Shown here: positions 1-64,000 of the stretch, piece by piece
How positions within the stretch are numbered: position 1 is the stretch's first letter
Layout of the letters: the number at the start of each line of letters is the position of its first letter
Source: Paenibacillus sp. Soil750
GTDB lineage: Bacteria > Bacillota > Bacilli > Paenibacillales > NBRC-103111
Reading direction: 5' to 3'
Length of the DNA: 64,000 nt
Assembly: GCF_001428045.1 (NCBI RefSeq)
Contig: NZ_LMSD01000041.1
Span: 251,847 to 315,846, forward strand
Made by a program: the position numbers and the translations under genes
Notes under the pieces: generated by a model
Databases searched by the model: none
The model's input: the letters and a program-made list of their open reading frames with translations, nothing else
Told to the model about the DNA's origin: nothing

Positions 1-1
1 C

Positions 2-82
2 GTGGCTAATTGGAAGAAACAAGGTGGAGACAAAGCGATCAAGGAATTGACCGATTGGTATAACGCAAACCGTAAGAAATAA
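2..82 (+). CDS. C-terminal end of an ABC sugar-binding lipoprotein (partial)
   Basis: Only the last 26 codons are in the window, ending in TAA. The visible tail is Lys/Asp rich and ends in DWYNANRKK. Such a charged tail, with a Trp-Lys-Lys-Gln-Gly-Gly stretch before it, is common at the end of LplA-type extracellular solute-binding proteins of Paenibacillus. A terminator-like hairpin follows at once and the next gene is a xylanase, so this is probably the last gene of an oligosaccharide importer operon, perhaps for xylan fragments. The family call rests on a short tail and on context. Confidence 0.5.
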   Translation: MANWKKQGGDKAIKELTDWYNANRKK

Positions 83-101
83 GGTAGTTGCTAGAGACAC
101 G

Positions 102-142
102 CCCATCTGAAGCTGGTAAGACACTTGCTCAGGTGGGTCCTC
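102..142 (+). terminator. Rho-independent terminator after the binding-protein gene
   Basis: CCCATCTGA (102-110) pairs with TCAGGTGGG (129-137), with one G-U pair, and is followed by a T-rich run. It separates the upstream importer gene from the xylanase gene. Confidence 0.6.
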
Positions 143-183
143 TTTTATTGTTGGTGCATGTTACTGATGGAAGGATGAGATAG

Positions 184-3100
184 GTGATGATAAGAAGGGG
201 TAAAATGGGAAGATTACTCTCTCTACTGTTAATTGGCACGATGCTTGTTGTACCGTTCCAACCCAAGATTTCCTTGGCGCAGGTATTGACGGAAGAAGAA
301 TTGGGGCAACTGTCTGGCAGTGAAGTTCTTATTTCGGATATTAAAATGCAGGGAGCGGCATTGAATCCAGAGGCTACAGCTTACGGAACGGTTGCTAACT
401 CAACTGTTGATGGGCAAGCTTTTACGGAAGCATTGCGTTTTACGACGAATGTGCAGCCAGCAAGTACGTATCTTTTACAATATGTACTTCCGATTCAAGC
501 AAGTATAGAGAAAGATGATGTAATGTTGGCAACGTTCTATGCGAGGACGCTGAAATCTACGGTTGAAACGGCCGAAGGTACTGTGGCATTGGTCATGGAG
601 AAAAGAGGTAATTTCGAAAAGTCGATAACGGAGACGCTTACCGTGCCTTCACAGTGGAAGAAATTCCTTGTGCCAATTAAGGCTGCTTTGTTGATGGAAA
701 CAAACACACCACAAATCGCTTTTCGACTTGGTTTTAAGCCACAGGAGATCGAAATCGCCAATCTTAAAGTAGTAAATTATAAGAAAGCGGTTACATTAGA
801 AAGCTTGCCTAGCACTCCTGTTATTTATGATGGGATGGAAGAAGACGCACCGTGGCGTGCAGAAGCGAATCAGCGGATTGAGCAGATCCGCAAAGGTGAT
901 CTGCAAGTTGAAGTGAAGGACGCAGCTGGCCTTCCTATCCAGGACGTAGCTGTTCAAGTGAAGATGACGAAGCATGACTTCAAGTTTGGTACGGCTGTCA
1001 ACAGCACGATGATTAATGGTACAGATGCGAACGCAGAAACGTATCGAACCAAGCTTAAAGAAAATTTTAATTCTGTTGTTATGGAAAATGAGATGAAGTG
1101 GCAATGGTGGGAACAAGATCGAAGCCGAACCGTTAATCTCTACAATTGGTTGGGCTCCAACGGTTTTGACATTCGTGGTCATGCCTTGCTATGGGATGGA
1201 GCTACTCGTTTACCAGCAGATATTCCAGGCCTTGTGAGCAATAAGACAGCGCTTGAGAAGCGTATCCAAGATCACTTCCATGAGCTGGCGGGATTGTTCA
1301 GGGGGAGATTGTATAACTGGGATGTGCTGAACGAGCCTGTTCTAAACAGCATGATTCGCAGTACGTACACCGACCAAGGTGCACTGATGGCGAATTGGTT
1401 CAAAATGGCCAAAGAAGCTGATCCTGCGGCTAAACTTTATGTCAATGAAACGCAAATTCTTGGCGTAGATGCGCCGGTGATTGCGAATTTCTCAGGTATT
1501 TTGCAATCAATGAAAGATAATGGCGCTCCTATAGATGGTATCGGAATTCAGGCGCACTTCGGCAGTACGCCGGTGAGTCCGATGGCTTTCTACAATCAGC
1601 TTACTCACTTCACGCAGTACGCGCCTGAAATCGCGATTACGGAATTTGATGTAAACTCACCTAAAGAAGATATCCAAGGGAAATTTACACGAGATATCCT
1701 GCTTGCTTCATTTAGCCATCCAAATGTGAAATCGTTTACGATGTGGGGGTTCTGGGATGGCGCTCATTGGCAGAATAATGCCCCGCTTTTCCGTCAGAAT
1801 TGGACATTGAAACCATCAGGCGAACAATGGCGAAATCTTATCTACGGAACATGGTGGACGGACGTAACGGGAACAACGAATGCGAATGGTCAGTATCAAA
1901 CGCGTGGATTTTATGGGGATTATGACATTATCGTCACCAAAGGTGGCGTAAGTCAGACAGTAAAAGCTTCCTTATTGCAGGGGCAAGATAACAAAGTTTC
2001 AGTCGTATGGGGTGTACCATCGCAAGGTGGAACGACGGAAACCTTCGTACCCGTATCTCTACCTGCTCAAAATATTGATATCACAGCGCCAGTGTGGCCG
2101 TACGGCAGCACCTTTGGTACTTCTAATACATCACCAACCTCGGTCAGTGTAACATGGCCAACTGCGCACGACAATCTAGCGGTTAGCGGTTATCGGGTTT
2201 ACAAGGATGGCGAGTTGGTCAAGCAAGTACCAGCAAACGTGACGAGCTATGACATCACGGGTTTAACGCCGGGTCACAGCTACTCGTTCACGGTGCAAGC
2301 GTTGGACACACAAGGTAACACGTCCGTACTTAGTCAGCCAATCGTGACATCAACAACTTCCGGCGTAGACAGTGAACTTCCAGGTTGGACTAAAGGCTCC
2401 GTGATTGAGATTGCAGATCTTGGTCAAACCGGTGCACAGCTTTCATGGCCAAATGGCGTGGATAATGACGGGGCGGATGGCTATCGTATTTATGTGAACG
2501 GACAAATCTGGGCAGATGTGAGCGGAACGAGCTATGCCCTCGTAGGATTAGACCCGAACAAGTTGTATACGATTCGCGTGGAGTCGAAGGATAGCGACGG
2601 CAATTTATCAGTCGGCGGACCGATCGTCACCTTCCGTACGCTGGGTGTAGAAGACACAACAGCACCGACGTGGGACATTGCTTCGAGCTTGTCCGCTTCG
2701 GATGTGACGACGACGGGGCTGCAATTGACTTGGAACCCTGCGCAAGACAGCGGAGGAGTGACCGCATACCGTGTGTTCCAAGACGGTAAGCAGATTGTGA
2801 CGCTGCCGGCTTTGGTGAAAAGCTTTACCATCACCGGATTGACTCCAAATACGACGCATGTATATAGGGTTGAAGCGGGGGACGGCCAAAATAACTGGTC
2901 AATAACAGGTCCTGGGTTGTCGATTAATACCCAAGCAGGACCAGATGAAGACCGTCCGACATGGCCGGCTAATCGGAGCTTAGCGTACAGCGGGCTGGCC
3001 GACCATGCAGTAAATTTAAATTGGACAGCAGCTTTGGATGAGATTGGTGTTACAGGTTATAAGATTTTTGCGAATAATACGCTAATTGCAACCGTCGCTG

Positions 3101-6100
3101 GCAACATACAAACCTATGCGGTGACGAACTTGACTGCCGGTACGGCCCATACGTTCCGCGTCGAAGCGGGGGACGCTGCCGGAAATTGGTCAACGAACGG
3201 ACCAGCCGTTTCGGTTACGACGTACCAAGGTGTGGTTCGTAAGCAGACGGTGATTTATCCGAGCGCGGATGCGTTCATCCAAGCGCCTAGCACGCTAGGT
3301 GAAGCGGGATCAACGAACAATCTGGATTATTTGCGCTTTAAGAATGCAGCTGGTGTATCGGGTAGCGATGCGAATAAAAACACAGGTAACAACCGGCGTG
3401 CATATTTAAAGTTCCCGCTGACCTCGGTCACAGGCAATGTATACGATGCTTCCTTGAATCTCTATGTTTTTGCGGTTCAGACGGCGAATATGGACATTAG
3501 CATGGATCTGTATAGCACAGGCGACAGCTGGAGAGAGGTGACCGATGCGGGTGGGGCGTCAATCAATTGGCAGAACAAGCCAGCGGATGGCTCGCTGATC
3601 GGCAGTACAATCGTGAGGAATGCTGGATACTGGAAGAAATTCAGTGTGACAAGTCAAGCAGCTGCTGAGAAAAGTGGCGACGGGACGATCAGCTTCAAGC
3701 TGCAAAACGACAGTTGGCTGGATCAGAACGTCGATTTCTATTCGAAGGAAGCTACAGGAGCGAACGTCGCATTAAGACCTTATCTAACAGTTGGAACAGA
3801 AGAACTTCCAACGGATACGACAGCACCGACGTGGACAGGCGCTAATTTGGCGGTAACGCAAGTAGCCCCGCACACGGCGACCTTAACATGGCCAAGTGCG
3901 CAAGATCTTTCCGGTATTAACCGCTACAAGGTGTACCAGAATGGTGTTGCCATTGCGACCGTGGCATCGGATGTATACAGCTATCAGGTGAATGGCTTAA
4001 CGCCTGCGACTGCTTACACCTTCAAGGTGGAAGCGGTAGACATCGCGTTAGAATCAACGAACGGGCCATCTGCGTCGCTCACGACGCCTGCCGTTGATGC
4101 GGTTAGTCCTGTATGGCCGACAAGCGCAGGTTTGACCACACAAAATGTGGGTCGGAAAGCGCTAAGACTACATTGGTCAGTCGCGGATGATAATTACGGC
4201 GTAATGGCCTACGATGTGTACCAGGGCGCTGCGCTGCTGGGGACTGTCACCGGCACGACTTATGAGGTGTCTGCATTGGTACCAGGAACGAATTATCAGT
4301 TCCATGTCGTGGCACGTGATGCGGCAGGTAATACAGTAAGTAGTCCGGTACTCTCCACGGCGACGCTTGCTGGAGATGTGACGCTGCCAACCTGGAGTAA
4401 TGGAAGCCAGCTGAATCCCACGCTGATCAGCGCATCTCGCCTTCAGTTGAACTGGCCTGCGGCTGTGGATGATTCAGGTGTTACAAGCTATCGTATCGAG
4501 CAAGACGGTTCAATGGTTATCGAAGTGCCGAATGATATTCGAAGTTATTTCATCAACGGCTTACAAGCACAAACCGCCTATATGTTTAAGGTTCGAGCAG
4601 TGGACGAAGCGGGGAACGTCTCCGAACCGCTGCAAGTGTATGAAAGTACGATGGTGGCCGATACAATTACGCCGCAATGGCCGACCGGCTCGCGTATAAC
4701 GTCCACAAGCGTAGGTAATCAAATCACTCTAGAGTGGGATGCCGCTGTGGACAATGTTGGGGTGATGCAGTATAACCTTTATCGCAATGGCGGGTTTGCG
4801 GCTTCCGTTGCAGGAGCAACAAGTATTGTGCTGCAAGATACCGAAGCAGCTGTTTACAAAGTAGAAGCACAGGATTTCCTAGGGAACTCGACCGTCTTCG
4901 GGCCGAGTACGAATGATCCAGAAATCCCAGTTCCAAGTGATAAAACAGCACCTGGATGGCCTGATGGAAGTGCGTTGACACAAGGCATCGTGACATCGAA
5001 TTCCGTTCAACTCTCATGGAGCCAAGCGATTGACCGCGTGGGCGTAACTCAGTATAAGCTGCTGATGAATGGCAACGTCGTTACAACTACGCCAAACACG
5101 ACGTGGCAGGTAACGGGATTATCAGCGGATACCGCTTATGACTTCAAGGTTGAAGCGGCAGATGCTGCGAACAATTGGTCAAGCAATGGTCCGAGGTTGA
5201 GCATCAGAACACAAGCTGTTCCTGCTCCAACGGGGCCATCTACAGGGACGGGGACGCAACCAGAGCCTGGGAAACCGACGATTACACTTAACAACGGGGA
5301 AGCAAAAATTACTTTCCCAGCAACTAGCGTAACAACAAAAGATGGGAAAGCCACAGCAACCATTGATAAAGCAACACTGGAAGAAGCCTTTAAGAAGATG
5401 GATGCACAAGCGAGCAGCACGAGTTCGAAAGTAACGCTGCAAGTTCCGCAAGTCGCAGGAGCTAACAGCTACGCACTTGAACTGCCAACGGAGTATCTCA
5501 CACAGCTAACTTCAAAGCACGGGCTTGAAATATCAACGGAACTTGGCACAGTTGTTTTACCTAGCCATATGTTTGCTAATAACGCAGCAACGGCTGGCCA
5601 GTCTACGCTTACGATCAACATTTCAATCGATAAACTCCCTGCACAAACTGTTCTGAAAGGCCGAACAGGAGTCGTCGTCGATCTGCAATTCACGGCATCT
5701 GGCCAACCGATGACATTCGAGAACAAGGATGCTATCGTATCAGTCAGTATTCCATACGTGCTATCTTCAGAAGAGAAAGCTCATCCTGAACTGGTAAATG
5801 TCTGGTATGTGAACGCACAGGGTGTAGCTCAACTCGTACCGACAGGCAGCTACAACGTTGCTACGGGCAGCATGGAGTTCAGCACAAATCATTTCAGTAT
5901 GTACGCAGTTTCCTACAACAAGCCAACTTTCCAGGATCTCGCTTCCACGACGTGGGCTCAGAAATCTATTGAAACGCTTGCTGCGAAAGGAATCATACAA
6001 GGGGTTAGCGCTCAAGCTTTCAATCCGACGGCTTCCATTACTCGGGCAGACTTCACGAAGTTATTGGTTGAAACCTTTGGACTACAAGCGACGGCCGAGA

Positions 6101-6468
6101 CTCATTTTGCGGATGTTCAGACAGGTGCTTATTATGAAAAAGCTGTTGGAATTGCGAGTAAGCTCGGCATTGTTAATGGCGTAGATGATCAACACTTTAA
6201 CCCGCAAGCTAATATCACTCGTCAAGATATGTTCGTCATGATTACGAGAGCCTTGGCTCAAGTGAACCAATCATTACCTACAGGGAATAACGCCAATACA
6301 TTCACGGACGGAGTTGATATCGCTTCTTATGCGGTCCAATCCATTCGTGCTCTCGTTCAACAAGGTTTAGTCGAAGGTAACGCCGGCAAGGTGAATCCAC
6401 GGGGCAATACGACTAGAGCTGAAACTGCCGTTATGTTGTACAGATTATTCCAATTTATCTACCAATAA
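184..6468 (+). CDS. Giant SLH-anchored GH10 endo-beta-1,4-xylanase with nine FN3 modules
   Basis: This is a secreted, cell-surface xylanase of 2,094 residues. Visible order: signal peptide (about 1-32); a beta-sandwich region like CBM4/9 (about 35-205); the GH10 barrel (about 230-590) with acid/base Glu384 in WDVLNEP and nucleophile Glu487 in ITEFD; four fibronectin type III modules (about 625-1015); a DNRLRE/CBM96-like module (about 1020-1205); five more FN3 modules (about 1210-1680); a Pro/Thr/Gly linker; a beta-rich domain often seen before SLH repeats (about 1700-1910); and three SLH repeats (1913-2094) for non-covalent anchoring to wall polymer. GTG at 184 lies 8 nt after GGAAGGA; ATG at 187 is an equal alternative. 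The neighbouring YesM/YesN pair and GH30 enzyme fit xylan use. The long FN3 stalk is unusual for GH10 enzymes. Confidence 0.93.
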   Translation: MMIRRGKMGRLLSLLLIGTMLVVPFQPKISLAQVLTEEELGQLSGSEVLISDIKMQGAALNPEATAYGTVANSTVDGQAFTEALRFTTNVQPASTYLLQYVLPIQASIEKDDVMLATFYARTLKSTVETAEGTVALVMEKRGNFEKSITETLTVPSQWKKFLVPIKAALLMETNTPQIAFRLGFKPQEIEIANLKVVNYKKAVTLESLPSTPVIYDGMEEDAPWRAEANQRIEQIRKGDLQVEVKDAAGLPIQDVAVQVKMTKHDFKFGTAVNSTMINGTDANAETYRTKLKENFNSVVMENEMKWQWWEQDRSRTVNLYNWLGSNGFDIRGHALLWDGATRLPADIPGLVSNKTALEKRIQDHFHELAGLFRGRLYNWDVLNEPVLNSMIRSTYTDQGALMANWFKMAKEADPAAKLYVNETQILGVDAPVIANFSGILQSMKDNGAPIDGIGIQAHFGSTPVSPMAFYNQLTHFTQYAPEIAITEFDVNSPKEDIQGKFTRDILLASFSHPNVKSFTMWGFWDGAHWQNNAPLFRQNWTLKPSGEQWRNLIYGTWWTDVTGTTNANGQYQTRGFYGDYDIIVTKGGVSQTVKASLLQGQDNKVSVVWGVPSQGGTTETFVPVSLPAQNIDITAPVWPYGSTFGTSNTSPTSVSVTWPTAHDNLAVSGYRVYKDGELVKQVPANVTSYDITGLTPGHSYSFTVQALDTQGNTSVLSQPIVTSTTSGVDSELPGWTKGSVIEIADLGQTGAQLSWPNGVDNDGADGYRIYVNGQIWADVSGTSYALVGLDPNKLYTIRVESKDSDGNLSVGGPIVTFRTLGVEDTTAPTWDIASSLSASDVTTTGLQLTWNPAQDSGGVTAYRVFQDGKQIVTLPALVKSFTITGLTPNTTHVYRVEAGDGQNNWSITGPGLSINTQAGPDEDRPTWPANRSLAYSGLADHAVNLNWTAALDEIGVTGYKIFANNTLIATVAGNIQTYAVTNLTAGTAHTFRVEAGDAAGNWSTNGPAVSVTTYQGVVRKQTVIYPSADAFIQAPSTLGEAGSTNNLDYLRFKNAAGVSGSDANKNTGNNRRAYLKFPLTSVTGNVYDASLNLYVFAVQTANMDISMDLYSTGDSWREVTDAGGASINWQNKPADGSLIGSTIVRNAGYWKKFSVTSQAAAEKSGDGTISFKLQNDSWLDQNVDFYSKEATGANVALRPYLTVGTEELPTDTTAPTWTGANLAVTQVAPHTATLTWPSAQDLSGINRYKVYQNGVAIATVASDVYSYQVNGLTPATAYTFKVEAVDIALESTNGPSASLTTPAVDAVSPVWPTSAGLTTQNVGRKALRLHWSVADDNYGVMAYDVYQGAALLGTVTGTTYEVSALVPGTNYQFHVVARDAAGNTVSSPVLSTATLAGDVTLPTWSNGSQLNPTLISASRLQLNWPAAVDDSGVTSYRIEQDGSMVIEVPNDIRSYFINGLQAQTAYMFKVRAVDEAGNVSEPLQVYESTMVADTITPQWPTGSRITSTSVGNQITLEWDAAVDNVGVMQYNLYRNGGFAASVAGATSIVLQDTEAAVYKVEAQDFLGNSTVFGPSTNDPEIPVPSDKTAPGWPDGSALTQGIVTSNSVQLSWSQAIDRVGVTQYKLLMNGNVVTTTPNTTWQVTGLSADTAYDFKVEAADAANNWSSNGPRLSIRTQAVPAPTGPSTGTGTQPEPGKPTITLNNGEAKITFPATSVTTKDGKATATIDKATLEEAFKKMDAQASSTSSKVTLQVPQVAGANSYALELPTEYLTQLTSKHGLEISTELGTVVLPSHMFANNAATAGQSTLTINISIDKLPAQTVLKGRTGVVVDLQFTASGQPMTFENKDAIVSVSIPYVLSSEEKAHPELVNVWYVNAQGVAQLVPTGSYNVATGSMEFSTNHFSMYAVSYNKPTFQDLASTTWAQKSIETLAAKGIIQGVSAQAFNPTASITRADFTKLLVETFGLQATAETHFADVQTGAYYEKAVGIASKLGIVNGVDDQHFNPQANITRQDMFVMITRALAQVNQSLPTGNNANTFTDGVDIASYAVQSIRALVQQGLVEGNAGKVNPRGNTTRAETAVMLYRLFQFIYQ

Positions 6469-6481
6469 ATTGAAGCTCCTC

Positions 6482-6511
6482 AACCGTGCCTATACGTAGG
6501 TGCGGTTTTTG
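6482..6511 (+). terminator. Rho-independent terminator after the GH10 gene
   Basis: AACCGTGCCTA pairs with TAGGTGCGGTT (11 pairs, two of them G-U) around a TACG tetraloop, followed by TTTTT. It isolates the xylanase transcript from the two-component operon. Confidence 0.85.
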
Positions 6512-6646
6512 TCGTATTTTAAACAAAAAAGTACGATTCCTGCAGTGAATAAAACGCTTACCTCATTGCTCACGATCGAAATTGGGCATATTATTTAACT
6601 ACGACACTTTAGGCATATCATCGTCTGTTTACAAGGGGAGATCAAT

Positions 6647-8446
6647 TTGATTAACTATATGGTCAAGAGCCTGAAACGTTCCCTGAAATGGAGGCTCATC
6701 TCCATCATTGTCACCATTCTGATTTTTACAGTTTCAACAATTGGTATTTCTAGTTATATCCAGACGAAGAGTTCCGTCCGTAAAGATATTGATCATCTGA
6801 GTATGCAAGTTCTCAGGCAAGCTAACATGAACTTAAATCGATATTACTCAGAGTATGAGTTAGCCTTTCTTATGCTGAGCAACAGTCTCGAAGTTCGAGA
6901 TTGGATGCGAGTCTCTTCCCCAAATGTATCTTCTGAACTCATTCGTACGTACGAAAGAATCAAGGATAACTATTTGAATCGCCTATTTTTGCAATATCCA
7001 GAGGTATTGTCCGTCTCTTTGTATAACCCTAACGGGAATGAGCAGCATTTCGTCAATACGTACGCCCTTCCCTTAAAATACTCGATCAAGAATGAACCTT
7101 ATTTCGCCCAAAGCGGCAATTATGAGAAGGTCAAATTTATAACCGGCATTTCCGAGAATTACATTGATGCAGCGAATCAGAAAATGAAGATCCCCGTGTT
7201 GACCCTTTTTAAGCAGTTGAGTAATGGTTATTTGAAAATCGATATTTCACTGAAGCCGTCTCAGAGTGTCATGTCTCAAATTAATATTGCGAGCACGGGC
7301 TCAGCTTTCGTTATGGATCAAACCGGTACGATTATTCATCATTCTCATTCCGCAGAGGTGATGGGGCATATGGATGACCATATTGTGCAAGCGGTGAAAG
7401 ATCAGCAGGAGGGTTCTGTTTTCGACAAAACGGGAAAAGAGCTCATCATTTTTCAAACGATTCAGATGACAGGTTGGAAAATTATTGCGATTCTCCCCTA
7501 TCAAGAAATTGCCCAAAGCATTAACTACACGAGAAACGTCACGATTGTTATTGCGATATCTGCGTTGATTATTTCGGTTTTGCTCACCTATTTTGCAGCT
7601 TCTTCCATTACAAGACGGATTCTAGGTTTGCGTAAAATGATGAAAGCGATGCAATTGACGAGCTCCTTCCATTTGCGGGCTGAGGTAGAGGGAGTCGATG
7701 AGGTCGCTGATTTGAGTATATCCTTTAATAATCTGCTTGGTCATTTGGAGCAATCCATTCATGATCACGCGGAGACGCGCGTTTTGCAGCATCGGGCTGT
7801 GATTTCCGCGCTTCAGTCGCAAATTAATTCGCATTTTTTATATAACACGCTCGAAACGATCAATTCCATGGCTGTCATTGCGAAGCAATCGCATATTGGT
7901 CATGTAGCTGTTAATCTCTCCAATATGCTGCGCTACACGTCGGATTTCAAGAATATGAAAGTGATTCTCAAAGAAGAGATCAAGCACTTGGAGAATTATT
8001 TGACCATTATGAAAGTCAGATTCAAAGATGAAGTCACGTATAGCATTGAGGTACCTGAGGAGCATTTGCAGGCGATCTGTACGAAAGCACTTCTGCAGCC
8101 GCTGGTGGAAAACAGTATTAAACATGGAAGAGAAACGACGGGGGAATCCGTACATATCCATATTCGCGGGGAAGTCGTGCAGGGGGATAAGGGGGACAAG
8201 CTGCTTCTCACGGTTGCTGATAACGGACCTGGATTCTCGGCGGAGACGTTAGTCCGATTAACGCAGGAGCAAGCGGATTCACACGTCCATCAGTACCGGC
8301 ACAAACAAGTAGGTCTATCGAATTTGGTTTACCGTTTGCATATGTTTTATGCGGGAGAAGCTAAGATTACGTTCTTTAATGATCCCATTTCTGGGGGAGC
8401 GGTTGTTGAAGTCTTATTGCCATTGCAAGGTAGTTTGGATACGTAG
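6647..8446 (+). CDS. YesM-type sensor histidine kinase
   Basis: Membrane sensor kinase of 599 residues. The order is TM1 (about 17-37), an extracytoplasmic Cache-like sensory region (about 40-285), TM2 (about 290-315), HAMP (about 316-370), a His_kinase domain with phospho-acceptor His396 in QINSHFLYNTLE, and a HATPase_c domain with N-box VENSIKHG and G-box DNGPGF. Such kinases typically sense extracellular oligosaccharides or binding proteins. The TTG start at 6647 lies 6 nt after AAGGGGAG; the next ATG is 12 nt further and badly spaced. The cognate AraC-type regulator follows after 18 nt. Its position between the GH10 and GH30 genes suggests control of xylan-degrading genes (inference). Confidence 0.92.
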   Translation: MINYMVKSLKRSLKWRLISIIVTILIFTVSTIGISSYIQTKSSVRKDIDHLSMQVLRQANMNLNRYYSEYELAFLMLSNSLEVRDWMRVSSPNVSSELIRTYERIKDNYLNRLFLQYPEVLSVSLYNPNGNEQHFVNTYALPLKYSIKNEPYFAQSGNYEKVKFITGISENYIDAANQKMKIPVLTLFKQLSNGYLKIDISLKPSQSVMSQINIASTGSAFVMDQTGTIIHHSHSAEVMGHMDDHIVQAVKDQQEGSVFDKTGKELIIFQTIQMTGWKIIAILPYQEIAQSINYTRNVTIVIAISALIISVLLTYFAASSITRRILGLRKMMKAMQLTSSFHLRAEVEGVDEVADLSISFNNLLGHLEQSIHDHAETRVLQHRAVISALQSQINSHFLYNTLETINSMAVIAKQSHIGHVAVNLSNMLRYTSDFKNMKVILKEEIKHLENYLTIMKVRFKDEVTYSIEVPEEHLQAICTKALLQPLVENSIKHGRETTGESVHIHIRGEVVQGDKGDKLLLTVADNGPGFSAETLVRLTQEQADSHVHQYRHKQVGLSNLVYRLHMFYAGEAKITFFNDPISGGAVVEVLLPLQGSLDT

Positions 8447-8464
8447 AGAGGGGAGCACAGGCGG

Positions 8465-9553
8465 ATGAATAGACTAATCATCGTAGACGACGAAGATTTG
8501 ATTCGGGAGAGTTTGGCTATCCAAGTGTCTGAAATGGAAGGAGTTACAGTATCCGGAACGCTCCCGAATGGCAAAAAAGCGCTGGATTGGCTCCAGGGTA
8601 ATTACGCAGACATTTGTATGACGGATGTTCGGATGCCGCTCGTAGATGGGCTGCAATTAATGAAAGAGATTAATCAATTGTATCCTTGGATGATCTGTAT
8701 TGTGATTTCAAGCTATGATGATTTCCAATATGCCAAAAAGAGTATTGAGCTTGGCGCCGTCGATTATGTCCTGAAGCCGATGGATAGCAGCCTATTGCAA
8801 GAGGCTGTCCAGAAGGCCAGCGCACGCATCCGCAGCAGCCGGCGTAATGAGGCGAATCAGCTTCTGCTGCACAAGCTGCCCGTCTATAAGCCGATGCTGG
8901 ACAGCTGGCTGGAGATGGTGTTGTCCGTCTATTTACACGGGCAGCCGCTGATTATCGTAGATACCTTGGCGATGTTGGAGTCGTGGGTGGAAGGGCGTTA
9001 TGAGATTCTAAATGAGCTGTCTATGGCATGGACATCACTTGTCATCGAGGAGTTGAAGAAGCAGGACATCCACGTGAAGTATGAGGAAGGTGAGGACGTC
9101 GAGCTTGGTGAGCATAGCCTGAAGCACTCCGATGTGCGGCAGTATTTCCGATTATGTGCAGTGAGAAGGCTTGAACAAGCGGCTAATATTCTGATGGATC
9201 GCGCACGCAAGGCGAAGAACCTGCAGAAAGAGAGCGTCGTCGACCAAGTCAAACGGTATATCGAAGAGCATTATGCGGAGAATTGGGGTTTACAAGAGCT
9301 AGCGGATCATGTGGCGATGAGTCGTTCGTACTTAGCGAAGCTTTTTAAAGAGCAGGCAGGGATGACGATCTGGACGTATTGCGTCAACGTTAGAATGCGC
9401 AAAGCACGGGACTTGTTGCTCACTTCTTCCTTGAAGAGCTACGAGATTGCCCTACAAGTTGGGTACGAAAACAGCATTCACTTCTCGCGTATCTTCAAAC
9501 AATATCATGGCTTGAACCCGATGGAATATAAGGAACGGTTTAAAGGGGATTAA
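8465..9553 (+). CDS. YesN-type response regulator, AraC family, short form
   Basis: Response regulator of 362 residues. The N-terminal receiver domain has the acidic pair DDED, phospho-acceptor Asp in the TDVRMP motif (about residue 54) and the conserved Lys in VLKPMD. The C-terminus holds two AraC-type helix-turn-helix motifs (about 260-360; MSRSYLAKLFKEQAGM and IALQVGYENSIHFSRIFK). The middle region is only about 130 residues, so the protein is shorter than the usual ~500-residue YesN. RBS GAGGGGAG lies 9 nt before the ATG. It is co-transcribed with the upstream kinase and probably activates the nearby xylanase genes. Confidence 0.92.
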   Translation: MNRLIIVDDEDLIRESLAIQVSEMEGVTVSGTLPNGKKALDWLQGNYADICMTDVRMPLVDGLQLMKEINQLYPWMICIVISSYDDFQYAKKSIELGAVDYVLKPMDSSLLQEAVQKASARIRSSRRNEANQLLLHKLPVYKPMLDSWLEMVLSVYLHGQPLIIVDTLAMLESWVEGRYEILNELSMAWTSLVIEELKKQDIHVKYEEGEDVELGEHSLKHSDVRQYFRLCAVRRLEQAANILMDRARKAKNLQKESVVDQVKRYIEEHYAENWGLQELADHVAMSRSYLAKLFKEQAGMTIWTYCVNVRMRKARDLLLTSSLKSYEIALQVGYENSIHFSRIFKQYHGLNPMEYKERFKGD

Positions 9554-9657
9554 GGTGAGGAGTAGGCAAAGAGTAAGCACGAATCGGGCATAGAGCAAGT
9601 ACTTTGCCGCATTTGCATCGCAATCGTGCAGTAAAAAGCCTTTTTACCTCAGTGTGT

Positions 9658-9671
9658 TGAAAGCGATTTCA
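9658..9671 (+). promoter_or_regulatory. CcpA-binding cre site upstream of the GH30 gene
   Basis: TGAAAGCGATTTCA matches the Bacillus cre consensus TGWNANCGNTNWCA at every fixed position. It lies 58 nt before the GH30 start, a usual place for carbon catabolite repression. Function is inferred from the motif. Confidence 0.7.
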
Positions 9672-9728
9672 GTATAAATTTAGGGAGGTTGAACTTGGGC
9701 CAAATTTGAGTGAAGAGGTGAATGCAGA

Positions 9729-11069
9729 ATGATTTCACGCAGAAAGAAGGTTTATGGTGTTATTGGGTTAGCGATTTCGATGTTGGTGAGCGTGGCTCCT
9801 CCAGCATTGGCAGCAAGTACGGTGACGCTCTACAAAGACACGACGTACCAAACGATTTGGGGATTCGGTGCCGCAGCTAATCACCCGGTGAATGAGTTGA
9901 AAACGAATTACAATGCAACAACGCAAGGGCAAATTCTAGATAAACTGTTCCGCACGGATGCCTCTAACGCAGGGTTGTCGATCGTCAGGATGGAGATCAA
10001 TCCCTATACGGCTGCGCAGGATGCTGTGCAAACGACGTTCATGCCTTCTTCAGGTGTGACGGATTGGAACACAGATCTGCATCAAAGATGGTTCGCCCAA
10101 GAGGCGGAAAATCGCGGGATGAATCAGTTCTATGCGGTGCCTTGGAGTCCCCCTGGCTGGATGAAAACGAATGGATCACCGAATAACGGCGGGCATCTGA
10201 GCACCTCGCAATATGACAATTTCGCCAATTACATGAAGACGTATGTGAATCAGTATCGGAATGTATTCGGATTTAATATTAAATGGGTCAGCGTGCAAAA
10301 TGAACCCGATTTAGCGACGCCTTATGCGTCGACGCAGTATACGAATAGTGAACTGGATCAAGTATCTGCGAAGGTTGCTGATGCGGTTCACAGCTTAAAT
10401 CAAGGCGTGTTGGTTGGTGCGCCAGAGGGCTCGAATCGAACCGCTTCCAACAACTATATGAACGGATTCAGTGCAACGACACGGGCGAAACTGGATTTTG
10501 TCTCGGTACACGATTACAGTACGTATGTCGATGTGAATCATTATGGTAAACCGCTGATCGCGACGGAGGTTAGCAATTTCCAAACCGCCAATGATCCGAG
10601 CATCACGGATGGGTTGAAGTGGGCGAATATGATTGCCGCCGATTTGAAGCGAGGCGAGAGAGGCTGGCTTTACTGGTGGGCGGTCAATCCGGCAGCAAGC
10701 ACCTCAGGAGAGGGGCTCATAAATCTAGGGGCCAATAATTCGTACACAGTGAATAAAAGACTTTATATCATGGGGCAATTCAGCCGTTACTTACGTCCGG
10801 ATGATACCCGCATTCTGGCATCCTCGAGCGACAGCAATCTTGTTACTATTGGAGGGAAGAATGGGACGGGGCGCGCGTCTGTTGTGCTGATCAATAATAG
10901 CACGTCAGCGATTACGACGACGATTAGCGGTCTGACATTGGCTAATGTGTCCGGAAGACGCACCAACGCCACAGAGGATCTGGCCAAATTGACGGATATG
11001 GCTGTGACTGGCGGTGCTATTACGGTTACGCTGCCGGGCAAGTCCGTGACGAGTTATGTTGAGTATTAA
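9729..11069 (+). CDS. Secreted GH30 glycosidase, probable (glucurono)xylanase
   Basis: Secreted 446-residue enzyme with a signal peptide (about 1-29, cleavage after PPALA), a GH30 (beta/alpha)8 barrel beginning at WGFGAA, and the C-terminal side beta-sandwich typical of GH30. Acid/base Glu192 is in SVQNEPD and nucleophile Glu280 in IATEVSN; WSPPGWMK is another family hallmark. There is no carbohydrate-binding or SLH module, so it should be released freely. Length is close to B. subtilis XynC. The GH10 neighbour and the cre site favour xylan as substrate, but GH30 also contains galactanases and other activities, and I could not fix the subfamily. ATG 9729 follows a GAGGTG motif. Confidence 0.82.
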   Translation: MISRRKKVYGVIGLAISMLVSVAPPALAASTVTLYKDTTYQTIWGFGAAANHPVNELKTNYNATTQGQILDKLFRTDASNAGLSIVRMEINPYTAAQDAVQTTFMPSSGVTDWNTDLHQRWFAQEAENRGMNQFYAVPWSPPGWMKTNGSPNNGGHLSTSQYDNFANYMKTYVNQYRNVFGFNIKWVSVQNEPDLATPYASTQYTNSELDQVSAKVADAVHSLNQGVLVGAPEGSNRTASNNYMNGFSATTRAKLDFVSVHDYSTYVDVNHYGKPLIATEVSNFQTANDPSITDGLKWANMIAADLKRGERGWLYWWAVNPAASTSGEGLINLGANNSYTVNKRLYIMGQFSRYLRPDDTRILASSSDSNLVTIGGKNGTGRASVVLINNSTSAITTTISGLTLANVSGRRTNATEDLAKLTDMAVTGGAITVTLPGKSVTSYVEY

Positions 11070-11152
11070 GTGATAAGTGACGTTTAACCACTGCTAGATG
11101 TGGGTATCCTTTTACTAGAATGATAGATTCAAGTGAAAGGTGGCGTGTGGCG

Positions 11153-11404
11153 ATGACAACAGAGGCGACAACTGTATTCAAACCCGTCATTCCTAGCAAA
11201 ATTGCAGAGTCCATTGAGAGCCTGCGTGGGGAAGGTTGGACGGCGGATGATTTTTTGAACTTTCCCCGATATGACGAAGAGTGTCCTGAGGCTCGTCTGT
11301 TATATCACTATTTCCGAAACAATCGTGTAACCTTTGCGGCGGCGGTCATCAATAGCTACAGCGTTCAGGAGATGAGCGACGTTCAGCGAGATGCGATGCT
11401 CTAG
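11153..11404 (+). CDS. Small hypothetical protein (83 aa)
   Basis: I do not recognise this protein. It is soluble, slightly acidic, with no signal peptide or membrane segment. The middle carries GEGWTADDFLNFPRYDEE, followed by a helical region with LYHYFRNNRVTFAAAVINSY. The chosen ATG at 11153 lies about 9 nt after GAAAGGTGG; an earlier in-frame ATG at 11120 lacks a ribosome binding site. It stands alone after the GH30 gene and before the gene-poor stretch, and its stop codon overlaps the end of a minus-strand gene remnant. Confidence 0.55.
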   Translation: MTTEATTVFKPVIPSKIAESIESLRGEGWTADDFLNFPRYDEECPEARLLYHYFRNNRVTFAAAVINSYSVQEMSDVQRDAML

Positions 11405-11508
11405 AGCGGGAATGAAGCATCGGTCACATGTAATTTGATTTCCGTAACATCCTCATCATCCCCATACCAGTCCCAATACAGCCACCGCCGATTCTGGCTC
11501 AACTTGTT
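11401..11508 (-). pseudogene. Possible remnant: C-terminal end of a lost minus-strand gene
   Basis: On the minus strand an open stretch of about 35 codons ends in TAG at 11401-11403. It encodes a protein-like, Trp- and Asp-rich tail (RWLYWDWYGDDEDVTEIKLH, then VTD). An in-frame stop at 11509-11511 closes it upstream, there is no RBS, and the palindromic repeat element begins just beyond. It may be the surviving end of a deleted gene; no family is recognised. Confidence 0.3.
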
Positions 11509-11529
11509 CTAGTAGCTACTATGATGAAT

Positions 11530-11715
11530 TAACTGTATTTTCTGCAGGTAATTACAGCTGATTTTCGCATTTATGAGGAATAACTGGATTTCCTACAGCT
11601 AATTGAGCTCATAATGATTGAAAGGAAGGAATTTGGCTAAATTAGCTGTGCATTTTACATTTAATTACTTATTTTGGTTGAATTACAAAAAAAGATGTGG
11701 GTTATCCAGTTAGTT
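11530..11715 (+). repeat. Palindromic four-unit repeat element, copy 1
   Basis: Four 24-nt units start at 11530, 11581, 11643 and 11692, spaced 51, 62 and 49 nt. Each resembles TARCTGKA-8 nt-CAKSTAAT, an interrupted palindrome able to form a short hairpin; the fourth unit is the most diverged. A second copy with the same unit order and spacing (51, 62, 51) is at 38138-38325. The 27-nt spacers of the two copies are also alike (an AGCTGA word near their start). Non-coding in all frames. Confidence 0.75.
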
Positions 11716-11785
11716 GTCAGCGAAAGGTGAACAAGTGGTTCGGTGAGTGAGAGTGTGGACAACGTGTAACCGACGGATGGTGGTG

Positions 11786-11821
11786 GAAGTCTGTGAAGTC
11801 CGTGAAGTCCGTGAAATCCAT
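11786..11821 (+). repeat. Short tandem repeat, 9-bp unit, four copies
   Basis: Four successive 9-mers read GAAGTCTGT, GAAGTCCGT, GAAGTCCGT and GAAATCCAT. It is non-coding and lies between the palindromic element and the promoter at 11942. Confidence 0.7.
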
Positions 11822-11867
11822 GCAGCGCGCAGGCCGTGCAAGAGCGGGAAATGGAAGTTGTGTGGAT

Positions 11868-11912
11868 ATGTCATATTACATGACATTAAATTATGATTAT
11901 CAACAAATCATA
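11868..11912. promoter_or_regulatory. Two inverted repeats upstream of a strong promoter
   Basis: ATGTCAT-ATTAC-ATGACAT (11868-11886) and TATGATT-ATCAACA-AATCATA (11892-11912) are both perfect 7-bp inverted repeats. They lie 30-75 nt upstream of the -35 box at 11942 and look like operator sites. I could not match them to a known regulator. Confidence 0.4.
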
Positions 11913-11941
11913 GAAGGTTATAATCTCCTGTGTAATGATAC

Positions 11942-11970
11942 TTGACACCTCATAAATCAACATGTATACT
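11942..11970 (+). promoter_or_regulatory. Strong SigA promoter
   Basis: TTGACA (11942-11947), a 17-nt spacer and TATACT (11965-11970) form a near-consensus vegetative promoter. Transcription should start near 11977. Confidence 0.8.
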
Positions 11971-11976
11971 CTAATT

Positions 11977-12054
11977 AACCGCACGACGATGTGCAACTAA
12001 TATTCGAGGCAATGGCGCCTATCCTACCACAGGATAGGCGTTTTCTGTCTTTTT
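11977..12054 (+). ncRNA. Candidate short terminated RNA or leader
   Basis: From the predicted start at about 11977 the transcript would form a small hairpin GCAC-GACGAT-GTGC (11981-11994). It then meets a perfect 10-bp stem, CGCCTATCCT / AGGATAGGCG (12016-12040), with an ACCAC loop followed by TTTTCTGTCTTTTT, an intrinsic terminator. The result is a ~75-nt RNA or an attenuator for the 22-codon ORF just after it. I do not recognise a known riboswitch; the GACGA loop recalls guanidine-II aptamers, but the second hairpin lacks that loop. Confidence 0.5.
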
Positions 12055-12069
12055 GAAAGGGTGAATACG

Positions 12070-12138
12070 ATGATGAAACACATGAAGAACCTTGTTTTGT
12101 TTATCCAATGTCTGCCTGTTGCTTTGAGATGGTACTAG
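12070..12138 (+). CDS. 22-codon small ORF downstream of an attenuator-like hairpin
   Basis: ATG at 12070 lies 8 nt after AAAGGG. The ORF encodes a basic N-terminus (MMKHMK), a hydrophobic middle (NLVLFIQCLPVAL) and ends in RWY. It sits directly after the terminator at 12016-12054 and before a second terminator at 12189, so it has its own short transcription unit if the first hairpin is read through. It could be a small membrane or signalling peptide, or chance; no homology is known to me. Confidence 0.35.
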   Translation: MMKHMKNLVLFIQCLPVALRWY

Positions 12139-12188
12139 TCATTTCATGTTAGGTTTCAATACGTATAAGCTCCATGTGTGTTAGACAA

Positions 12189-12237
12189 CTTTTAACGCGG
12201 ACGCTCATCTAAGGGTGACCGCGCTTAAAGGTTTTTT
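12189..12237 (+). terminator. Rho-independent terminator
   Basis: CTTTAACGCGG pairs with CCGCGCTTAAAG (one bulged C) and is followed by GTTTTTTCT. It closes the short locus before the EcsAB-like operon. Confidence 0.75.
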
Positions 12238-12341
12238 CTCGTTTTTATCTAAACTTCATACTTTGGGTAAACTTTCATGATACGATGATGGCAAAGCAAT
12301 GTGAATAGGTTGCATGATTAGGATGGAAGGGAAGTCGCGGA

Positions 12342-13055
12342 ATGCCAGATGAACAATTAGCGGTTTTAGATGTGTACATTGAACAGGCCGGCTACGATGA
12401 GGTGCCGGATATTATTAAGGGGATTCATTTTACAGTGAGGCAAGGGGAGCTCGTGGGATTGTTAGGTCCGAACGGTGCCGGCAAAAGCACGACAATCAAG
12501 AGCCTACTCGGTTTGTTGAAGGATTTTAAAGGCAAAATCTCCTTCATGGGTGAAAATAAGAGCTACGCCTATATTCCAGAGCATCCCATTCTGTATGATG
12601 AATTGACGTTGTGGGAGCACATGGAGTTCGCGGCATCGGTATATGAGTTAGACCGCACCGTGTTCTTAGAGCGTGCTGATGATCTCTTGCATCGGTTCCG
12701 CCTATTAGATGAGAAGCATCAATTGCCTGGGAAATTTTCCAAAGGGATGCAGCAGAAGATCATGCTCATTCTTGGTTTTTTGAATAAACCTGATGTGTAT
12801 ATCGTGGACGAGCCCTTCATTGGGCTAGATCCGAAGGCGATCAAGGATTTCTTGGGGATGCTGGAAGAGGAACGGCAGCGTGGGGCAGGAATTCTAATGA
12901 GTACTCATGTGTTAGATACAGCGGAGCGGATTTGCAGTTCATTTGTGCTGCTTTCGGGTGGCAGATTGGTTGCGAACGGTACCCTGCAAGATATTCAAAA
13001 ACAATGCGACATGCCGGATGCTACTCTATTCGACTGCTTCCATTCCTTACTATGA
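12342..13055 (+). CDS. ecsA: ABC transporter ATP-binding protein, EcsA-like
   Basis: Cytoplasmic ATPase subunit of 237 residues. Walker A is GPNGAGKST, the Walker B region VYIVDEPFIGLD, and the signature is degenerate as SKGMQQK. Tandem Gly-Met-Gln-Gln-Lys instead of LSGGQ is typical of the EcsA family. Length and the overlapping downstream permease match Ecs exporters, which in Bacillus affect secretion, regulated membrane proteolysis and competence. Its stop overlaps an ATG of the next frame by 4 bp. No EcsC gene is present. Confidence 0.8.
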   Translation: MPDEQLAVLDVYIEQAGYDEVPDIIKGIHFTVRQGELVGLLGPNGAGKSTTIKSLLGLLKDFKGKISFMGENKSYAYIPEHPILYDELTLWEHMEFAASVYELDRTVFLERADDLLHRFRLLDEKHQLPGKFSKGMQQKIMLILGFLNKPDVYIVDEPFIGLDPKAIKDFLGMLEEERQRGAGILMSTHVLDTAERICSSFVLLSGGRLVANGTLQDIQKQCDMPDATLFDCFHSLL

Positions 13056-13072
13056 GAGGGGGCGAGAGTGGG

Positions 13073-14293
13073 TTGAATAGCAGTTTCCAGGTATTTACAC
13101 GCAGAGTACGCTCAGATTTGAAATTTCAATATCGAGCCTTGCGCATGGCCGTCGATTGGGTCATTGCCATTTATTTCGTCATTCCTCTGCTGATCGTGGC
13201 GGGCTATCACTATTATGCGTGGTACATGACGCCTCCTGCCTGGTTAAGCGGGATATCCATACATACGGTGGCTACCCTTTTTTACATTTTCACATGGCTT
13301 GGCACGTTGCGTTACTTTGTTGAAGAAGGAGATCAGTTGTTTCTCCGGCAAAATGAAGGTTGGTTTCGACATCTCATGCATCTCGGCTATCGGTATTCGG
13401 TGGTGCTGCAAGGGGTTACGTCGTTGCTAGTTACGCTTCTTTTCCTACCACTATTAGTACCTGTTTATTCGTTTAGCATCGCGCAGGTCGTGTGTTTATG
13501 GCTGCTTACCTACGTGGTGAAGCTAAACATCGGCCTCATTCGACAATTGCTAGCGCTTCGCTTTCAACGCTTCCTGCTATGGTTGCTGCGTATTGTGATT
13601 TTTGCAGTAGGCGTTTTCGTATTCCAATGGTTAGTTGTGGAGATCAGGGATCAATTTCTGTACAGTTGGCTAGTCATCTTGTTACTGGCCGGAACTTTCC
13701 TGTTGCTGACTCGGACGCGGCTGCGTGAAAAAGGCACCTTCTTCGCGGATGTAGCGCGCGAACGTGATGCTCGGATGCGGATCGTTTCTCTCATGTTAAT
13801 CCGTGTGATGGAGCGCAAAAGAAAACCAACCCGCAGATATCCGCTTCTGTTCAGCAGATCGCAGCGGTTGCTCAAAGGAAAGGGTGCTGGTACAGGTATT
13901 GCTGAGCTATTAGTGAAATCGTATTTCCGAAATGGTCTGCAATGGCGGCAATCCATTCAGTTTGTAGTTGTCATCAGCGGAGCTCTGTTTATTCTGCCAG
14001 GTGCAATTAAAATCCTCGTCTGGATTGTTGCGGCTGTCTTGCTGGTCTTCTGGCGCAAATCATTTTGCAAAGATGAACTGACGGCACCATTCCTGTCCCT
14101 ATTCCCGATTAAAGATCCAATGAAACACCAAGCAATTCAGACGGCGATCCCAATCTTAGTGCTGCCAGCAATGATGGTCATTAGCCTAGTGACGGGCATC
14201 TCGCTGCATACTTGGTGGGGGCCAGTTGTGATGATGGGCGCAACGGTGCCGCTAACGTATGGAACTTCTTCGGTGTTTACAAGTTGGTATTGA
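13073..14293 (+). CDS. ecsB: ABC transporter permease, EcsB-like
   Basis: Integral membrane protein with about eight or nine hydrophobic segments, the partner of the preceding ATPase. The TTG start at 13073 lies about 10 nt after AGAGGGGG and gives 406 residues, the usual EcsB size; ATG 13052 (413 residues, overlapping the ATPase stop) is possible but has no RBS. A cytoplasmic basic loop (ARERDARMR, then ERKRKPTRR, about 220-250) separates two membrane halves, as in EcsB. The exported substrate is unknown. Confidence 0.75.
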   Translation: MNSSFQVFTRRVRSDLKFQYRALRMAVDWVIAIYFVIPLLIVAGYHYYAWYMTPPAWLSGISIHTVATLFYIFTWLGTLRYFVEEGDQLFLRQNEGWFRHLMHLGYRYSVVLQGVTSLLVTLLFLPLLVPVYSFSIAQVVCLWLLTYVVKLNIGLIRQLLALRFQRFLLWLLRIVIFAVGVFVFQWLVVEIRDQFLYSWLVILLLAGTFLLLTRTRLREKGTFFADVARERDARMRIVSLMLIRVMERKRKPTRRYPLLFSRSQRLLKGKGAGTGIAELLVKSYFRNGLQWRQSIQFVVVISGALFILPGAIKILVWIVAAVLLVFWRKSFCKDELTAPFLSLFPIKDPMKHQAIQTAIPILVLPAMMVISLVTGISLHTWWGPVVMMGATVPLTYGTSSVFTSWY

Positions 14294-14431
14294 GTAGGTT
14301 TTTATGCAAGGGAATCAAGGGGGAGTCAGGATGTTTTGGCTGCTCCTTTTCTCTTGGAATAGAACAAGGGATTATAGCGGATGCTACCCAATAATTCCCT
14401 CTACAAGGAAATGAAAGAGAGGCAAGTTTTG

Positions 14432-16465
14432 ATGGAACTTTTGTTGCCTTTATTCATTGTGGCAGCAGTAATCGTAACAGCTACACTGCTCAATAAGCGC
14501 TATCCCCGAATCCCGTTGCCCTTTTACTTAATTGGTTTAGGAGCTTTGGTGTCATGGCTGCCATTCGTTCCTACGGATTTCGATTTTGAACCAGAAGCCT
14601 TTATGGTCTGTCTCATTGCACCCATTTTATTTGGAGATGGCCGTGTCATCTCACGCAAAGAATTGCTGGAGTACCGCAAGCCTATTTTGCTTATGGCGTT
14701 ATGGCTTGTCGTTATTACCGTCATAGGTATTGGATATTTTATTCATTATCTGATACCCGCGATGCCGCTACCCGTCGCATTCGCTCTAGCAGCCGTCATG
14801 TCCCCAACAGATGCCGTAGCTGTAAAGTCGATGACAAGGGGGAGGACTTTCCCTAAAGGTTTAATGCCGATCCTAGAGGGGGAGTCGTTGCTTAACGATG
14901 CGGCAGGTCTTGTTTCATTTAAAGTAGCTTTGGGCGTTGTAATGACAGGCGTTTTCTCGGTCCGATCAGCAGCATGGGAATTTCTGCTTGTCGCCATAGG
15001 TGGCATTATCGTTGGGCTCGTACTAGGTGCAGTCTTGGTTAATTTCAGGCTATTTTTGAGAAGAAAAGGGCTGGAAGAAGTTAACTCGCTCGTCACCATT
15101 CAGTTACTGACACCGTTCGTGATCTATTTGGTTGCTGAGGAAATCCATGTTTCAGGGATCTTAGCCGTCGTCGTTGCGGGGATTGTGCACGGGTTAGAGC
15201 GTGATCGGTTACAGCAAACAACGACCAAACTACACATCATCTCGACCAATACATGGTCAGTGCTTAGTTTCATTTTGAATGGACTCGTATTTGCCTTGCT
15301 AGGCTTATTGCTGCCAGAGGTCATAACAGGATTAGTGCATAGTGGTGAGGGTTCTATCTTGAAGGAGCTTGGATTAGCGGTTGCGATCTACGCGGCGTTA
15401 TTTGCAGCTAGGTACATCTGGGTTTATCTTTTCCATGACGAATTCGTTCCTTCAAATCAAAAGACGACAACGCCAAATACATATACGAGCAGAAGGAGCT
15501 TTGCTCTTGCGGCTAGTTTTTGCGGTGTCCACGGTACGATCACGTTAGCAACAGCGTTGTCGATCCCTTTTGAATTATCTGATGGGACGCCCTTCCCTCT
15601 GCGCCATACGATTTTGTTTATTTCGGCAAGTGTAATCTTGATCAGCATGTTAGCTGCAACATTCGCAATGCCGTTTATTGGAAAGTCAGTCACCGCGGCA
15701 ACCTCCGACCAAGCAGCATTGTCGTTGAAAGAAGCAAGTATTCTGCTGGCTAAGAAAACGATTCAAGCACTCAAATCGGAGAAAAATGAGGATAACTACG
15801 ATGCTACTCTCGCCGTTGTTCAACAGCTAGAAGAGCAAATTCGGATGGACTGTTATGGGACGGTCAAAGTATCGGGGTCTTACATTCGTAAACTTCAACA
15901 AATTGGGCGAACAGCCGAAGCCGCAAGGCTTGCTGAGTTGATTTCGCAAGGTGTAATTTCACCGCAATTGCAGTCTGTATTTACTTTATTGCATCAGCCG
16001 CAGTCGGAATCGTTCTTTCTTGCAAGGCTGCAGTATCTCTGGGTTAGATTAAAGCTGAGCTTGATGAACCGCAAGATTCAGCAGCACCGAAGAGAAGGGC
16101 TTCCAGAGAGATTTAGGTCCGTCACAGAGATGTTTGAAGAGCTGCAATCGATTGAGAAGCAGCTGCAAGAGGCAGCGGTTACGGCAATTCGCAACGAGAA
16201 GTCGTCGAAGCATCAGTTAGAATCGCTGCTCGTTATCCAACACTACGCTCGCAGTCAGAAACACGACGGTAAGTGGTTAAGCGCGCATTCGGAAGCTGAA
16301 TTCCTACATCAACTGAAGATTGTTCAATTGCGAAGCGTACAGATGAAGCGGGATGGGATCCAAGAGTTGGAAGAGGCTAATCAAATTTCAAGCGGAACTG
16401 TTCTTGGATTATTGCAGGCGATCAATTATGAGGAAATGCTTATTTTGGACAATGGCGAGAAGTAG
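14432..16465 (+). CDS. nhaK: Na+/H+ antiporter, CPA1 family (NhaK-like)
   Basis: 677-residue protein with about 12 membrane segments (1-415) and a long cytoplasmic tail. Family hallmarks are SPTDAVAVKSM and EGESLLNDAAGLV, which carry the Asp residues of the ion-binding site. The tail (about 420-677) is helical, Gln/Glu/Lys rich and may regulate transport. Size matches B. subtilis NhaK. ATG 14432 lies 9 nt after AGAGAGG; upstream in-frame starts (14381, 14411) have poorer sites. It exchanges Na+ or K+ for protons in pH and salt homeostasis. The gene stands alone and ends in a bidirectional terminator. Confidence 0.87.
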   Translation: MELLLPLFIVAAVIVTATLLNKRYPRIPLPFYLIGLGALVSWLPFVPTDFDFEPEAFMVCLIAPILFGDGRVISRKELLEYRKPILLMALWLVVITVIGIGYFIHYLIPAMPLPVAFALAAVMSPTDAVAVKSMTRGRTFPKGLMPILEGESLLNDAAGLVSFKVALGVVMTGVFSVRSAAWEFLLVAIGGIIVGLVLGAVLVNFRLFLRRKGLEEVNSLVTIQLLTPFVIYLVAEEIHVSGILAVVVAGIVHGLERDRLQQTTTKLHIISTNTWSVLSFILNGLVFALLGLLLPEVITGLVHSGEGSILKELGLAVAIYAALFAARYIWVYLFHDEFVPSNQKTTTPNTYTSRRSFALAASFCGVHGTITLATALSIPFELSDGTPFPLRHTILFISASVILISMLAATFAMPFIGKSVTAATSDQAALSLKEASILLAKKTIQALKSEKNEDNYDATLAVVQQLEEQIRMDCYGTVKVSGSYIRKLQQIGRTAEAARLAELISQGVISPQLQSVFTLLHQPQSESFFLARLQYLWVRLKLSLMNRKIQQHRREGLPERFRSVTEMFEELQSIEKQLQEAAVTAIRNEKSSKHQLESLLVIQHYARSQKHDGKWLSAHSEAEFLHQLKIVQLRSVQMKRDGIQELEEANQISSGTVLGLLQAINYEEMLILDNGEK

Positions 16466-16481
16466 CATAGATACGTCTAAT

Positions 16482-16526
16482 AGAAAAGGGCTTTCCTCTA
16501 GTCACTAGGTGGAAAGCCCTTTTTCT
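16482..16526. terminator. Bidirectional terminator between convergent genes
   Basis: AAAAGGGCTTTCC (16484-16496) pairs with GGAAAGCCCTTTT (16511-16523), with T/A runs on both sides. It serves the antiporter gene and the convergent DUF2306 gene. Confidence 0.85.
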
Positions 16527-17158
16527 CATTTTATCGGTCGAAGCAAATACCATTCCACGACAACAAGATTAATGATCAAACCAAACCATACGTTGATGTT
16601 GAGAATCTCTGCAACCATCTGGGCTCGCCCACCTTCAGGAAGATGGAAGCCGTGCATAGCCAGGTAGAGGAGAATACAGATCGGCACGATTACCCTGGCA
16701 GATACGGCAACGAGTGTGACGGCATAACTTCGAATCATCCAGATCCGATGCTGGGCGTGCTGACCTTTGACCGCAAAGCGAAAACCATTCCACGTAGTGA
16801 TCAGCCAAAGCACACTTAAGACCAGGAACGCCATGGCTTTCGTGAAGTTTTCTGCGTAGAAGCTTAAGACAAGACCTAGACATCCGCTAAGCATGATGCT
16901 GAAGACATAGATGCGTCCGAGCGCTCGATGCCAGGAAGGATAGTTGGTGCGAAAGCGTGCATGGAATTGGAACAAGCCGCTAACCAGCGCAACCAAAGCA
17001 AGTGAAATATGACTCGTCAGCACCATGTAGTGCAACGAGAAATTCGGATCAAGCGTAACGCGACTGTTCGCTGGATTTAACGTGACATAAGGGAATATCG
17101 CCACGATCGCAACCGCCATAATGATGATAATCGAGATTATTCCTAGCTTTTTACTCAT
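16526..17158 (-). CDS. DUF2306 family membrane protein
   Basis: 210-residue polytopic membrane protein with about six or seven hydrophobic segments. Features of the DUF2306 family (PF10067) are visible: HISLALVALVSGLFQF, HRALGRIYV and HRIWMIRSYA, which contain conserved His and Arg residues. Function is unknown; the conserved histidines near membrane edges hint at a cytochrome-like role, but that is speculative. Single gene, convergent with the antiporter; RBS-like GGGGGCT lies upstream of the ATG. Confidence 0.8.
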   Translation of the reverse strand: MSKKLGIISIIIIMAVAIVAIFPYVTLNPANSRVTLDPNFSLHYMVLTSHISLALVALVSGLFQFHARFRTNYPSWHRALGRIYVFSIMLSGCLGLVLSFYAENFTKAMAFLVLSVLWLITTWNGFRFAVKGQHAQHRIWMIRSYAVTLVAVSARVIVPICILLYLAMHGFHLPEGGRAQMVAEILNINVWFGLIINLVVVEWYLLRPIK

Positions 17159-17279
17159 ATATGGTTATAGCCCCCGTTAATTGACTCACTCCTCTCCTAT
17201 TGTAAATTGTAGATCTAAACAGGTGCTTATTTATTTCTTAAAAGAATCTAAAGTGTGTGAGCAACACTGCTGAAATCAA

Positions 17280-17344
17280 TAAATTTGTTACTGATGATGA
17301 GTAAATCTATTCCTTATTTTATGAGAAGCTTGCAGGTGATAATG
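17280..17344 (+). promoter_or_regulatory. Operator/promoter copy A of the twin glycan-locus element
   Basis: This ~65-bp stretch is nearly identical to 23191-23254, including a 40-bp block with one mismatch. Inside it AAATTTGTTACTGAT (17281) and AAATCTATTCCTTAT (17303) form an imperfect direct repeat 22 bp apart, two helical turns, as expected for an AraC-type regulator. A GATAAT -10 box is at 17338-17343 with a poor -35, which fits an activated promoter. The likely activator is the YesN protein at 32081. Confidence 0.65.
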
Positions 17345-17391
17345 GAGATAAGGTTTCTACTTTTGAACAAGCAATTGGAGGAAAGATAAGG

Positions 17392-19119
17392 ATGAAAGAT
17401 AGAAGTCATCATACAGATTTATGCATCATTGGCGGAGGAATGACGGGCATGTGTGCGGCTATAGCAGCTGCAAGACATGGGAGCAAGGTTGTACTCATCC
17501 AGGATAGACCGGTTCTAGGCGGAAATGCCTCATCTGAAATTAGGATGAATATCGGCGGTGCCCACGGCAAGAACAATCGTGAATCCGGACTGCTTGAAGA
17601 GATCGAACTGGAGAATCTATACAGAAATAACACGCCAAACTTTTCGATATGGGATAGTGTGCTTTACGAAAAAGTACGCTTTGAAGAGAATATTACCCTC
17701 TTGCTAAATTGCAGCTGTACAGGGGCAGAAATGGTAGGGAATACGATCAAGTCTGTAAAGGGCTGGCAACTAACAACCGAAACCTGGCATACCGTGGAAG
17801 CTACCTATTTTGCAGATTGTTCAGGAGATGGCATTCTAGCCCCACTAACTGGCGCTGAATATCGGATTGGCAGAGAAGCGGCAAGTGAATTCAACGAATC
17901 TATCGAGCCTGAAATTGTCGATGACAAAACGATGGGATTAAGCTGTCTATTTCAAATTCGCGAAACCGATAAACCTCAGCCATTCATCCCACCGACATGG
18001 GCACATACGTTTACAAGTGATGAGGACCTTCCGCATCGCCCGCACGATAAACGGACCAATTTCTGGTGGATTGAGCTGGGAGGCGATCGGGACTCCATTC
18101 ATGATACGGAAGAAATTCGGGATGAGCTTTTGAAAGTCGTATTCGGTGTCTGGGATCATATGAAAAACCAGGGAGATCATGGCGTAGAGAACTGGTTCAT
18201 CGACTGGATTGGGTTCCTGCCCGGCAAACGGGAGAGCCGCCGTTATATAGGTGATCACATTCTTACGCAAAATGATATTGAAGCAGAAGGGAAATTTGAT
18301 GACCTGGTGGCCTATGGCGGATGGAGCATGGATGATCACTTCCCTGAGGGTTTTTATTACAAAGGCGGTCATCCTACCATTTACCATCGCGCTCCCTCTC
18401 CCTATGGCATTCCTTATCGAAGCTTGTATTCCAGAAACATTGATAACTTATTTTTCGCAGGAAGGAACCTCAGCGCAACACATGCTGCTTTAAGTTCAAC
18501 GCGAGTGATGGGAACCTGTTCCATGTTGGGGCAGGCTATTGGCACAGCCGCTGCGATTGCGGTCAAGGAAAAACTGACGCCAAGGGGAATTTACCACCAT
18601 CAAATCAGACAATTGCAGCAGATGCTGATGGATGATGATTGCTATCTGCCGTGGCACCAGAGAAAGCTCTCTATATTAACGCAGAAGGCCTATATTAACG
18701 CGTCAAACGGAGAGGCTGAAGCACTTAGGAACGGTTTTGACAGATCTCTTGGTGATACGGATAACGGATGGACGGGAGCGGTAGGGGATTGGATTGCCTA
18801 TAGCTTTGATCAGCCTCAACACATACGTGAATTACGGTTTGTTTTTGACAGCAATTTGAACCGGATCATAAGAAATATGCCCAATAGCTACCCGCTAAAT
18901 AATAACAAATGGCACGTACCAGCAAGCATGGTGAAGGAGTTTAAAGTGGAATTCCTGAATAGTGACGGCAGTTGGATGGAACTGCTAACGGTCACCAATA
19001 ATTATCAAAGACTGCGGAAACTGAAAGTCGATATCGAAACGAAAGCCATACGCGTTACCCCTTTACGTACATGGGGCACAAAGCACGTGCACATTTTTTC
19101 ATGGGATATCAACGAGTAA
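17392..19119 (+). CDS. FAD-dependent oxidoreductase with C-terminal discoidin-like domain
   Basis: 575-residue cytoplasmic protein of the FAD_oxidored family (PF12831). The N-terminus has the dinucleotide-binding motif IIGGGMTGMCAAIAAA, then VLGGNASSE, and the family motifs DCSGDG (about residue 143) and GRNLSATHAA (about 358). The last ~130 residues (from about 445) are a beta-rich F5/8 (discoidin)-like region of the kind used to bind sugars. ATG 17392 follows GGAGG. First gene of a three-gene unit with a glycosidase and a GH5 enzyme. It probably oxidises a sugar or modified sugar of the imported glycan; substrate unknown. Confidence 0.82.
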   Translation: MKDRSHHTDLCIIGGGMTGMCAAIAAARHGSKVVLIQDRPVLGGNASSEIRMNIGGAHGKNNRESGLLEEIELENLYRNNTPNFSIWDSVLYEKVRFEENITLLLNCSCTGAEMVGNTIKSVKGWQLTTETWHTVEATYFADCSGDGILAPLTGAEYRIGREAASEFNESIEPEIVDDKTMGLSCLFQIRETDKPQPFIPPTWAHTFTSDEDLPHRPHDKRTNFWWIELGGDRDSIHDTEEIRDELLKVVFGVWDHMKNQGDHGVENWFIDWIGFLPGKRESRRYIGDHILTQNDIEAEGKFDDLVAYGGWSMDDHFPEGFYYKGGHPTIYHRAPSPYGIPYRSLYSRNIDNLFFAGRNLSATHAALSSTRVMGTCSMLGQAIGTAAAIAVKEKLTPRGIYHHQIRQLQQMLMDDDCYLPWHQRKLSILTQKAYINASNGEAEALRNGFDRSLGDTDNGWTGAVGDWIAYSFDQPQHIRELRFVFDSNLNRIIRNMPNSYPLNNNKWHVPASMVKEFKVEFLNSDGSWMELLTVTNNYQRLRKLKVDIETKAIRVTPLRTWGTKHVHIFSWDINE

Positions 19120-19142
19120 AAGGAATGAGCGAGGGGATTTAT

Positions 19143-20699
19143 ATGAGCAAAAGTTTGGAAATCGATTCGACAACGTTGCCTGAAACGCAAGTTATTTACA
19201 CCACAGACAATGGTACGCTACAAAGATTGTTTGACCGATGCGAAGAGATGGGAAAGAAGAATATTCAAGCTTTTCTGGATAAAAAAGTACTCGTAGAGGG
19301 TTCTTACTATCCTAATGTGTGGTTGGAAACACAGCCGATGGGAGGTGAAATGTATGCCAAACGCAATATGGAGGTGGCCCTTAATAATCAGCTGATTTTT
19401 ATGGAAAATCAAAGGGCAGATGGCCGGATACCGGGGATGATTTCTGTCGTTGAAGGGGAATTACAATCGGATTTCGATTGGTTTCAGGGATACTGCTTTC
19501 CAGTCCCCGCGTTAAAAATGTACTACTGGATGAAGAAGGATAAGAATTATCTCCAACGTTTATATGATGTTCTGAAGGGATTTGACGACTATCTCTGGAA
19601 ATACCGGGATTCTGATGGGGATGGTTGTCTAGAAACTTGGTGCGTTTGGGATACTGGCGAGGATCATAGTACGCGCTTGCCTGGCGCTCCGGATAGTTGG
19701 GGAGGAGAAACGCCTCCATCCGGTATAGGTCAAGTACCTTACGAGTCCATGGATGTCATGGGCTATTCCTGTAGCGGGAGAGATGTTATTGCGATCATTT
19801 CCAAAGAGTTGGGTAACGGTCAAGAGAGCTATTGGCAGGAGAAAGCGGACGAGGTTCGTCAAAAAATAAAATCCTATCTATGGCGAGCTGATAGGCATGC
19901 TTGTTATGACAGAGATAGTAAGAACGAATTTATGGATGTTCTCACGCATAATAACTTGAGGGTCATGTATTTTGGCGGTTTTAGCCAGGAGATGGCCGAT
20001 GCGTTTATTGCCTATCACATGTTGAATCCGGAAGAGTTCTGGACAACGATGCCACTTCCCTCCATTGCGGTAAATGATCCTCTTTTCAGGAATATTGCCA
20101 GTAATGATTGGAGCGGTCAGCCACAAAGCCTTACCTATCAAAGAGCGATTCAGGCACTGGAGAATTATGGGCATTATGCGGAAATTACTTTGTTAGGCAA
20201 AATCTATTTGAGCGTGCTGGAAAAGCATCTCTTCTTTCCACAGCAATTTGATCCCTTTACAGCGGAACCAAGCAAGGCAAAAGACGGGTACGGCCCGGCC
20301 ATTCTCTCGGCATTGGAATACCATTCGCGACTATACGGCGTAAGTATCTCTATGGATGACCTGTTTTGGGGCGGCCTTCAGGACGGGGAATTTGAAAGAA
20401 GTTATACCCAGCAATGGGCAGAAGACCGTTTTACACTGAAGAGTAAACATGGTTTTTTCAGCGGTTACATCAATGAGAAGCAAGTGTTTCGCGCTTCCAA
20501 TGGGGTAAGAATAGTCACAGATCTGCAGGGTCAGGTCAAAGAAATCATCGGTATTGAAACGAAACCCACAACCGTCCGTTTAGAAATAGAAGATCGTAGA
20601 TTTACTTTTACGATCAAGCCCAATGAAGCGTATGTTATAGAGAACAAGGGGGTGATAAAGAAGAAACGAGTGGCTTTTGACTATCCATTTGCGAGATAA
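19143..20699 (+). CDS. Intracellular (alpha/alpha)6-barrel glycosidase, MGH1/GH63-like
   Basis: 518-residue protein without a signal peptide. The fold resembles the MGH1-like/GH63 group, with motifs FMENQRADGRIPGMIS, TWCVWDTGEDHS, EFWTTMPLPSIA and NDWSGQPQSLTYQRAIQAL. ATG 19143 lies about 7 nt after GCGAGGGG; an ATG at 19125 is the alternative. It starts 23 nt after the FAD oxidoreductase gene. It probably removes terminal sugars from an imported oligosaccharide; related enzymes act on alpha-glucosides or mannosylglycerate. Linkage specificity cannot be told. Confidence 0.75.
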   Translation: MSKSLEIDSTTLPETQVIYTTDNGTLQRLFDRCEEMGKKNIQAFLDKKVLVEGSYYPNVWLETQPMGGEMYAKRNMEVALNNQLIFMENQRADGRIPGMISVVEGELQSDFDWFQGYCFPVPALKMYYWMKKDKNYLQRLYDVLKGFDDYLWKYRDSDGDGCLETWCVWDTGEDHSTRLPGAPDSWGGETPPSGIGQVPYESMDVMGYSCSGRDVIAIISKELGNGQESYWQEKADEVRQKIKSYLWRADRHACYDRDSKNEFMDVLTHNNLRVMYFGGFSQEMADAFIAYHMLNPEEFWTTMPLPSIAVNDPLFRNIASNDWSGQPQSLTYQRAIQALENYGHYAEITLLGKIYLSVLEKHLFFPQQFDPFTAEPSKAKDGYGPAILSALEYHSRLYGVSISMDDLFWGGLQDGEFERSYTQQWAEDRFTLKSKHGFFSGYINEKQVFRASNGVRIVTDLQGQVKEIIGIETKPTTVRLEIEDRRFTFTIKPNEAYVIENKGVIKKKRVAFDYPFAR

Positions 20700-20742
20700 G
20701 TACAAAGGAACATGCTGACAATTTTATAAGGAGGTTTATCTT

Positions 20743-23067
20743 ATGGACAAATGGTTCAAGCTCATTACGATTCCTTTAACCGCGATGTTGATCGGGTCTA
20801 TCGGCTTAGGCGTAGTGAATCCCTCTACGGCGGAAGCTAGCTTTACGAACTACATTACTCGAAGCGGTGACACCTTGATAGACGGGGCTTCTACGTTCCG
20901 GTTTGTCGGTACGAACGTCCCCTTGTTGATGAGGTCTTGGACGGATTCAGACGAAGTTATGGACGCGATCCGTTCGGCGGGTGAATCGGGGATTGACGTC
21001 CTTCGGCTCTATCCGTTCGAGGTAAAGATGGCTAGTGATCCGGAGGGTACACCCCGACATGTCACCGCACCAGGCGTCTACAACGAAAGTGCTTTTAAGA
21101 TTTTCGACAAGATAATTCAATTGGCAAATCAATATAATGTCCGGCTGATCGTGCCCTTCGTGGACAGCTATAATTACATTGGAGGCGTTGCTGATTGGGC
21201 TGCTTTTCGAGGTAAAAGCTCTAGCAGCTTCTATAGTGATGCGACCGTTAAGCAAGACTTCAAGAACTTCATCAGCTATGTGCTGAATCGGACCAACACG
21301 CTGACTGGTGTCCAGTACAAGAATGACAAGGCGATTCTCGCTTGGCAACTCGGTAATGAGTTGTATTCCACCGACAGCTGGGTGACCGAAATGGCGGCAT
21401 ATGTCAAAAGCGTGGATGCTAACCACCTGCTGGCTGATGGTGGCTATGTTCTTGCACAAGGAATAAAAGCAAACGCGCTGAACGATAGTAACATCGACAT
21501 TATTGATCCGCACCTCTACTTGGCACCAAGTGAAACGCTTACTAAGCTCACGGAGTGGAGGAATACTACGGCGGGTAAAAAAGCCCTCATTATCGGTGAA
21601 TTCGGAAATTACTCAGCCTCGGATGTGAATCAGATTCTCTCTACGACCCAGACCAATGGTACGACTGGCGCTATGTTTTGGGCCACGATGTTTCATCACA
21701 AGATGGGGGGCTGGTACTTCCCTTCAGCCGGCACATGGAGCTACCTCCGGTACCCCGGCTTTACCTCCGGGGACTGGGCAGGTGAATCGGACATCATCAA
21801 CTACATGCGCAGCTACTCGTATGGGTACAAGGGCTTGTCCGTACCTGCTTGGCCAGTCGCCACAGCTCCTGTCCTGTTCCCTTCCGATTCTGTGCATACA
21901 CTTTCCTGGCGTGGGGTCACGGACGCGGCATCGTATGATGTGGAGCGCGCCACCAGTCCAACTGGTACATGGACCACAGTCGGAAGTGGTGTGAAGGACG
22001 ATGTAACGACTCCCCGCCAGCATACGTTTGCGGTTCCGTTGTTCGACGATACGTCAGCGGCGGCGGGCACTGCCTATTATTACAGAATTAGAGCTAAGAA
22101 CACTACTGGCTCCTATTCGCCTTATTCCAACGTAGCCGGTCCGGTAAAGTCGTCAAGCGCTATCATCCTCGATAACGGCGGCACAGGATATACCGAAACT
22201 GGAACCTGGGGAGCCAGCTCTTTAGCCGGCAGCTATGGTGGCAGTTCCCGTTACAGCAGTACCGCTGGAAGCACGGCAACCTGGACGCCGAACATTACGG
22301 CACCGGGATATTACAATGTTTATGTGCGCTACCCATACCACCTCTACTCGGCGACGAATGCCCAGTATACCATCTTCCATAACGGTGTCACCGATACGAT
22401 TGAATTGATCGACCAGACCAACATTGCGAACGGCTGGCGTCTGCTCGAAACGGTCTATTTTGCCGGAGGTGGTTCCGAATACGTCAGATTGACTGGGACT
22501 GGCAACGGCACAAACAACTATCGGGCCGATGCGGTTATGTTTGAGCCTCAAACCTTTGGGGATGGCTTTCAGAACAACAGTGCAAGTAATTGGACCGCAT
22601 CGAGCGGCAGTTGGTCGGTCATCGATGATGTCAGCAAAGTATTGAAGCAGACCGGTACTGGTGTAGCGGAGACCAAAGGCGGAGTTGTCTATACGGATCA
22701 TGCTATGACGGCTGCCATTAAAGCGTACGATAAGCCTGGGGCTAACTCCTCTTCTGGAATCTTGGCCCGTGCCAGCTCGGATTTAACCAGCTATTACTTA
22801 TATCGGATTAACTACGATTTAAACAAGTTACAGCTTTATAAGAAGGTTAGTGGGGTTTTTACCCAGATTGGCGAAGCCGATTTCTTGGCTAACCCGGGCA
22901 GTTGGAACTTGCTTCGTTTGGAGCTGAAGGGGACTTCCATCAAGGGCTATCTGAACGGCGTGCAAAAAATTAGTGCAACGGATTCCGGTTTGTCCAGCGG
23001 ATACGTAGGGCTCCGGACGTATGATCAGACTGCCGTATATGACAACATTCTCATCTCACCGAATTAA
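20743..23067 (+). CDS. Secreted multidomain GH5-like endoglycanase
   Basis: 774-residue secreted enzyme. Signal peptide about 1-32 (ending STAEA), then a GH5 (beta/alpha)8 domain to about 355 with acid/base Glu206 in QLGNEL and nucleophile Glu286 in IIGEFG. This is followed by an FN3-like domain (about 366-470), a golvesin/Xly-type beta-sandwich (about 473-603; GYYNVYVRYPY), and a C-terminal concanavalin-like domain (605-774). Barrel sequence resembles endo-beta-1,4-mannanases, but GH5 specificities are broad. AAGGAGG lies just before the ATG. It is third in the operon after two cytoplasmic enzymes and probably cuts the polymer backbone. Confidence 0.8.
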   Translation: MDKWFKLITIPLTAMLIGSIGLGVVNPSTAEASFTNYITRSGDTLIDGASTFRFVGTNVPLLMRSWTDSDEVMDAIRSAGESGIDVLRLYPFEVKMASDPEGTPRHVTAPGVYNESAFKIFDKIIQLANQYNVRLIVPFVDSYNYIGGVADWAAFRGKSSSSFYSDATVKQDFKNFISYVLNRTNTLTGVQYKNDKAILAWQLGNELYSTDSWVTEMAAYVKSVDANHLLADGGYVLAQGIKANALNDSNIDIIDPHLYLAPSETLTKLTEWRNTTAGKKALIIGEFGNYSASDVNQILSTTQTNGTTGAMFWATMFHHKMGGWYFPSAGTWSYLRYPGFTSGDWAGESDIINYMRSYSYGYKGLSVPAWPVATAPVLFPSDSVHTLSWRGVTDAASYDVERATSPTGTWTTVGSGVKDDVTTPRQHTFAVPLFDDTSAAAGTAYYYRIRAKNTTGSYSPYSNVAGPVKSSSAIILDNGGTGYTETGTWGASSLAGSYGGSSRYSSTAGSTATWTPNITAPGYYNVYVRYPYHLYSATNAQYTIFHNGVTDTIELIDQTNIANGWRLLETVYFAGGGSEYVRLTGTGNGTNNYRADAVMFEPQTFGDGFQNNSASNWTASSGSWSVIDDVSKVLKQTGTGVAETKGGVVYTDHAMTAAIKAYDKPGANSSSGILARASSDLTSYYLYRINYDLNKLQLYKKVSGVFTQIGEADFLANPGSWNLLRLELKGTSIKGYLNGVQKISATDSGLSSGYVGLRTYDQTAVYDNILISPN

Positions 23068-23101
23068 TGTAAAAGTAGTTTCATAAGAAAGCATTAATCC
23101 T

Positions 23102-23139
23102 ACAGAGAGAGCGGCGCAGGCTGTTCTCTCTGTTTGTGT
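23102..23139 (+). terminator. Terminator-like hairpin after the GH5 gene
   Basis: ACAGAGAGA (23102-23110) pairs perfectly with TCTCTCTGT (23125-23133), followed by a T/G-rich tract. The U-run is weak, so termination may be partial. Confidence 0.55.
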
Positions 23140-23190
23140 TGTGCTGATTTATCTAAGTAAGAAGATGGGCACTGTTCAATGAGAAGTAAG

Positions 23191-23254
23191 TAAATTTGTT
23201 ACTGATGATGAATAAATCTATTCCTTATTTGATCGGCGGCTGCATGTGATAATG
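23191..23254 (+). promoter_or_regulatory. Operator/promoter copy B of the twin glycan-locus element
   Basis: Matches 17280-17344 with one 1-bp indel and few changes. The same 22-bp-spaced direct repeat (half-sites at 23192 and 23214) stands before an extended -10 (TGT-GATAAT, GATAAT at 23248-23253). It drives the importer, esterase and rhamnosidase genes, so both halves of the locus appear to share one regulator. Confidence 0.65.
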
Positions 23255-23289
23255 AAGTTACAACAAAGAGTTGATGGAGGTAATGCCAA

Positions 23290-24186
23290 TTGGCAGGATT
23301 GTGGAAGAATAGAGTGTTATACATCATGCTCTTACCGCTTGTAGCTTGGTACATCATATTCAAGTATATACCGATGTACGGTGCAATCATCGCATTTAAG
23401 GACTACAATATTTTGTCCGGAATCGGGGGTTCCGATTGGGCACATCCCTGGTATAAATACTTCGATAATTTTTTTAGTTCACCTTATTTCTCACGGTTGT
23501 TCAGTAATACGTTATTGATCAGCTGCTACAAATTGATCTTCGGAACTGTACCATCGATTCTTCTAGCGATTCTGCTGAATGAGAGCCGGAGCGTATTTTT
23601 GAAACGTTGGATTCAAACCTTAAGTTATATGCCGCATTTTTTGTCATGGGTTATCGTATACGGGATCGCTATTGCATTTCTTTCGGAGACCAATGGACTG
23701 GTTAATCGTTGGATCGGCGACTTAGGGTACGAGGTCATTCCTTTTCTGAATGCATCGGAATGGTTCCGCTCGATTCTAGTAGGGACGGATATCTGGAAGG
23801 ATCTTGGCTGGGGAGCGATCATTTATATCGCTGCAATTGCAGGCATAGATCCTTCGCTGTATGAAGCCGCCATGATGGATGGGGCGGGGCGTCTCAGGCG
23901 GATTTGGAGTATTACACTGCCTGGTATCTCCAATGTCATCATGCTGCTTTTGATATTAAAATTGGGATATATACTGGATGCAGGGTTTGATCAGATATTT
24001 ATATTTTATAATATCCGAGTTTACGCTGTAGGCGATATCATCGATACGTGGGTTTATCGCACGGGACTTGAGCAGTTGAACTTTAGTGTTGCTGCTGCCG
24101 TGGGCTTGTTTAAATCAGTCATTGGCATGGCACTTGTTCTATCCGCCAATCAGCTTGCAAAAAGATGGGGGGGCGGCATATGGTAA
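23290..24186 (+). CDS. ABC sugar transporter permease, LplB-like
   Basis: 298-residue inner permease with six membrane segments. The N-terminal LPLVAWYIIFKYIPMYG and AFKDYN are typical of LplB/YteP permeases for complex oligosaccharides. The ATPase-docking EAA loop reads EAAMMDGAGRLRRIWSITLP. The start is TTG at 23290, 9 nt after GGAGG; an ATG at 23283 is out of frame. It overlaps the second permease by 7 bp, showing translational coupling. The importer lacks a local ATPase. Confidence 0.9.
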   Translation: MAGLWKNRVLYIMLLPLVAWYIIFKYIPMYGAIIAFKDYNILSGIGGSDWAHPWYKYFDNFFSSPYFSRLFSNTLLISCYKLIFGTVPSILLAILLNESRSVFLKRWIQTLSYMPHFLSWVIVYGIAIAFLSETNGLVNRWIGDLGYEVIPFLNASEWFRSILVGTDIWKDLGWGAIIYIAAIAGIDPSLYEAAMMDGAGRLRRIWSITLPGISNVIMLLLILKLGYILDAGFDQIFIFYNIRVYAVGDIIDTWVYRTGLEQLNFSVAAAVGLFKSVIGMALVLSANQLAKRWGGGIW

Positions 24187-25040
24187 TAAATCGCGGAGAA
24201 CGAGTAACGGGAGCAGTTATTAATATCATTCTTTGTTTGGTCGGTATTATAAGTTTCTTCCCACTTTTATTTGTAATATCCATGTCACTCACGCCTTACG
24301 GCGAAGTGATCAAAAACGGGGGATTTCTCATCATCCCTAAATCGGTAACGTTTGAAGCCTATACCTATCTTTTTCAAACCAAAGAGTTGCCGCATGCGAT
24401 GATGGTGTCTATATTTACTGCTACGGTAGGGACAGCAATCAACCTGCTGCTCACAATGCTTGGCGCGTATCCGCTTAGCAGGAAATCACTGAAGGGCCGC
24501 ACCTTCATTCTTCTTATGATCGTATTTACGATGCTGTTCAGTGGAGGCTTGATACCGACGTATTTGCTGGTTAAATCCCTAGGTATGTTAAATACCATAT
24601 GGGCATTAATTATTCCAAGCGCAGTAGCAACCTACAATCTTTTGATTATGAAAACGTTTTTTGAAGGACTGCCTGAGGAATTGTTTGAATCTGCGCGGAT
24701 AGATGGAGCTGGCGATGTGACCATATTGTTCCGTCTCGTTGTTCCATTATCCGTACCCTCACTGATGACAATAGGGTTGTTCTATGTAGTGGCAAACTGG
24801 AACAGTTTTTTCTCGGCAGTACTCTATATTACAGACCCCAATTTAAATCCATTGCAAATTGTTGTGCGCAAACTACTGCTCCTGAGTAATTCTTTGGACA
24901 ACACAACGGAAAATGTTGTACCGACGCCGACATTGCAGATGGCTTCTGTCATCACAGCAAGTCTACCCATTTTAGTGGTTTACCCGTTTATCCAGAAATA
25001 CTTTACCAAAGGTGTTTTAATCGGAGCCATTAAGGGATGA
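24180..25040 (+). CDS. ABC sugar transporter permease, YtcP-like
   Basis: 286-residue permease with six membrane segments and an EAA loop (ESARIDGAGDVTILFRLVVP). The C-terminus KYFTKGVLIGAIKG is the YtcP/YteQ-type ending. ATG 24180 follows a GGGGGG stretch and overlaps the previous gene; an earlier ATG at 24165 is less well placed. It pairs with the LplB-like permease for uptake of oligosaccharides freed by the secreted GH5 enzyme. Confidence 0.9.
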   Translation: MVINRGERVTGAVINIILCLVGIISFFPLLFVISMSLTPYGEVIKNGGFLIIPKSVTFEAYTYLFQTKELPHAMMVSIFTATVGTAINLLLTMLGAYPLSRKSLKGRTFILLMIVFTMLFSGGLIPTYLLVKSLGMLNTIWALIIPSAVATYNLLIMKTFFEGLPEELFESARIDGAGDVTILFRLVVPLSVPSLMTIGLFYVVANWNSFFSAVLYITDPNLNPLQIVVRKLLLLSNSLDNTTENVVPTPTLQMASVITASLPILVVYPFIQKYFTKGVLIGAIKG

Positions 25041-25128
25041 AATCGTAGTGCATCGCATTTTTCTCGTGCCAAAGAGTGGCATGAGGAAGGCGTTCACCTA
25101 TAAAATGATTATGAAAGAAGGGGTAAAT

Positions 25129-26655
25129 ATGAGAAAAAAATTAGTAACCGCTGTTCTACTTGCCACCAGTCTGCTTGCTGCATGTGCGAGTAACAATCCC
25201 TCAGCAGAACCTGCACCAACGGGGGCAGCATCGAGCAAACCGTCTGCCGATCCTGTGAAGATTGAAACCATGCAAGAGGGAGGGGTCGTATCTGCAGATG
25301 GACCTGGCTTTCCCAAGGACGATTTTGTGAAAAATGAGCTGAATAAAAAGCTGAATATGGATTTGACGATGACGATGGAAGCAAATGATTTTACAGCCAA
25401 ACTAAGCACACGAATGGCAGGTGGCAATCCTGCGGATCTCATGTTGATTTCCAAAGATCAGGTGCAGAAATTCGCCCAAAGCGGTGTATTGCTTGACATG
25501 ACTCCTTATCTAAGCAAATTGACTGATTATAAGAAATTTGTAGGGGAAGATCAATTGTCGAAGGGGAACATTGGCGGGAAGCAGGTTGCGCTGCCTAAGG
25601 CAAGTGGAATAACCATCTTTACCTATTGGATCCGTAAGGACTGGCTCAATACATTAAAATTGAATGCGCCTACAACGATAGACGAATTGTTCAATGTAGC
25701 GAAGGCGTTTACTGAAAACGACCCTGATGGCAACGGTAAAAAGGATACGTTTGGAATGACGGGTACCGGTATTGATACGTTTGCTCCTGTATTTGGAGCT
25801 TACGGTGTCAGTAATAGCTTGACGTCGCCAAGCATTTTACTAAATGGAAAAATTACTAACTCGCTATATGATCCGAATATGAAGGAAGCTTTAACTGCAG
25901 TGAAGAGGTTTGTTGATGCCGGCGTCGTCGATCCAGAGTTTCTAGTCAACAAAGGGAATACGTCCAAAGACAAAGCGTTTCAAGGGAAAATTGGCATTGT
26001 TTTTGATGGCTGGAGCGGCATAATTAGAGATGAACAAGTAAAGATCTGGAAGCAAGCAAATCCCAACGCAGAATGGGTTCAACTCACGGCGCTAAAAGGA
26101 CCGACGGGACTACAATTTACTAGTATGAAGGAACTTGGGGCTTCCGGCAACTTAATCGCTCTTCCGAAGTCGCTCGAGAAACAACCGGAAAAGCTGAATA
26201 AAATTATTGAATTGCTCAATTATGTTTCGACGACAGACGGCAATCGCTTGGTTGATTACGGAGTTAAAGATGTTCACTACAAAGCTGATGGCGATAAAAT
26301 CACGATAACGGATCAAGGCAAGAAGGAAAACGGGTACACGTTTGCTTATCAATTCACAGGACGACCGGAACTCTCCTATTTAAAAACAAAGTTCCCTGCG
26401 CAAGCGTCCTACATTGAAATTGAAGCGAATTTGCCACGTTTACCCGTTGCGGATAAGATGATTGATCTGCCGAGCGGCTACAATAAAGCGGATGTTGACA
26501 CCTTTGTTCAAGAAGAAATAACGAAATTTATTTATGGCAAAACGCCAATTACGGATTATAGTAAATTCCTTGCTACGCTAGAGGGGACATTCAATTATAA
26601 GCTTTATACCGACGCGGTTACTAAGCAGGCTGCGGCTCTCGGGCTAACCAAATAA
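25129..26655 (+). CDS. Extracellular solute-binding lipoprotein, LplA family
   Basis: 508-residue lipoprotein: signal peptide with lipobox LLAAC (Cys about residue 21), then an Ala/Ser/Pro-rich tether and a two-lobed binding domain. DPDGNGKKDTFGM resembles the calcium-binding loop seen in LplA proteins. ATG 25129 lies after GAAGGGG; upstream in-frame ATGs would hide the signal peptide. Last of three importer genes, followed by a terminator. It captures the oligosaccharide outside the cell, which may also be sensed by the downstream YesM. Confidence 0.9.
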   Translation: MRKKLVTAVLLATSLLAACASNNPSAEPAPTGAASSKPSADPVKIETMQEGGVVSADGPGFPKDDFVKNELNKKLNMDLTMTMEANDFTAKLSTRMAGGNPADLMLISKDQVQKFAQSGVLLDMTPYLSKLTDYKKFVGEDQLSKGNIGGKQVALPKASGITIFTYWIRKDWLNTLKLNAPTTIDELFNVAKAFTENDPDGNGKKDTFGMTGTGIDTFAPVFGAYGVSNSLTSPSILLNGKITNSLYDPNMKEALTAVKRFVDAGVVDPEFLVNKGNTSKDKAFQGKIGIVFDGWSGIIRDEQVKIWKQANPNAEWVQLTALKGPTGLQFTSMKELGASGNLIALPKSLEKQPEKLNKIIELLNYVSTTDGNRLVDYGVKDVHYKADGDKITITDQGKKENGYTFAYQFTGRPELSYLKTKFPAQASYIEIEANLPRLPVADKMIDLPSGYNKADVDTFVQEEITKFIYGKTPITDYSKFLATLEGTFNYKLYTDAVTKQAAALGLTK

Positions 26656-26662
26656 ATGGAGT

Positions 26663-26696
26663 TCCCCCATCGCGTAAGAAGTGGTGGGGGATTTTT
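26663..26696 (+). terminator. Terminator after the binding-protein gene
   Basis: TCCCCCA pairs with TGGGGGA, followed by TTTTT. It may let part of the transcription continue into the esterase and rhamnosidase genes, which show no clear promoter of their own. Confidence 0.75.
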
Positions 26697-26736
26697 CAAC
26701 CAGGTGACGGGCGAATAGCAAAATGCGGGAGATGAA

Positions 26737-27762
26737 ATGACCATGAAGTTATATCCTTGCACAGAGGAACCAATAAAAGTCTATGGCTTGCAACATTGTT
26801 TATTACCACATCATTTTTGGCGTCTACCTGAAGAGATACTGGGAAGAGTGTCGGAGGGTGTAGCACAGAGGGCAACGTCCCCTGTAGGTGGACGCATTCG
26901 ATTTCGTACAGATTCAACGAAAATTACCATACACACCAAGTTGAGCAACAATAGGGTCGACTGGGCGATACCATTAGCGGGTTCCGCGGGTTCAGATGTT
27001 TATATAGGTTCGAAGCAGAAGATTCGATATGTAGGTCTCATTGTGCCTAAGAGTTACGAAGAGAATGCAGCCCATCTTACTTTTGAGAAAAATAATGACT
27101 TGGAAGATGTCACGATCCATTTACCTAGAAATGCCCAACTGGAAGATATCCAAATTGAACTTGAAGATGATGCCAGGCTTGAACCTCCAACTCCGTATGC
27201 CTTCGAACTTCCTATGGTATTCTACGGATCTTCCATTACGGAAGGAGGCTGCGCATCCCGGCCGGCCAATGCTTACACAGCACTGCTGTCCAGATGGCTC
27301 AATGCCGATTATATAAATCTTGGTTTTTCAGGTGCTGCAAAAGGGGAACCTGTATTAGCTTCTTATATTGCTGGATTGGAAATGAGTGTGTTTATCATGG
27401 ATTATGATCATAATGCGCCGACAGCCGAACACCTAGAAAACACACATGAGCCGTTTTTCAAGGAAATCAGAAAAGCACATCCCAAGCTTCCTGTACTCTT
27501 CCTTACAAAACCTGACTTTGATGCCAAACCGGAAGAGGCTGCACGAAGAAGAGGGATTATACAAAGAACATATGACAATGCCAGAGCTGAAGGTGACAAC
27601 TCCGTTTATTTTATAGATGGTGAAGGCTTCTTTGGAACAAGTAATCGTGAATCTTGCACGATTGAGGGATGTCATCCCAATGATCTCGGATTCATGCGGA
27701 TGGCTGAAACCATATATCCAGTACTCGAGGGAATAATGAGCTCGGGAGGGAATGCAAGATGA
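26737..27762 (+). CDS. SGNH/GDSL-family hydrolase, probable carbohydrate esterase
   Basis: 341-residue cytoplasmic protein. The N-terminal ~150 residues form a beta-rich domain seen in two-domain sugar esterases. The SGNH catalytic domain follows: block I is YGSSITEGG, with nucleophile Ser166, and the His lies in EGCHPNDLG near the end. The usual Asp of the DxxH block is Glu here. It overlaps the rhamnosidase start by 4 bp (ATGA), so the two are coupled. It probably removes acetyl or other acyl groups from the imported oligosaccharide. A signal peptide is absent. Confidence 0.8.
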   Translation: MTMKLYPCTEEPIKVYGLQHCLLPHHFWRLPEEILGRVSEGVAQRATSPVGGRIRFRTDSTKITIHTKLSNNRVDWAIPLAGSAGSDVYIGSKQKIRYVGLIVPKSYEENAAHLTFEKNNDLEDVTIHLPRNAQLEDIQIELEDDARLEPPTPYAFELPMVFYGSSITEGGCASRPANAYTALLSRWLNADYINLGFSGAAKGEPVLASYIAGLEMSVFIMDYDHNAPTAEHLENTHEPFFKEIRKAHPKLPVLFLTKPDFDAKPEEAARRRGIIQRTYDNARAEGDNSVYFIDGEGFFGTSNRESCTIEGCHPNDLGFMRMAETIYPVLEGIMSSGGNAR

Positions 27763-30197
27763 CACAAAGTATCTCAGAACGCTTTGTTCGAAGCCGAAAA
27801 GTAGACAAAACAACAAATTGGAAAAGCCAGACCCAATTGATCTGGGACCCGGATGAAGTGGAAACGCATTATGAGCAACCGAAGAATGCGTTTTGTCATT
27901 TTCGCAAAGTGTTTAATTTGCCAGAAATACCCCATAAAGCGGCGCTTAAAATCTTTGCAGATTCTCGGTACGTCTTGTACATAAACGGACATCCTATCGG
28001 TCGTGGGCCATGCCGCAGCGATCCGCGCATGCAGTATTATGATGAATGGGAAGTCACCAGCCATCTGAAGTCCGGTGCCAATGTAATCGCTATTCTAGCG
28101 ATTCATTACGGCTATGGAACAGGACAGTCTGTTAATCGGATCCCAGCGTTGATTGCAGAAGCAGAGATTCAAGTTGGGGTGGAAAGCCCAATTGTTATCT
28201 CCAGCGACACCACTTGGACCTGTCATCCTGCATCAGCCTATAACCGCAATGCGCCACGGATTAATGGCTGCCAGGGACCAATCGAGATCTATGACGCACG
28301 TCTTGCACTCATTGGTTGGACGGGACTGCCTTTCGATGATAGTGCTTGGAAGCCAGTGAAAGGACGTAACTCCGTCTTATCTCCGTTCTGGAATTGGGCG
28401 ATGCGCGACATTCCCCACTTGGAGGAAGGGATTGTTGATGCTCAAGCCATTGTTAATACTGGCTTTGTACAGCAGTTTTCCGATCCTGTTGAAAGGATCC
28501 ATCATCAAATTTTTGCAGAAGAGCGTTTCATCCAAATTACGGGGGGAAGACTCGATGACAAGATAAGTGATTACTCGGTTGAGCGAAATGTAGACGGACT
28601 CGCCTCCATCATAACGTTCGAGTTCCCAGTCATGGAAGTTGGATATTTGCAGCTTGACGTAACGGGCTGCCAAGGGGCCGTCATCGACGTTGTTTATGCC
28701 GAAGAGTTGTGGGAGGGAAAAGCCTTAATCAACCTGGCATATAGTCGACAGATTGATCGGTTCATTCTGGCTGAAGGAAGAAACCAGTTGGAAATCGCCT
28801 TTGCTTGGCGGGCTTTTCGCTATGTGCAATTCCGGGTGCGGAGTACCGAGGGGCCAGTTGTGTTTCACAGGGTCGGCGTGCGGACACGCAAATATCCGCT
28901 TGAACAAACGGCATTTCTACATAGCAGCAACGAGAGGCTGAATGGGATTTGGGAAATTAGCGCGAGGACCTTGCGGCTCTGTATGCAAGACGGCTTCTTG
29001 GACTCTTCCAGCCGAGAGCAGCAGCAGTGGATGGGAGACGGTAGATGGCAGGCCGTCATCAATTCTTATTTTTCGGGCGATTCCCGTCTTCATCGCAAAC
29101 TGCTGGAGCAGATTGGTCAGTCTCAGGACTGGCAGGGTATGACCAAAGCACGGTATCCTGACGGCCACCATAATTATCCGCCAATTCCTTCTTTCTGTCT
29201 CGCCTGGATCAGCGCCTTTGCCGATTATAGACGTTATACCGGGGATGATGCTTTGATTCGGGAATGGTGGCCGAAATTGGTAGGGGCGCTCCGGTGGTTT
29301 TCAACTTATGAGAATGAAGATGGATTGCTAGAAGATGTTCCCTACTGGGCTTTCATCGATTGGGCGGAAGGGCCGGATGGACCTCTGCTTGATGATCAAC
29401 GCGGAGGAATTATCACTTCCCTAAATCTCCAATATGTGGAGGCCTTGCAAGCAGCATGCACCTATGCGGAGCTAGAGGGTGACTCGGAGGCATTGCACTA
29501 CTACGCAGAAAAAGCGCAGCAAATCAAATCAGGACTTCAACAATACCTCTGGGATGAAGAGAAGGGTGCTTATGTCGACTGCAAAGTGAGCGATCGACTT
29601 AGTGAAGTGGTGAGCGAGCAGACGAATGCTCTCGCACTGTTGCATCTACACGAGGCGAGTGACGAACGGGCGCAAATTGTTTATCGGGCTGTATTTGGTG
29701 AAGATAAGAAGGGACAGGTTGTAGCAGGGAGTCCGTATTTCATGTTAGTGATCTGTAGGGCTCTTCAGAAGGTGGGTGCAGTTACACGCGCACTCGAGCT
29801 CATCATGAACCGGTATGGGGCGATGTTGGATGCGGGCTCTACTACCACATGGGAGAAGTGGACGCTATTCCATAATGATAATGAAGGGACAGTTTTCTTC
29901 TTCAGCGCCAGCCATGCCTGGGGTACCGCACCAATAGCATTCGTGTTTGAAGGTATTTTTGGCATACAGTCTCTTGAGCCCGGATTCAAACGAATTTCGC
30001 TAAGTCCAGCATACGGCGCAGTTTCGCATATTCATGCTAAATTGCCGACTGTCTATGGAGAGTTGGAGCTGCATCTCCGCCAAATCAGCACATCCGAGTG
30101 GGAACTCGAGGTAGATGTGCCTGAAGGATGCTTGTGTGAAATAGAAGGAGACTTGCTCGGGAAAGGGAGACATGTTCTTTCAATAGGAGGAGTCTGA
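27759..30197 (+). CDS. GH78 alpha-L-rhamnosidase
   Basis: 812-residue intracellular enzyme. The N-terminal beta-sandwich modules include the SDTTWTCHPAS motif typical of GH78, before an (alpha/alpha)6 barrel from about residue 390. Likely catalytic residues are Glu420 in SSREQQQWMGDG and Glu699 in TTTWEKW, and a C-terminal beta domain ends the protein. It inverts and releases terminal alpha-L-rhamnose. Translation is coupled to the esterase gene. Its presence is the main evidence that the polymer handled by this locus carries rhamnose. Confidence 0.87.
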   Translation: MTQSISERFVRSRKVDKTTNWKSQTQLIWDPDEVETHYEQPKNAFCHFRKVFNLPEIPHKAALKIFADSRYVLYINGHPIGRGPCRSDPRMQYYDEWEVTSHLKSGANVIAILAIHYGYGTGQSVNRIPALIAEAEIQVGVESPIVISSDTTWTCHPASAYNRNAPRINGCQGPIEIYDARLALIGWTGLPFDDSAWKPVKGRNSVLSPFWNWAMRDIPHLEEGIVDAQAIVNTGFVQQFSDPVERIHHQIFAEERFIQITGGRLDDKISDYSVERNVDGLASIITFEFPVMEVGYLQLDVTGCQGAVIDVVYAEELWEGKALINLAYSRQIDRFILAEGRNQLEIAFAWRAFRYVQFRVRSTEGPVVFHRVGVRTRKYPLEQTAFLHSSNERLNGIWEISARTLRLCMQDGFLDSSSREQQQWMGDGRWQAVINSYFSGDSRLHRKLLEQIGQSQDWQGMTKARYPDGHHNYPPIPSFCLAWISAFADYRRYTGDDALIREWWPKLVGALRWFSTYENEDGLLEDVPYWAFIDWAEGPDGPLLDDQRGGIITSLNLQYVEALQAACTYAELEGDSEALHYYAEKAQQIKSGLQQYLWDEEKGAYVDCKVSDRLSEVVSEQTNALALLHLHEASDERAQIVYRAVFGEDKKGQVVAGSPYFMLVICRALQKVGAVTRALELIMNRYGAMLDAGSTTTWEKWTLFHNDNEGTVFFFSASHAWGTAPIAFVFEGIFGIQSLEPGFKRISLSPAYGAVSHIHAKLPTVYGELELHLRQISTSEWELEVDVPEGCLCEIEGDLLGKGRHVLSIGGV

Positions 30198-30280
30198 TAA
30201 GTATTGCTTCACGATCCTGAAGTGACATGCTAAGATATCCAAAAAAGGTCGAATAAGAAGCGGGATCGAGAGGGGACAAC

Positions 30281-32056
30281 ATGTTTCAACGAATTCGAAG
30301 ACTATGGCCAGCCAAATTACAAAATCGGATTTTTCTTACCTTTCTTCTTGTCATATTCATTCCGTTCTCGATTCTGCAACTTCACAACTACAATCAAGTT
30401 GAAACGATTATTATGGATAAAATCAGTGAGCAGAACGTCATTCAGCTTAGCCAAATGAAGTCCCAGCTAGATGAGGTGCGTCTGACTGCTCTGAATTCGG
30501 TCTTGCAAATAGAGCGGAACAGCAGTATTCCGGAGTTGATTGCCCAAGCTTCACCAGGATCAGATCAAACCCGGATCGTCGAGGAAAAGCTAGACGCCAT
30601 GAAAAGCACATTTTTACCAAATAGCGTCTATATTCAATATACATTAGTCGACGAACAAGGCAGGGCATTTACATCTCTGCCGCTTGCAGAGAATAATGAA
30701 GGTCCGCTGCACGTTCAAATGGCGCGTGAATTGTTGGCGAAGCTTCCCGTAGGCGGCCAACTGCTCAGGTGGGAATTCGAGCGAGTGATTAGTGGATCGC
30801 TGAGCGATTCCAAATGGAAGAACATTCTCTCCTTGTACTCGCTTTCGCAGTCTTCCAGTGGAGAACGGTTACGTTTGCATGCAAGTATCGATATTGATCA
30901 ATGGTTGTCGAACTCAGCCAACAGTATTCAGATCAAACAGTTTTACTACATGCTAGATCAGCAAGGCAATACGATTTCTCAAACCAATGCAGGGACCGCG
31001 ATAGACTCGCACTTGAAGTTTGGCATTCTTAATCAAGCCAAAGCGGCACCAAATCAATCAATCATAGATAAGCAGGGAAGATACGTCTATAATGCTGCAT
31101 ACATTCCCTCCATTTCCAGTTACTTAGTCAGCCAGTTCCCGCTTGATTTCTTCTTTGGAGATATTCGAGCCCTCAAGCGTCAGGTATTCATTACGTACCT
31201 GCTGATTACCGCTTTTTTCATAGGCATCTCTTTCCTGACGCTATCAACTTTGACTCGTCCACTTCGGCTTCTGGAGATACGTATGAGGGAGGCTGCGGAG
31301 AAAAGAATGAATATCAAACTGCCCGAAGAGCCTCATCGTGGGGAGATCTTGTCCTTCGTCCGTGCTTTTAATGGGATGGTCGGCGATGTTACAAGCTTGA
31401 TCGGCCAGTTGAAAATAGAGGAGAGACAGAAAGAAGCGATCCGGTTTCAAATGCTTTTAACCCAGATGAATCCGCACTTCTTGCTTAACACGATCAATAT
31501 GATTAAATGGAATGCTAGTAATTCTGGTGACGAAACAACGGCAGACATGTGTAAAGCGCTAGCCAAGTTACTGGAAAGCAGTCTAAATACAGATAGAGAT
31601 CTGGTTTTTCTACAGGACGAACTGCAGTTGTTACACTCCTATGTTTATATCCAATCGTTTCGGTACGATCATCGTTTCGACGTGCAAGTTCATGTCCAGC
31701 CTGGGCTAGACTATGCGCTCGTACCCAAACTAAGCTTACAGCCACTTGTTGAGAATGCCATTCAACATGGGCTTGTATACCGCAAACAGGGAGGGATTAT
31801 TAAGGTGACGGTAGCCAGTGAAGGTCGCTTCCTAATTATTGATGTACAAGATAACGGCGTAGGTATGCAAAAACAAAACACCGAATTACCTCGCTTACGT
31901 AAAGGAATCGGGTTAAGTAATCTGAGGGAGCGGTTATCGCTCCTCTTCAAGCAAGAGGGCAGTCTCCAGTTGATTCCTCAAGAGGAAGGGACCCATGTAA
32001 GCATCTCAATACCATTATTGCTATCGAATCCTTATCAGCCTGGACATGAGGAATGA
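30281..32056 (+). CDS. YesM-type sensor histidine kinase
   Basis: 591-residue membrane kinase: TM1 (about 15-33), an extracellular sensory region (about 34-300), TM2 (about 305-325), HAMP (about 326-378), phospho-acceptor His399 in QMNPHFLLNTIN, and HATPase_c with VENAIQHG and DNGVGM. ATG 30281 follows GAGAGGGG. The YesN partner begins 24 nt after its stop. It probably senses the rhamnose-containing glycan or its loaded binding protein. Confidence 0.92.
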   Translation: MFQRIRRLWPAKLQNRIFLTFLLVIFIPFSILQLHNYNQVETIIMDKISEQNVIQLSQMKSQLDEVRLTALNSVLQIERNSSIPELIAQASPGSDQTRIVEEKLDAMKSTFLPNSVYIQYTLVDEQGRAFTSLPLAENNEGPLHVQMARELLAKLPVGGQLLRWEFERVISGSLSDSKWKNILSLYSLSQSSSGERLRLHASIDIDQWLSNSANSIQIKQFYYMLDQQGNTISQTNAGTAIDSHLKFGILNQAKAAPNQSIIDKQGRYVYNAAYIPSISSYLVSQFPLDFFFGDIRALKRQVFITYLLITAFFIGISFLTLSTLTRPLRLLEIRMREAAEKRMNIKLPEEPHRGEILSFVRAFNGMVGDVTSLIGQLKIEERQKEAIRFQMLLTQMNPHFLLNTINMIKWNASNSGDETTADMCKALAKLLESSLNTDRDLVFLQDELQLLHSYVYIQSFRYDHRFDVQVHVQPGLDYALVPKLSLQPLVENAIQHGLVYRKQGGIIKVTVASEGRFLIIDVQDNGVGMQKQNTELPRLRKGIGLSNLRERLSLLFKQEGSLQLIPQEEGTHVSISIPLLLSNPYQPGHEE

Positions 32057-32080
32057 CCGATAAGAAAGGGAGTGTTGTCC

Positions 32081-33547
32081 ATGTGGAATCTACTGCTTCT
32101 GGAAGATGAACCTTTCGTGCGTCGCTCCATTCGCCAAGCCATTGATTGGGAGTCACTGGGCTTCAGAGTCGTGGCTGAGGCGGAGGATGGCAATGAAGCC
32201 TGGGAATTCATGCAAACACATTCGGTGGATGTAGTCCTGTCTGATATCATGATGCCCGTCATGAATGGCATTGAGTTGCTCCAATTGGCTAAGGAGAATG
32301 GGCACGAGGTGGAGTTTATCATGCTTACCTGCGTGAATGAGTTTGAATATGCAAGATTGGCACTCCAGTACGGAGCCGTGGGGTATCTTCTCAAGGCCTC
32401 TATGGACACGGAAGAGTTGAAGGCAATTCTCCTGAAAATCAAGCAAAGTTTAATCAAGAAGCGCGAACAACGTACGAAAGCGCCTATGTTTAACTTGTAT
32501 TTGAAAGCTTGGAGAACCCTTCATGGCAAGGAGGAGCTAGAGTCAAGCGAGGCTGAAGGAGGGGCATACCCACTACCTACACATGTTCGCTTATTCGTCA
32601 GTTTGGCAAATGATGCTGCTCTAGAGAAAGATCAGATAATCAGCTTGTTCAACGCGGACTACCATGAGAAATTACTTGTGCATCGATTCGTCGATTGGGG
32701 GATTGTGACCGTCTTTGTGTGGTCGGATGAGTCTGGTATTCCTTTAAATCCTTTAGCTATGGAACCAATTTCTACGGCATGGCTAACTTCCGCTGCATGG
32801 AGAGATGGATGGGTAGCGGCACTCCAGCAGATCGGCCTAACTTGGTATGGTCTGGATTCCACGTTGCATAAGGCGAGCGGATTGCGAGTTGAGAGCTTTT
32901 CCTGGAAACAAGAGCGTTATATTCTTCAGCTATTCGAAGCCATGCAATGGGGGGAGTGCGAGAAATCGCTAGAAATCGCGTGGAATGATTTCAAAGATCA
33001 ACAAACGGCACCTGCTATTGTCAAGGAAACCGCCGATCGGTTGGATAAGTCGTTGGCTCGGTTATCTAATCAACCGCCTGCCGGAAAGGCTGTCTGGGCC
33101 GAAGCAGCAAGTCATCAGCAAGCTTTAGAACATCTGTTACAGCGTATCCGATTGTATTCCGATCACCGAGTGAAGCCGACCATTTCGGATCATCCGGAGA
33201 TCATCAAAATTATTGAATACGTGAATAACAACTATGATAAGGAGCTTACGCTCAAAGGCATGGCGAAATACGTTAACATGGGAGAACAGTATTTAAGCGG
33301 CTTGTTCAAGAAAAAAACAGGCGAGCAATTTATCCAATATGTGCAGCGTATTCGCATTGAGCGGGCTTGCTTTTACTTGGCTACGACTGAATTGCGTGTT
33401 GCCGACATCTGCGAGCAAACAGGATTTGTTCATCTCAACTATTTCCTGAAGCAGTTCAAGAAACGCACAGGTGTAACCCCATCGGAATTCCGTGAAAGCC
33501 AAAAGAATGAACTGAAGAAACTGCCGGACGTGAATGAACAGTTATGA
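32081..33547 (+). CDS. YesN-type response regulator, AraC family
   Basis: 488-residue regulator. Receiver domain with LEDEP and phospho-acceptor Asp in LSDIMMP (about residue 54); C-terminal AraC-type double helix-turn-helix (about 385-485; MGEQYLSGLFKKKTG and ICEQTGFVHLNYFLKQFKK). ATG 32081 is 10 nt after AAAGGG; a GTG at 32072 is in frame but too close. Two helix-turn-helix units per monomer fit the 22-bp direct repeats at 17281 and 23192, so it is the best candidate to activate both operons. Confidence 0.92.
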   Translation: MWNLLLLEDEPFVRRSIRQAIDWESLGFRVVAEAEDGNEAWEFMQTHSVDVVLSDIMMPVMNGIELLQLAKENGHEVEFIMLTCVNEFEYARLALQYGAVGYLLKASMDTEELKAILLKIKQSLIKKREQRTKAPMFNLYLKAWRTLHGKEELESSEAEGGAYPLPTHVRLFVSLANDAALEKDQIISLFNADYHEKLLVHRFVDWGIVTVFVWSDESGIPLNPLAMEPISTAWLTSAAWRDGWVAALQQIGLTWYGLDSTLHKASGLRVESFSWKQERYILQLFEAMQWGECEKSLEIAWNDFKDQQTAPAIVKETADRLDKSLARLSNQPPAGKAVWAEAASHQQALEHLLQRIRLYSDHRVKPTISDHPEIIKIIEYVNNNYDKELTLKGMAKYVNMGEQYLSGLFKKKTGEQFIQYVQRIRIERACFYLATTELRVADICEQTGFVHLNYFLKQFKKRTGVTPSEFRESQKNELKKLPDVNEQL

Positions 33548-33586
33548 GGTGTTAATACAGCTCACAGCTTGTTCTCCAAACGATTA

Positions 33587-33603
33587 TGAAAGCGCTTTAT
33601 ACT
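33587..33603 (+). promoter_or_regulatory. cre-like site overlapping a -10 box
   Basis: TGAAAGCGCTTTAT (33587-33600) matches the cre consensus except for the last two bases, and TATACT (33598-33603) overlaps it. This arrangement suggests catabolite control of the ferritin-like/TIM-barrel unit. No good -35 is seen. Confidence 0.4.
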
Positions 33604-33620
33604 ATAGGAGGGTATGCCGC

Positions 33621-33656
33621 AACCGGGCCTGATGAGGAAATGTAATCCTCAAGGTT
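33621..33656 (+). other. Nested stem in the leader of the ferritin-like gene
   Basis: AACC (33621) / GGTT (33653) enclose GAGGA (33634) / TCCTC (33646). The sequence CTGATGA before the inner stem recalls a hammerhead core, but the required GAAA after stem II is missing. Possibly a regulatory leader of ~160 nt. Confidence 0.25.
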
Positions 33657-33769
33657 ATGTATTTTAGTGCAAATTTATATGTGATTCAATGTATGTATTC
33701 TTATAGTAAATACCACTATGATAAGTTCATGAGTTCATATTATAGTGCAAAAATACTGGAGGGGTACTT

Positions 33770-35056
33770 ATGCTGCATCCATTCATGGGAATCAAGGATT
33801 GGGAACGTATCGGCATGTCCGTAGAGGAATCAGCCAAAACCTTACAACGAATTGCTTATGTCGATCGCCAACTTATGCGAATTGAGGCCGCTCATATGGC
33901 GGCTAGACCTGAATATGAAATAAAAGGAGCACTTGCTCGCTTAAGCTATCAGGACGCGGAGCATCACGATCAATTCCGCAATCGAATTAAGCAGCTGCGC
34001 ATGAGCACAGTAGCATTCGATAAATGTCCAGACTCATCGCTCAATGAGCTCATGCAAACGGTACTGGATTCAGCAACAACGTTGTGTTTGTTGACGGCAC
34101 TCTTTGACGTGGTGAAGCCTGCCCAAATTGCGGCTATTCATGCCTATAAAGGTAAAGCACAGCCTCTCGTTGATGAACCTACGCTTCATATCATGAAGCA
34201 TCAGCTCATTGACCGTGAGGAGCAAATGGACTGGGGGCGCGAGGCGCTTCAATATCTGCTGCAATCCGCATCGGACACGGAGAAGGAACAAGCGCAGCAT
34301 TGGAGAATGTATGTGGAACAACTGCTTACAGCTGCTGGCGGAATAACAGGATGGGAAGAGCGTGTTCCTGTGGATTCATCTGTTCGGATCACCACCGAGC
34401 CATTTGCTATGCCGCAAATTAGTACGCGGGACAGTCGTTTTCAGTCACAAGTTGTGAAAATGCAAGGGTTTGCCATCCCTGACAATGAGGAGGGTCGATT
34501 CTTGACGATGATGCTGTCGAGGTATTTCGAGATGTCTCCAGCAGAAGGCGTGGCTTATGTCCATTTCACAACAGAGGGCAAGCCATGGCATTTTTATCGC
34601 GATACCGCTAGGCATATGTGGGATGAGGTTCGCCACAGCTGGTTCGGCGAGGCAGCGCTTCGTGCGAAGGGGTACGATGTGTATCAATTCCCCAACTGGA
34701 CGGGGTGGTACGATATGACAGCACAGCTATTCGAGGGCACTGAAGCCTATTCGCATTTGACGATTGCCATTGAGAAGGCAGCAATGAAGTATCCACCAGG
34801 CAAGCGCGAGGAATGGGAGTTCTGCCGCGATATCGCGAAGGATCCGCTTATGACGACGTTTCAAGATTTTGACTGGGCAGATGAGGTTGTGCATGCAGGC
34901 TTTGGACAGCGTTGGATGATTGAAGATGTTCATGGCGGCGATGCGCGTGCGGCACAGGAAGAAGCGGAGCGAACTGTGAAGAAACGTGCCGTGTACATGG
35001 AGGCGCATGGTGATCTGAATAAAAATAAACCGGCGGGTAGCCTAGGAGGCTATTAA
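33770..35056 (+). CDS. Unrecognised double ferritin-like protein, possible di-iron enzyme
   Basis: 428 residues, soluble, mostly helical. I do not recognise a named family. The C-terminal half has a complete di-iron four-helix pattern: Glu240/241 (NEEGRF), Glu276xxHis279 (WDEVRH), Glu345 (AIEKAA) and Glu382xxHis385 (ADEVVH). The N-terminal half has a weaker set: Glu39xxHis42 (RIEAAH), Asp62/Glu64/His65/His66 (QDAEHHD) and Glu150/151. It could therefore be a tandem ferritin-like fold. GGAGGGG lies before the ATG. Only 5 bp separate it from a TIM-barrel gene, so the two likely work together. An oxidase, oxygenase or metal-dependent role is inferred; no substrate is known. Confidence 0.5.
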   Translation: MLHPFMGIKDWERIGMSVEESAKTLQRIAYVDRQLMRIEAAHMAARPEYEIKGALARLSYQDAEHHDQFRNRIKQLRMSTVAFDKCPDSSLNELMQTVLDSATTLCLLTALFDVVKPAQIAAIHAYKGKAQPLVDEPTLHIMKHQLIDREEQMDWGREALQYLLQSASDTEKEQAQHWRMYVEQLLTAAGGITGWEERVPVDSSVRITTEPFAMPQISTRDSRFQSQVVKMQGFAIPDNEEGRFLTMMLSRYFEMSPAEGVAYVHFTTEGKPWHFYRDTARHMWDEVRHSWFGEAALRAKGYDVYQFPNWTGWYDMTAQLFEGTEAYSHLTIAIEKAAMKYPPGKREEWEFCRDIAKDPLMTTFQDFDWADEVVHAGFGQRWMIEDVHGGDARAAQEEAERTVKKRAVYMEAHGDLNKNKPAGSLGGY

Positions 35057-35061
35057 TACGA

Positions 35062-35928
35062 ATGATGGGAAAATTCGATATAACCAGGATCAATGATGGC
35101 TCTAATCGCCCTCCACGGCTCGAAATTCATCAATCCATGTGGGCCATGATGGAGTTAGAAGCTGAGCTTTCGCTTGAGGCGAAGATTGAGCGTATTGCAG
35201 GCGCAGGCTTTACTGGCATCTTGGCGAGAGTGCCGGAGATAGATACTAGAGATGAGTGGAAACGGTTGCTGAAACAATTCAGTTTGAGCTTTGGCTCACA
35301 TTGTTTCCCATTCAGCGCGGGTGACTTATCGGCACATATTCAGCATGCCGCAGATATGGATATGCTGTATGTGAATGGTCAGGTGGCGGACTCTTTTGTG
35401 ATTGGCGAAGAGGCCATTGATCTGCTAGGTGGACTCGCCGCTGTCTCGGCTGCGCATAGCATGCCATTTTGTGTAGAGACGCATCGCGGCAAAATTACAC
35501 AAGACCTAATCCGTACTGTGCAATACGCGCAAGCGCTGCCGAATCTGCGGTTTACGCTGGATATCTCCCACTATGTGCTGGCAGGGGAAATGACGGAGAA
35601 GCAAGAAAAGGCGGAGCCTCTTCTTGATAGGGTGCTGCAACGAACGTCAGCGATTCATAGTCGTATATCATCGGGGGAGCAAATTCAAGTCGATGTTGGC
35701 TATTCGGATGCGATGCTGGCGCGTTATGAGCAATGGTGGACACAAGCGATGCGCTATTGGCTTCAAGGGGCTAAGCCTGGTGATGTGCTTCCTTTCGTCT
35801 GCGAGCTTGGTCCTGCACCTTATGCGATCAGGGGGCAAGATAGTCGAGAGCTCTCCAGTCGGTGGGAGCAAGCCTTGATTTTGAAAAATGTGGCGCAAGA
35901 TTGCTGGAAACGTGCTACAGTAGAGTAA
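35062..35928 (+). CDS. TIM-barrel protein, sugar phosphate isomerase/epimerase-like
   Basis: 288 residues of the xylose-isomerase-like/AP endonuclease 2 superfamily (PF01261). Likely metal ligands are Glu in FCVETHRG, Asp and His in LDISHY, His in AIHSR and Glu in VCELG. Several residues of typical isomerases are poorly conserved, so an epimerase, a hydrolase or another lyase-like role is possible. Translation is probably coupled to the ferritin-like gene 5 bp upstream (TAGGAGGC lies in that gene's end). The upstream cre-like site suggests carbon-linked expression. Confidence 0.6.
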   Translation: MMGKFDITRINDGSNRPPRLEIHQSMWAMMELEAELSLEAKIERIAGAGFTGILARVPEIDTRDEWKRLLKQFSLSFGSHCFPFSAGDLSAHIQHAADMDMLYVNGQVADSFVIGEEAIDLLGGLAAVSAAHSMPFCVETHRGKITQDLIRTVQYAQALPNLRFTLDISHYVLAGEMTEKQEKAEPLLDRVLQRTSAIHSRISSGEQIQVDVGYSDAMLARYEQWWTQAMRYWLQGAKPGDVLPFVCELGPAPYAIRGQDSRELSSRWEQALILKNVAQDCWKRATVE

Positions 35929-35945
35929 AAAAGCGAGGATATCTT

Positions 35946-36425
35946 ATGGAGCAAATCACTCTCAAGCAACTGGATTTTATTCGCAAAACAACCATCAAAG
36001 CGGTTGCAGGGCTATCGGAAAACACAATAGACCACATACCTGAAGGATTTAATAATAACATCCGATGGAATTTGGGGCACATTTACACGGTTCAAGAAAA
36101 GTTTGCTTTTCATTTTGCTGGCGAGCCTTTACACCTACCTGAGAACTTTGATCGATTATTTGCAAAAGGCACCAAACCAGCAGATTGGAACGAGGAACTC
36201 CCTTCGCTTGAAGAATTACTTGCGTTGCTTGCTGAGCAACCCAAACGGATTCAGAGTATCTTACAGGATCGCTTAGATGAAAGCGTGGCTAAGCCATTCA
36301 CAACAGGCAGCGGTCTACTCCTAAATACAATTGGAGAATTCCTAAACTTCACGTTATATCACGAGGGCATGCATTTTAATACGATATCCATATTAAAACG
36401 ATTTGCAACGCAGCATCAGAAATAG
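35946..36425 (+). CDS. DinB-family protein
   Basis: 159-residue four-helix-bundle protein of the DinB/YfiT-like metal-binding superfamily. The expected metal-binding His residues are His in WNLGHI and two in YHEGMHF. ATG 35946 is 7 nt after GAGGA; an upstream in-frame ORF extension overlaps the previous gene and is unlikely. Members include thiol-dependent transferases and stress proteins; the precise role is unknown. A strong terminator follows, so this may end the three-gene unit from 33770. Confidence 0.8.
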   Translation: MEQITLKQLDFIRKTTIKAVAGLSENTIDHIPEGFNNNIRWNLGHIYTVQEKFAFHFAGEPLHLPENFDRLFAKGTKPADWNEELPSLEELLALLAEQPKRIQSILQDRLDESVAKPFTTGSGLLLNTIGEFLNFTLYHEGMHFNTISILKRFATQHQK

Positions 36426-36440
36426 AAACTAACAATAAGG

Positions 36441-36477
36441 AAAACCTCTTCGATTATGCTTATGAAGAGGTTTTTTT
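36441..36477 (+). terminator. Rho-independent terminator
   Basis: AAAACCTCTTC pairs with GAAGAGGTTTT, ending in seven T. Confidence 0.9.
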
Positions 36478-36533
36478 GTCGACTATGATATAATTGGGAA
36501 AGTAGCATGTTGGAGCAAGAAAGAGGAGATACG

Positions 36534-38021
36534 ATGACAGATCACATTGCCAAACAAGATACAGGCTGGAACTTTGATAACAGCTATGCTCATTTGCCGC
36601 AAACCTTCTTTACTAAGGTGAACCCTACCCCTGGACGCGCACCGAAGTTGATCGTTCTGAATGAGCCATTGGCAGAAGCGCTGGGGCTGAATGCTTCGGC
36701 ATTGCGAAGTGAAGAAGGTGTTGCTACGCTCGCAGGCAACCATATTGCCGAAGGTTCGATGCCGCTTGCGCAAGCTTATGCGGCACACCAATTCGGACAT
36801 TTCAATATGCTGGGAGATGGCCGCGCAATCCTGCTAGGTGAACAGATCACTCCCCAAGGGGAGCGGGTGGATGTTCAGCTGAAGGGTTCAGGCAGAACAC
36901 CCTACTCCCGTCGAGGCGATGGCCGCGCAGCCCTTGGACCGATGTTGCGTGAATATGTCATTAGCGAAGCGATGGTCGGACTTGGTATTCCTACGACGCG
37001 AAGCTTAGCGGTTGTAACAACGGGTGATGTTATTTACCGTGAAACCGAGCTACCTGGTGCTGTTCTGACACGCATAGCGGCAAGTCATATTCGGGTTGGT
37101 ACTTTTCAATATGCTGCTCAATATGGCACTATTGAGGATATTCAGGCACTTGCGGATTACACCATACAGAGACATTACCCTGAAGTTGATGCATATGAGA
37201 ATGGAAGTGAGCAACGCTACCTTCAGTTCCTTCAGGAAGTGATTAAACGTCAGGCTAAGCTCATTACGAAATGGCAGCTCGTTAGCTTTATTCACGGCGT
37301 GATGAATACCGATAATATGGCGATCAGCGGAGAAACGATTGATTATGGTCCTTGTGCTTTCATGGATGCCTATGACCCAGCCACGGTGTTCAGCTCCATC
37401 GACACGCATGGCCGTTACGCCTATGGCAATCAACCGCGTATTGCGGTGTGGAATCTCGCTAGATTTGCAGAAACCCTATTGCCGCTGCTGCATGCTGACG
37501 AGGAGCAAGCAATCAAGCTAGCCGAGGGTGCGCTGTCGGAATTTTCCACGACATATCAACAAGCGTGGCTCACGGGAATGAGAGCGAAGCTAGGGATCTT
37601 TAATGAAGAGCAGGAAGACCTTTCATTGATCGAAGGTTTGCTAAGCATAATGGAGAAGACAAGTGCGGATTATACGAATACTTTCTTAGCATTGACGTTT
37701 GATAAAATAAAAGAATCAGTCCTGTTCGGCACGACGGAATTTGCCCCTTGGCAGGAGCAGTGGCAGGCAAGACTAGGCAGACAACAGGAAGACCAAACGG
37801 CCTCACAGCAATTGATGCGCAGCAGCAATCCTGCCGTTATTCCGCGCAACCATCGGGTAGAAGAAGCGCTAGAAGCTGCGGTCGAACATGGTGATTATAG
37901 CATGATGGAGCGACTGCTTGCTGTGCTCGCGAACCCCTTCGCACACGCACCTGAGCAGGAGGAGTATGCTGCGCTTCCGGAACCTTCGGCTTGTGCGTAT
38001 CAAACGTTTTGTGGGACTTGA
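36534..38021 (+). CDS. selO: SelO/YdiU-family protein adenylyltransferase
   Basis: 495 residues. SelO is a pseudokinase that transfers AMP from ATP to Ser, Thr or Tyr of target proteins. Characteristic segments seen: [38 protein letters not shown] with the catalytic Asn/Asp, and [12 protein letters not shown]. It ends in TFCGT. Selenocysteine is not used; a Cys stands near the C-terminus. ATG 36534 lies 8 nt after AAGAGGAG; the 36507 TTG-like extension has no RBS. It is linked to redox stress in other bacteria. Stands alone after a terminator. Confidence 0.92.
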
Positions 38022-38140
38022 TATCCGGGCCAACGCGCTATGTTCAAAGTCAACTGCCGATTGTGGTGGTTGGCTTTTTCGTGCTTATTCCATTGTTGCA
38101 GGGGTTCAGGCAGCTGGATGGCCTTCAGTGGGATGATTAA
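38018..38140 (+). pseudogene. Possible remnant: C-terminal membrane segment of a lost gene
   Basis: In a frame different from SelO, starting inside its last codons, about 40 codons end in TAA at 38138. They encode GPTRYVQSQ, a hydrophobic helix (LPIVVVGFFVLIPLLQGF) and a polar tail FRQLDGLQWDD. This looks like the end of a membrane protein. No start or RBS exists. The stop codon is also the first triplet of the palindromic repeat element, suggesting truncation at that boundary. Confidence 0.35.
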
Positions 38141-38325
38141 CTGGATTTCCTCCATCTAATTAAGCTGAAATCCGCCTATTTATTGAACTAGCTGTATTTT
38201 CTACAGTTAATATTCTGCTTCTAGCCCGATTCCTTAAATAACTCTTAGAATAGCTGGACATTTTCCATCTAATCGCCGAAACCCAAGGAATTCGCAAAAT
38301 TTAACTGTAGGTTTTCCATCTAATT
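38138..38325 (+). repeat. Palindromic four-unit repeat element, copy 2
   Basis: 24-nt units at 38138, 38189, 38251 and 38302 (spacing 51, 62, 51). The second unit is a perfect interrupted palindrome (CTGTA-TTTTC-TACAG core). Units share TARCTGKA at the left and CAKSTAAT or CATCTAAT at the right. Same architecture as 11530-11715. The rest of the 38141-38515 stretch is non-coding. Confidence 0.75.
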
Positions 38326-38415
38326 TTTAAGTTGGCCATTAAAACAAGAAGTTTGGCTTTATGGGTTACATAGGATGTGTATTGTTGATACGACAAATGC
38401 ATTTCGTGATAAGTC

Positions 38416-38490
38416 AACCGCCCACCGCCCACCGCCCACCGATCACGGCTCACCGCCAATCGCCCACCGCCAGCCGCTCACGCTCACGCC
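38416..38490 (+). repeat. Degenerate 7-bp tandem repeat
   Basis: CCGCCCA is repeated three times without change (38418-38438) and then degenerates into related CACCGCC/CTCACGC words to about 38490. Low-complexity and pyrimidine-rich; non-coding. Confidence 0.65.
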
Positions 38491-38515
38491 AACAATTTTA
38501 TTTCTAATAAAACTA

Positions 38516-38544
38516 TTGACGAACACCAAGAATGCTGATAAATT
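38516..38544 (+). promoter_or_regulatory. SigA promoter of the ssu operon, with overlapping dyad
   Basis: TTGACG (38516-38521), 17-nt spacer, TAAATT (38539-38544). A 7-bp inverted repeat, CTGATAA (38535-38541) and TTATCAG (38559-38565), covers the -10 box and start site, a likely repressor operator. Confidence 0.65.
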
Positions 38545-38550
38545 AAAACC

Positions 38551-38642
38551 AAGTAATCTTATCAGAATAATTATGTATCGACCGGACCACCGGAGACACA
38601 AGCGAAACTTCCATGAATGGGGAGAGCTGTGTCTCTTTTTTG
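38551..38642 (+). ncRNA. Terminated leader RNA of the ssu operon
   Basis: The predicted ~90-nt leader contains a small CCGG-ACCA-CCGG hairpin (38582-38593). A terminator follows: GAGACACaAGC (38593-38603) pairs with GCTGTGTCTC (38626-38635), with a run of T. ssuA starts 56 nt further on. This suggests attenuation in response to sulfur supply. It does not fit the SAM-I riboswitch or T-box patterns as I know them. Confidence 0.5.
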
Positions 38643-38698
38643 TATCCAATCGGTGCGCGCTGTAAAGAAAACCATATAAGAAATAAGGGGGCTTTATC

Positions 38699-39703
38699 AT
38701 GAAAAAAAATCTAATCATGAGTTTCGTTTTATCCACTTTGCTAGTTACGGTGTTGAGCGGTTGCGGAGCGGCTTCCAAGTCGACAGCAGGTGCAGCTGAC
38801 ACGAAGGCGCCTGCGGCTACAACAAAATCAGAGAAAAGCACGACATTACGCATCGGCTATCAGAAATACGGCACAGTGAACTTCCTGAAAGCGAACGGGG
38901 AGCTAGATAAAGCATTAAAAGAAAAAGGCATCACCATTCAATGGACGGAGTTCCCAGGTGGTCCTCAATTGTTAGAAGCGATGAATGTTGGCAGTATTGA
39001 CGTGGGGCATACCGGTGAAGCGCCGCCGATTTTTGCACAGGCTGCAGGGACACCGCTCGTTTACTTAGGGCATGAACCGGCAAGCCCAGCTAGTGAAGCG
39101 ATTCTCATCCCGGAGAAATCCGAGATTAAATCGGTTGCTGAGCTGAAAGGCAAGAAAGTTGCCTTGAATAAAGGTTCCAACGTGCATTACCTGTTAGTGA
39201 AGCAGCTCGAAAAAGCTGGTTTGAAATATGAAGATATTCAAGTGGTTTTCCTTCCTCCGGCAGATGCGAGAGCAGCGTTTGAGAAAGGCAGCGTCGATGC
39301 TTGGGTCATATGGGATCCCTTCTTCTCAGCAGCAGAAACTTCGGCTAAAGCGAAGATCTTGGCTGACGGCAAAGACACCGTTGCCAATCACGAGTTTTAT
39401 CTAGCTACTCGCAACTACGCTGAAAACAATAAGGAGACCGTCAAGATTGTACTAGATCAATTAGCCAAAGTAGATACCTGGTCCAAAGATCATCCGAAAG
39501 AGCTTGCCGAAACGTTGTCCCCGCAGTTGGGAATTGATGTACCTTCCCTGGAACGCGCGGCAAAACGTAGAACATACGGGATTCAACCCATTGATGATGC
39601 TTTGATCAATGAACAACAGAAAATCGCTGATACCTTTTTCAAACTAGGCCTGATTCCGAAAGAAATTAAAGTCAAAGACGCCGTATTGCCAGCTACGAAA
39701 TAG
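38699..39703 (+). CDS. ssuA: Aliphatic sulfonate-binding lipoprotein SsuA
   Basis: 334-residue lipoprotein with lipobox VLSGC and a short Ala/Thr tether. The binding domain contains RIGYQKYGT near the N-terminus and MNVGSIDVGHTGEAPPIFA, typical of the SsuA/TauA family, plus AWVIWDPFFSAAE. ATG 38699 follows AAGGGGG. It delivers alkanesulfonates to SsuC/SsuB. First gene of ssuA-D-C-B. Confidence 0.92.
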   Translation: MKKNLIMSFVLSTLLVTVLSGCGAASKSTAGAADTKAPAATTKSEKSTTLRIGYQKYGTVNFLKANGELDKALKEKGITIQWTEFPGGPQLLEAMNVGSIDVGHTGEAPPIFAQAAGTPLVYLGHEPASPASEAILIPEKSEIKSVAELKGKKVALNKGSNVHYLLVKQLEKAGLKYEDIQVVFLPPADARAAFEKGSVDAWVIWDPFFSAAETSAKAKILADGKDTVANHEFYLATRNYAENNKETVKIVLDQLAKVDTWSKDHPKELAETLSPQLGIDVPSLERAAKRRTYGIQPIDDALINEQQKIADTFFKLGLIPKEIKVKDAVLPATK

Positions 39704-39735
39704 GTTCGAGCTACTTATAAAGGATAAGGGAGACG

Positions 39736-40926
39736 ATGAAGATGGAAGTATTCTGGTTCATTCCGACACACGGAGACAGCAGATACATTGGAACAACGAA
39801 AGGGGCACGCGCAGTTGATTATGGCTACATGAAGCAGATTGCGCAAGCGGCTGATCAACTAGGCTATGGTGGCGTACTGTTGCCGACGGGCAGATCTTGT
39901 GAGGATGCATGGGTCGTTGCATCTTCCTTAATTCCCGTGACAGAGCGGCTGAAGTTTCTAGTCGCAGTCAGACCGGGCTTGATGTCGCCGACCCTTTCGG
40001 CCAGAATGGCTTCCACCTTCGATCGTTTATCGGATGGTCGCTTATTGATCAACGTCGTCACAGGCGGCGATGCGAAGGAGCTTGAAGCGGAGGGACTCTT
40101 CCTGGAGCATGATGCTCGATACAATTTGACTGACGAATTCTTGCACATTTGGCGCAAAGAGCTGGCTGGTGAGCAAGTCGATTTCACAGGTGAACATTTG
40201 AAAGTCAAAGGCGGGAAGATTGTTTATCCACCAATCCAAGCACCGTACCCGCCGATCTATTTCGGTGGTTCCTCACCAGCTGGGATTGAAGTAGCAGCAG
40301 ATCATGTCGATGTGTACTTAACGTGGGGAGAGCCGCCAGCTCAAGTCGCTGAGAAAATTAAGACAGTTCGCGAAGCTGCAGCCATGCGCGGCCGCACGGT
40401 GAAGTTTGGTATTCGATTGCATGTCATCGTACGTGAAACTTCAGAGGAAGCTTGGGCTGATGCTAATCGCCTCATCTCACATCTGGACGATGAGACCATT
40501 GCTTCTGCGCAGAAAATATTCGCAACCATGGACTCTGTGGGCCAACGCCGTATGGCAGAGCTGCACAAGGGCGATCGGACCAAATTAGAAATTAGTCCAA
40601 ATCTGTGGGCAGGCATCGGGCTTGTGCGTGGAGGTGCAGGGACAGCCCTAGTTGGTGATCCGGAGACGGTTGCGGCACGAATGAAAGAGTATGCGGACCT
40701 AGGCATTGAGACGTTCATTTTCTCAGGCTACCCGCACTTGGAGGAGGCTTATCGGACAGCGGAGCTGCTGTTCCCGCATTTGCCTTTGAAAACGCAAAAG
40801 AAGCGTTCTTCTGAATCTGCGAATTACGTAAGTCCGTTTGGAGAACTCATCGCCAACACCGAGTTGCCGAAGCCTGCAAAGGGGGTTCGGTCCGATGACA
40901 ACCAACCTGTCAAAGTCTCTGGCTAA
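39736..40926 (+). CDS. ssuD: FMNH2-dependent alkanesulfonate monooxygenase SsuD
   Basis: 396-residue bacterial-luciferase-like monooxygenase that cleaves the C-S bond of alkanesulfonates, releasing sulfite and an aldehyde. Family sequences are [13 protein letters not shown] at the N-terminus, [25 protein letters not shown] and [11 protein letters not shown]. Length is as expected. RBS AAGGGAG. No flavin reductase (SsuE) gene is in the operon, so FMNH2 must come from elsewhere. Its 3' end overlaps ssuC by 32 bp. Confidence 0.95.
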
Positions 40927-41677
40927 ACAGTTGCTCCCTTGGGCGCTTCCGATTGTACTTATTGTTTTATGGCAGCTATTGGGGCAATTTGGGGTCATTT
41001 CCACCCGAATTCTATCTACACCTTCAGCCGTATTCGCGGCTGGTGTCCATTTGGCAGAGAAAGGTACCTTATTTACGTATATCGGTGCCAGCTCCAAACG
41101 AGCATTCATCGGCTTTGCGATTGGTGGCAGTATCGGTTTTGCCTTAGGCTTAATTAATGGACTCTTTCCTATTCTTGAAAAGGTGACCGACACATCCGTA
41201 CAAATGCTGCGGAATATTCCTCATCTAGCGATGATTCCGTTGGTCATCCTCTGGTTTGGTATCGGTGAAGAAGGCAAGCTCTTCTTAGTCGCGTTAGGCG
41301 TGTTCTTCCCGATTTATTTGAATACCTTCCACGGTATTCGATCTGTCGATCCAGGTTTGATCGAGATGGGGCGTGTTTACGGGCTTCGCCATTTTCATCT
41401 CTTCCGCAAAATCATTATTCCCGGTGCGTTGCCCTCGATTTTGGTCGGGGTTCGTTTCTCACTAGGTATTATGTGGATAACTTTAATCGTAGCCGAAACG
41501 ATTTCGTCCTCTTCTGGGATTGGCTACATGGCGATGAATGCTCGAGAATTTTTGCAAATGGATGTTGTTATTCTGAGTATTATCGTCTATGCCCTACTAG
41601 GCAAAATATCAGACTATATAGCGAAGCTTCTGGAACACGCATGGCTGCAATGGCATCCTAATTTCTTGAAACCATGA
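40895..41677 (+). CDS. ssuC: Sulfonate ABC transporter permease SsuC
   Basis: 260-residue permease with six hydrophobic segments (first [17 protein letters not shown]). The EAA loop region reads [24 protein letters not shown], shortened here in concept to the motif [17 protein letters not shown] 40895 lies 8 nt after GGGGGT, inside the end of ssuD. It forms the membrane channel with SsuA and SsuB. Confidence 0.92.
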
Positions 41678-41692
41678 AGGAGAGTGGGCACG

Positions 41693-42472
41693 ATGGCTGA
41701 AGGTACTGGCATTCGATTGCAAGTGAAGCAGGCTGCGAAGGTTTTTGGCCAAAAGCAAGTGCTGCAAGGTGTAGAGCTGGACGTAGCACCTGGCGAATTT
41801 ATCGCGATTGTCGGGCGAAGCGGCTGCGGCAAAAGCACACTGCTGCGCTTAATCGCCGGGCTGGATAAGCCCTCGAGCGGCCAAATCGAGGTCGATGGCC
41901 AGACGCTCAAAGGCATCCATTCCGAAACACGTGTGTTGTTTCAGGATGCGCGCCTGCTTCCATGGAATCGCGTGCTCGCGAATGTTCAGGTTGGGGTGAA
42001 AGATGGCTCGCGCGCTAGAGCCGAAGAGGTTCTTGCGCAAGTGGGGCTTGCGGACAGAACGAATGAATGGCCGGGGGTTCTGTCCGGGGGGCAACGTCAA
42101 CGCGTTGCACTGGCCCGTGCTCTGGCCGGGCAGCCTCGCCTGCTGCTGTTGGATGAGCCGCTCGGCGCGCTCGATGCGTTGACTCGCATTGAGATGCAGC
42201 AGCTCATTGAGCGGCTGTGGTATCAGCAGAAGTTTACGGCGCTGCTCGTGACGCATGATGTGTCGGAAGCCGTTCAGCTTGCGGATCGTGTTATTTTGAT
42301 CGAAGAAGGGCAGATCGCCCTCGATGTAAAAATCACGCTCCCACGCCCTCGCGTGCGGGACAGCGGGTTCGCTTATTTTGAACAATTGATTCTGGATCGC
42401 ATATTGGTGAAAGAGCAGAATCCTGCTCTAGGGGATATTACAGCAAATAATAAATATGCGTATTCAATTTAG
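41693..42472 (+). CDS. ssuB: Sulfonate ABC transporter ATPase SsuB
   Basis: 259 residues. Walker [10 protein letters not shown], signature [15 protein letters not shown], Walker [13 protein letters not shown] and switch His in [21 protein letters not shown] is the Q-loop variant of the nitrate/sulfonate/taurine ATPases. ATG 41693 is 8 nt after AAGGAGAG; the upstream GTG at 41684 lacks spacing. Last gene of the operon. Confidence 0.94.
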
Positions 42473-42483
42473 TATTAGCATAC

Positions 42484-42526
42484 AAAAAGCACTCCAAGGC
42501 GGTATGGCTGCCTTTGAAGTGCTTTT
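42484..42526. terminator. Bidirectional terminator between ssuB and the flippase gene
   Basis: AAAAGCACTCCAAGGC pairs with GCCTTTGAAGTGCTTTT (one mismatch), with A/T runs at both sides. It ends both convergent transcripts. Confidence 0.85.
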
Positions 42527-42546
42527 CTGCATGTACCCCTATATAA

Positions 42547-44025
42547 CTATTGGGCTGCTGGCGTATGAACATCAGTCCCTGTATGGGGGCGTTTTTCAAT
42601 CATGATCGTTAATAGGAGTAAACCAATGAGTCCAGCGACGATGAAAATGGGATACCAACTTCTCGCAAATGAGCCAGCTTCCATGATAGCCATCATCCCG
42701 ATCGTAGGCAGCAGAGGCTGTCCGAAAGCCTTCCACCAGTCAAGCGGGAACTTTTCGTAGTAGAAAAATCCAATCATCGCAAGTGCGGAGACAGCCCATC
42801 CCCCTGTATAAATGCAAACAGCCAAGACGGGACTTTTAGCTGCAATGAAAGGGACAATGGCAATGACGAAAATCCCAGCGACAATCATGACCCAGAAGTT
42901 AGCCTTTGTTTTGCCAATTCCCGCTAGAATGCTGCCACCTAGTCGACCTACGGAGGAGAATAAGACGCCTAAAGCCATCAGCCGAATATAAGCTGCAGAA
43001 TCCCCTGATGTGAAGCTCTCCCCGAATAGAAATCCGTTGATCTGGTCGGGATATAAACAAATGAGTGCTGTCAGCGGATACAGAAAAATATTGTTATACC
43101 GGACACAGCTCGTCCCACGATGCTTGCTTTCTTTCAAATCCTGTGCACTTTCGGCCACGAATGGGAAGGTGACAATCATGAACGCCCATGTAATGATGCC
43201 GATGAAGCCTGTTATACGGAATCCGTTCGATAAATAACCAACGGCGATAACCGAACTGGAACCAACCATCATGACCAGAAAAGGCTGTTGGAATGCTTTT
43301 GCGATATTACCCGCCCAGGAAGGCAGGCCGTATGCCATCATGCTTCGAACCTCTTGGAAAGGGATACCACCGAACCATTTTGGAGTATGCACACGTTCAA
43401 CTTTCCAGCCAATAAAAAGAGCTGTTAGGATCGCTCCCACGCTCATCCACACCGAAATATTTTCAAGAAGGTTCAACGAGCCAATGGGTAATAAAACGCC
43501 GACAACCGTACCTGAAGTGGCAAGTGTTGTTGTAATGACCATGAAAAAGGCCTGAACACCGAAATCGCGGTTCCCTGAGAAAGAAGCGACGCCAATATTG
43601 ATGATAGAGTTGAATACAAACATGATTGAGCTGAGGATCAAGGCTCCTCTTAGCTCAGGTAGCTGATAATAATTCGCTAGGATTGGTGCGAGTAGCGCGA
43701 GTACGATTCCGAAGATAACCCCGAATAGAGAGCTCCCGAAAAAAGCGACGCGAAAATTGGTTTGTACCGCCTCAATCGGTTTCCTAGAAAAGGTGTAAAT
43801 TAAGGAGGAGTTGAATCCGACATTGAGAAACAAGGAGGCCATACCGAAAATTTGCAACAAGAGATTCACTTGTCCGAATTTGGTAGGATCGTCCAATACA
43901 CGAGCTAGAACGATGCTTCCCACGGTTTGGAGCATTTGGTTAATGAAGAGACCGAGCACAATGATAGACACATTTCGAAGCAAAAATCGCTGCGTATCCG
44001 TTAACATGACATTCCGATTCAGCAT
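42547..44025 (-). CDS. Polysaccharide flippase-like membrane protein (MOP/Wzx family)
   Basis: 492-residue protein with about 12-14 membrane segments, of the polysaccharide biosynthesis/O-antigen flippase group. FGQVNLLLQIFGMASLFLNV and the GFNSSLIYTF region are typical of the N-terminal half. It probably moves lipid-linked sugars across the membrane. No glycosyltransferase genes are nearby, so its partner pathway lies elsewhere. AGGGGCT lies about 9 nt before the ATG. Confidence 0.75.
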   Translation of the reverse strand: MLNRNVMLTDTQRFLLRNVSIIVLGLFINQMLQTVGSIVLARVLDDPTKFGQVNLLLQIFGMASLFLNVGFNSSLIYTFSRKPIEAVQTNFRVAFFGSSLFGVIFGIVLALLAPILANYYQLPELRGALILSSIMFVFNSIINIGVASFSGNRDFGVQAFFMVITTTLATSGTVVGVLLPIGSLNLLENISVWMSVGAILTALFIGWKVERVHTPKWFGGIPFQEVRSMMAYGLPSWAGNIAKAFQQPFLVMMVGSSSVIAVGYLSNGFRITGFIGIITWAFMIVTFPFVAESAQDLKESKHRGTSCVRYNNIFLYPLTALICLYPDQINGFLFGESFTSGDSAAYIRLMALGVLFSSVGRLGGSILAGIGKTKANFWVMIVAGIFVIAIVPFIAAKSPVLAVCIYTGGWAVSALAMIGFFYYEKFPLDWWKAFGQPLLPTIGMMAIMEAGSFARSWYPIFIVAGLIGLLLLTIMIEKRPHTGTDVHTPAAQ

Positions 44026-44066
44026 GGGGATAGCCCCTTTTCCCGTTAATAGGTCTTGTTATCCAA

Positions 44067-44095
44067 AGAGTAGCAGACCCCTACCAGGTTGACAA
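44067..44095 (-). promoter_or_regulatory. Possible promoter of the flippase gene
   Basis: On the minus strand TTGTCA (44095-44090) and TACTCT (44072-44067) are separated by 17 nt, ~40 nt before the flippase start. Confidence 0.4.
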
Positions 44096-44247
44096 CCGAA
44101 GGAATGGCAGATAAACGGAGATAAATGAAGGTATTCGGAGATTATATGTTGCTTCGAATGGTTGAAAGAGTAATACGGGGATTGCAAATCCCCTAGGATG
44201 TTAAACCTAAAATATGCCGCCAGGAAGATCTTCCCTGACGGCTTTTC

Positions 44248-45864
44248 TCATCCTTTTAACGCGGCAGCTTGTTTTTCCTGATACTCTCCAGGGGGCATGT
44301 AGAAGTGCTGCTTGAATACATGGGAGAAATGTTTAACACTCACGTACCCTACTTTGTCTGAGACATCAATAATCTTCTCTGCGGGTCTTGCTCTCAGTAG
44401 CTTGGCGGCTTGCTCCATTCGCACTCTGGTTAAAAATTTAATATAAGATTCATTCACGCTTTTATGAAAAATATTGCTCAAATAACTAGCGGAAACGCCT
44501 ATTGTATCTGCAATAATAGCGAGAGAGATAGGCTCCGAGTAGTGCGAATAAATGTATTCCTTAGCTCTGGCTACAAGGTCATGCTCGTTCTCGTTATCGA
44601 GCTTTGGCGTGGCATGTAGGATGAAGGATTTGAGAATTTCATAGAAGTTAAGCAGCACTTCTTCTTTTGACGGTGCCTGTAAAGTGGGGCTTTCCAACTT
44701 CCTAAGGATCGTCTGCGCTGCTTGTATGCCTTCATCCGTAAAGTTCGGGTTCATTGCCGCTATGTTCCTAATTAAATGAACGCCATATCGGTAAACAACG
44801 GGAAGCTGATAACTGCCCATAAGCTCGGCATAATTCCGAACGGAAACCATGTAGTTCGTTTCATTTCTATCGAGTAAACCGGATTGAATAGCCATCATCG
44901 TTTTATCCAATTCTAGAATGGAAGGCATATCCTTACTCTCATCGCTGAAGGCGAAGCAGGAGTTACCGCCACTCAGCAGACGGCTCATTAGCATCTTGCG
45001 CGCTTTGCGGTAGGAGGAGTTCAATCGAAGCACATCGTTGACACAATTACCAATAGCACCGGAGATCGTAATACCCGTACTCCTATAGATCGCGTCAGCT
45101 ACTTTAGCATGGATGGCTCTGCATTGTTTAATTAGGTCATCTTGACAATCTCCGGTTACAAGTACAATTGTATTTTCCTCCGAATCGTAGAATACCCGTC
45201 CTTCTTCCACAATTTCAGTTGTAATCTGTTGTAAAATATATTTAAATACAGGAATATCGGCATATGGAATAGATTTCCTAAGAATCATATCTTCATCCAA
45301 TGAGAGGATCATTAGATTACCTTCTGTCTCGATTAAGCTCACCTTTAGACGGAAGAGAAGTGGGTAAAGTACTTTAATTTCCGCATTGCTGTCTACGATA
45401 ACGGCTTTCAAGAAATTTTTGACCACATGGTTTTTGGAATCCTCAGAGAGAATTTGCATGGATTGTTGGGTCAGCAGCTGACTTTTCTCTTTATCCAAAT
45501 CTTGTGTAATACGTTCGAGGACGATGCGCAGCTCTTCCTTAACAATAGGCTTCAGCAAATATTCATTCACACCATAGGTTATGGCCTCTTTAGCAAAAGT
45601 AAACTCATCATGGCCTGATAGGATGACCGTTCTTGGGCGAGGAGACATTTTTGAAACGATTTTACATAAAGTGAGGCCGTCCATGACAGGCATTTTAATA
45701 TCGGTGAAGATTAAATCTACAGCATGCTGATCAAGAATCTCAAGAGCTTCCTTGCCATCTGAGGCGACATGCGCGACCTCCCACCCAGGATTGATCTGCG
45801 GAATAGTTAGCTTCAGGTAATCTCTAGTAAGTGACTCATCGTCGACCACGAGCATTTTATACAT
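44248..45864 (-). CDS. YesN-type response regulator, AraC family
   Basis: 538 residues. Receiver domain with VVDDES and phospho-acceptor Asp in FTDIKMPVMDG (about residue 55), conserved Lys in YLLKPI; the C-terminus has the AraC-type double helix-turn-helix (about 430-530; VSASYLSNIFHKSVN and VGYVSVKHFSHVFKQHF). The start overlaps the kinase gene end by 8 bp, with AAAGGAGA as RBS inside that gene. It faces away from the dextran importer operon and probably activates it. Confidence 0.92.
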   Translation of the reverse strand: MYKMLVVDDESLTRDYLKLTIPQINPGWEVAHVASDGKEALEILDQHAVDLIFTDIKMPVMDGLTLCKIVSKMSPRPRTVILSGHDEFTFAKEAITYGVNEYLLKPIVKEELRIVLERITQDLDKEKSQLLTQQSMQILSEDSKNHVVKNFLKAVIVDSNAEIKVLYPLLFRLKVSLIETEGNLMILSLDEDMILRKSIPYADIPVFKYILQQITTEIVEEGRVFYDSEENTIVLVTGDCQDDLIKQCRAIHAKVADAIYRSTGITISGAIGNCVNDVLRLNSSYRKARKMLMSRLLSGGNSCFAFSDESKDMPSILELDKTMMAIQSGLLDRNETNYMVSVRNYAELMGSYQLPVVYRYGVHLIRNIAAMNPNFTDEGIQAAQTILRKLESPTLQAPSKEEVLLNFYEILKSFILHATPKLDNENEHDLVARAKEYIYSHYSEPISLAIIADTIGVSASYLSNIFHKSVNESYIKFLTRVRMEQAAKLLRARPAEKIIDVSDKVGYVSVKHFSHVFKQHFYMPPGEYQEKQAAALKG

Positions 45865-47671
45865 GCCGATTCTCCTTTCTGACGTCTAATTTGGGTAAAC
45901 TGATAGTGACACATGTGCCTACTTCTGGCGTACTATCAATCGTAAGTCCATACTCCGTCCCATACCTCAGCTTGATCCGCTTATTCACATTGACAAGACC
46001 GATTCCCGTACCAGCACTATGATGTAAACCGTGGAGATCTTCGTTATAAACCAACGATTCCACACGTTCCCGGAGTTTTGCCAGCTTATCGGTATCTATC
46101 CCTATTCCATTATCGCGAACATAGAAATAGAGATTAGTGTCATCTTCATCACTATATATGTGTATAATCGTTTTCTCTTTCTTCATCTCACACCCATGAA
46201 TAACGGCATTCTCAACGGCAGGCTGTAGGAGGAGCGCAGGAATATAATAACTGGTCAGCGAATTAGCAATGGTAATTGTGTATTCCAGTCTTCCGCCAAA
46301 TCTACTGCTTTGAATGCTGAGGTAAGCTTCGAGTAAGCTGATTTCCTGCCCAAGCGTGATTTCTTTATCCCAGTTTGTCATACCCCTTAGGAGGGAACTA
46401 AGCTTATTAATTTGGTCTACGGCTTGCTCCTCTTTGCCGCTCTGCATTAGAAGACTGATCATATTGAGTGTGTTGAAAATAAAATGCGGTCTAATCTGGT
46501 TGAACAAGGCCTTGATTTGGGCTTCCTTTTGCAGGAAATTTGCCTCATACACTTCTCTGACAAGTTTTGTGTTCTCTTCGAGCATCTCTTGAATGCGGTG
46601 AACCATTTCATTAAAGGAAGACCCCAGGTAGCCAATTTCATCATGCCTGTTGTTCGGGAAGGTGACCGATAAATTGCCATGATCAATCTCTTTCATTAGC
46701 TTAACGATAGTTAGCAACGGATTGAGATATCTTTTGATGAAGAAGAAATAGACAAGAATAGCGAGAAAGGAACTAATAATCGCCATTAAGAATGCGATAT
46801 TTCTTGTTTTGACGGCATTGTGATTGAGTTCGGCAACGGAGTTTACGGCAACAACGGTCCAGTTAGCTCGTGAAATGGGAGTCGCATTAAGCAGATAGTT
46901 CTCATTATCCAAACGGATCGTCGTCTTAGAATGGCTGGTTTTCAGCATGGTTTGATAGAGGTCCAGCTCATGACCGCCTTTGACATTGGAAAATATAAGA
47001 TTCTGATCTGCATCCACAATGAAGAGCCCGCCTTTGCTGCCCATGTTCACTTTATTGCCAATGGCTTCAATACCGCTGTAATTGGCATCCACCTTAATAA
47101 TGCCGATAATTTTCTCCGTATCCTTGGTGCTGCGAAGCTGACGTACGATCGAGAAGACCTTATTCTTCGGGTTCTTAATAATTTGCTGCATATGCGCGGG
47201 GACGAAGATAGACTCTTGTGTTGAAAGCGCTTCCGTATACCAATTGAAGTTGTGGAAATCGACCTTTGAATCGATGTTGGTCTGCACCCTGCCGCTCGAG
47301 TATGCCGTATCCGTTAGTACAAAAACAGTAAGAATATCATTTCTTGGAATGATCATAATCTCATCCAGAAAATCTTCAATCGTACGAGTCTTCTTGAGTT
47401 GTTCGATCTCTGAATCGGGGTGAGTAGTTTCAAGTGCAGCCATCACGGCCGAATTTCGGTAGGGCGCGACTGATAAACGCGATAAGTCGTCGAGATAATT
47501 GTCGATGTTCAGAGAGGCTTGCTCAATTATTTGCTGAACCCTTTCGGTGGACTGATTCTCGAAGTCTTTGGTGTACTGATGATAAGAGACGAAGGAAACT
47601 AGGATCACGGATAATAAAATTAATAGTCCAGTCATGATTAGCAGCTTGAACTTAATGCTCCATTGTTTCAT
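45857..47671 (-). CDS. YesM-type sensor histidine kinase
   Basis: 604 residues: TM1 (about 10-30), Cache-like extracellular region, TM2 (about 295-318), HAMP, phospho-acceptor His396 in QIRPHFIFNTLN, then HATPase_c with VENAVIHG and DNGIGID. ATG 47671 follows GGGAGGT; an upstream in-frame extension of 8 codons lacks an RBS. It lies divergently from the sugar-binding lipoprotein gene, typical of YesMN systems that sense their own transport substrate, here probably isomaltooligosaccharides. Confidence 0.92.
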   Translation of the reverse strand: MKQWSIKFKLLIMTGLLILLSVILVSFVSYHQYTKDFENQSTERVQQIIEQASLNIDNYLDDLSRLSVAPYRNSAVMAALETTHPDSEIEQLKKTRTIEDFLDEIMIIPRNDILTVFVLTDTAYSSGRVQTNIDSKVDFHNFNWYTEALSTQESIFVPAHMQQIIKNPKNKVFSIVRQLRSTKDTEKIIGIIKVDANYSGIEAIGNKVNMGSKGGLFIVDADQNLIFSNVKGGHELDLYQTMLKTSHSKTTIRLDNENYLLNATPISRANWTVVAVNSVAELNHNAVKTRNIAFLMAIISSFLAILVYFFFIKRYLNPLLTIVKLMKEIDHGNLSVTFPNNRHDEIGYLGSSFNEMVHRIQEMLEENTKLVREVYEANFLQKEAQIKALFNQIRPHFIFNTLNMISLLMQSGKEEQAVDQINKLSSLLRGMTNWDKEITLGQEISLLEAYLSIQSSRFGGRLEYTITIANSLTSYYIPALLLQPAVENAVIHGCEMKKEKTIIHIYSDEDDTNLYFYVRDNGIGIDTDKLAKLRERVESLVYNEDLHGLHHSAGTGIGLVNVNKRIKLRYGTEYGLTIDSTPEVGTCVTISLPKLDVRKENRHV

Positions 47672-47852
47672 TCCATTACCTCCCTCTATGCCCAATATAT
47701 CACATCAGGTTCGGTAACATCAGCACTTCTAAAAAAACCGCACTCCAATCAAGAAAATTGAGGTCTTAACGAATGATTGGATTGAAAGTAAGATGAAATA
47801 GAAGGAACTGTTTACAAAGTTTTCTTATGTGAGACAAAAGGGAGGAAACAAC

Positions 47853-49196
47853 GTGTTAAACAGAGCGCTATCCATGGTCATGTGTTTTTCAGTTATTTTG
47901 GGTATTGCAGCAGGATGCGGAACTAAGGAAGAGGTAAAGCCAACAACAGCCACTAGCAGCGAATCGGCCAAAGCAACAGAAAAGCCAACAGAGAAACCGA
48001 AAGAAGTCGTCACACTAAAGTTTTTGACAGGTAAAGTGGAAACGGTAGATTTGGTTAATCAAATGATCGCTAAGTTTCAAACCGAGAATCCAGGTATCAA
48101 AGTAGAGCAGGAATATCAGAAGGATGCCAGCAATGTGATCAAGATCAAGTTCGCTTCCGGTGATGTACCTGATATCACTACGGTCGTTAGTCAAGATTAT
48201 ATTGATCAAGGAAAATACCTCGACCTATCGAACGCTGCCTTCTGGTCGAGAGTTCTGCCGGCTGTCAAGGATTTGAATACGGATATTAAAACAGGCAAGC
48301 AGTTCTCAGCAGCAGCAACAGTCACGATGGGCGGTATATTTTATAACAAGCAAATCTTCTCTGAATTAGGATTAAAGGAAGCACTCACATGGGCGGACTT
48401 CAAAACAAACCTGAAAACAATCAAAGAGAAGAAAAAAGGCGTCGTGCCAATGTTCTTGCCTGGTAAAGAAGCATGGTCTATGGGACATTTGATCGAATTT
48501 ATGGCTCATGGCATCATCAAGCAGCAGTATGGTGTTTATGAATCACGCAAAGCGTTCATTAACAACGATGGGGCAAAACTTGCGTTTGATGCCCCAGGCG
48601 GCAGTATGGAGACCTTTGCTGCTCGAATCATGGAGCTTAAAAATGAAGGGTTGATCAATGCGGATGCATTGACAGCTACCTATGATAATGAAAAAGAGGA
48701 TTTTGTTGCCGGAAAAGCAGCTATGTTCAGCCAAGGCATGTGGGTACTGGGCGATCTGCTCAAGATCAATCCGGATTTTGCTAAAAATATTGGCTTCAGC
48801 CCATTCCCAGCTTTACAAGATGGAGGTAAGCCAGTCGTATTATCCGCCGAGGATTCCAAGTATGCGATCACTTCTGCATCCAAGCATCCGGAAGAGGCTA
48901 AGAAATTCCTTGATTTCCTCTTCAAAGCGGAAAATTTAAAGTTATACAGCGAAGCGATTAAATCACCTTCCGCCTTCACCGATGTGAAAGCTGATTGGGG
49001 CCCGCTCCAAGATCAAGCAACGCAAGCATTAAAAACAGGTGTGAACATTGCCTTCACAGATACACCTTCCGGCTTCTCGGGTGATGATGTAGGCCGCATG
49101 GTGCAAGAATTGATTGCCGGCAAATACAAAACACCAGCTGATTTCGCCAAGACGTACAAAGAAACATGGGATAAAGGATGGAAAGCTTCCAAGTAA
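47853..49196 (+). CDS. Extracellular sugar-binding lipoprotein (family 1)
   Basis: 447-residue lipoprotein with lipobox IAAGC and a Thr/Glu/Lys tether. The binding domain resembles the MalE-like group for oligosaccharides (VTLKFLTGK, then NPGIKVEQEY and GKAAMFSQGMW). The start is GTG at 47853, 7 nt after GGAGG; the earlier GTG at 47829 would place that RBS inside the gene. First gene of the dextran importer operon. A stable stem follows. Confidence 0.88.
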   Translation: MLNRALSMVMCFSVILGIAAGCGTKEEVKPTTATSSESAKATEKPTEKPKEVVTLKFLTGKVETVDLVNQMIAKFQTENPGIKVEQEYQKDASNVIKIKFASGDVPDITTVVSQDYIDQGKYLDLSNAAFWSRVLPAVKDLNTDIKTGKQFSAAATVTMGGIFYNKQIFSELGLKEALTWADFKTNLKTIKEKKKGVVPMFLPGKEAWSMGHLIEFMAHGIIKQQYGVYESRKAFINNDGAKLAFDAPGGSMETFAARIMELKNEGLINADALTATYDNEKEDFVAGKAAMFSQGMWVLGDLLKINPDFAKNIGFSPFPALQDGGKPVVLSAEDSKYAITSASKHPEEAKKFLDFLFKAENLKLYSEAIKSPSAFTDVKADWGPLQDQATQALKTGVNIAFTDTPSGFSGDDVGRMVQELIAGKYKTPADFAKTYKETWDKGWKASK

Positions 49197-49212
49197 AATA
49201 GAATGAACTCGC

Positions 49213-49247
49213 GAGAAGGGAAGGATCACGGATCTCTTCCCTTTCTC
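49213..49247 (+). other. Stable stem between binding-protein and permease genes
   Basis: GAGAAGGGAAG pairs with CTTCCCTTTCTC, with GATC/GATC inside the loop, and has no T-run after it. Such stems often protect the 5' part of the mRNA so that the binding protein outnumbers the permeases. Confidence 0.55.
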
Positions 49248-49285
49248 ATAATCGTTCATACATTCGGGTTTAGGAGAGGATCGCT

Positions 49286-50167
49286 ATGTATCTCTTGCGC
49301 GCCATTAATACCAATCTGCACAAATTTATGGCTGTACCTGCTATCCTTTTATTCGCGTTGTTCTTCATATACCCACTCACACAGGGAATAGGAATTAGCT
49401 TAACGAATTGGAACGGGGTGTCCCAAGCCAAATTTGTCGGGCTGCAAAATTTCGTCGATTTCTTTCATGATGATCGAGCCAAGCATGATCTGTACAATAC
49501 CCTTTTTTTTGCACTCGGAAGCGCGCCGCTGCTTAATATTTTCGGACTCGCGTATGCACTTATCTTAGATCGGAATTTTAAGGGGAAGGGCGTAGTTAGG
49601 GCCATCGTATATTTACCAGCAGTTATCAGTCCATTAATTATGGGATATGTCTGGTATTTCATTTTACAGCCGGGGAGAGGCTTCCTCTATCATATTTTGG
49701 ACAATATGAATCTAGGATTTATGAACACGAATTGGCTTGGTGATAGTTCGTCTGCTATGAAAGTACTTGTGATGGTCAACGTTTGGCAGTTTGTAGGTAT
49801 GACGATGATTATTTATCTGGCAGGGCTTCAATCCATACCGGCAGAGTTATATGAATCCAGCAAAATCGATGGAGCTGGCTACTTTGCCACCTTACGTTCT
49901 ATCACCATTCCATTGTTATATCCAGCCATCCAAATTAATGTCGTTACGAATATTATAGGTTCCTTGAGCGTATTCGAAATCATTGTCGCATTAACAGACG
50001 GAGGGCCAGGTTACAGTACGGAATCTTTAAGTATATATATTTTGCGCATGCTATATGGCAGTTTCACAGGGTATTCAACGGCAGTGGCGTTACTATTATT
50101 TGTGATCATTGTGATTCCTGTCATCATCTTTATGCGTTTAACGAAATCCAGAGAGATTGAGATGTGA
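49286..50167 (+). CDS. ABC sugar transporter permease, MalF/UgpA-like
   Basis: 293 residues, six membrane segments. ISLTNWNG near the N-terminus is the MalF/UgpA hallmark. The EAA loop is ESSKIDGAGYFATLRSITIP. ATG 49286 follows TAGGAGAGGA. Second gene of the importer; no ATPase gene is found, so a shared MsmX-like ATPase is implied. Confidence 0.9.
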   Translation: MYLLRAINTNLHKFMAVPAILLFALFFIYPLTQGIGISLTNWNGVSQAKFVGLQNFVDFFHDDRAKHDLYNTLFFALGSAPLLNIFGLAYALILDRNFKGKGVVRAIVYLPAVISPLIMGYVWYFILQPGRGFLYHILDNMNLGFMNTNWLGDSSSAMKVLVMVNVWQFVGMTMIIYLAGLQSIPAELYESSKIDGAGYFATLRSITIPLLYPAIQINVVTNIIGSLSVFEIIVALTDGGPGYSTESLSIYILRMLYGSFTGYSTAVALLLFVIIVIPVIIFMRLTKSREIEM

Positions 50168-50177
50168 GGAGAAGGCG

Positions 50178-51002
50178 ATGCGAAACAAAACCCTTAGGCT
50201 TGGCAGATATGTCGTCGTAACGCTCATGGTACTCTTATCCCTCATTCCATTCTACGCATTGTTATATTTATCTCTGAACACGCCATCCAGCAGCTTCTTT
50301 GATGGCAATATTCTGCTGCCGGATTTTCATTTTGTTAACTATGTGAACGCTTGGAAAATCTCCAAAATTGGCAATGCTATTGTAAATTCACTGATCATAA
50401 CTGTAGGATCTGTGGCTATTATCGTATTGTTCGCAAGTGCAGCAGGCTATTCCATTGCCCGTTTTAACAGCCGATTTAATCGGATTGTATTTCAGCTTCT
50501 CCTGCTGTGTATGATGATTCCCGCAATTATTATTACGGTTCCCCTATACACCTTGATGAAATCGATTGGCGGCATTAATACGCATTGGGCGATGATTCTT
50601 CTTACTGCAGCCACTGCACTGCCACTATCTGTCTTTCTCTATGCTAGCTTTATTAAGCAGCTTCCCAGAGAGGTTGAGGAGTCTGCGATTATGGATGGAT
50701 GCACCTATTTTACTGCGTTTTGGCGCATTACCTTTCATTTCGTTAAGCCCGTGACCGCTGCTGTTGTCATACTATCGGGACTTGGGATTTGGAACAATTA
50801 CGGTCAGGCCGTCTTTTTCCTGCAAAGTCAGACGATGCATACCGTCCCCCTAGCCATCTCCATTTTTTTTCAAAAATATGGCGCACAGTGGAACTTAATG
50901 GCAGCCGCAGCGGTGATCGGACTTGCTCCGGCTGTACTTGCATTTCTTATTTTCCAGAAATATTTTATTAAAGGCATCACGGCAGGTGCACTGAAGGGAT
51001 GA
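50178..51002 (+). CDS. ABC sugar transporter permease, MalG/UgpE-like
   Basis: 274 residues, six membrane segments, EAA loop EESAIMDGCTYFTAFWRITF, ending KGITAGALKG. ATG 50178 follows GAGGAGAAGG; the 21-nt longer ORF would overlap the previous gene. Third gene of the importer, followed after 5 bp by an intracellular GH66 gene. Confidence 0.9.
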   Translation: MRNKTLRLGRYVVVTLMVLLSLIPFYALLYLSLNTPSSSFFDGNILLPDFHFVNYVNAWKISKIGNAIVNSLIITVGSVAIIVLFASAAGYSIARFNSRFNRIVFQLLLLCMMIPAIIITVPLYTLMKSIGGINTHWAMILLTAATALPLSVFLYASFIKQLPREVEESAIMDGCTYFTAFWRITFHFVKPVTAAVVILSGLGIWNNYGQAVFFLQSQTMHTVPLAISIFFQKYGAQWNLMAAAAVIGLAPAVLAFLIFQKYFIKGITAGALKG

Positions 51003-51007
51003 GATGA

Positions 51008-52720
51008 GTGAAGCCATATATCCATGATGTTTATCCGGTAAAAGCACAGTTCCTGCGAAATCAACCGATCACCATTGCCGTGGAGTTAGATCTCCCCTTT
51101 GCAATGGATAACGGTCAGGTTGAATTGGAAGCAAAAGTTTATGATTTGAACCAACAAATTGAAGTCTATCGTCACAAGATTGGCAGATCAGATCCAGGAC
51201 AGCAAACCGTCCAGTTGATGATTAGTCCTAAGGATGTTGATTTTAAAGGCTATGGCGTTGATATTTACTTGTATCTAGATGAGGAATGGCTCCAGGTAAG
51301 TTCTACTTCATTCGATGTGGTTACGAACTGGAGAAAATCGCCAAGGTACGGATTCCTAAGTGATTTTCACCCGAAAGAGGCTGGTGACAGCGAAGATGTC
51401 GCGCAGATGGCTAAGCTGCACATCAACCTCGTACAGTTCTATGATTGGATGTATCGTCATGATGATCTTGTAGCCGAAGTAGAAGTCTACTCCGATTTAA
51501 TGGGGAAGGTGTCCAGCCGAAAGGTGATTCAAGAGAAGATTGACCTGTGTCACAGCTTTGGCATGAAGGCCATTGCTTATGGCGCTGTGTATGCGGCAAG
51601 TCGAGAATTTTATGAGCAGCACCCCGATTGGGCTCTTTATGGCAGCAACGGCAAGGTGCTCGACTTTATTCACATTTTTTACTTAATGAATATAGCAGAA
51701 GAATCACCGTGGCATCGCCATATCATTGAGCAGTATAAGCGAACAATTGAGGAGCTGCCCTTTGACGGTATACACATGGATACTTATGGTTCTCCGAAAA
51801 TAGCCATATCCAAGTTAGCTAATCAGGATAAGATTGTGAGGCTGGATGAGCACTTTCCAGTACTGATCAATAACACTCGGATGACGCTGCAGCGAAGTAT
51901 AGATGACTTATGCTTGATTTTTAATAATGTGGGTAATTGGCCGGTTAACACGGTTGCGCTTGCTGAACAGGATGTTATTTATATTGAGGTTTGGAAACCT
52001 TATGAGCGGTATCATCATATCGTTCAAATCTTACGCTGGGCGCAGCAATACGGTGAGGGGAAGCCGGTGATATTAGCCGCTTATTTAAAGCCCTTCATGG
52101 AGACAGGTGATGCATCCATAGACCGAGCAAACCATGCTGCACTGATTCTAACGGCAGTGATCTCGGCTAGCGGTGGTTACCATTTGCTGTTAGGCGAGAA
52201 TAAAGGTGTGCTAACCCAAGGCTATTATGTGGATTACTCTAAGTTGTCTGATTCCTTCTTCCGAGATATTCGATTGTATTACGATTTCATCATCAGGTAT
52301 GCTACTGTCCTGTTTGACCCAGCGTTAAGGGACGTTTCGATGACACATGTGGATGGTGATAATCTTGAATATGTTTTCGAGAAGGTTTCATACAGTACTT
52401 ACGGTGAAGCGAACAAGGTTTGGACACTAATTAAAGAAAAGCCGGGACTGAAAGTGGTGAACCTGATTAACCTTTGTGGTGTATCAGACGATTATTGGAA
52501 TACGGGGAAGGAAAAACCAACTCCGCAGAATGATTTATCATTAACTATTTTGCTGGAATCGGATGTGAAATCGGTCTTTATTTCGACTCCGGATGACGAG
52601 ATGGGGAGGCCACAGCAAGCACATTACGAGATAGAGGATAGGGATCGCGGCAAAACACTCGTCTTGACAATCCCTCATCTTGATATTTGGACTTTAGTGG
52701 TTATTGAGCTTGTACAATAA
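51008..52720 (+). CDS. Intracellular GH66 dextranase-like enzyme
   Basis: 570 residues without a signal peptide. The N-terminal beta domain is followed by a GH66 (beta/alpha)8 barrel with likely nucleophile Asp258 in GIHMDTYG and acid/base Glu327 in IYIEVWKPY, then a C-terminal beta domain. It should cut alpha-1,6 glucan or cyclic isomaltooligosaccharides after uptake. Start is GTG at 51008 next to the permease stop. Unlike the secreted paralogue it has no inserted carbohydrate-binding module. Position in the importer operon indicates it linearises imported (cyclic) isomaltooligosaccharides; this is inference. Confidence 0.85.
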   Translation: MKPYIHDVYPVKAQFLRNQPITIAVELDLPFAMDNGQVELEAKVYDLNQQIEVYRHKIGRSDPGQQTVQLMISPKDVDFKGYGVDIYLYLDEEWLQVSSTSFDVVTNWRKSPRYGFLSDFHPKEAGDSEDVAQMAKLHINLVQFYDWMYRHDDLVAEVEVYSDLMGKVSSRKVIQEKIDLCHSFGMKAIAYGAVYAASREFYEQHPDWALYGSNGKVLDFIHIFYLMNIAEESPWHRHIIEQYKRTIEELPFDGIHMDTYGSPKIAISKLANQDKIVRLDEHFPVLINNTRMTLQRSIDDLCLIFNNVGNWPVNTVALAEQDVIYIEVWKPYERYHHIVQILRWAQQYGEGKPVILAAYLKPFMETGDASIDRANHAALILTAVISASGGYHLLLGENKGVLTQGYYVDYSKLSDSFFRDIRLYYDFIIRYATVLFDPALRDVSMTHVDGDNLEYVFEKVSYSTYGEANKVWTLIKEKPGLKVVNLINLCGVSDDYWNTGKEKPTPQNDLSLTILLESDVKSVFISTPDDEMGRPQQAHYEIEDRDRGKTLVLTIPHLDIWTLVVIELVQ

Positions 52721-52823
52721 AAATACGTACCTTAATAGCAATTTTAAGGTGTTTCTAATGCAATCAGATGGGTTTACAATGAAGCTGTAACATAGCTACC
52801 ACTTCAATTTACGAAAGACTAGC

Positions 52824-52885
52824 AACCCTTAATCGAACGGAAAAATGTCCATTTTTCTCAGTGTATCGATTAGGGGTTTTTCTGT
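52824..52885 (+). terminator. Strong terminator after the importer/GH66 operon
   Basis: AACCCTTAATCGA pairs with TCGATTAGGGGTT (13 pairs, one G-U), with an inner AAAAATG/ATTTTT stem, followed by TTTTCTG. The secreted GH66 gene therefore needs its own promoter in 52886-52977. Confidence 0.85.
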
Positions 52886-52977
52886 CTTGAAAAAGGAGGT
52901 GAGCAGGCATACTGTTCTTGAAACTAGCAGCCAATGGTAGTCAACAATTGTGTAAATCTTAAAGGAGGAATTCATGA

Positions 52978-55884
52978 ATGTTGTCAACGATCTATAGAAA
53001 AGCAGTCGTGTTAGCTGTGATCAGCCTTGCAATTGGGATGCTCTTAGTCGTTGTAGCTAATGCCGCAACCAGCGGAATCGTAAAGCGAGTATATACGGAC
53101 AAAGCACGGTACAACACGGGAAATACGGTAACAGTCTCGGCAGAACTGACGAATGATACAGGAACTTCCTATAGTAACAATATTACGATAACGATTTACC
53201 AAGGTGAAACCCAAAAGTATACGACATCAACAGCAGTAACTCTCGCGAATGGAAGTTCTACAACGGTGAACTTCACATGGACCCCGCCATCAACAAATCA
53301 TATCGGCTACTTCGTAAAAATTACTGCTGGTGGGTCTGCTGGGACAGGTGCTACAGCCATTGATGTGTCCAATGATTGGATAAAGTATCCGCGTTATGGA
53401 TTTATGAGCGAATTTCCGGTTGGTGAATCAAGCAGTACAACCGATGCTCGTGTAAAGAAGACGATGCAGGATTACCATACCGTATCGTTCCAATTGTACG
53501 ACTGGATGTGGCGGCATGAGAATATGATCAAACGAACATCAGGCGTTATTGACAGTTCCTGGACGGATTGGAGCGGAAAGTTGACCATTGGATGGCCAAC
53601 GATTCAGAATCTGATCTCCTCCATGCATAATTATAATGCCGCAGCTATGCCCTATACGATGACTTATGCGGCGCTTCAAGATTATTCCACCATCTCTGGC
53701 GTTAGCAATCAATGGGGAATGTTCTATGATGCTGCTCATGCCAATCAGTTGGTTTTTGATTTCGTGGATAACAATCCAAATACCAACTTATGGTTGTTCA
53801 ATCCGGCAAGCACGAGCTGGCAGAACCATATTTACGGACAGTATAGAGATATTTTGAACACAGCAGGATTTGACGGCATTCATCTAGATCAAATGGGTCA
53901 AAGAAGTGACCCCTACGCGTATAATGGGTCAACCATTGATCTTGATAACACGTTCGCTGGATTCGTCAACAATTTAAGAAGCAATCTGAATGCAAATTCG
54001 TTGTCCAATAAAGTAGTAACCTTCAATGTAGTGAATGGTGCTGTTGATGGCTGGGCAGCCCCCGATGTCACCAAGAATGCTCAAACTGATTTTGATTACA
54101 GTGAAATCTGGGAAGGTTCGGATGATTACATTGAACTGAAGGATTATGTCAATTACGCTCGCCAAAATAATGGTGGCAAAGCGTTTGTCCTTGCGGCTTA
54201 CATGAACTATGAGGAGAATCTAGGTACAAAGTATGAAGCCGAATCTGCTACGTTAAATGGTGTGGCAGCTAACACCAATCATACTGGGTATACAGGAACT
54301 GGATTTGTGGATGGCTTTGGAGATAATGGTGACTATGTGGATTTCGCAATTTCTGCACCGGAAACAGGCAAATATGCTTTAGTGTTCCGCTATGCGAATG
54401 ATACGGGTGCCAAATCCACGAGAAACGTATATGTGGATGGTGTGCTCAACAGGGAGATTGAATTCCTGGATCAAGCCGATTGGAACACATGGGCATTTGA
54501 CGCCTACAGTGTAGTTCAGCTGAGTGCAGGCTCCCATACAATTCGCCTGAAAAAAGATACGGCTAGCACTGGCTTCATTAACCTGGATAGCTTGACTCTT
54601 GGTACGTTCGAGGAAAATTCCGTTCGTTTGACGAATGCAGCGATTGCAGCCAGTGGGGCTTTCCACATTGAGATGGGTGAGGCCGATCAGATGCTAGGAC
54701 ATCCTTACTTTCCCAACTTCAGCAAGCAAATGAGAAGTACACTGAAGGAAGGCATGAAGGATCACTATAATTTTATCACAGGCTATGAAAACTTATTGTT
54801 TGATACCGATGTAGTCAATAACGATTCTGGCACTCAGTTCGCAAGCATCACGGGTCAAACCGTAAGCGGGGACGCAGCTTCAGGCACGATATGGCAATTA
54901 AATAAGCGCAGCACCAACTATGATATTGTGCATCTAATTAACTTAACGAATAACGATACGAAGTGGAGAAATGCGGCTAATGCTCCAACGAACATGTCGA
55001 ATTTAGCCACAAAGGTGTATATTGGCAATGACGAAACGATCTCTAATGTTTACCTAGCATCTCCAGATATTTCAAATGGAACAACCCAAGAACTAACCTT
55101 CACCAGCAGTTCTGATACCAATGGTAAATATGTTTCCTTCACCGTTCCTTCCCTGAAGTATTGGGACATGATTTATATGAAAAGAACATTTAGTGTGCCA
55201 ACCAATGATATCTATGAAGCCGAGACAGCGATTAAATCCAACGTTGCAACGAATACCAACTATGCTGGCTACACAGGAACTGGCTTTGTCGATCAATTTG
55301 CGAATTCCGGCGACGGCGTATCTTTTATCGTTAATTCAGCAACAGATGATGATTATGTACTCAGATTCCGCTACGCCAACGGTGGTACTAACGCAACTAG
55401 GGATGTCTATGTCGACGGCAAATTTGCGGGAACCGTTCAACTAAAGTCAACCGGAGGATGGGGGACCTGGGGATATGGTGAAATGACCGCACATTTGAAG
55501 CCGGGTCACCATAGCATCGTGTTATGGTACAACAGTACGAATGCCGGAGCGATAAATCTGGATCATCTGGATTTGGATAAAACGTATATTTGGCAATTTG
55601 ATCGCCAGATTACCACTGTTCCAGCAGGGTATAGGATCACGTACCGGGTAGGTGCACCGGGCTGGGTTCATTGGGGTGTAAACAACTGGACAAATGTCGT
55701 AGATACCGCATTTGTATCTAATGGTTCTACCAACGGCAATTTGGACTATGAGATTTCAGTTGGCCCCTTTACGACAGGCACTACGGTAAATGCGACTTTC
55801 CTTTGGGATGATAATGCTAATGGCGTGGCGGAGTACAGCACAGACCGCTGGGAGGGTACGAACTACAATATAACCATCAATTGA
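52978..55884 (+). CDS. Secreted GH66 cycloisomaltooligosaccharide glucanotransferase (CITase)-like
   Basis: 968-residue secreted enzyme: signal peptide about 1-30; N-terminal beta domain; GH66 barrel with likely nucleophile Asp304 in GIHLDQMG and acid/base Glu376 in YSEIWEG, a 72-residue spacing that equals that of the known CITase residues Asp270/Glu342 of Bacillus circulans T-3040; an inserted CBM35-like module (about 417-543); the rest of the GH66 fold; a second CBM35-like module (about 743-869); and an extra C-terminal beta domain (870-968). Insertion of CBM35 in the GH66 fold is characteristic of CITases. It would convert dextran into cyclic isomaltooligosaccharides. AAAGGAGGAA lies 7-8 nt before the ATG. 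Confidence 0.88.
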   Translation: MLSTIYRKAVVLAVISLAIGMLLVVVANAATSGIVKRVYTDKARYNTGNTVTVSAELTNDTGTSYSNNITITIYQGETQKYTTSTAVTLANGSSTTVNFTWTPPSTNHIGYFVKITAGGSAGTGATAIDVSNDWIKYPRYGFMSEFPVGESSSTTDARVKKTMQDYHTVSFQLYDWMWRHENMIKRTSGVIDSSWTDWSGKLTIGWPTIQNLISSMHNYNAAAMPYTMTYAALQDYSTISGVSNQWGMFYDAAHANQLVFDFVDNNPNTNLWLFNPASTSWQNHIYGQYRDILNTAGFDGIHLDQMGQRSDPYAYNGSTIDLDNTFAGFVNNLRSNLNANSLSNKVVTFNVVNGAVDGWAAPDVTKNAQTDFDYSEIWEGSDDYIELKDYVNYARQNNGGKAFVLAAYMNYEENLGTKYEAESATLNGVAANTNHTGYTGTGFVDGFGDNGDYVDFAISAPETGKYALVFRYANDTGAKSTRNVYVDGVLNREIEFLDQADWNTWAFDAYSVVQLSAGSHTIRLKKDTASTGFINLDSLTLGTFEENSVRLTNAAIAASGAFHIEMGEADQMLGHPYFPNFSKQMRSTLKEGMKDHYNFITGYENLLFDTDVVNNDSGTQFASITGQTVSGDAASGTIWQLNKRSTNYDIVHLINLTNNDTKWRNAANAPTNMSNLATKVYIGNDETISNVYLASPDISNGTTQELTFTSSSDTNGKYVSFTVPSLKYWDMIYMKRTFSVPTNDIYEAETAIKSNVATNTNYAGYTGTGFVDQFANSGDGVSFIVNSATDDDYVLRFRYANGGTNATRDVYVDGKFAGTVQLKSTGGWGTWGYGEMTAHLKPGHHSIVLWYNSTNAGAINLDHLDLDKTYIWQFDRQITTVPAGYRITYRVGAPGWVHWGVNNWTNVVDTAFVSNGSTNGNLDYEISVGPFTTGTTVNATFLWDDNANGVAEYSTDRWEGTNYNITIN

Positions 55885-55885
55885 G

Positions 55886-55940
55886 AAAACCTCTATCGAG
55901 GCCATTCAAAGATGTGCGACCGCGTTTAGAGGAAGGTTTT
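55886..55940 (+). terminator. Probable terminator after the CITase gene
   Basis: AAAACCTCTA pairs with TAGAGGaaGGTTTT (two unpaired A) around a large loop. Moderate quality. Confidence 0.55.
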
Positions 55941-55958
55941 GTCGCCAAATAGCAAGAC

Positions 55959-55984
55959 GTTTTCGGTAGCCGAAAACTTATACT
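55959..55984 (+). promoter_or_regulatory. Perfect inverted repeat and -10 box before the GH15 gene
   Basis: GTTTTCGG-TAG-CCGAAAAC (55959-55977) is a perfect 8-bp palindrome with a 3-nt centre, directly followed by TATACT (55979-55984). It overlaps the spacer region and looks like a repressor operator, or the -35/-10 interval of a regulated promoter. Confidence 0.5.
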
Positions 55985-56023
55985 TTCTATTGTGGTGAAA
56001 AATACGAACTAGGAGGTTTAACC

Positions 56024-58783
56024 ATGGTCCTTATGCGCACTTATAAATCTAAGCTGGCACTATTTCTTGCCGTAGTGTTAACACTAAGTTTATTGCTTAT
56101 TTCAGTGCCAGTCTTTGCCCTGACCTCTCCCACTTCGCAGTCTATTACGAGCCTCTATATGTCCAACTGGACGAATGCCATGAATATTTGGATGGCTAGC
56201 AAGCTGTCTCAGAATGACACGGGCACGTTCGGACCAAGGATTGGCGAGATGCGGATCAGCGATGATTATACGACGAATCAAATCGTTGATTACTCAAGCT
56301 TTTTCCGAAATGAAACCAGCTCGACCAAATATGATCAGCCGCATAATTTCAATTCTGAAGCTTATTACGATAACAACGGGATTTTACGTACCAAATATTT
56401 GGATTATAGCGGCACTAACATGCCGATTACGGTAACGAAGGATTTTGCTATGGTGCCAAATGATAATTTCACGGTTGCAACCTTTACGTTTACGAATCCA
56501 ACAGGCTCTGCTATTGATTACAACATGTTGGAGCAAATTCATGTCAACAATAAAACCAAGGGAGGCACGAATCAAACGAATACGGGCTCCTACGATGCAG
56601 CGCGGAATACCTTATTCGTCAACATGAGCAATTCGGGACAGTATTATGTCGCCCTTGGCGCTTATCAAACAATGGATGGTTATCAGGTGGCTGACGATAC
56701 GCAGTCCTCGCTAGCTGCCTCTGATGTTGCGGCATGGTACACCTTCGACAACAACGGAACCGTTAAGAACAACGCTAGCAAGACAGCTGTAGACATCAGT
56801 GTAGCGTTTCAGGATCGATTTACGATTCCGGCAAACAGCTCAGTCACGCGTTCTTTTGTAGCAACAGTGCGCAATTCACTTGCGAATGCACAAAGCTCGA
56901 TCGATACGGCGCGAGCACAAACAGCCTCCTATTGGTTTACCCAAACCGGAACTTCTTACACAAATTGGTTAACAGGAACCGGTAAACAAACCGTCAACTT
57001 CACGGATACCGGCATCAACGATACGTATAAACGCGGCTTAATTACGATCAAGAACTCCATTCAGCCAACTTCCGGAGCAATGCCGGCAGCAACGAATCCG
57101 ATCGCTTATGGGTATAAGGTTTGGGCAAGGGATTCAGCGGTGACGGCGATGGCGCTCGATCAAGCAGGCTTTACCGCTGAAGCGGAGAAATATTGGTATT
57201 GGCTGCAGGATCGCCAGCTATCTGACGGCAGCTTTAAGACCACGTTCGATTTATGGACTAATAATTATGTTTCTTTTGTCGAGCCTGAGCATGATTCCAT
57301 CGGCATTTTCTTAATCGGCGCTTACCTGCATTACGTAAAGACGGGAAATACGACTTTTCTCAACAACATTTGGACCAAATATAAAAAATCCGCTGATTTC
57401 ATTTGGTCGAATTTAGGGTCTGACCCGTATCAATTCGGCGTGCCGGATAATAGCATTTGGGAGGAGAATGTAGAGTACAACGCCTTCACACAAGCGGTCT
57501 ATGTAGCTGGTTTGGATGCGGCACAGTACATGGCGAGGGCGAAGAGCTTGAACAGCTTAGCCGACGATTATAATGGAGCAGCCAGTAAAATTCGTTCCAG
57601 TATTCAAAGAGAAGATACGTGGAATCCCAAAGGTTTGTGGAATGTCGTGAATAACTATTACAATCGGGCCGTAACAACATCCGGAGGCGCCAATACGTTG
57701 GTAGATGCATCATCAGCGGCGCTGATGGCTTATGGGGTAGTTGACGCCAATTCTTCACGGGCAAGCAGCCATAATAACAAAATAAAAACGAATCTGCAGC
57801 ATGATAACTATGGCATAGCCCGTTATGATGGGGATACCTTCTACTACACCGCATCATTCAGTCCTGCAGGTAATGAAGCGCAAAGCGATGAGCCATCATG
57901 GCCGCAGATGAGTCTCTATATGGCGCTCTATCATCTGGATCGTGGAGAAACAGCGAGTGCTCTTAATTATTTACAATGGGTCGTTTCCCGAACGGCGGTC
58001 GGCTATATGTCAGCGGGGGAAGCGGTATCACGGATTACACTCAAGCCGCTGCCGAGTACATCCGTTGAGCCTGTAACAGCGGCTTGGTTTGTCCTTACGG
58101 CTTTGCAGTATGAAGGGAAAGCGGATATTCGGATTACACCTCCGCAATCGAATAGCGGGGCATACAAAGCAATTACGGTTACAACAACCGTAGCCAATGA
58201 TCTGTCTCAATGGAGCAATGTTCCTTACTATATCGATAAGGTTTCAGACAGTTCATCAAGTTCTGCAGATACAGACATTAAGAGGGTATATGTTAGTAAC
58301 GATGCTAATAATCTATACGTCCGAATCAAAAATAATAGCGGTACCTTATCAGGCTTCAATACCACTCCGCGATTTGGAATGATGGTATACGCTGAGGACT
58401 TTAAGCACAGTGCAGCCTCGAGCAAATCAACAGGCATGTATGGAGGAACCTTAGATCGACCTTTCCAATATTTAGTTGGTCGTTGGAGTGATGGAACGAA
58501 TCTTTCTAAATTTAATGTTCAAAGCGGGAACTGGACATTTACCAACCATATTACAGGAGTCACCATTCCTCAGTGGGACACAACTACAGGCGAGATGGAG
58601 ATGGTCATTCCACTTAGCCAGTTAGCCAGCTCTGCGGTGGCTACAGGGGACTTTTCTAATTTAAATATTGTCTTAATACGTCAAAATCCAAGCACGCTAG
58701 CTTGGACGGAGGACGATAGAATTGCTCTGAATTATCGCATTACGACGACAGGTGAAGCTTGGTACTACGGCAACGTCGAGTAA
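56024..58783 (+). CDS. Secreted GH15 glucodextranase/isomaltose-type exo-alpha-glucosidase
   Basis: 919-residue secreted protein: signal peptide about 1-33; an N-terminal super-beta-sandwich (about 40-330); an (alpha/alpha)6 GH15 catalytic domain (about 340-710) with probable acid Glu480 or Glu481 in SIWEENVEY and base Glu682 in SVEPVTAAW; and a C-terminal beta domain (about 715-919) like the glucodextranase C-terminal module. It should release glucose from chain ends of dextran or isomaltooligosaccharides. AGGAGG lies 7 nt before the ATG. The GH66 neighbours favour alpha-1,6 rather than starch linkages; the exact specificity is inferred. Confidence 0.82.
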   Translation: MVLMRTYKSKLALFLAVVLTLSLLLISVPVFALTSPTSQSITSLYMSNWTNAMNIWMASKLSQNDTGTFGPRIGEMRISDDYTTNQIVDYSSFFRNETSSTKYDQPHNFNSEAYYDNNGILRTKYLDYSGTNMPITVTKDFAMVPNDNFTVATFTFTNPTGSAIDYNMLEQIHVNNKTKGGTNQTNTGSYDAARNTLFVNMSNSGQYYVALGAYQTMDGYQVADDTQSSLAASDVAAWYTFDNNGTVKNNASKTAVDISVAFQDRFTIPANSSVTRSFVATVRNSLANAQSSIDTARAQTASYWFTQTGTSYTNWLTGTGKQTVNFTDTGINDTYKRGLITIKNSIQPTSGAMPAATNPIAYGYKVWARDSAVTAMALDQAGFTAEAEKYWYWLQDRQLSDGSFKTTFDLWTNNYVSFVEPEHDSIGIFLIGAYLHYVKTGNTTFLNNIWTKYKKSADFIWSNLGSDPYQFGVPDNSIWEENVEYNAFTQAVYVAGLDAAQYMARAKSLNSLADDYNGAASKIRSSIQREDTWNPKGLWNVVNNYYNRAVTTSGGANTLVDASSAALMAYGVVDANSSRASSHNNKIKTNLQHDNYGIARYDGDTFYYTASFSPAGNEAQSDEPSWPQMSLYMALYHLDRGETASALNYLQWVVSRTAVGYMSAGEAVSRITLKPLPSTSVEPVTAAWFVLTALQYEGKADIRITPPQSNSGAYKAITVTTTVANDLSQWSNVPYYIDKVSDSSSSSADTDIKRVYVSNDANNLYVRIKNNSGTLSGFNTTPRFGMMVYAEDFKHSAASSKSTGMYGGTLDRPFQYLVGRWSDGTNLSKFNVQSGNWTFTNHITGVTIPQWDTTTGEMEMVIPLSQLASSAVATGDFSNLNIVLIRQNPSTLAWTEDDRIALNYRITTTGEAWYYGNVE

Positions 58784-58795
58784 GTTTCTAATAAC

Positions 58796-58827
58796 AAGAA
58801 CCCCTTAGCTTAGGCTAGGGGGTTCTT
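58796..58827. terminator. Bidirectional terminator between GH15 and protease genes
   Basis: AAGAACCCCTTAGC pairs with GCTAGGGGGTTCTT around TTAG. It lies between convergent genes. Confidence 0.85.
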
Positions 58828-58845
58828 GATTTGTTCATATTATCT

Positions 58846-61224
58846 TTACTTATGGATCCAAATTAATCCAGCAGAGTTGTCCTTGGCTTCACCAACGACT
58901 CGGAACTTTAATCCGAAATTCGGCACTAGGCGCCCGGCATCTGGAATCAATGTGTTCATATAAGTCTTGGCATCAGAGAATTCCTCAACGCCTTGCAGGG
59001 ACTTATACGTATACTCACCACGGGTAGGGTTGTTGATGTACCAAGCTGGTGTTTTATCCAGCGAGAAGGCTGCGTCCGCTACTTGATAACGTGTCGTTTG
59101 CGAGACAGAATCTTGTCCATCTTTCTTGAAAATCATCGCATCAGCGTGAGAGTCTACGACGCCAAGGAATCCTTGTCCAGGGTGGATACCGGTCCAGTTG
59201 TCCAAATAACTATCATCTGCGTACCACACAAGAAGTCCAGTATTGTATTTCACACCACGGCTAAAGGCAAGAGATTTATCAGACCCCGCGTAGTTTCTCC
59301 ACTCCAGGTAATAATAGTGCTTCTTGAATTCAATACCGTTCGAGGCGACAAAACCATCGAGGTTAAATTGAGATGCACCTTCGGCATCGTCGGAGAATAC
59401 GACTTGACCATTTACGGTTAATTTCGCATTATCCATAGCAAAACCATTCAACGCGAGCCCGCCATCTGTGACGTAGTCGAAGTGGAGGGTTACTTTTTTA
59501 CCAGCAAAATGGCTTAAATCATAGGACTTGTCTACCCAAGCTCCGTTCGTGGTTTCTGCACGTGCATCGCCATTCGTGTCATTGTCACCAATGATATCTA
59601 GGATTACTTGCTCATTGTAGGTCGATGCTGTAACCGTTAAGTAGTCATATTCGAACTCGACCTCATACAGCGTTTTAAAATCAAAAGTAGCTGTTTGTGC
59701 TTGGGTTAAATCAAACTCAGGCGTGGAAAGCGTCGTATGAAGATTGTCGCCTTTCGTGCTGTAATAATACTTAGCGCCGAATGCTGGTTGGATGCCTGTT
59801 ACTGCTTTATCTGGCAAAGTCACTTTGACGATACCTGGATTTTGCGATTTCGTTACACTCTGATCAATGATGGCAGCCTTACCTAATTTCGTAATATCGG
59901 AGGAATCAATTTCAGTTACATTGGCCCAGTTGCCACCCATGGTTTTCTGGAAGAACTCTTTATTTTGAGGTGAAAAAGAGCTAGGAGTTGTACCCGCAAT
60001 GTTGCCGTTCCAACTGCCACCGCTCATGATGGACCAAGAGGCAATTGGCTCACCTTGCCCGGAATATTGGGTATCATATTCATCCGGCAATCCTAAGTCA
60101 TGACCGTACTCATGAGCAAATACTCCCACAGCACCATCTTCAGGTTGGATTGTATAATCATAAGCAGCCATTCGGCCACCCCAATAATCTACACCTGCTG
60201 TCGTTCCAGGAATCGCATACACACTACTAAGTGTCCAACGATGAGACCAGATGGCATTATCGCCTAACTGACCACCGCCAGCTTCTTGGCCCGTACCCGC
60301 ATGAATAATCATCAGGTGGTCGACTAGACCGTCAGGTTCATTCTGATTGCCATCGCCATCCAAATCATATAAATCGAACTTATCATAGTCAGCTAGCTTA
60401 AGGCCGGTTGCAACTGCAGCATTCAGCGCGTCCTTCACAAGATCTCGAGGCCCTTTGGGGTTGAGGTTATCATGACCTCCTGCAGGGTTGTCATCACCGT
60501 ATTCGACGGCTTTACCTGGAACGGTTAACCAATCGGAGACATAGCCATCCACCGTATAGCTGCCACCGGATTGCTCTTCGTAGTATTGTTTGAAGGTTTT
60601 GATCTTAGAACCGTCGAATAAAGTGAAATCTTTATTGCCGAACATGAGCTGTTGATAATGATCTCGGTTGAAATCTTTGGCAAACATGAATCCAGGTTCT
60701 TGCTTGACATTGTTATGTTTAAAATCTGAGAATTCGGTCAAAAGAACAAGGACTTTATCCTCGCGTACGGGACCGTTGTAGGAATCTTGTTTGGCGGATG
60801 GAATAGGGATGCCATTAGGGAGACCATTCTTCAAATCCAGATGGCCTTTGTTTAACTGTGATAAAAGCTTATCTTTTTGCTTTGCAATGAACTCCTTCGA
60901 TCTTCTGTCGATCTCATTGCTTTGCTTGTCCACTTTGGTTGGAGCCATTTTGTTGTTCTTTACGGCAACATACGATTTGATAGCTTTACTGATTTGTTCA
61001 GGGGTAGCGCTTTTACTTAATAGACCTCGGTCCATTAAGCTTTTGGCCAGTCGGTCATCATCCACGATATTGAAATCGACCGGTGGTGCTTCAAGTGCCT
61101 CAACGTGGTCAGTTTCTGCAGCGAATGCAGATGTTGCTGTTGTGAAAGCGGCTGTTGAGAAAAGTCCTGCGGTTAAACTTGTTGCTAGTAAAACTCTAGT
61201 CATCTTTGAGGTGTAGTTTTTCAA
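58846..61224 (-). CDS. InhA-type M6 family zinc metalloprotease
   Basis: 792 residues, close to the ~795 of Bacillus immune inhibitor A. Signal peptide about 1-35, an N-terminal propeptide (to about 160), the M6 catalytic domain with [14 protein letters not shown] (His371, Glu372, His375 at the zinc site) and the Met-turn in [10 protein letters not shown], then beta-rich domains including a MAM/CBM-like one (about 500-650). The start is TTG, 6 nt after AGGAGGT. Secreted protease that degrades proteins outside the cell. Monocistronic; two dyads lie upstream (61276-61321). Confidence 0.92.
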
Positions 61225-61275
61225 TAGGAGACCTCCTGCAAAATAGAGTATGAAACTGAAACTAATCTATGTATT

Positions 61276-61321
61276 TGACCTATGGTCATTTCAATTAAAT
61301 ACTAGATTCGACTAGTCTAGT
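61276..61321. promoter_or_regulatory. Two dyads upstream of the protease gene
   Basis: TGACC-TAT-GGTCA (61276-61288) and ACTAGA-9 nt-TCTAGT (61301-61321) are perfect inverted repeats in the divergent 308-bp region between the protease and GNAT genes. They are possible operators; nothing else is seen in this stretch. Confidence 0.35.
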
Positions 61322-61532
61322 AAGTGCTTATGGTCCTGCTCACATGGACCCACCCATTTATTTCCTAATTCGACATGATGGCTCTGATTTTGTCGTTTGA
61401 TAGAGTTGCGGATTACAAAAAAGGAAACGAGAACTTCCTCTCGAAATTGTATGAGCTATGCGTAAGTGGAGGGTGTGGGCAGGGCGGTACATTCGCTTTA
61501 ATTCCCACTTTTCCATAAAAGGAGGAATTCCC

Positions 61533-62018
61533 ATGTTCACATGTAGATCAGCAACTAACGAGGATTTCAACACAATTCGTTCCTTTCCGCGCAATGCGGA
61601 AGAGCTGTATTATATGTCACCTGTGCTGCAATACCCGCTTACGTCTGAACAACTCGTGGAGTCAACTAAGAATAGATTGCAGCAAACCGTCGTGGTGGAT
61701 GTGAAGGGGCAGATACAGGGGTATGCGAATTTGTATGGTTTAGAGGTAGATAAGCACTGTTGGCTTGGCAACGTCATTGTTTCTCCTGAAGCTAGAGGTA
61801 CGGGTGCAGCTGAATCTTTAATCCGCACAATGATTGCGAAAGCGACAGATGAGCTAAAGGTTCAAGAGTTGCATCTCGTTTGTCATAATGTGAACACACG
61901 AGGATTGATATTTTATACCAAGCTAGGGTTTAAGCCCTATTTGGTAGAGAAGAAAACGAATCATACGGGGCAAACCATAGCAGGCATACGGATGAAATTG
62001 TCTGTTACGGAACCGTAA
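61533..62018 (+). CDS. GNAT-family N-acetyltransferase
   Basis: 161 residues. The acetyl-CoA binding region reads LGNVIVSPEARGTGAAESLI, followed by HLVCHNVNTRGLIFYTKLGFKP, both classical GNAT motifs (A and B). ATG 61533 is 7 nt after GGAGG; the longer ORF from 61458 has no RBS. Substrate unknown. It may form an operon with the dihydrofolate reductase gene 24 bp downstream. Confidence 0.88.
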   Translation: MFTCRSATNEDFNTIRSFPRNAEELYYMSPVLQYPLTSEQLVESTKNRLQQTVVVDVKGQIQGYANLYGLEVDKHCWLGNVIVSPEARGTGAAESLIRTMIAKATDELKVQELHLVCHNVNTRGLIFYTKLGFKPYLVEKKTNHTGQTIAGIRMKLSVTEP

Positions 62019-62042
62019 ATCTAAGATAAGGCAGTGATCTCT

Positions 62043-62546
62043 TTGACAATTTCGTTCATAGTAGCCATGGACAAGAATCGCGTTATTGGTAAAAATAATG
62101 ACCTGCCGTGGCGTCTGCCCAAAGAGTGGCAGTATGTAAAGAAAACGACGATGGGACATTCAATCATTTTAGGGAGAAAAAATTTCGAGTCCATCGGCAA
62201 AGCGTTGCCAGGGAGACGGAACATCATCCTGACTAGGGATACGACCTATTCCGCCCAGGGATGCGAGATCGCTCATTCCGTTGCAGATGTACTAGCGATG
62301 TGCCGCGGAGAAGAAGAATTCTTCATTTTTGGCGGCGAAGAAATTTATCGTCTATTTTTACCCTATGCGGACAAGCTCTATATGACCAAAATCGATCATG
62401 AATTCGATGGGGATACTTACTTTCCAGAGGTTGATTATACGGAGTGGCAGGAGGTTTCTGTTGAACAAGGGATTACAGATGAATCGAATCCATATACGTA
62501 TTATTTTCATGTGTACACAAGGGTAAATACAGAGCTATTTGGTTAA
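62043..62546 (+). CDS. folA: Dihydrofolate reductase
   Basis: 167 residues; reduces dihydrofolate to tetrahydrofolate with NADPH. Motifs are IVAMDKNRVIGKNNDLPWRLPKE, of which NDLPW is the substrate site, plus ILGRKNFESIGK and the FIFGGEEIY region. The TTG start at 62043 is about 9 nt after AAGGCAG; a GTG at 62034 (170 residues) is possible. Length fits chromosomal enzymes. No thymidylate synthase gene is adjacent, unlike many Bacillales. Confidence 0.92.
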   Translation: MTISFIVAMDKNRVIGKNNDLPWRLPKEWQYVKKTTMGHSIILGRKNFESIGKALPGRRNIILTRDTTYSAQGCEIAHSVADVLAMCRGEEEFFIFGGEEIYRLFLPYADKLYMTKIDHEFDGDTYFPEVDYTEWQEVSVEQGITDESNPYTYYFHVYTRVNTELFG

Positions 62547-62565
62547 AAAAGAACCGGTGGTCTTT

Positions 62566-62871
62566 TTAACGAGTTAACACCTTGATACCCATCACAATAT
62601 TCCAGATAAAGACGACCAAATAGGCAACCCCGGTTAGTATCAACGGAATGATGAACTGGGACATGTGACCGCCATTAAATATGCTGTTTAAACCCAATAT
62701 CCAGGAGAGAATGAAGCCTGCAATGGGCAAGCAATGTGAGAGGAATGCCCATTTCGCATGATGCTTAACCTCACGGTCCATAACAACGAAATAAATAACA
62801 ATAGGCAAAAGAAAAGGAGCAAAAAATACGCTGAAATAGCTTAAAGCGGATAATATATGTCGGTTTTCCAT
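62566..62871 (-). CDS. DUF4870-family small membrane protein
   Basis: 101 residues with three hydrophobic segments; the N-terminus (LSALSYFSVFFAPFLLPIVI) and VKHHAKWAF are typical of the DUF4870 family. Function unknown. Convergent with the dihydrofolate reductase gene. Confidence 0.75.
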   Translation of the reverse strand: MENRHILSALSYFSVFFAPFLLPIVIYFVVMDREVKHHAKWAFLSHCLPIAGFILSWILGLNSIFNGGHMSQFIIPLILTGVAYLVVFIWNIVMGIKVLTR

Positions 62872-62962
62872 AAAAGCCTCCCATTTTCTAATTTGTTAGA
62901 TAAGAAGTAATACGCCTCGTATTGGATATTTATTACAAGACTTCTAATGGATAATATAAAAA

Positions 62963-62996
62963 GCCGTTCGCAAGGTCTTTTGACCTTAGGAACGGC
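62963..62996. terminator. Bidirectional terminator-like hairpin
   Basis: GCCGTTC pairs with GAACGGC, with an inner AGGTC/GACCT stem and AAAA/TTCT flanks. On the minus strand it ends the aldo/keto reductase transcript. Confidence 0.75.
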
Positions 62997-63056
62997 TTCT
63001 CGTTGTGCATATATTCTTTTATTAATGGGGGTAAGCTCTATCCATTGTTCAAATGA

Positions 63057-64000
63057 TTAGCGTGCTGGAGAGAAATCCGCGACTTTCTTCAAAATATCCT
63101 CGATTTGCTCCAATGTTTCTGCTCCGAGCGCAATATCAACAGCTTTCACGTTCTCTTCGATCTGCTCAGGCTTTGTCGCACCAATCAGTGCGGAGCTTAC
63201 GCCAGGTTGACGAAGCACCCATGCAATCGCGAGTTGTGCGATAGAGATATCCAGCCCTTGGGCAACTTGCTCAAGTTCATGAACGGTCTGTAGTACACGG
63301 TCATTCAGATAGCTGTTGATGACGCCATTTACGGAATCGTTCGCAGCACGACTATCGGCAGGGAGTGGCTGCCCCAACTTATATTTACCCGTTAGAATGC
63401 CTTGCGCAAGCGGTGAAAAGACAACCTGACCAAGCCCCTTGCGCTCGGATACAGGAAGTACTTCGCGCTCGATATAGCGCTCGAACATATTATAGATCGG
63501 CTGATTTGAAATCAGCGGACGTAGATGGAGGCGCTCAGCAATGCTTGCAGCCTCGGTGATTTGAGCACCGTTCCATTCGCTAACGGCAGGATAAATGATT
63601 TTGCCTTGCGTGACCAAATCGTCGAGCGCGCGAAGTGTTTCTTCCAGCGGTGTGTGAATGTCATACCGATGGCAGAAATAGATATCGATGTAGTCGACAC
63701 CAAGTCGTTTCAAGCTAGCATCACATTGCTCCATAATGTGCTTGCGGGATAATCCGCGATCGTTCGGACCTTCGCCCATCGGGAAATAGACCTTCGTCGA
63801 GAGCACATAGCTCGAGCGATCATATCCTTTCAGCGCGGCTCCCATCGCTTTCTCGCCTTCGCCACGATTGTAAGCATTCGCGGTATCGAAGAAATTAATA
63901 CCACTTTCAAAAGCTTTCGCGATGCAAGCATCAGCGGCTTTTTGCTCTGCGGCTGTACCGTATGTAAGCCAGCTTCCTAAGGCGATTTCACTTACTTTTA
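63057..64000 (-). CDS. Aldo/keto reductase, YghZ/KCNAB-like (5' partial)
   Basis: The gene runs off the right edge; 314 codons are visible, of which the first 51 precede an internal Met (63845) that could be mistaken for the start. The N-terminal residues (KVSEIALGSWLTYG) and catalytic tetrad are present: Asp and Tyr in FFDTANAYNRG, Lys in VLSTKVY, and His in YFCHRYD. This is an NADPH-dependent (beta/alpha)8 reductase of the potassium-channel beta-subunit-like group. A few N-terminal residues and the start are missing. Confidence 0.9.
   Translation of the reverse strand, partial: KVSEIALGSWLTYGTAAEQKAADACIAKAFESGINFFDTANAYNRGEGEKAMGAALKGYDRSSYVLSTKVYFPMGEGPNDRGLSRKHIMEQCDASLKRLGVDYIDIYFCHRYDIHTPLEETLRALDDLVTQGKIIYPAVSEWNGAQITEAASIAERLHLRPLISNQPIYNMFERYIEREVLPVSERKGLGQVVFSPLAQGILTGKYKLGQPLPADSRAANDSVNGVINSYLNDRVLQTVHELEQVAQGLDISIAQLAIAWVLRQPGVSSALIGATKPEQIEENVKAVDIALGAETLEQIEDILKKVADFSPAR

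Follow-up and report, generated by a model that had tools for sequence, protein, structure and literature searches.

The four-palindrome element that occurs twice in the window, i.e. the whole 64,000-nt stretch of Paenibacillus sp. Soil750 (the host) under analysis, is probably a docking array on double-stranded DNA for Vsr-like PD-(D/E)XK nucleases with a C-terminal winged helix of the MarR type. The link between the array geometry and this nuclease family is well supported, and the simplest reading of the sequence data is that the nuclease binds the array. More speculatively, the nuclease may also have spread the arrays.

Geometry and helical phasing of the array

An earlier note on this DNA had reported eight palindromes, grouped into two arrays with conserved spacing, and all eight palindromes as well as both spacings were recovered (Table 1). 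A search of the window with the unit pattern, allowing up to three mismatches, gave six matches, whereas 100 shuffled sequences averaged 0.02 matches and never gave more than 1; units 3 and 4 of array 1 are too diverged for this pattern and were scored with the unit profile. The orthologous array of Paenibacillus sp. Soil766 is spaced 51-62-51, as opposed to 51-62-49 in array 1, and the 49-bp distance is a local loss of 2 bp beside the degraded fourth unit. Elsewhere in the window, a lone weak unit without partners lies at 57210 on the minus strand (profile 16 bits) and may be a remnant or a chance match, and short imperfect repeats of the ACCGCCC type occupy positions 38417-38482, about 90 bp past array 2.

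Table 1. Positions of the two arrays and of their palindromic units in the window
Feature	Position	Strand	Details
Array 1, four-palindrome phased element	11527..11716	.	centres 11540, 11591, 11653, 11702 (51-62-49)
Array 1 unit 1, TTT centre	11530..11552	+	0 mismatches to unit pattern; profile 31 bits
Array 1 unit 2, TTT centre	11581..11603	+	1 mismatch to unit pattern; profile 35 bits
Array 1 unit 3	11643..11665	+	profile 26 bits
Array 1 unit 4, degraded, 2 bp nearer than normal	11692..11714	-	profile 15 bits; compared with Soil766 ortholog
Array 2, four-palindrome phased element	38135..38327	.	centres 38148, 38199, 38261, 38312 (51-62-51)
Array 2 unit 1	38138..38160	+	unit pattern match; profile 34 bits
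Array 2 unit 2	38189..38211	+	unit pattern match; profile 32 bits
Array 2 unit 3	38251..38273	+	unit pattern match; profile 31 bits
Array 2 unit 4	38302..38324	+	unit pattern match; profile 32 bits

Further copies with fixed spacing, whose lack the earlier note had named as grounds for giving up the element, turned out to be numerous. The host genome (8.32 Mb in 44 contigs) contains 316 units at up to three mismatches, and the reversed control pattern gave none. Within a sample of 1.235 Mb (1.135 Mb in three contiguous blocks plus 0.1 Mb chosen for matches), the unit profile delineated 50 clusters, i.e. 31 four-unit clusters, 16 single units (mostly weak), 2 two-unit clusters and 1 three-unit cluster, and 26 of the 31 four-unit clusters were spaced exactly 51-62-51 from centre to centre. 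The same spacing was found for 67 clusters in 109 stretches fetched from relatives, some of which are present twice. The remaining four-unit spacings in relatives were mostly 1 bp off, and one was 51-73-51, that is, one helical turn longer. The geometry was seen again in other families of the same order. A sequence-agnostic geometry scan, run at low sensitivity, had (51,62) as the most frequent combination in host contig C1, whereas other tandem geometries outscored it in contig C12 and in G160, a complete genome from another family; in G137 and G069, which lack R1 arrays, 200 kb of each yielded no hit, a negative result of little weight. In Fontibacillus phaseoli (L205:5528-6080), arrays follow one another in tandem every 247 bp or so, and neighbouring arrays are separated by 83-84 bp, equal to 8 helical turns. 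In UBA6304, the array is embedded in a longer dispersed repeat (L138, L142, L143, L172, L176, L177, L188, L190, L193 and L227), and hairpins of the GGGTGTCC type adjoin it in many copies.

A common profile of about 190 bp was obtained from 118 non-identical elements put in register, with a unit consensus of roughly AATTARCTGGA-WWW-NN-TACAGYTAATT. Through the otherwise divergent spacers, A/T steps recur about every 10 bp. For the spacer columns alone the A/T period was 10.0 bp, and the observed power was reached in 0 of 2000 permutations, both when the test was run symmetrised and when it was run unsymmetrised with a mirror-preserving control. Taken on their own, the 19 UBA6304 elements had their strongest period at 8.7 bp, compared with 10.0 bp for the other 99. 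Furthermore, TpA made up 8% of the A/T dinucleotides at the spacer peaks versus 23% in the flanks. Of 472 units, 405 had AAA or TTT as the central WWW triplet (347 of 396 without UBA6304), where about 25% would be expected if the three bases were independent; this rule was not seen in G160 (13 of 72 units). The base pairs that follow the triplet are similar for the AAA and TTT states, so that the triplet is exchanged in place and not inverted. Orientation switching of units was considered and rejected, as the plus/minus profile calls are near-random and many of them reflect the in-place AAA/TTT exchange rather than inverted units. Since the profile was symmetrised by construction, symmetry was measured separately: when unit 4 was compared with unit 1 over the 118 elements, 65 matched better reversed and 36 better as is, with 17 ties. 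The whole array tends to two-fold symmetry, that is, to an inverted arrangement and not plain direct repeats, as a tendency and not a rule. Judging from the conserved units and the helical phasing, the array acts as duplex DNA that is bound along a single face of the helix, and not as RNA. The idea of a protein-binding array with fixed phasing, raised in the earlier note, is thus well supported by the conserved geometry and the A/T phasing, from which we infer the binding itself.

The linked nuclease and its paralogues

The same protein is encoded between pairs of arrays about 1 kb apart in the host, in P. vini and in UBA6304. It is the likely partner of the array, a PD-(D/E)XK (Vsr-like) nuclease with a C-terminal winged helix of the MarR type. 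The P. vini protein (223 aa) gave sub-threshold matches only in Pfam (DUF559, MarR_2 and AbiEi_4), nothing but one match far below the cut-off in NCBIfam, and no sequence relative in the PDB. Foldseek alone returned no match at E≤0.001; the fold call rests on a second-look aligner, re-ranking Foldseek's own list only, by which the catalytic domain has the fold of the EDxHD/Vsr-like PD-(D/E)XK nucleases. The acidic/lysine active site of these nucleases was recognized in the sequence, and D69, E82 and K84 are invariant in 69 sequences that are 64-88% identical to the query and hence not a deep sample. Relatives are annotated at source as 'hypothetical', 'DUF559' or 'very-short-patch-repair endonuclease', and one as 'MarR family'. 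The nuclease is present in 185 of 246 genomes of the order, often in several copies, and some relatives contain orthologous cassettes whose frames are open, with dN/dS of 0.05-0.10 where computable. In the host, however, the nuclease gene bracketed by window-type arrays (G000:C41 334665-335320) has an interrupted reading frame. This is the host's only nuclease gene with such arrays, and the arrays have been kept, which speaks against the docking-array explanation.

An array lay downstream of the nuclease gene in all of the 30 best-scoring loci fetched, which are the best protein matches and not a random draw (a few, L397, L400 and L404, are partial matches). It overlapped the stop codon in 14 cases, was within 10 bp in 15 and within 165 bp in 28, the two farthest being at 344 and 635 bp, and 4 of the 30 loci also had an upstream array within the stretch fetched. 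Moreover, nuclease and array co-occur over 246 genomes (presence/absence, Fisher p 2e-33): at protein E≤1e-80 and array E≤1e-3, 86 genomes had both, 3 the protein only, 35 the array only and 122 neither. At a protein threshold of E≤1e-90, the array was found in 59 of 59 genomes. Against the docking-array explanation stand the three protein-only genomes, in which a homologue at E≤1e-80 comes without detectable arrays, and 11 of 111 genomes with arrays at E<1e-5 that had no protein at E≤1e-50. Outside the order, 6 genomes had both, 9 the array only, 13 the nuclease only (some weak) and 244 neither (p 2e-4).

The host has 12 nuclease matches, two of which are pieces of one gene. The C41 copy alone is flanked by window-type arrays, on both sides, and one other copy has a weak 63-bp match nearby. 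Behind several of the divergent paralogues in the host lie palindromes that are unrelated in sequence but again phased, with spacings of 52-62-52, 63-62, 52 repeated or 51-51-51. At 29 divergent homologue loci (one further locus was too short and was left out), 24 of 29 palindrome distances of up to 70 bp were 51-53 or 61-63 bp, compared with a mean of 0.15 in shuffles; 14 of these 24 derive from two tandem arrays, and phased distances occurred at 7 loci and at none of the other 22 at the stringency used. Directly after one nuclease paralogue, at about 268.2-268.7 kb of G000:C12 (L423 flank), there are nine near-identical 27-bp palindromes with a 52-bp period, an array that resembles CRISPR at first sight. 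The other palindrome types have few dispersed copies in the host tiles, the window type being the amplified one; an example of a different type, a dispersed array of four units spaced 51-62-52, lies at about 142.7 kb of G000:C4.

Genomic position, upkeep and competing explanations

A plain-unit scan of named genomes, in which records very near the host may be missing, returned 110 stretches, 109 from Paenibacillaceae and one from Nostoc; the relatives of the host are Paenibacillus and Fontibacillus. A distribution model using sequence only and built from 60 elements matched 56 of 104 genomes of the family, 121 of 246 of the order and 26 of 299 of the class. Fifteen of these 26 lie outside the order (best E 1.7e-13 and 6.7e-12), and most of the fifteen are weak and may be due to chance. 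G160 holds at least 88 elements; 400 kb of it contained 17 clusters of four units, of which 12 were spaced 51-62-51, with a different unit sequence.

The main rival of the docking-array reading is one in which the arrays serve the host: placed behind transcription units, they would act on the chromosome as scaffold or insulator sites or as buffers of supercoiling. A wrapping protein, either the nuclease-like one or some other, would by now have become a nucleoid protein, the spread would lie in the past and selection would keep the sites. The conserved spacing could equally serve such a role, the A/T phasing is nucleosome-like, the units are conserved and the array positions stable, and the 88 G160 matches listed are spread evenly over the chromosome (KS p 0.31). 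The position relative to genes, as called within this analysis, fits as well. The arrays are intergenic, and of 32 host arrays with neighbours on both sides (ORFs of at least 240 bp), 12 lay between convergent, 19 between tandem and 1 between divergent genes, 17 of the 19 tandem arrays being nearer the 3′ end of the upstream gene. With shorter ORFs kept (n = 34), 18 were tandem, 9 convergent and 2 divergent, while 3 overlapped an ORF and 2 were at a contig end. Among host intergenic regions of at least 200 bp in the contiguous blocks, an array was present in 5 of the 24 between convergent genes, in 16 of the 147 between tandem genes and in 1 of the 60 between divergent genes (convergent versus divergent, p 0.007). 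In G160, arrays were present in 6 of 14, 9 of 62 and 3 of 24 regions of the three kinds, respectively. On the other hand, 48 of the 104 family genomes gave no array match under strict filters, and the 3′ bias was not seen for the tandem pairs of G160 (3 of 9, with a poor gene caller by which only 78% was called coding). Moreover, invariant catalytic residues would be needless for a pure scaffold. Overall, a host-serving architecture appears less likely than the docking array but is a serious alternative.

Conservation was compared in 25 orthologous pairs, picked from a 137-row flank comparison in which many rows are reciprocal or within UBA6304. In the 19 pairs of equal length, identity was 94% in the units versus 73% in the spacers, and most of the 60-bp flanks align poorly without gaps; the other six, window array 1 included, differ in length or in detected unit number. 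Almost every pair has matching plus/minus calls for its four units, L159/L166 being different. At orthologous loci the arrays are mostly common to both species at the same place, with array presence over-represented because the loci were fetched as unit-bearing; movement, if any, must therefore be slow. The only absence resolved at base level, at about 140,700 of host C1, is a loss and not an insertion. That is, only the central spacer (G000:C1 140688-140726) is left of an array still present in three relatives, and in the alignment the deleted stretches stop close to the inner edges of units 2 and 3. Array absences were also seen at L200/L207 and L124/host. No clean empty/filled insertion site was found among the orthologous loci compared, that of the nuclease cassette included: none of the seven relatives listed carries the cassette at the corresponding place. 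L435, L437, L439 and L440 bear arrays of other palindromes there (spaced 51-51-51 in L439), and L433 has palindrome-like repeats lacking such spacing. The non-autonomous mobile element considered in the earlier note is plausible, and gains from the linked nuclease gene, but no insertion was seen and the resolved absence is a loss.

In a role in defence or addiction, which we judge improbable, the arrays would serve as marks of self DNA or keep the nuclease titrated, so that loss of arrays, or the arrival of array-free DNA, frees it for cutting. The conserved, strongly constrained active site together with the many genomic sites is consistent with such a design, which would also account for the conservation of units at old places. 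However, no PADLOC family matched the P. vini protein, the host retains its arrays although the cognate gene is interrupted, and there is no sign of an arms race: no array match was obtained in 50,697 phage records, none was confirmed in viral contigs, and there was one in 72,556 plasmid records.

It is very improbable that the arrays are ordinary REP/BIME or MITE-type repeats moved by a conventional transposase, with the nuclease as a bystander. They are indeed intergenic, multicopy, palindromic and often 3′ of genes, and the UBA6304 array sits inside a longer repeat. Yet the consensus lacks the GTAG or CGTC that marks the foot of REP/RAYT palindromes (the unit flanks are AATTA..TAATT), the product of the flanking gene has no Y1 transposase match (HUH, PF01797) in Pfam, and adjacency in 30 of 30 loci with stop-codon overlap is unlike a bystander. 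With regard to the terminal inverted repeats and target-site duplications of MITEs, the array ends tend to be inverted copies (65 vs 36 of 118), and the loci compared gave no clean empty/filled site. The least probable candidate is a transcribed structured RNA with four hairpins, as also envisaged in the earlier note: each unit is foldable and the stems look complementary across lineages by eye, but helically phased spacers, AAA and TTT exchanged at the same place and the lack of any Rfam match at gathering score in the whole window speak against it, and it was rejected as the main reading (array matches on both strands carry no weight here, because the model rows have no common orientation).

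Proposed mechanism and comparison with known systems

In the docking-array explanation, winged-helix dimers would read each palindrome through base contacts in the half-sites and sense the central A-tract through the minor groove. Separated by 5, 6 and 5 turns of the helix, four such dimers would come to stack along a single face, and the DNA could bend round the protein complex thanks to the phased A/T steps. More speculatively, the nuclease domain might cut at or near the arrays, and repair might copy them to new intergenic places, a hypothesis of cutting and copying that is drawn by analogy from RAYT/REP. The nuclease gene and its dispersed arrays would then form a self-maintaining partnership, working like RAYT transposases and their REPs. 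We propose tentatively, as something short of an even chance, that this is a new nuclease-and-site class, with a nucleosome-like wrap on a four-palindrome array, array copying, paralogue-specific palindromes and protein-fixed spacing of 5 and 6 turns, i.e. a Bacilli counterpart of RAYT/REPIN made from unrelated parts. If so, intergenic repeats of Paenibacillales would gain a partner protein and a physical logic, the helical stacking of dimers. They would also offer a testable pair, both for the long-term upkeep of dispersed palindromes in bacterial genomes and for exact helical spacing imposed by a protein over almost 200 bp with the spacer sequence left free. Paralogues with different palindromes would be a ready-made series for recognition studies, and the wrap-like DNA pattern may offer a bacterial parallel to nucleosome positioning that is compact and defined by sequence.

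That the array is set apart from REP/RAYT, CRISPR and Rfam families rests on the absence of their membership marks, and on the open-access literature, in which no description of the element or of the nuclease-array link was found. As in CRISPR, palindromic units recur at regular distances next to a nuclease gene; unlike CRISPR, the system has only four diverged units, two fixed spacer lengths with A/T phasing and many dispersed copies. Near-identical repeats with unique spacers are not what is seen; the earlier note had likewise called the alternating gaps not CRISPR-like. The nuclease differs from the EDxHD homing endonuclease I-Bth0305I and from Vsr/DUF559 nucleases in its C-terminal winged helix, and in that its gene stands free on the chromosome in multiple copies and comes with an array of its own; its DUF559 match falls below the Pfam cut-off.

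Neither the four-palindrome geometry nor a linked nuclease is a known feature of RIB/RIP or BIME. These E. coli repeats are described in PMC2267715 as intergenic, at the 3′ ends of transcription units and bound by proteins that bend or wrap DNA, IHF or gyrase; the arrays resemble them in being intergenic and 3′ of transcription units, with a putative protein partner. Table 3 of the same paper lists unnamed intergenic stem-loop families of Firmicutes, Bhal-1 (74 bp), Bant-1 (72 bp) and Clot-1 (74 bp), and 74 bp is the length that two units with centres at a 51-bp distance would occupy, a coincidence of size only. The Beggiatoaceae TAACTGA repeats, as far as passages of PMC4679880 describe them, share only a hexamer with the array unit.

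The closest parallel is with RAYT genes, which are flanked by REPs according to passages of PMC2817692, where REP abundance tracks the enzyme and the palindromes are kept; orthologous RAYT genes keep their place while the repeats change yet stay palindromic (passages of PMC2817692 and PMC3733652). The enzyme here is a PD-(D/E)XK nuclease with a winged helix and not a Y1 HUH transposase, and its sites are four phased double-stranded palindromes with A-tracts and not GTAG-tagged REP hairpins. As in RAYT/REP systems, however, the palindromes are dispersed in many intergenic copies and flank the enzyme gene (downstream in 30 of 30 loci, also upstream in 4 of 30, and on both sides at host C41), and the presence of the repeat tracks the presence of the enzyme (presence/absence, 2x2, 246 genomes).
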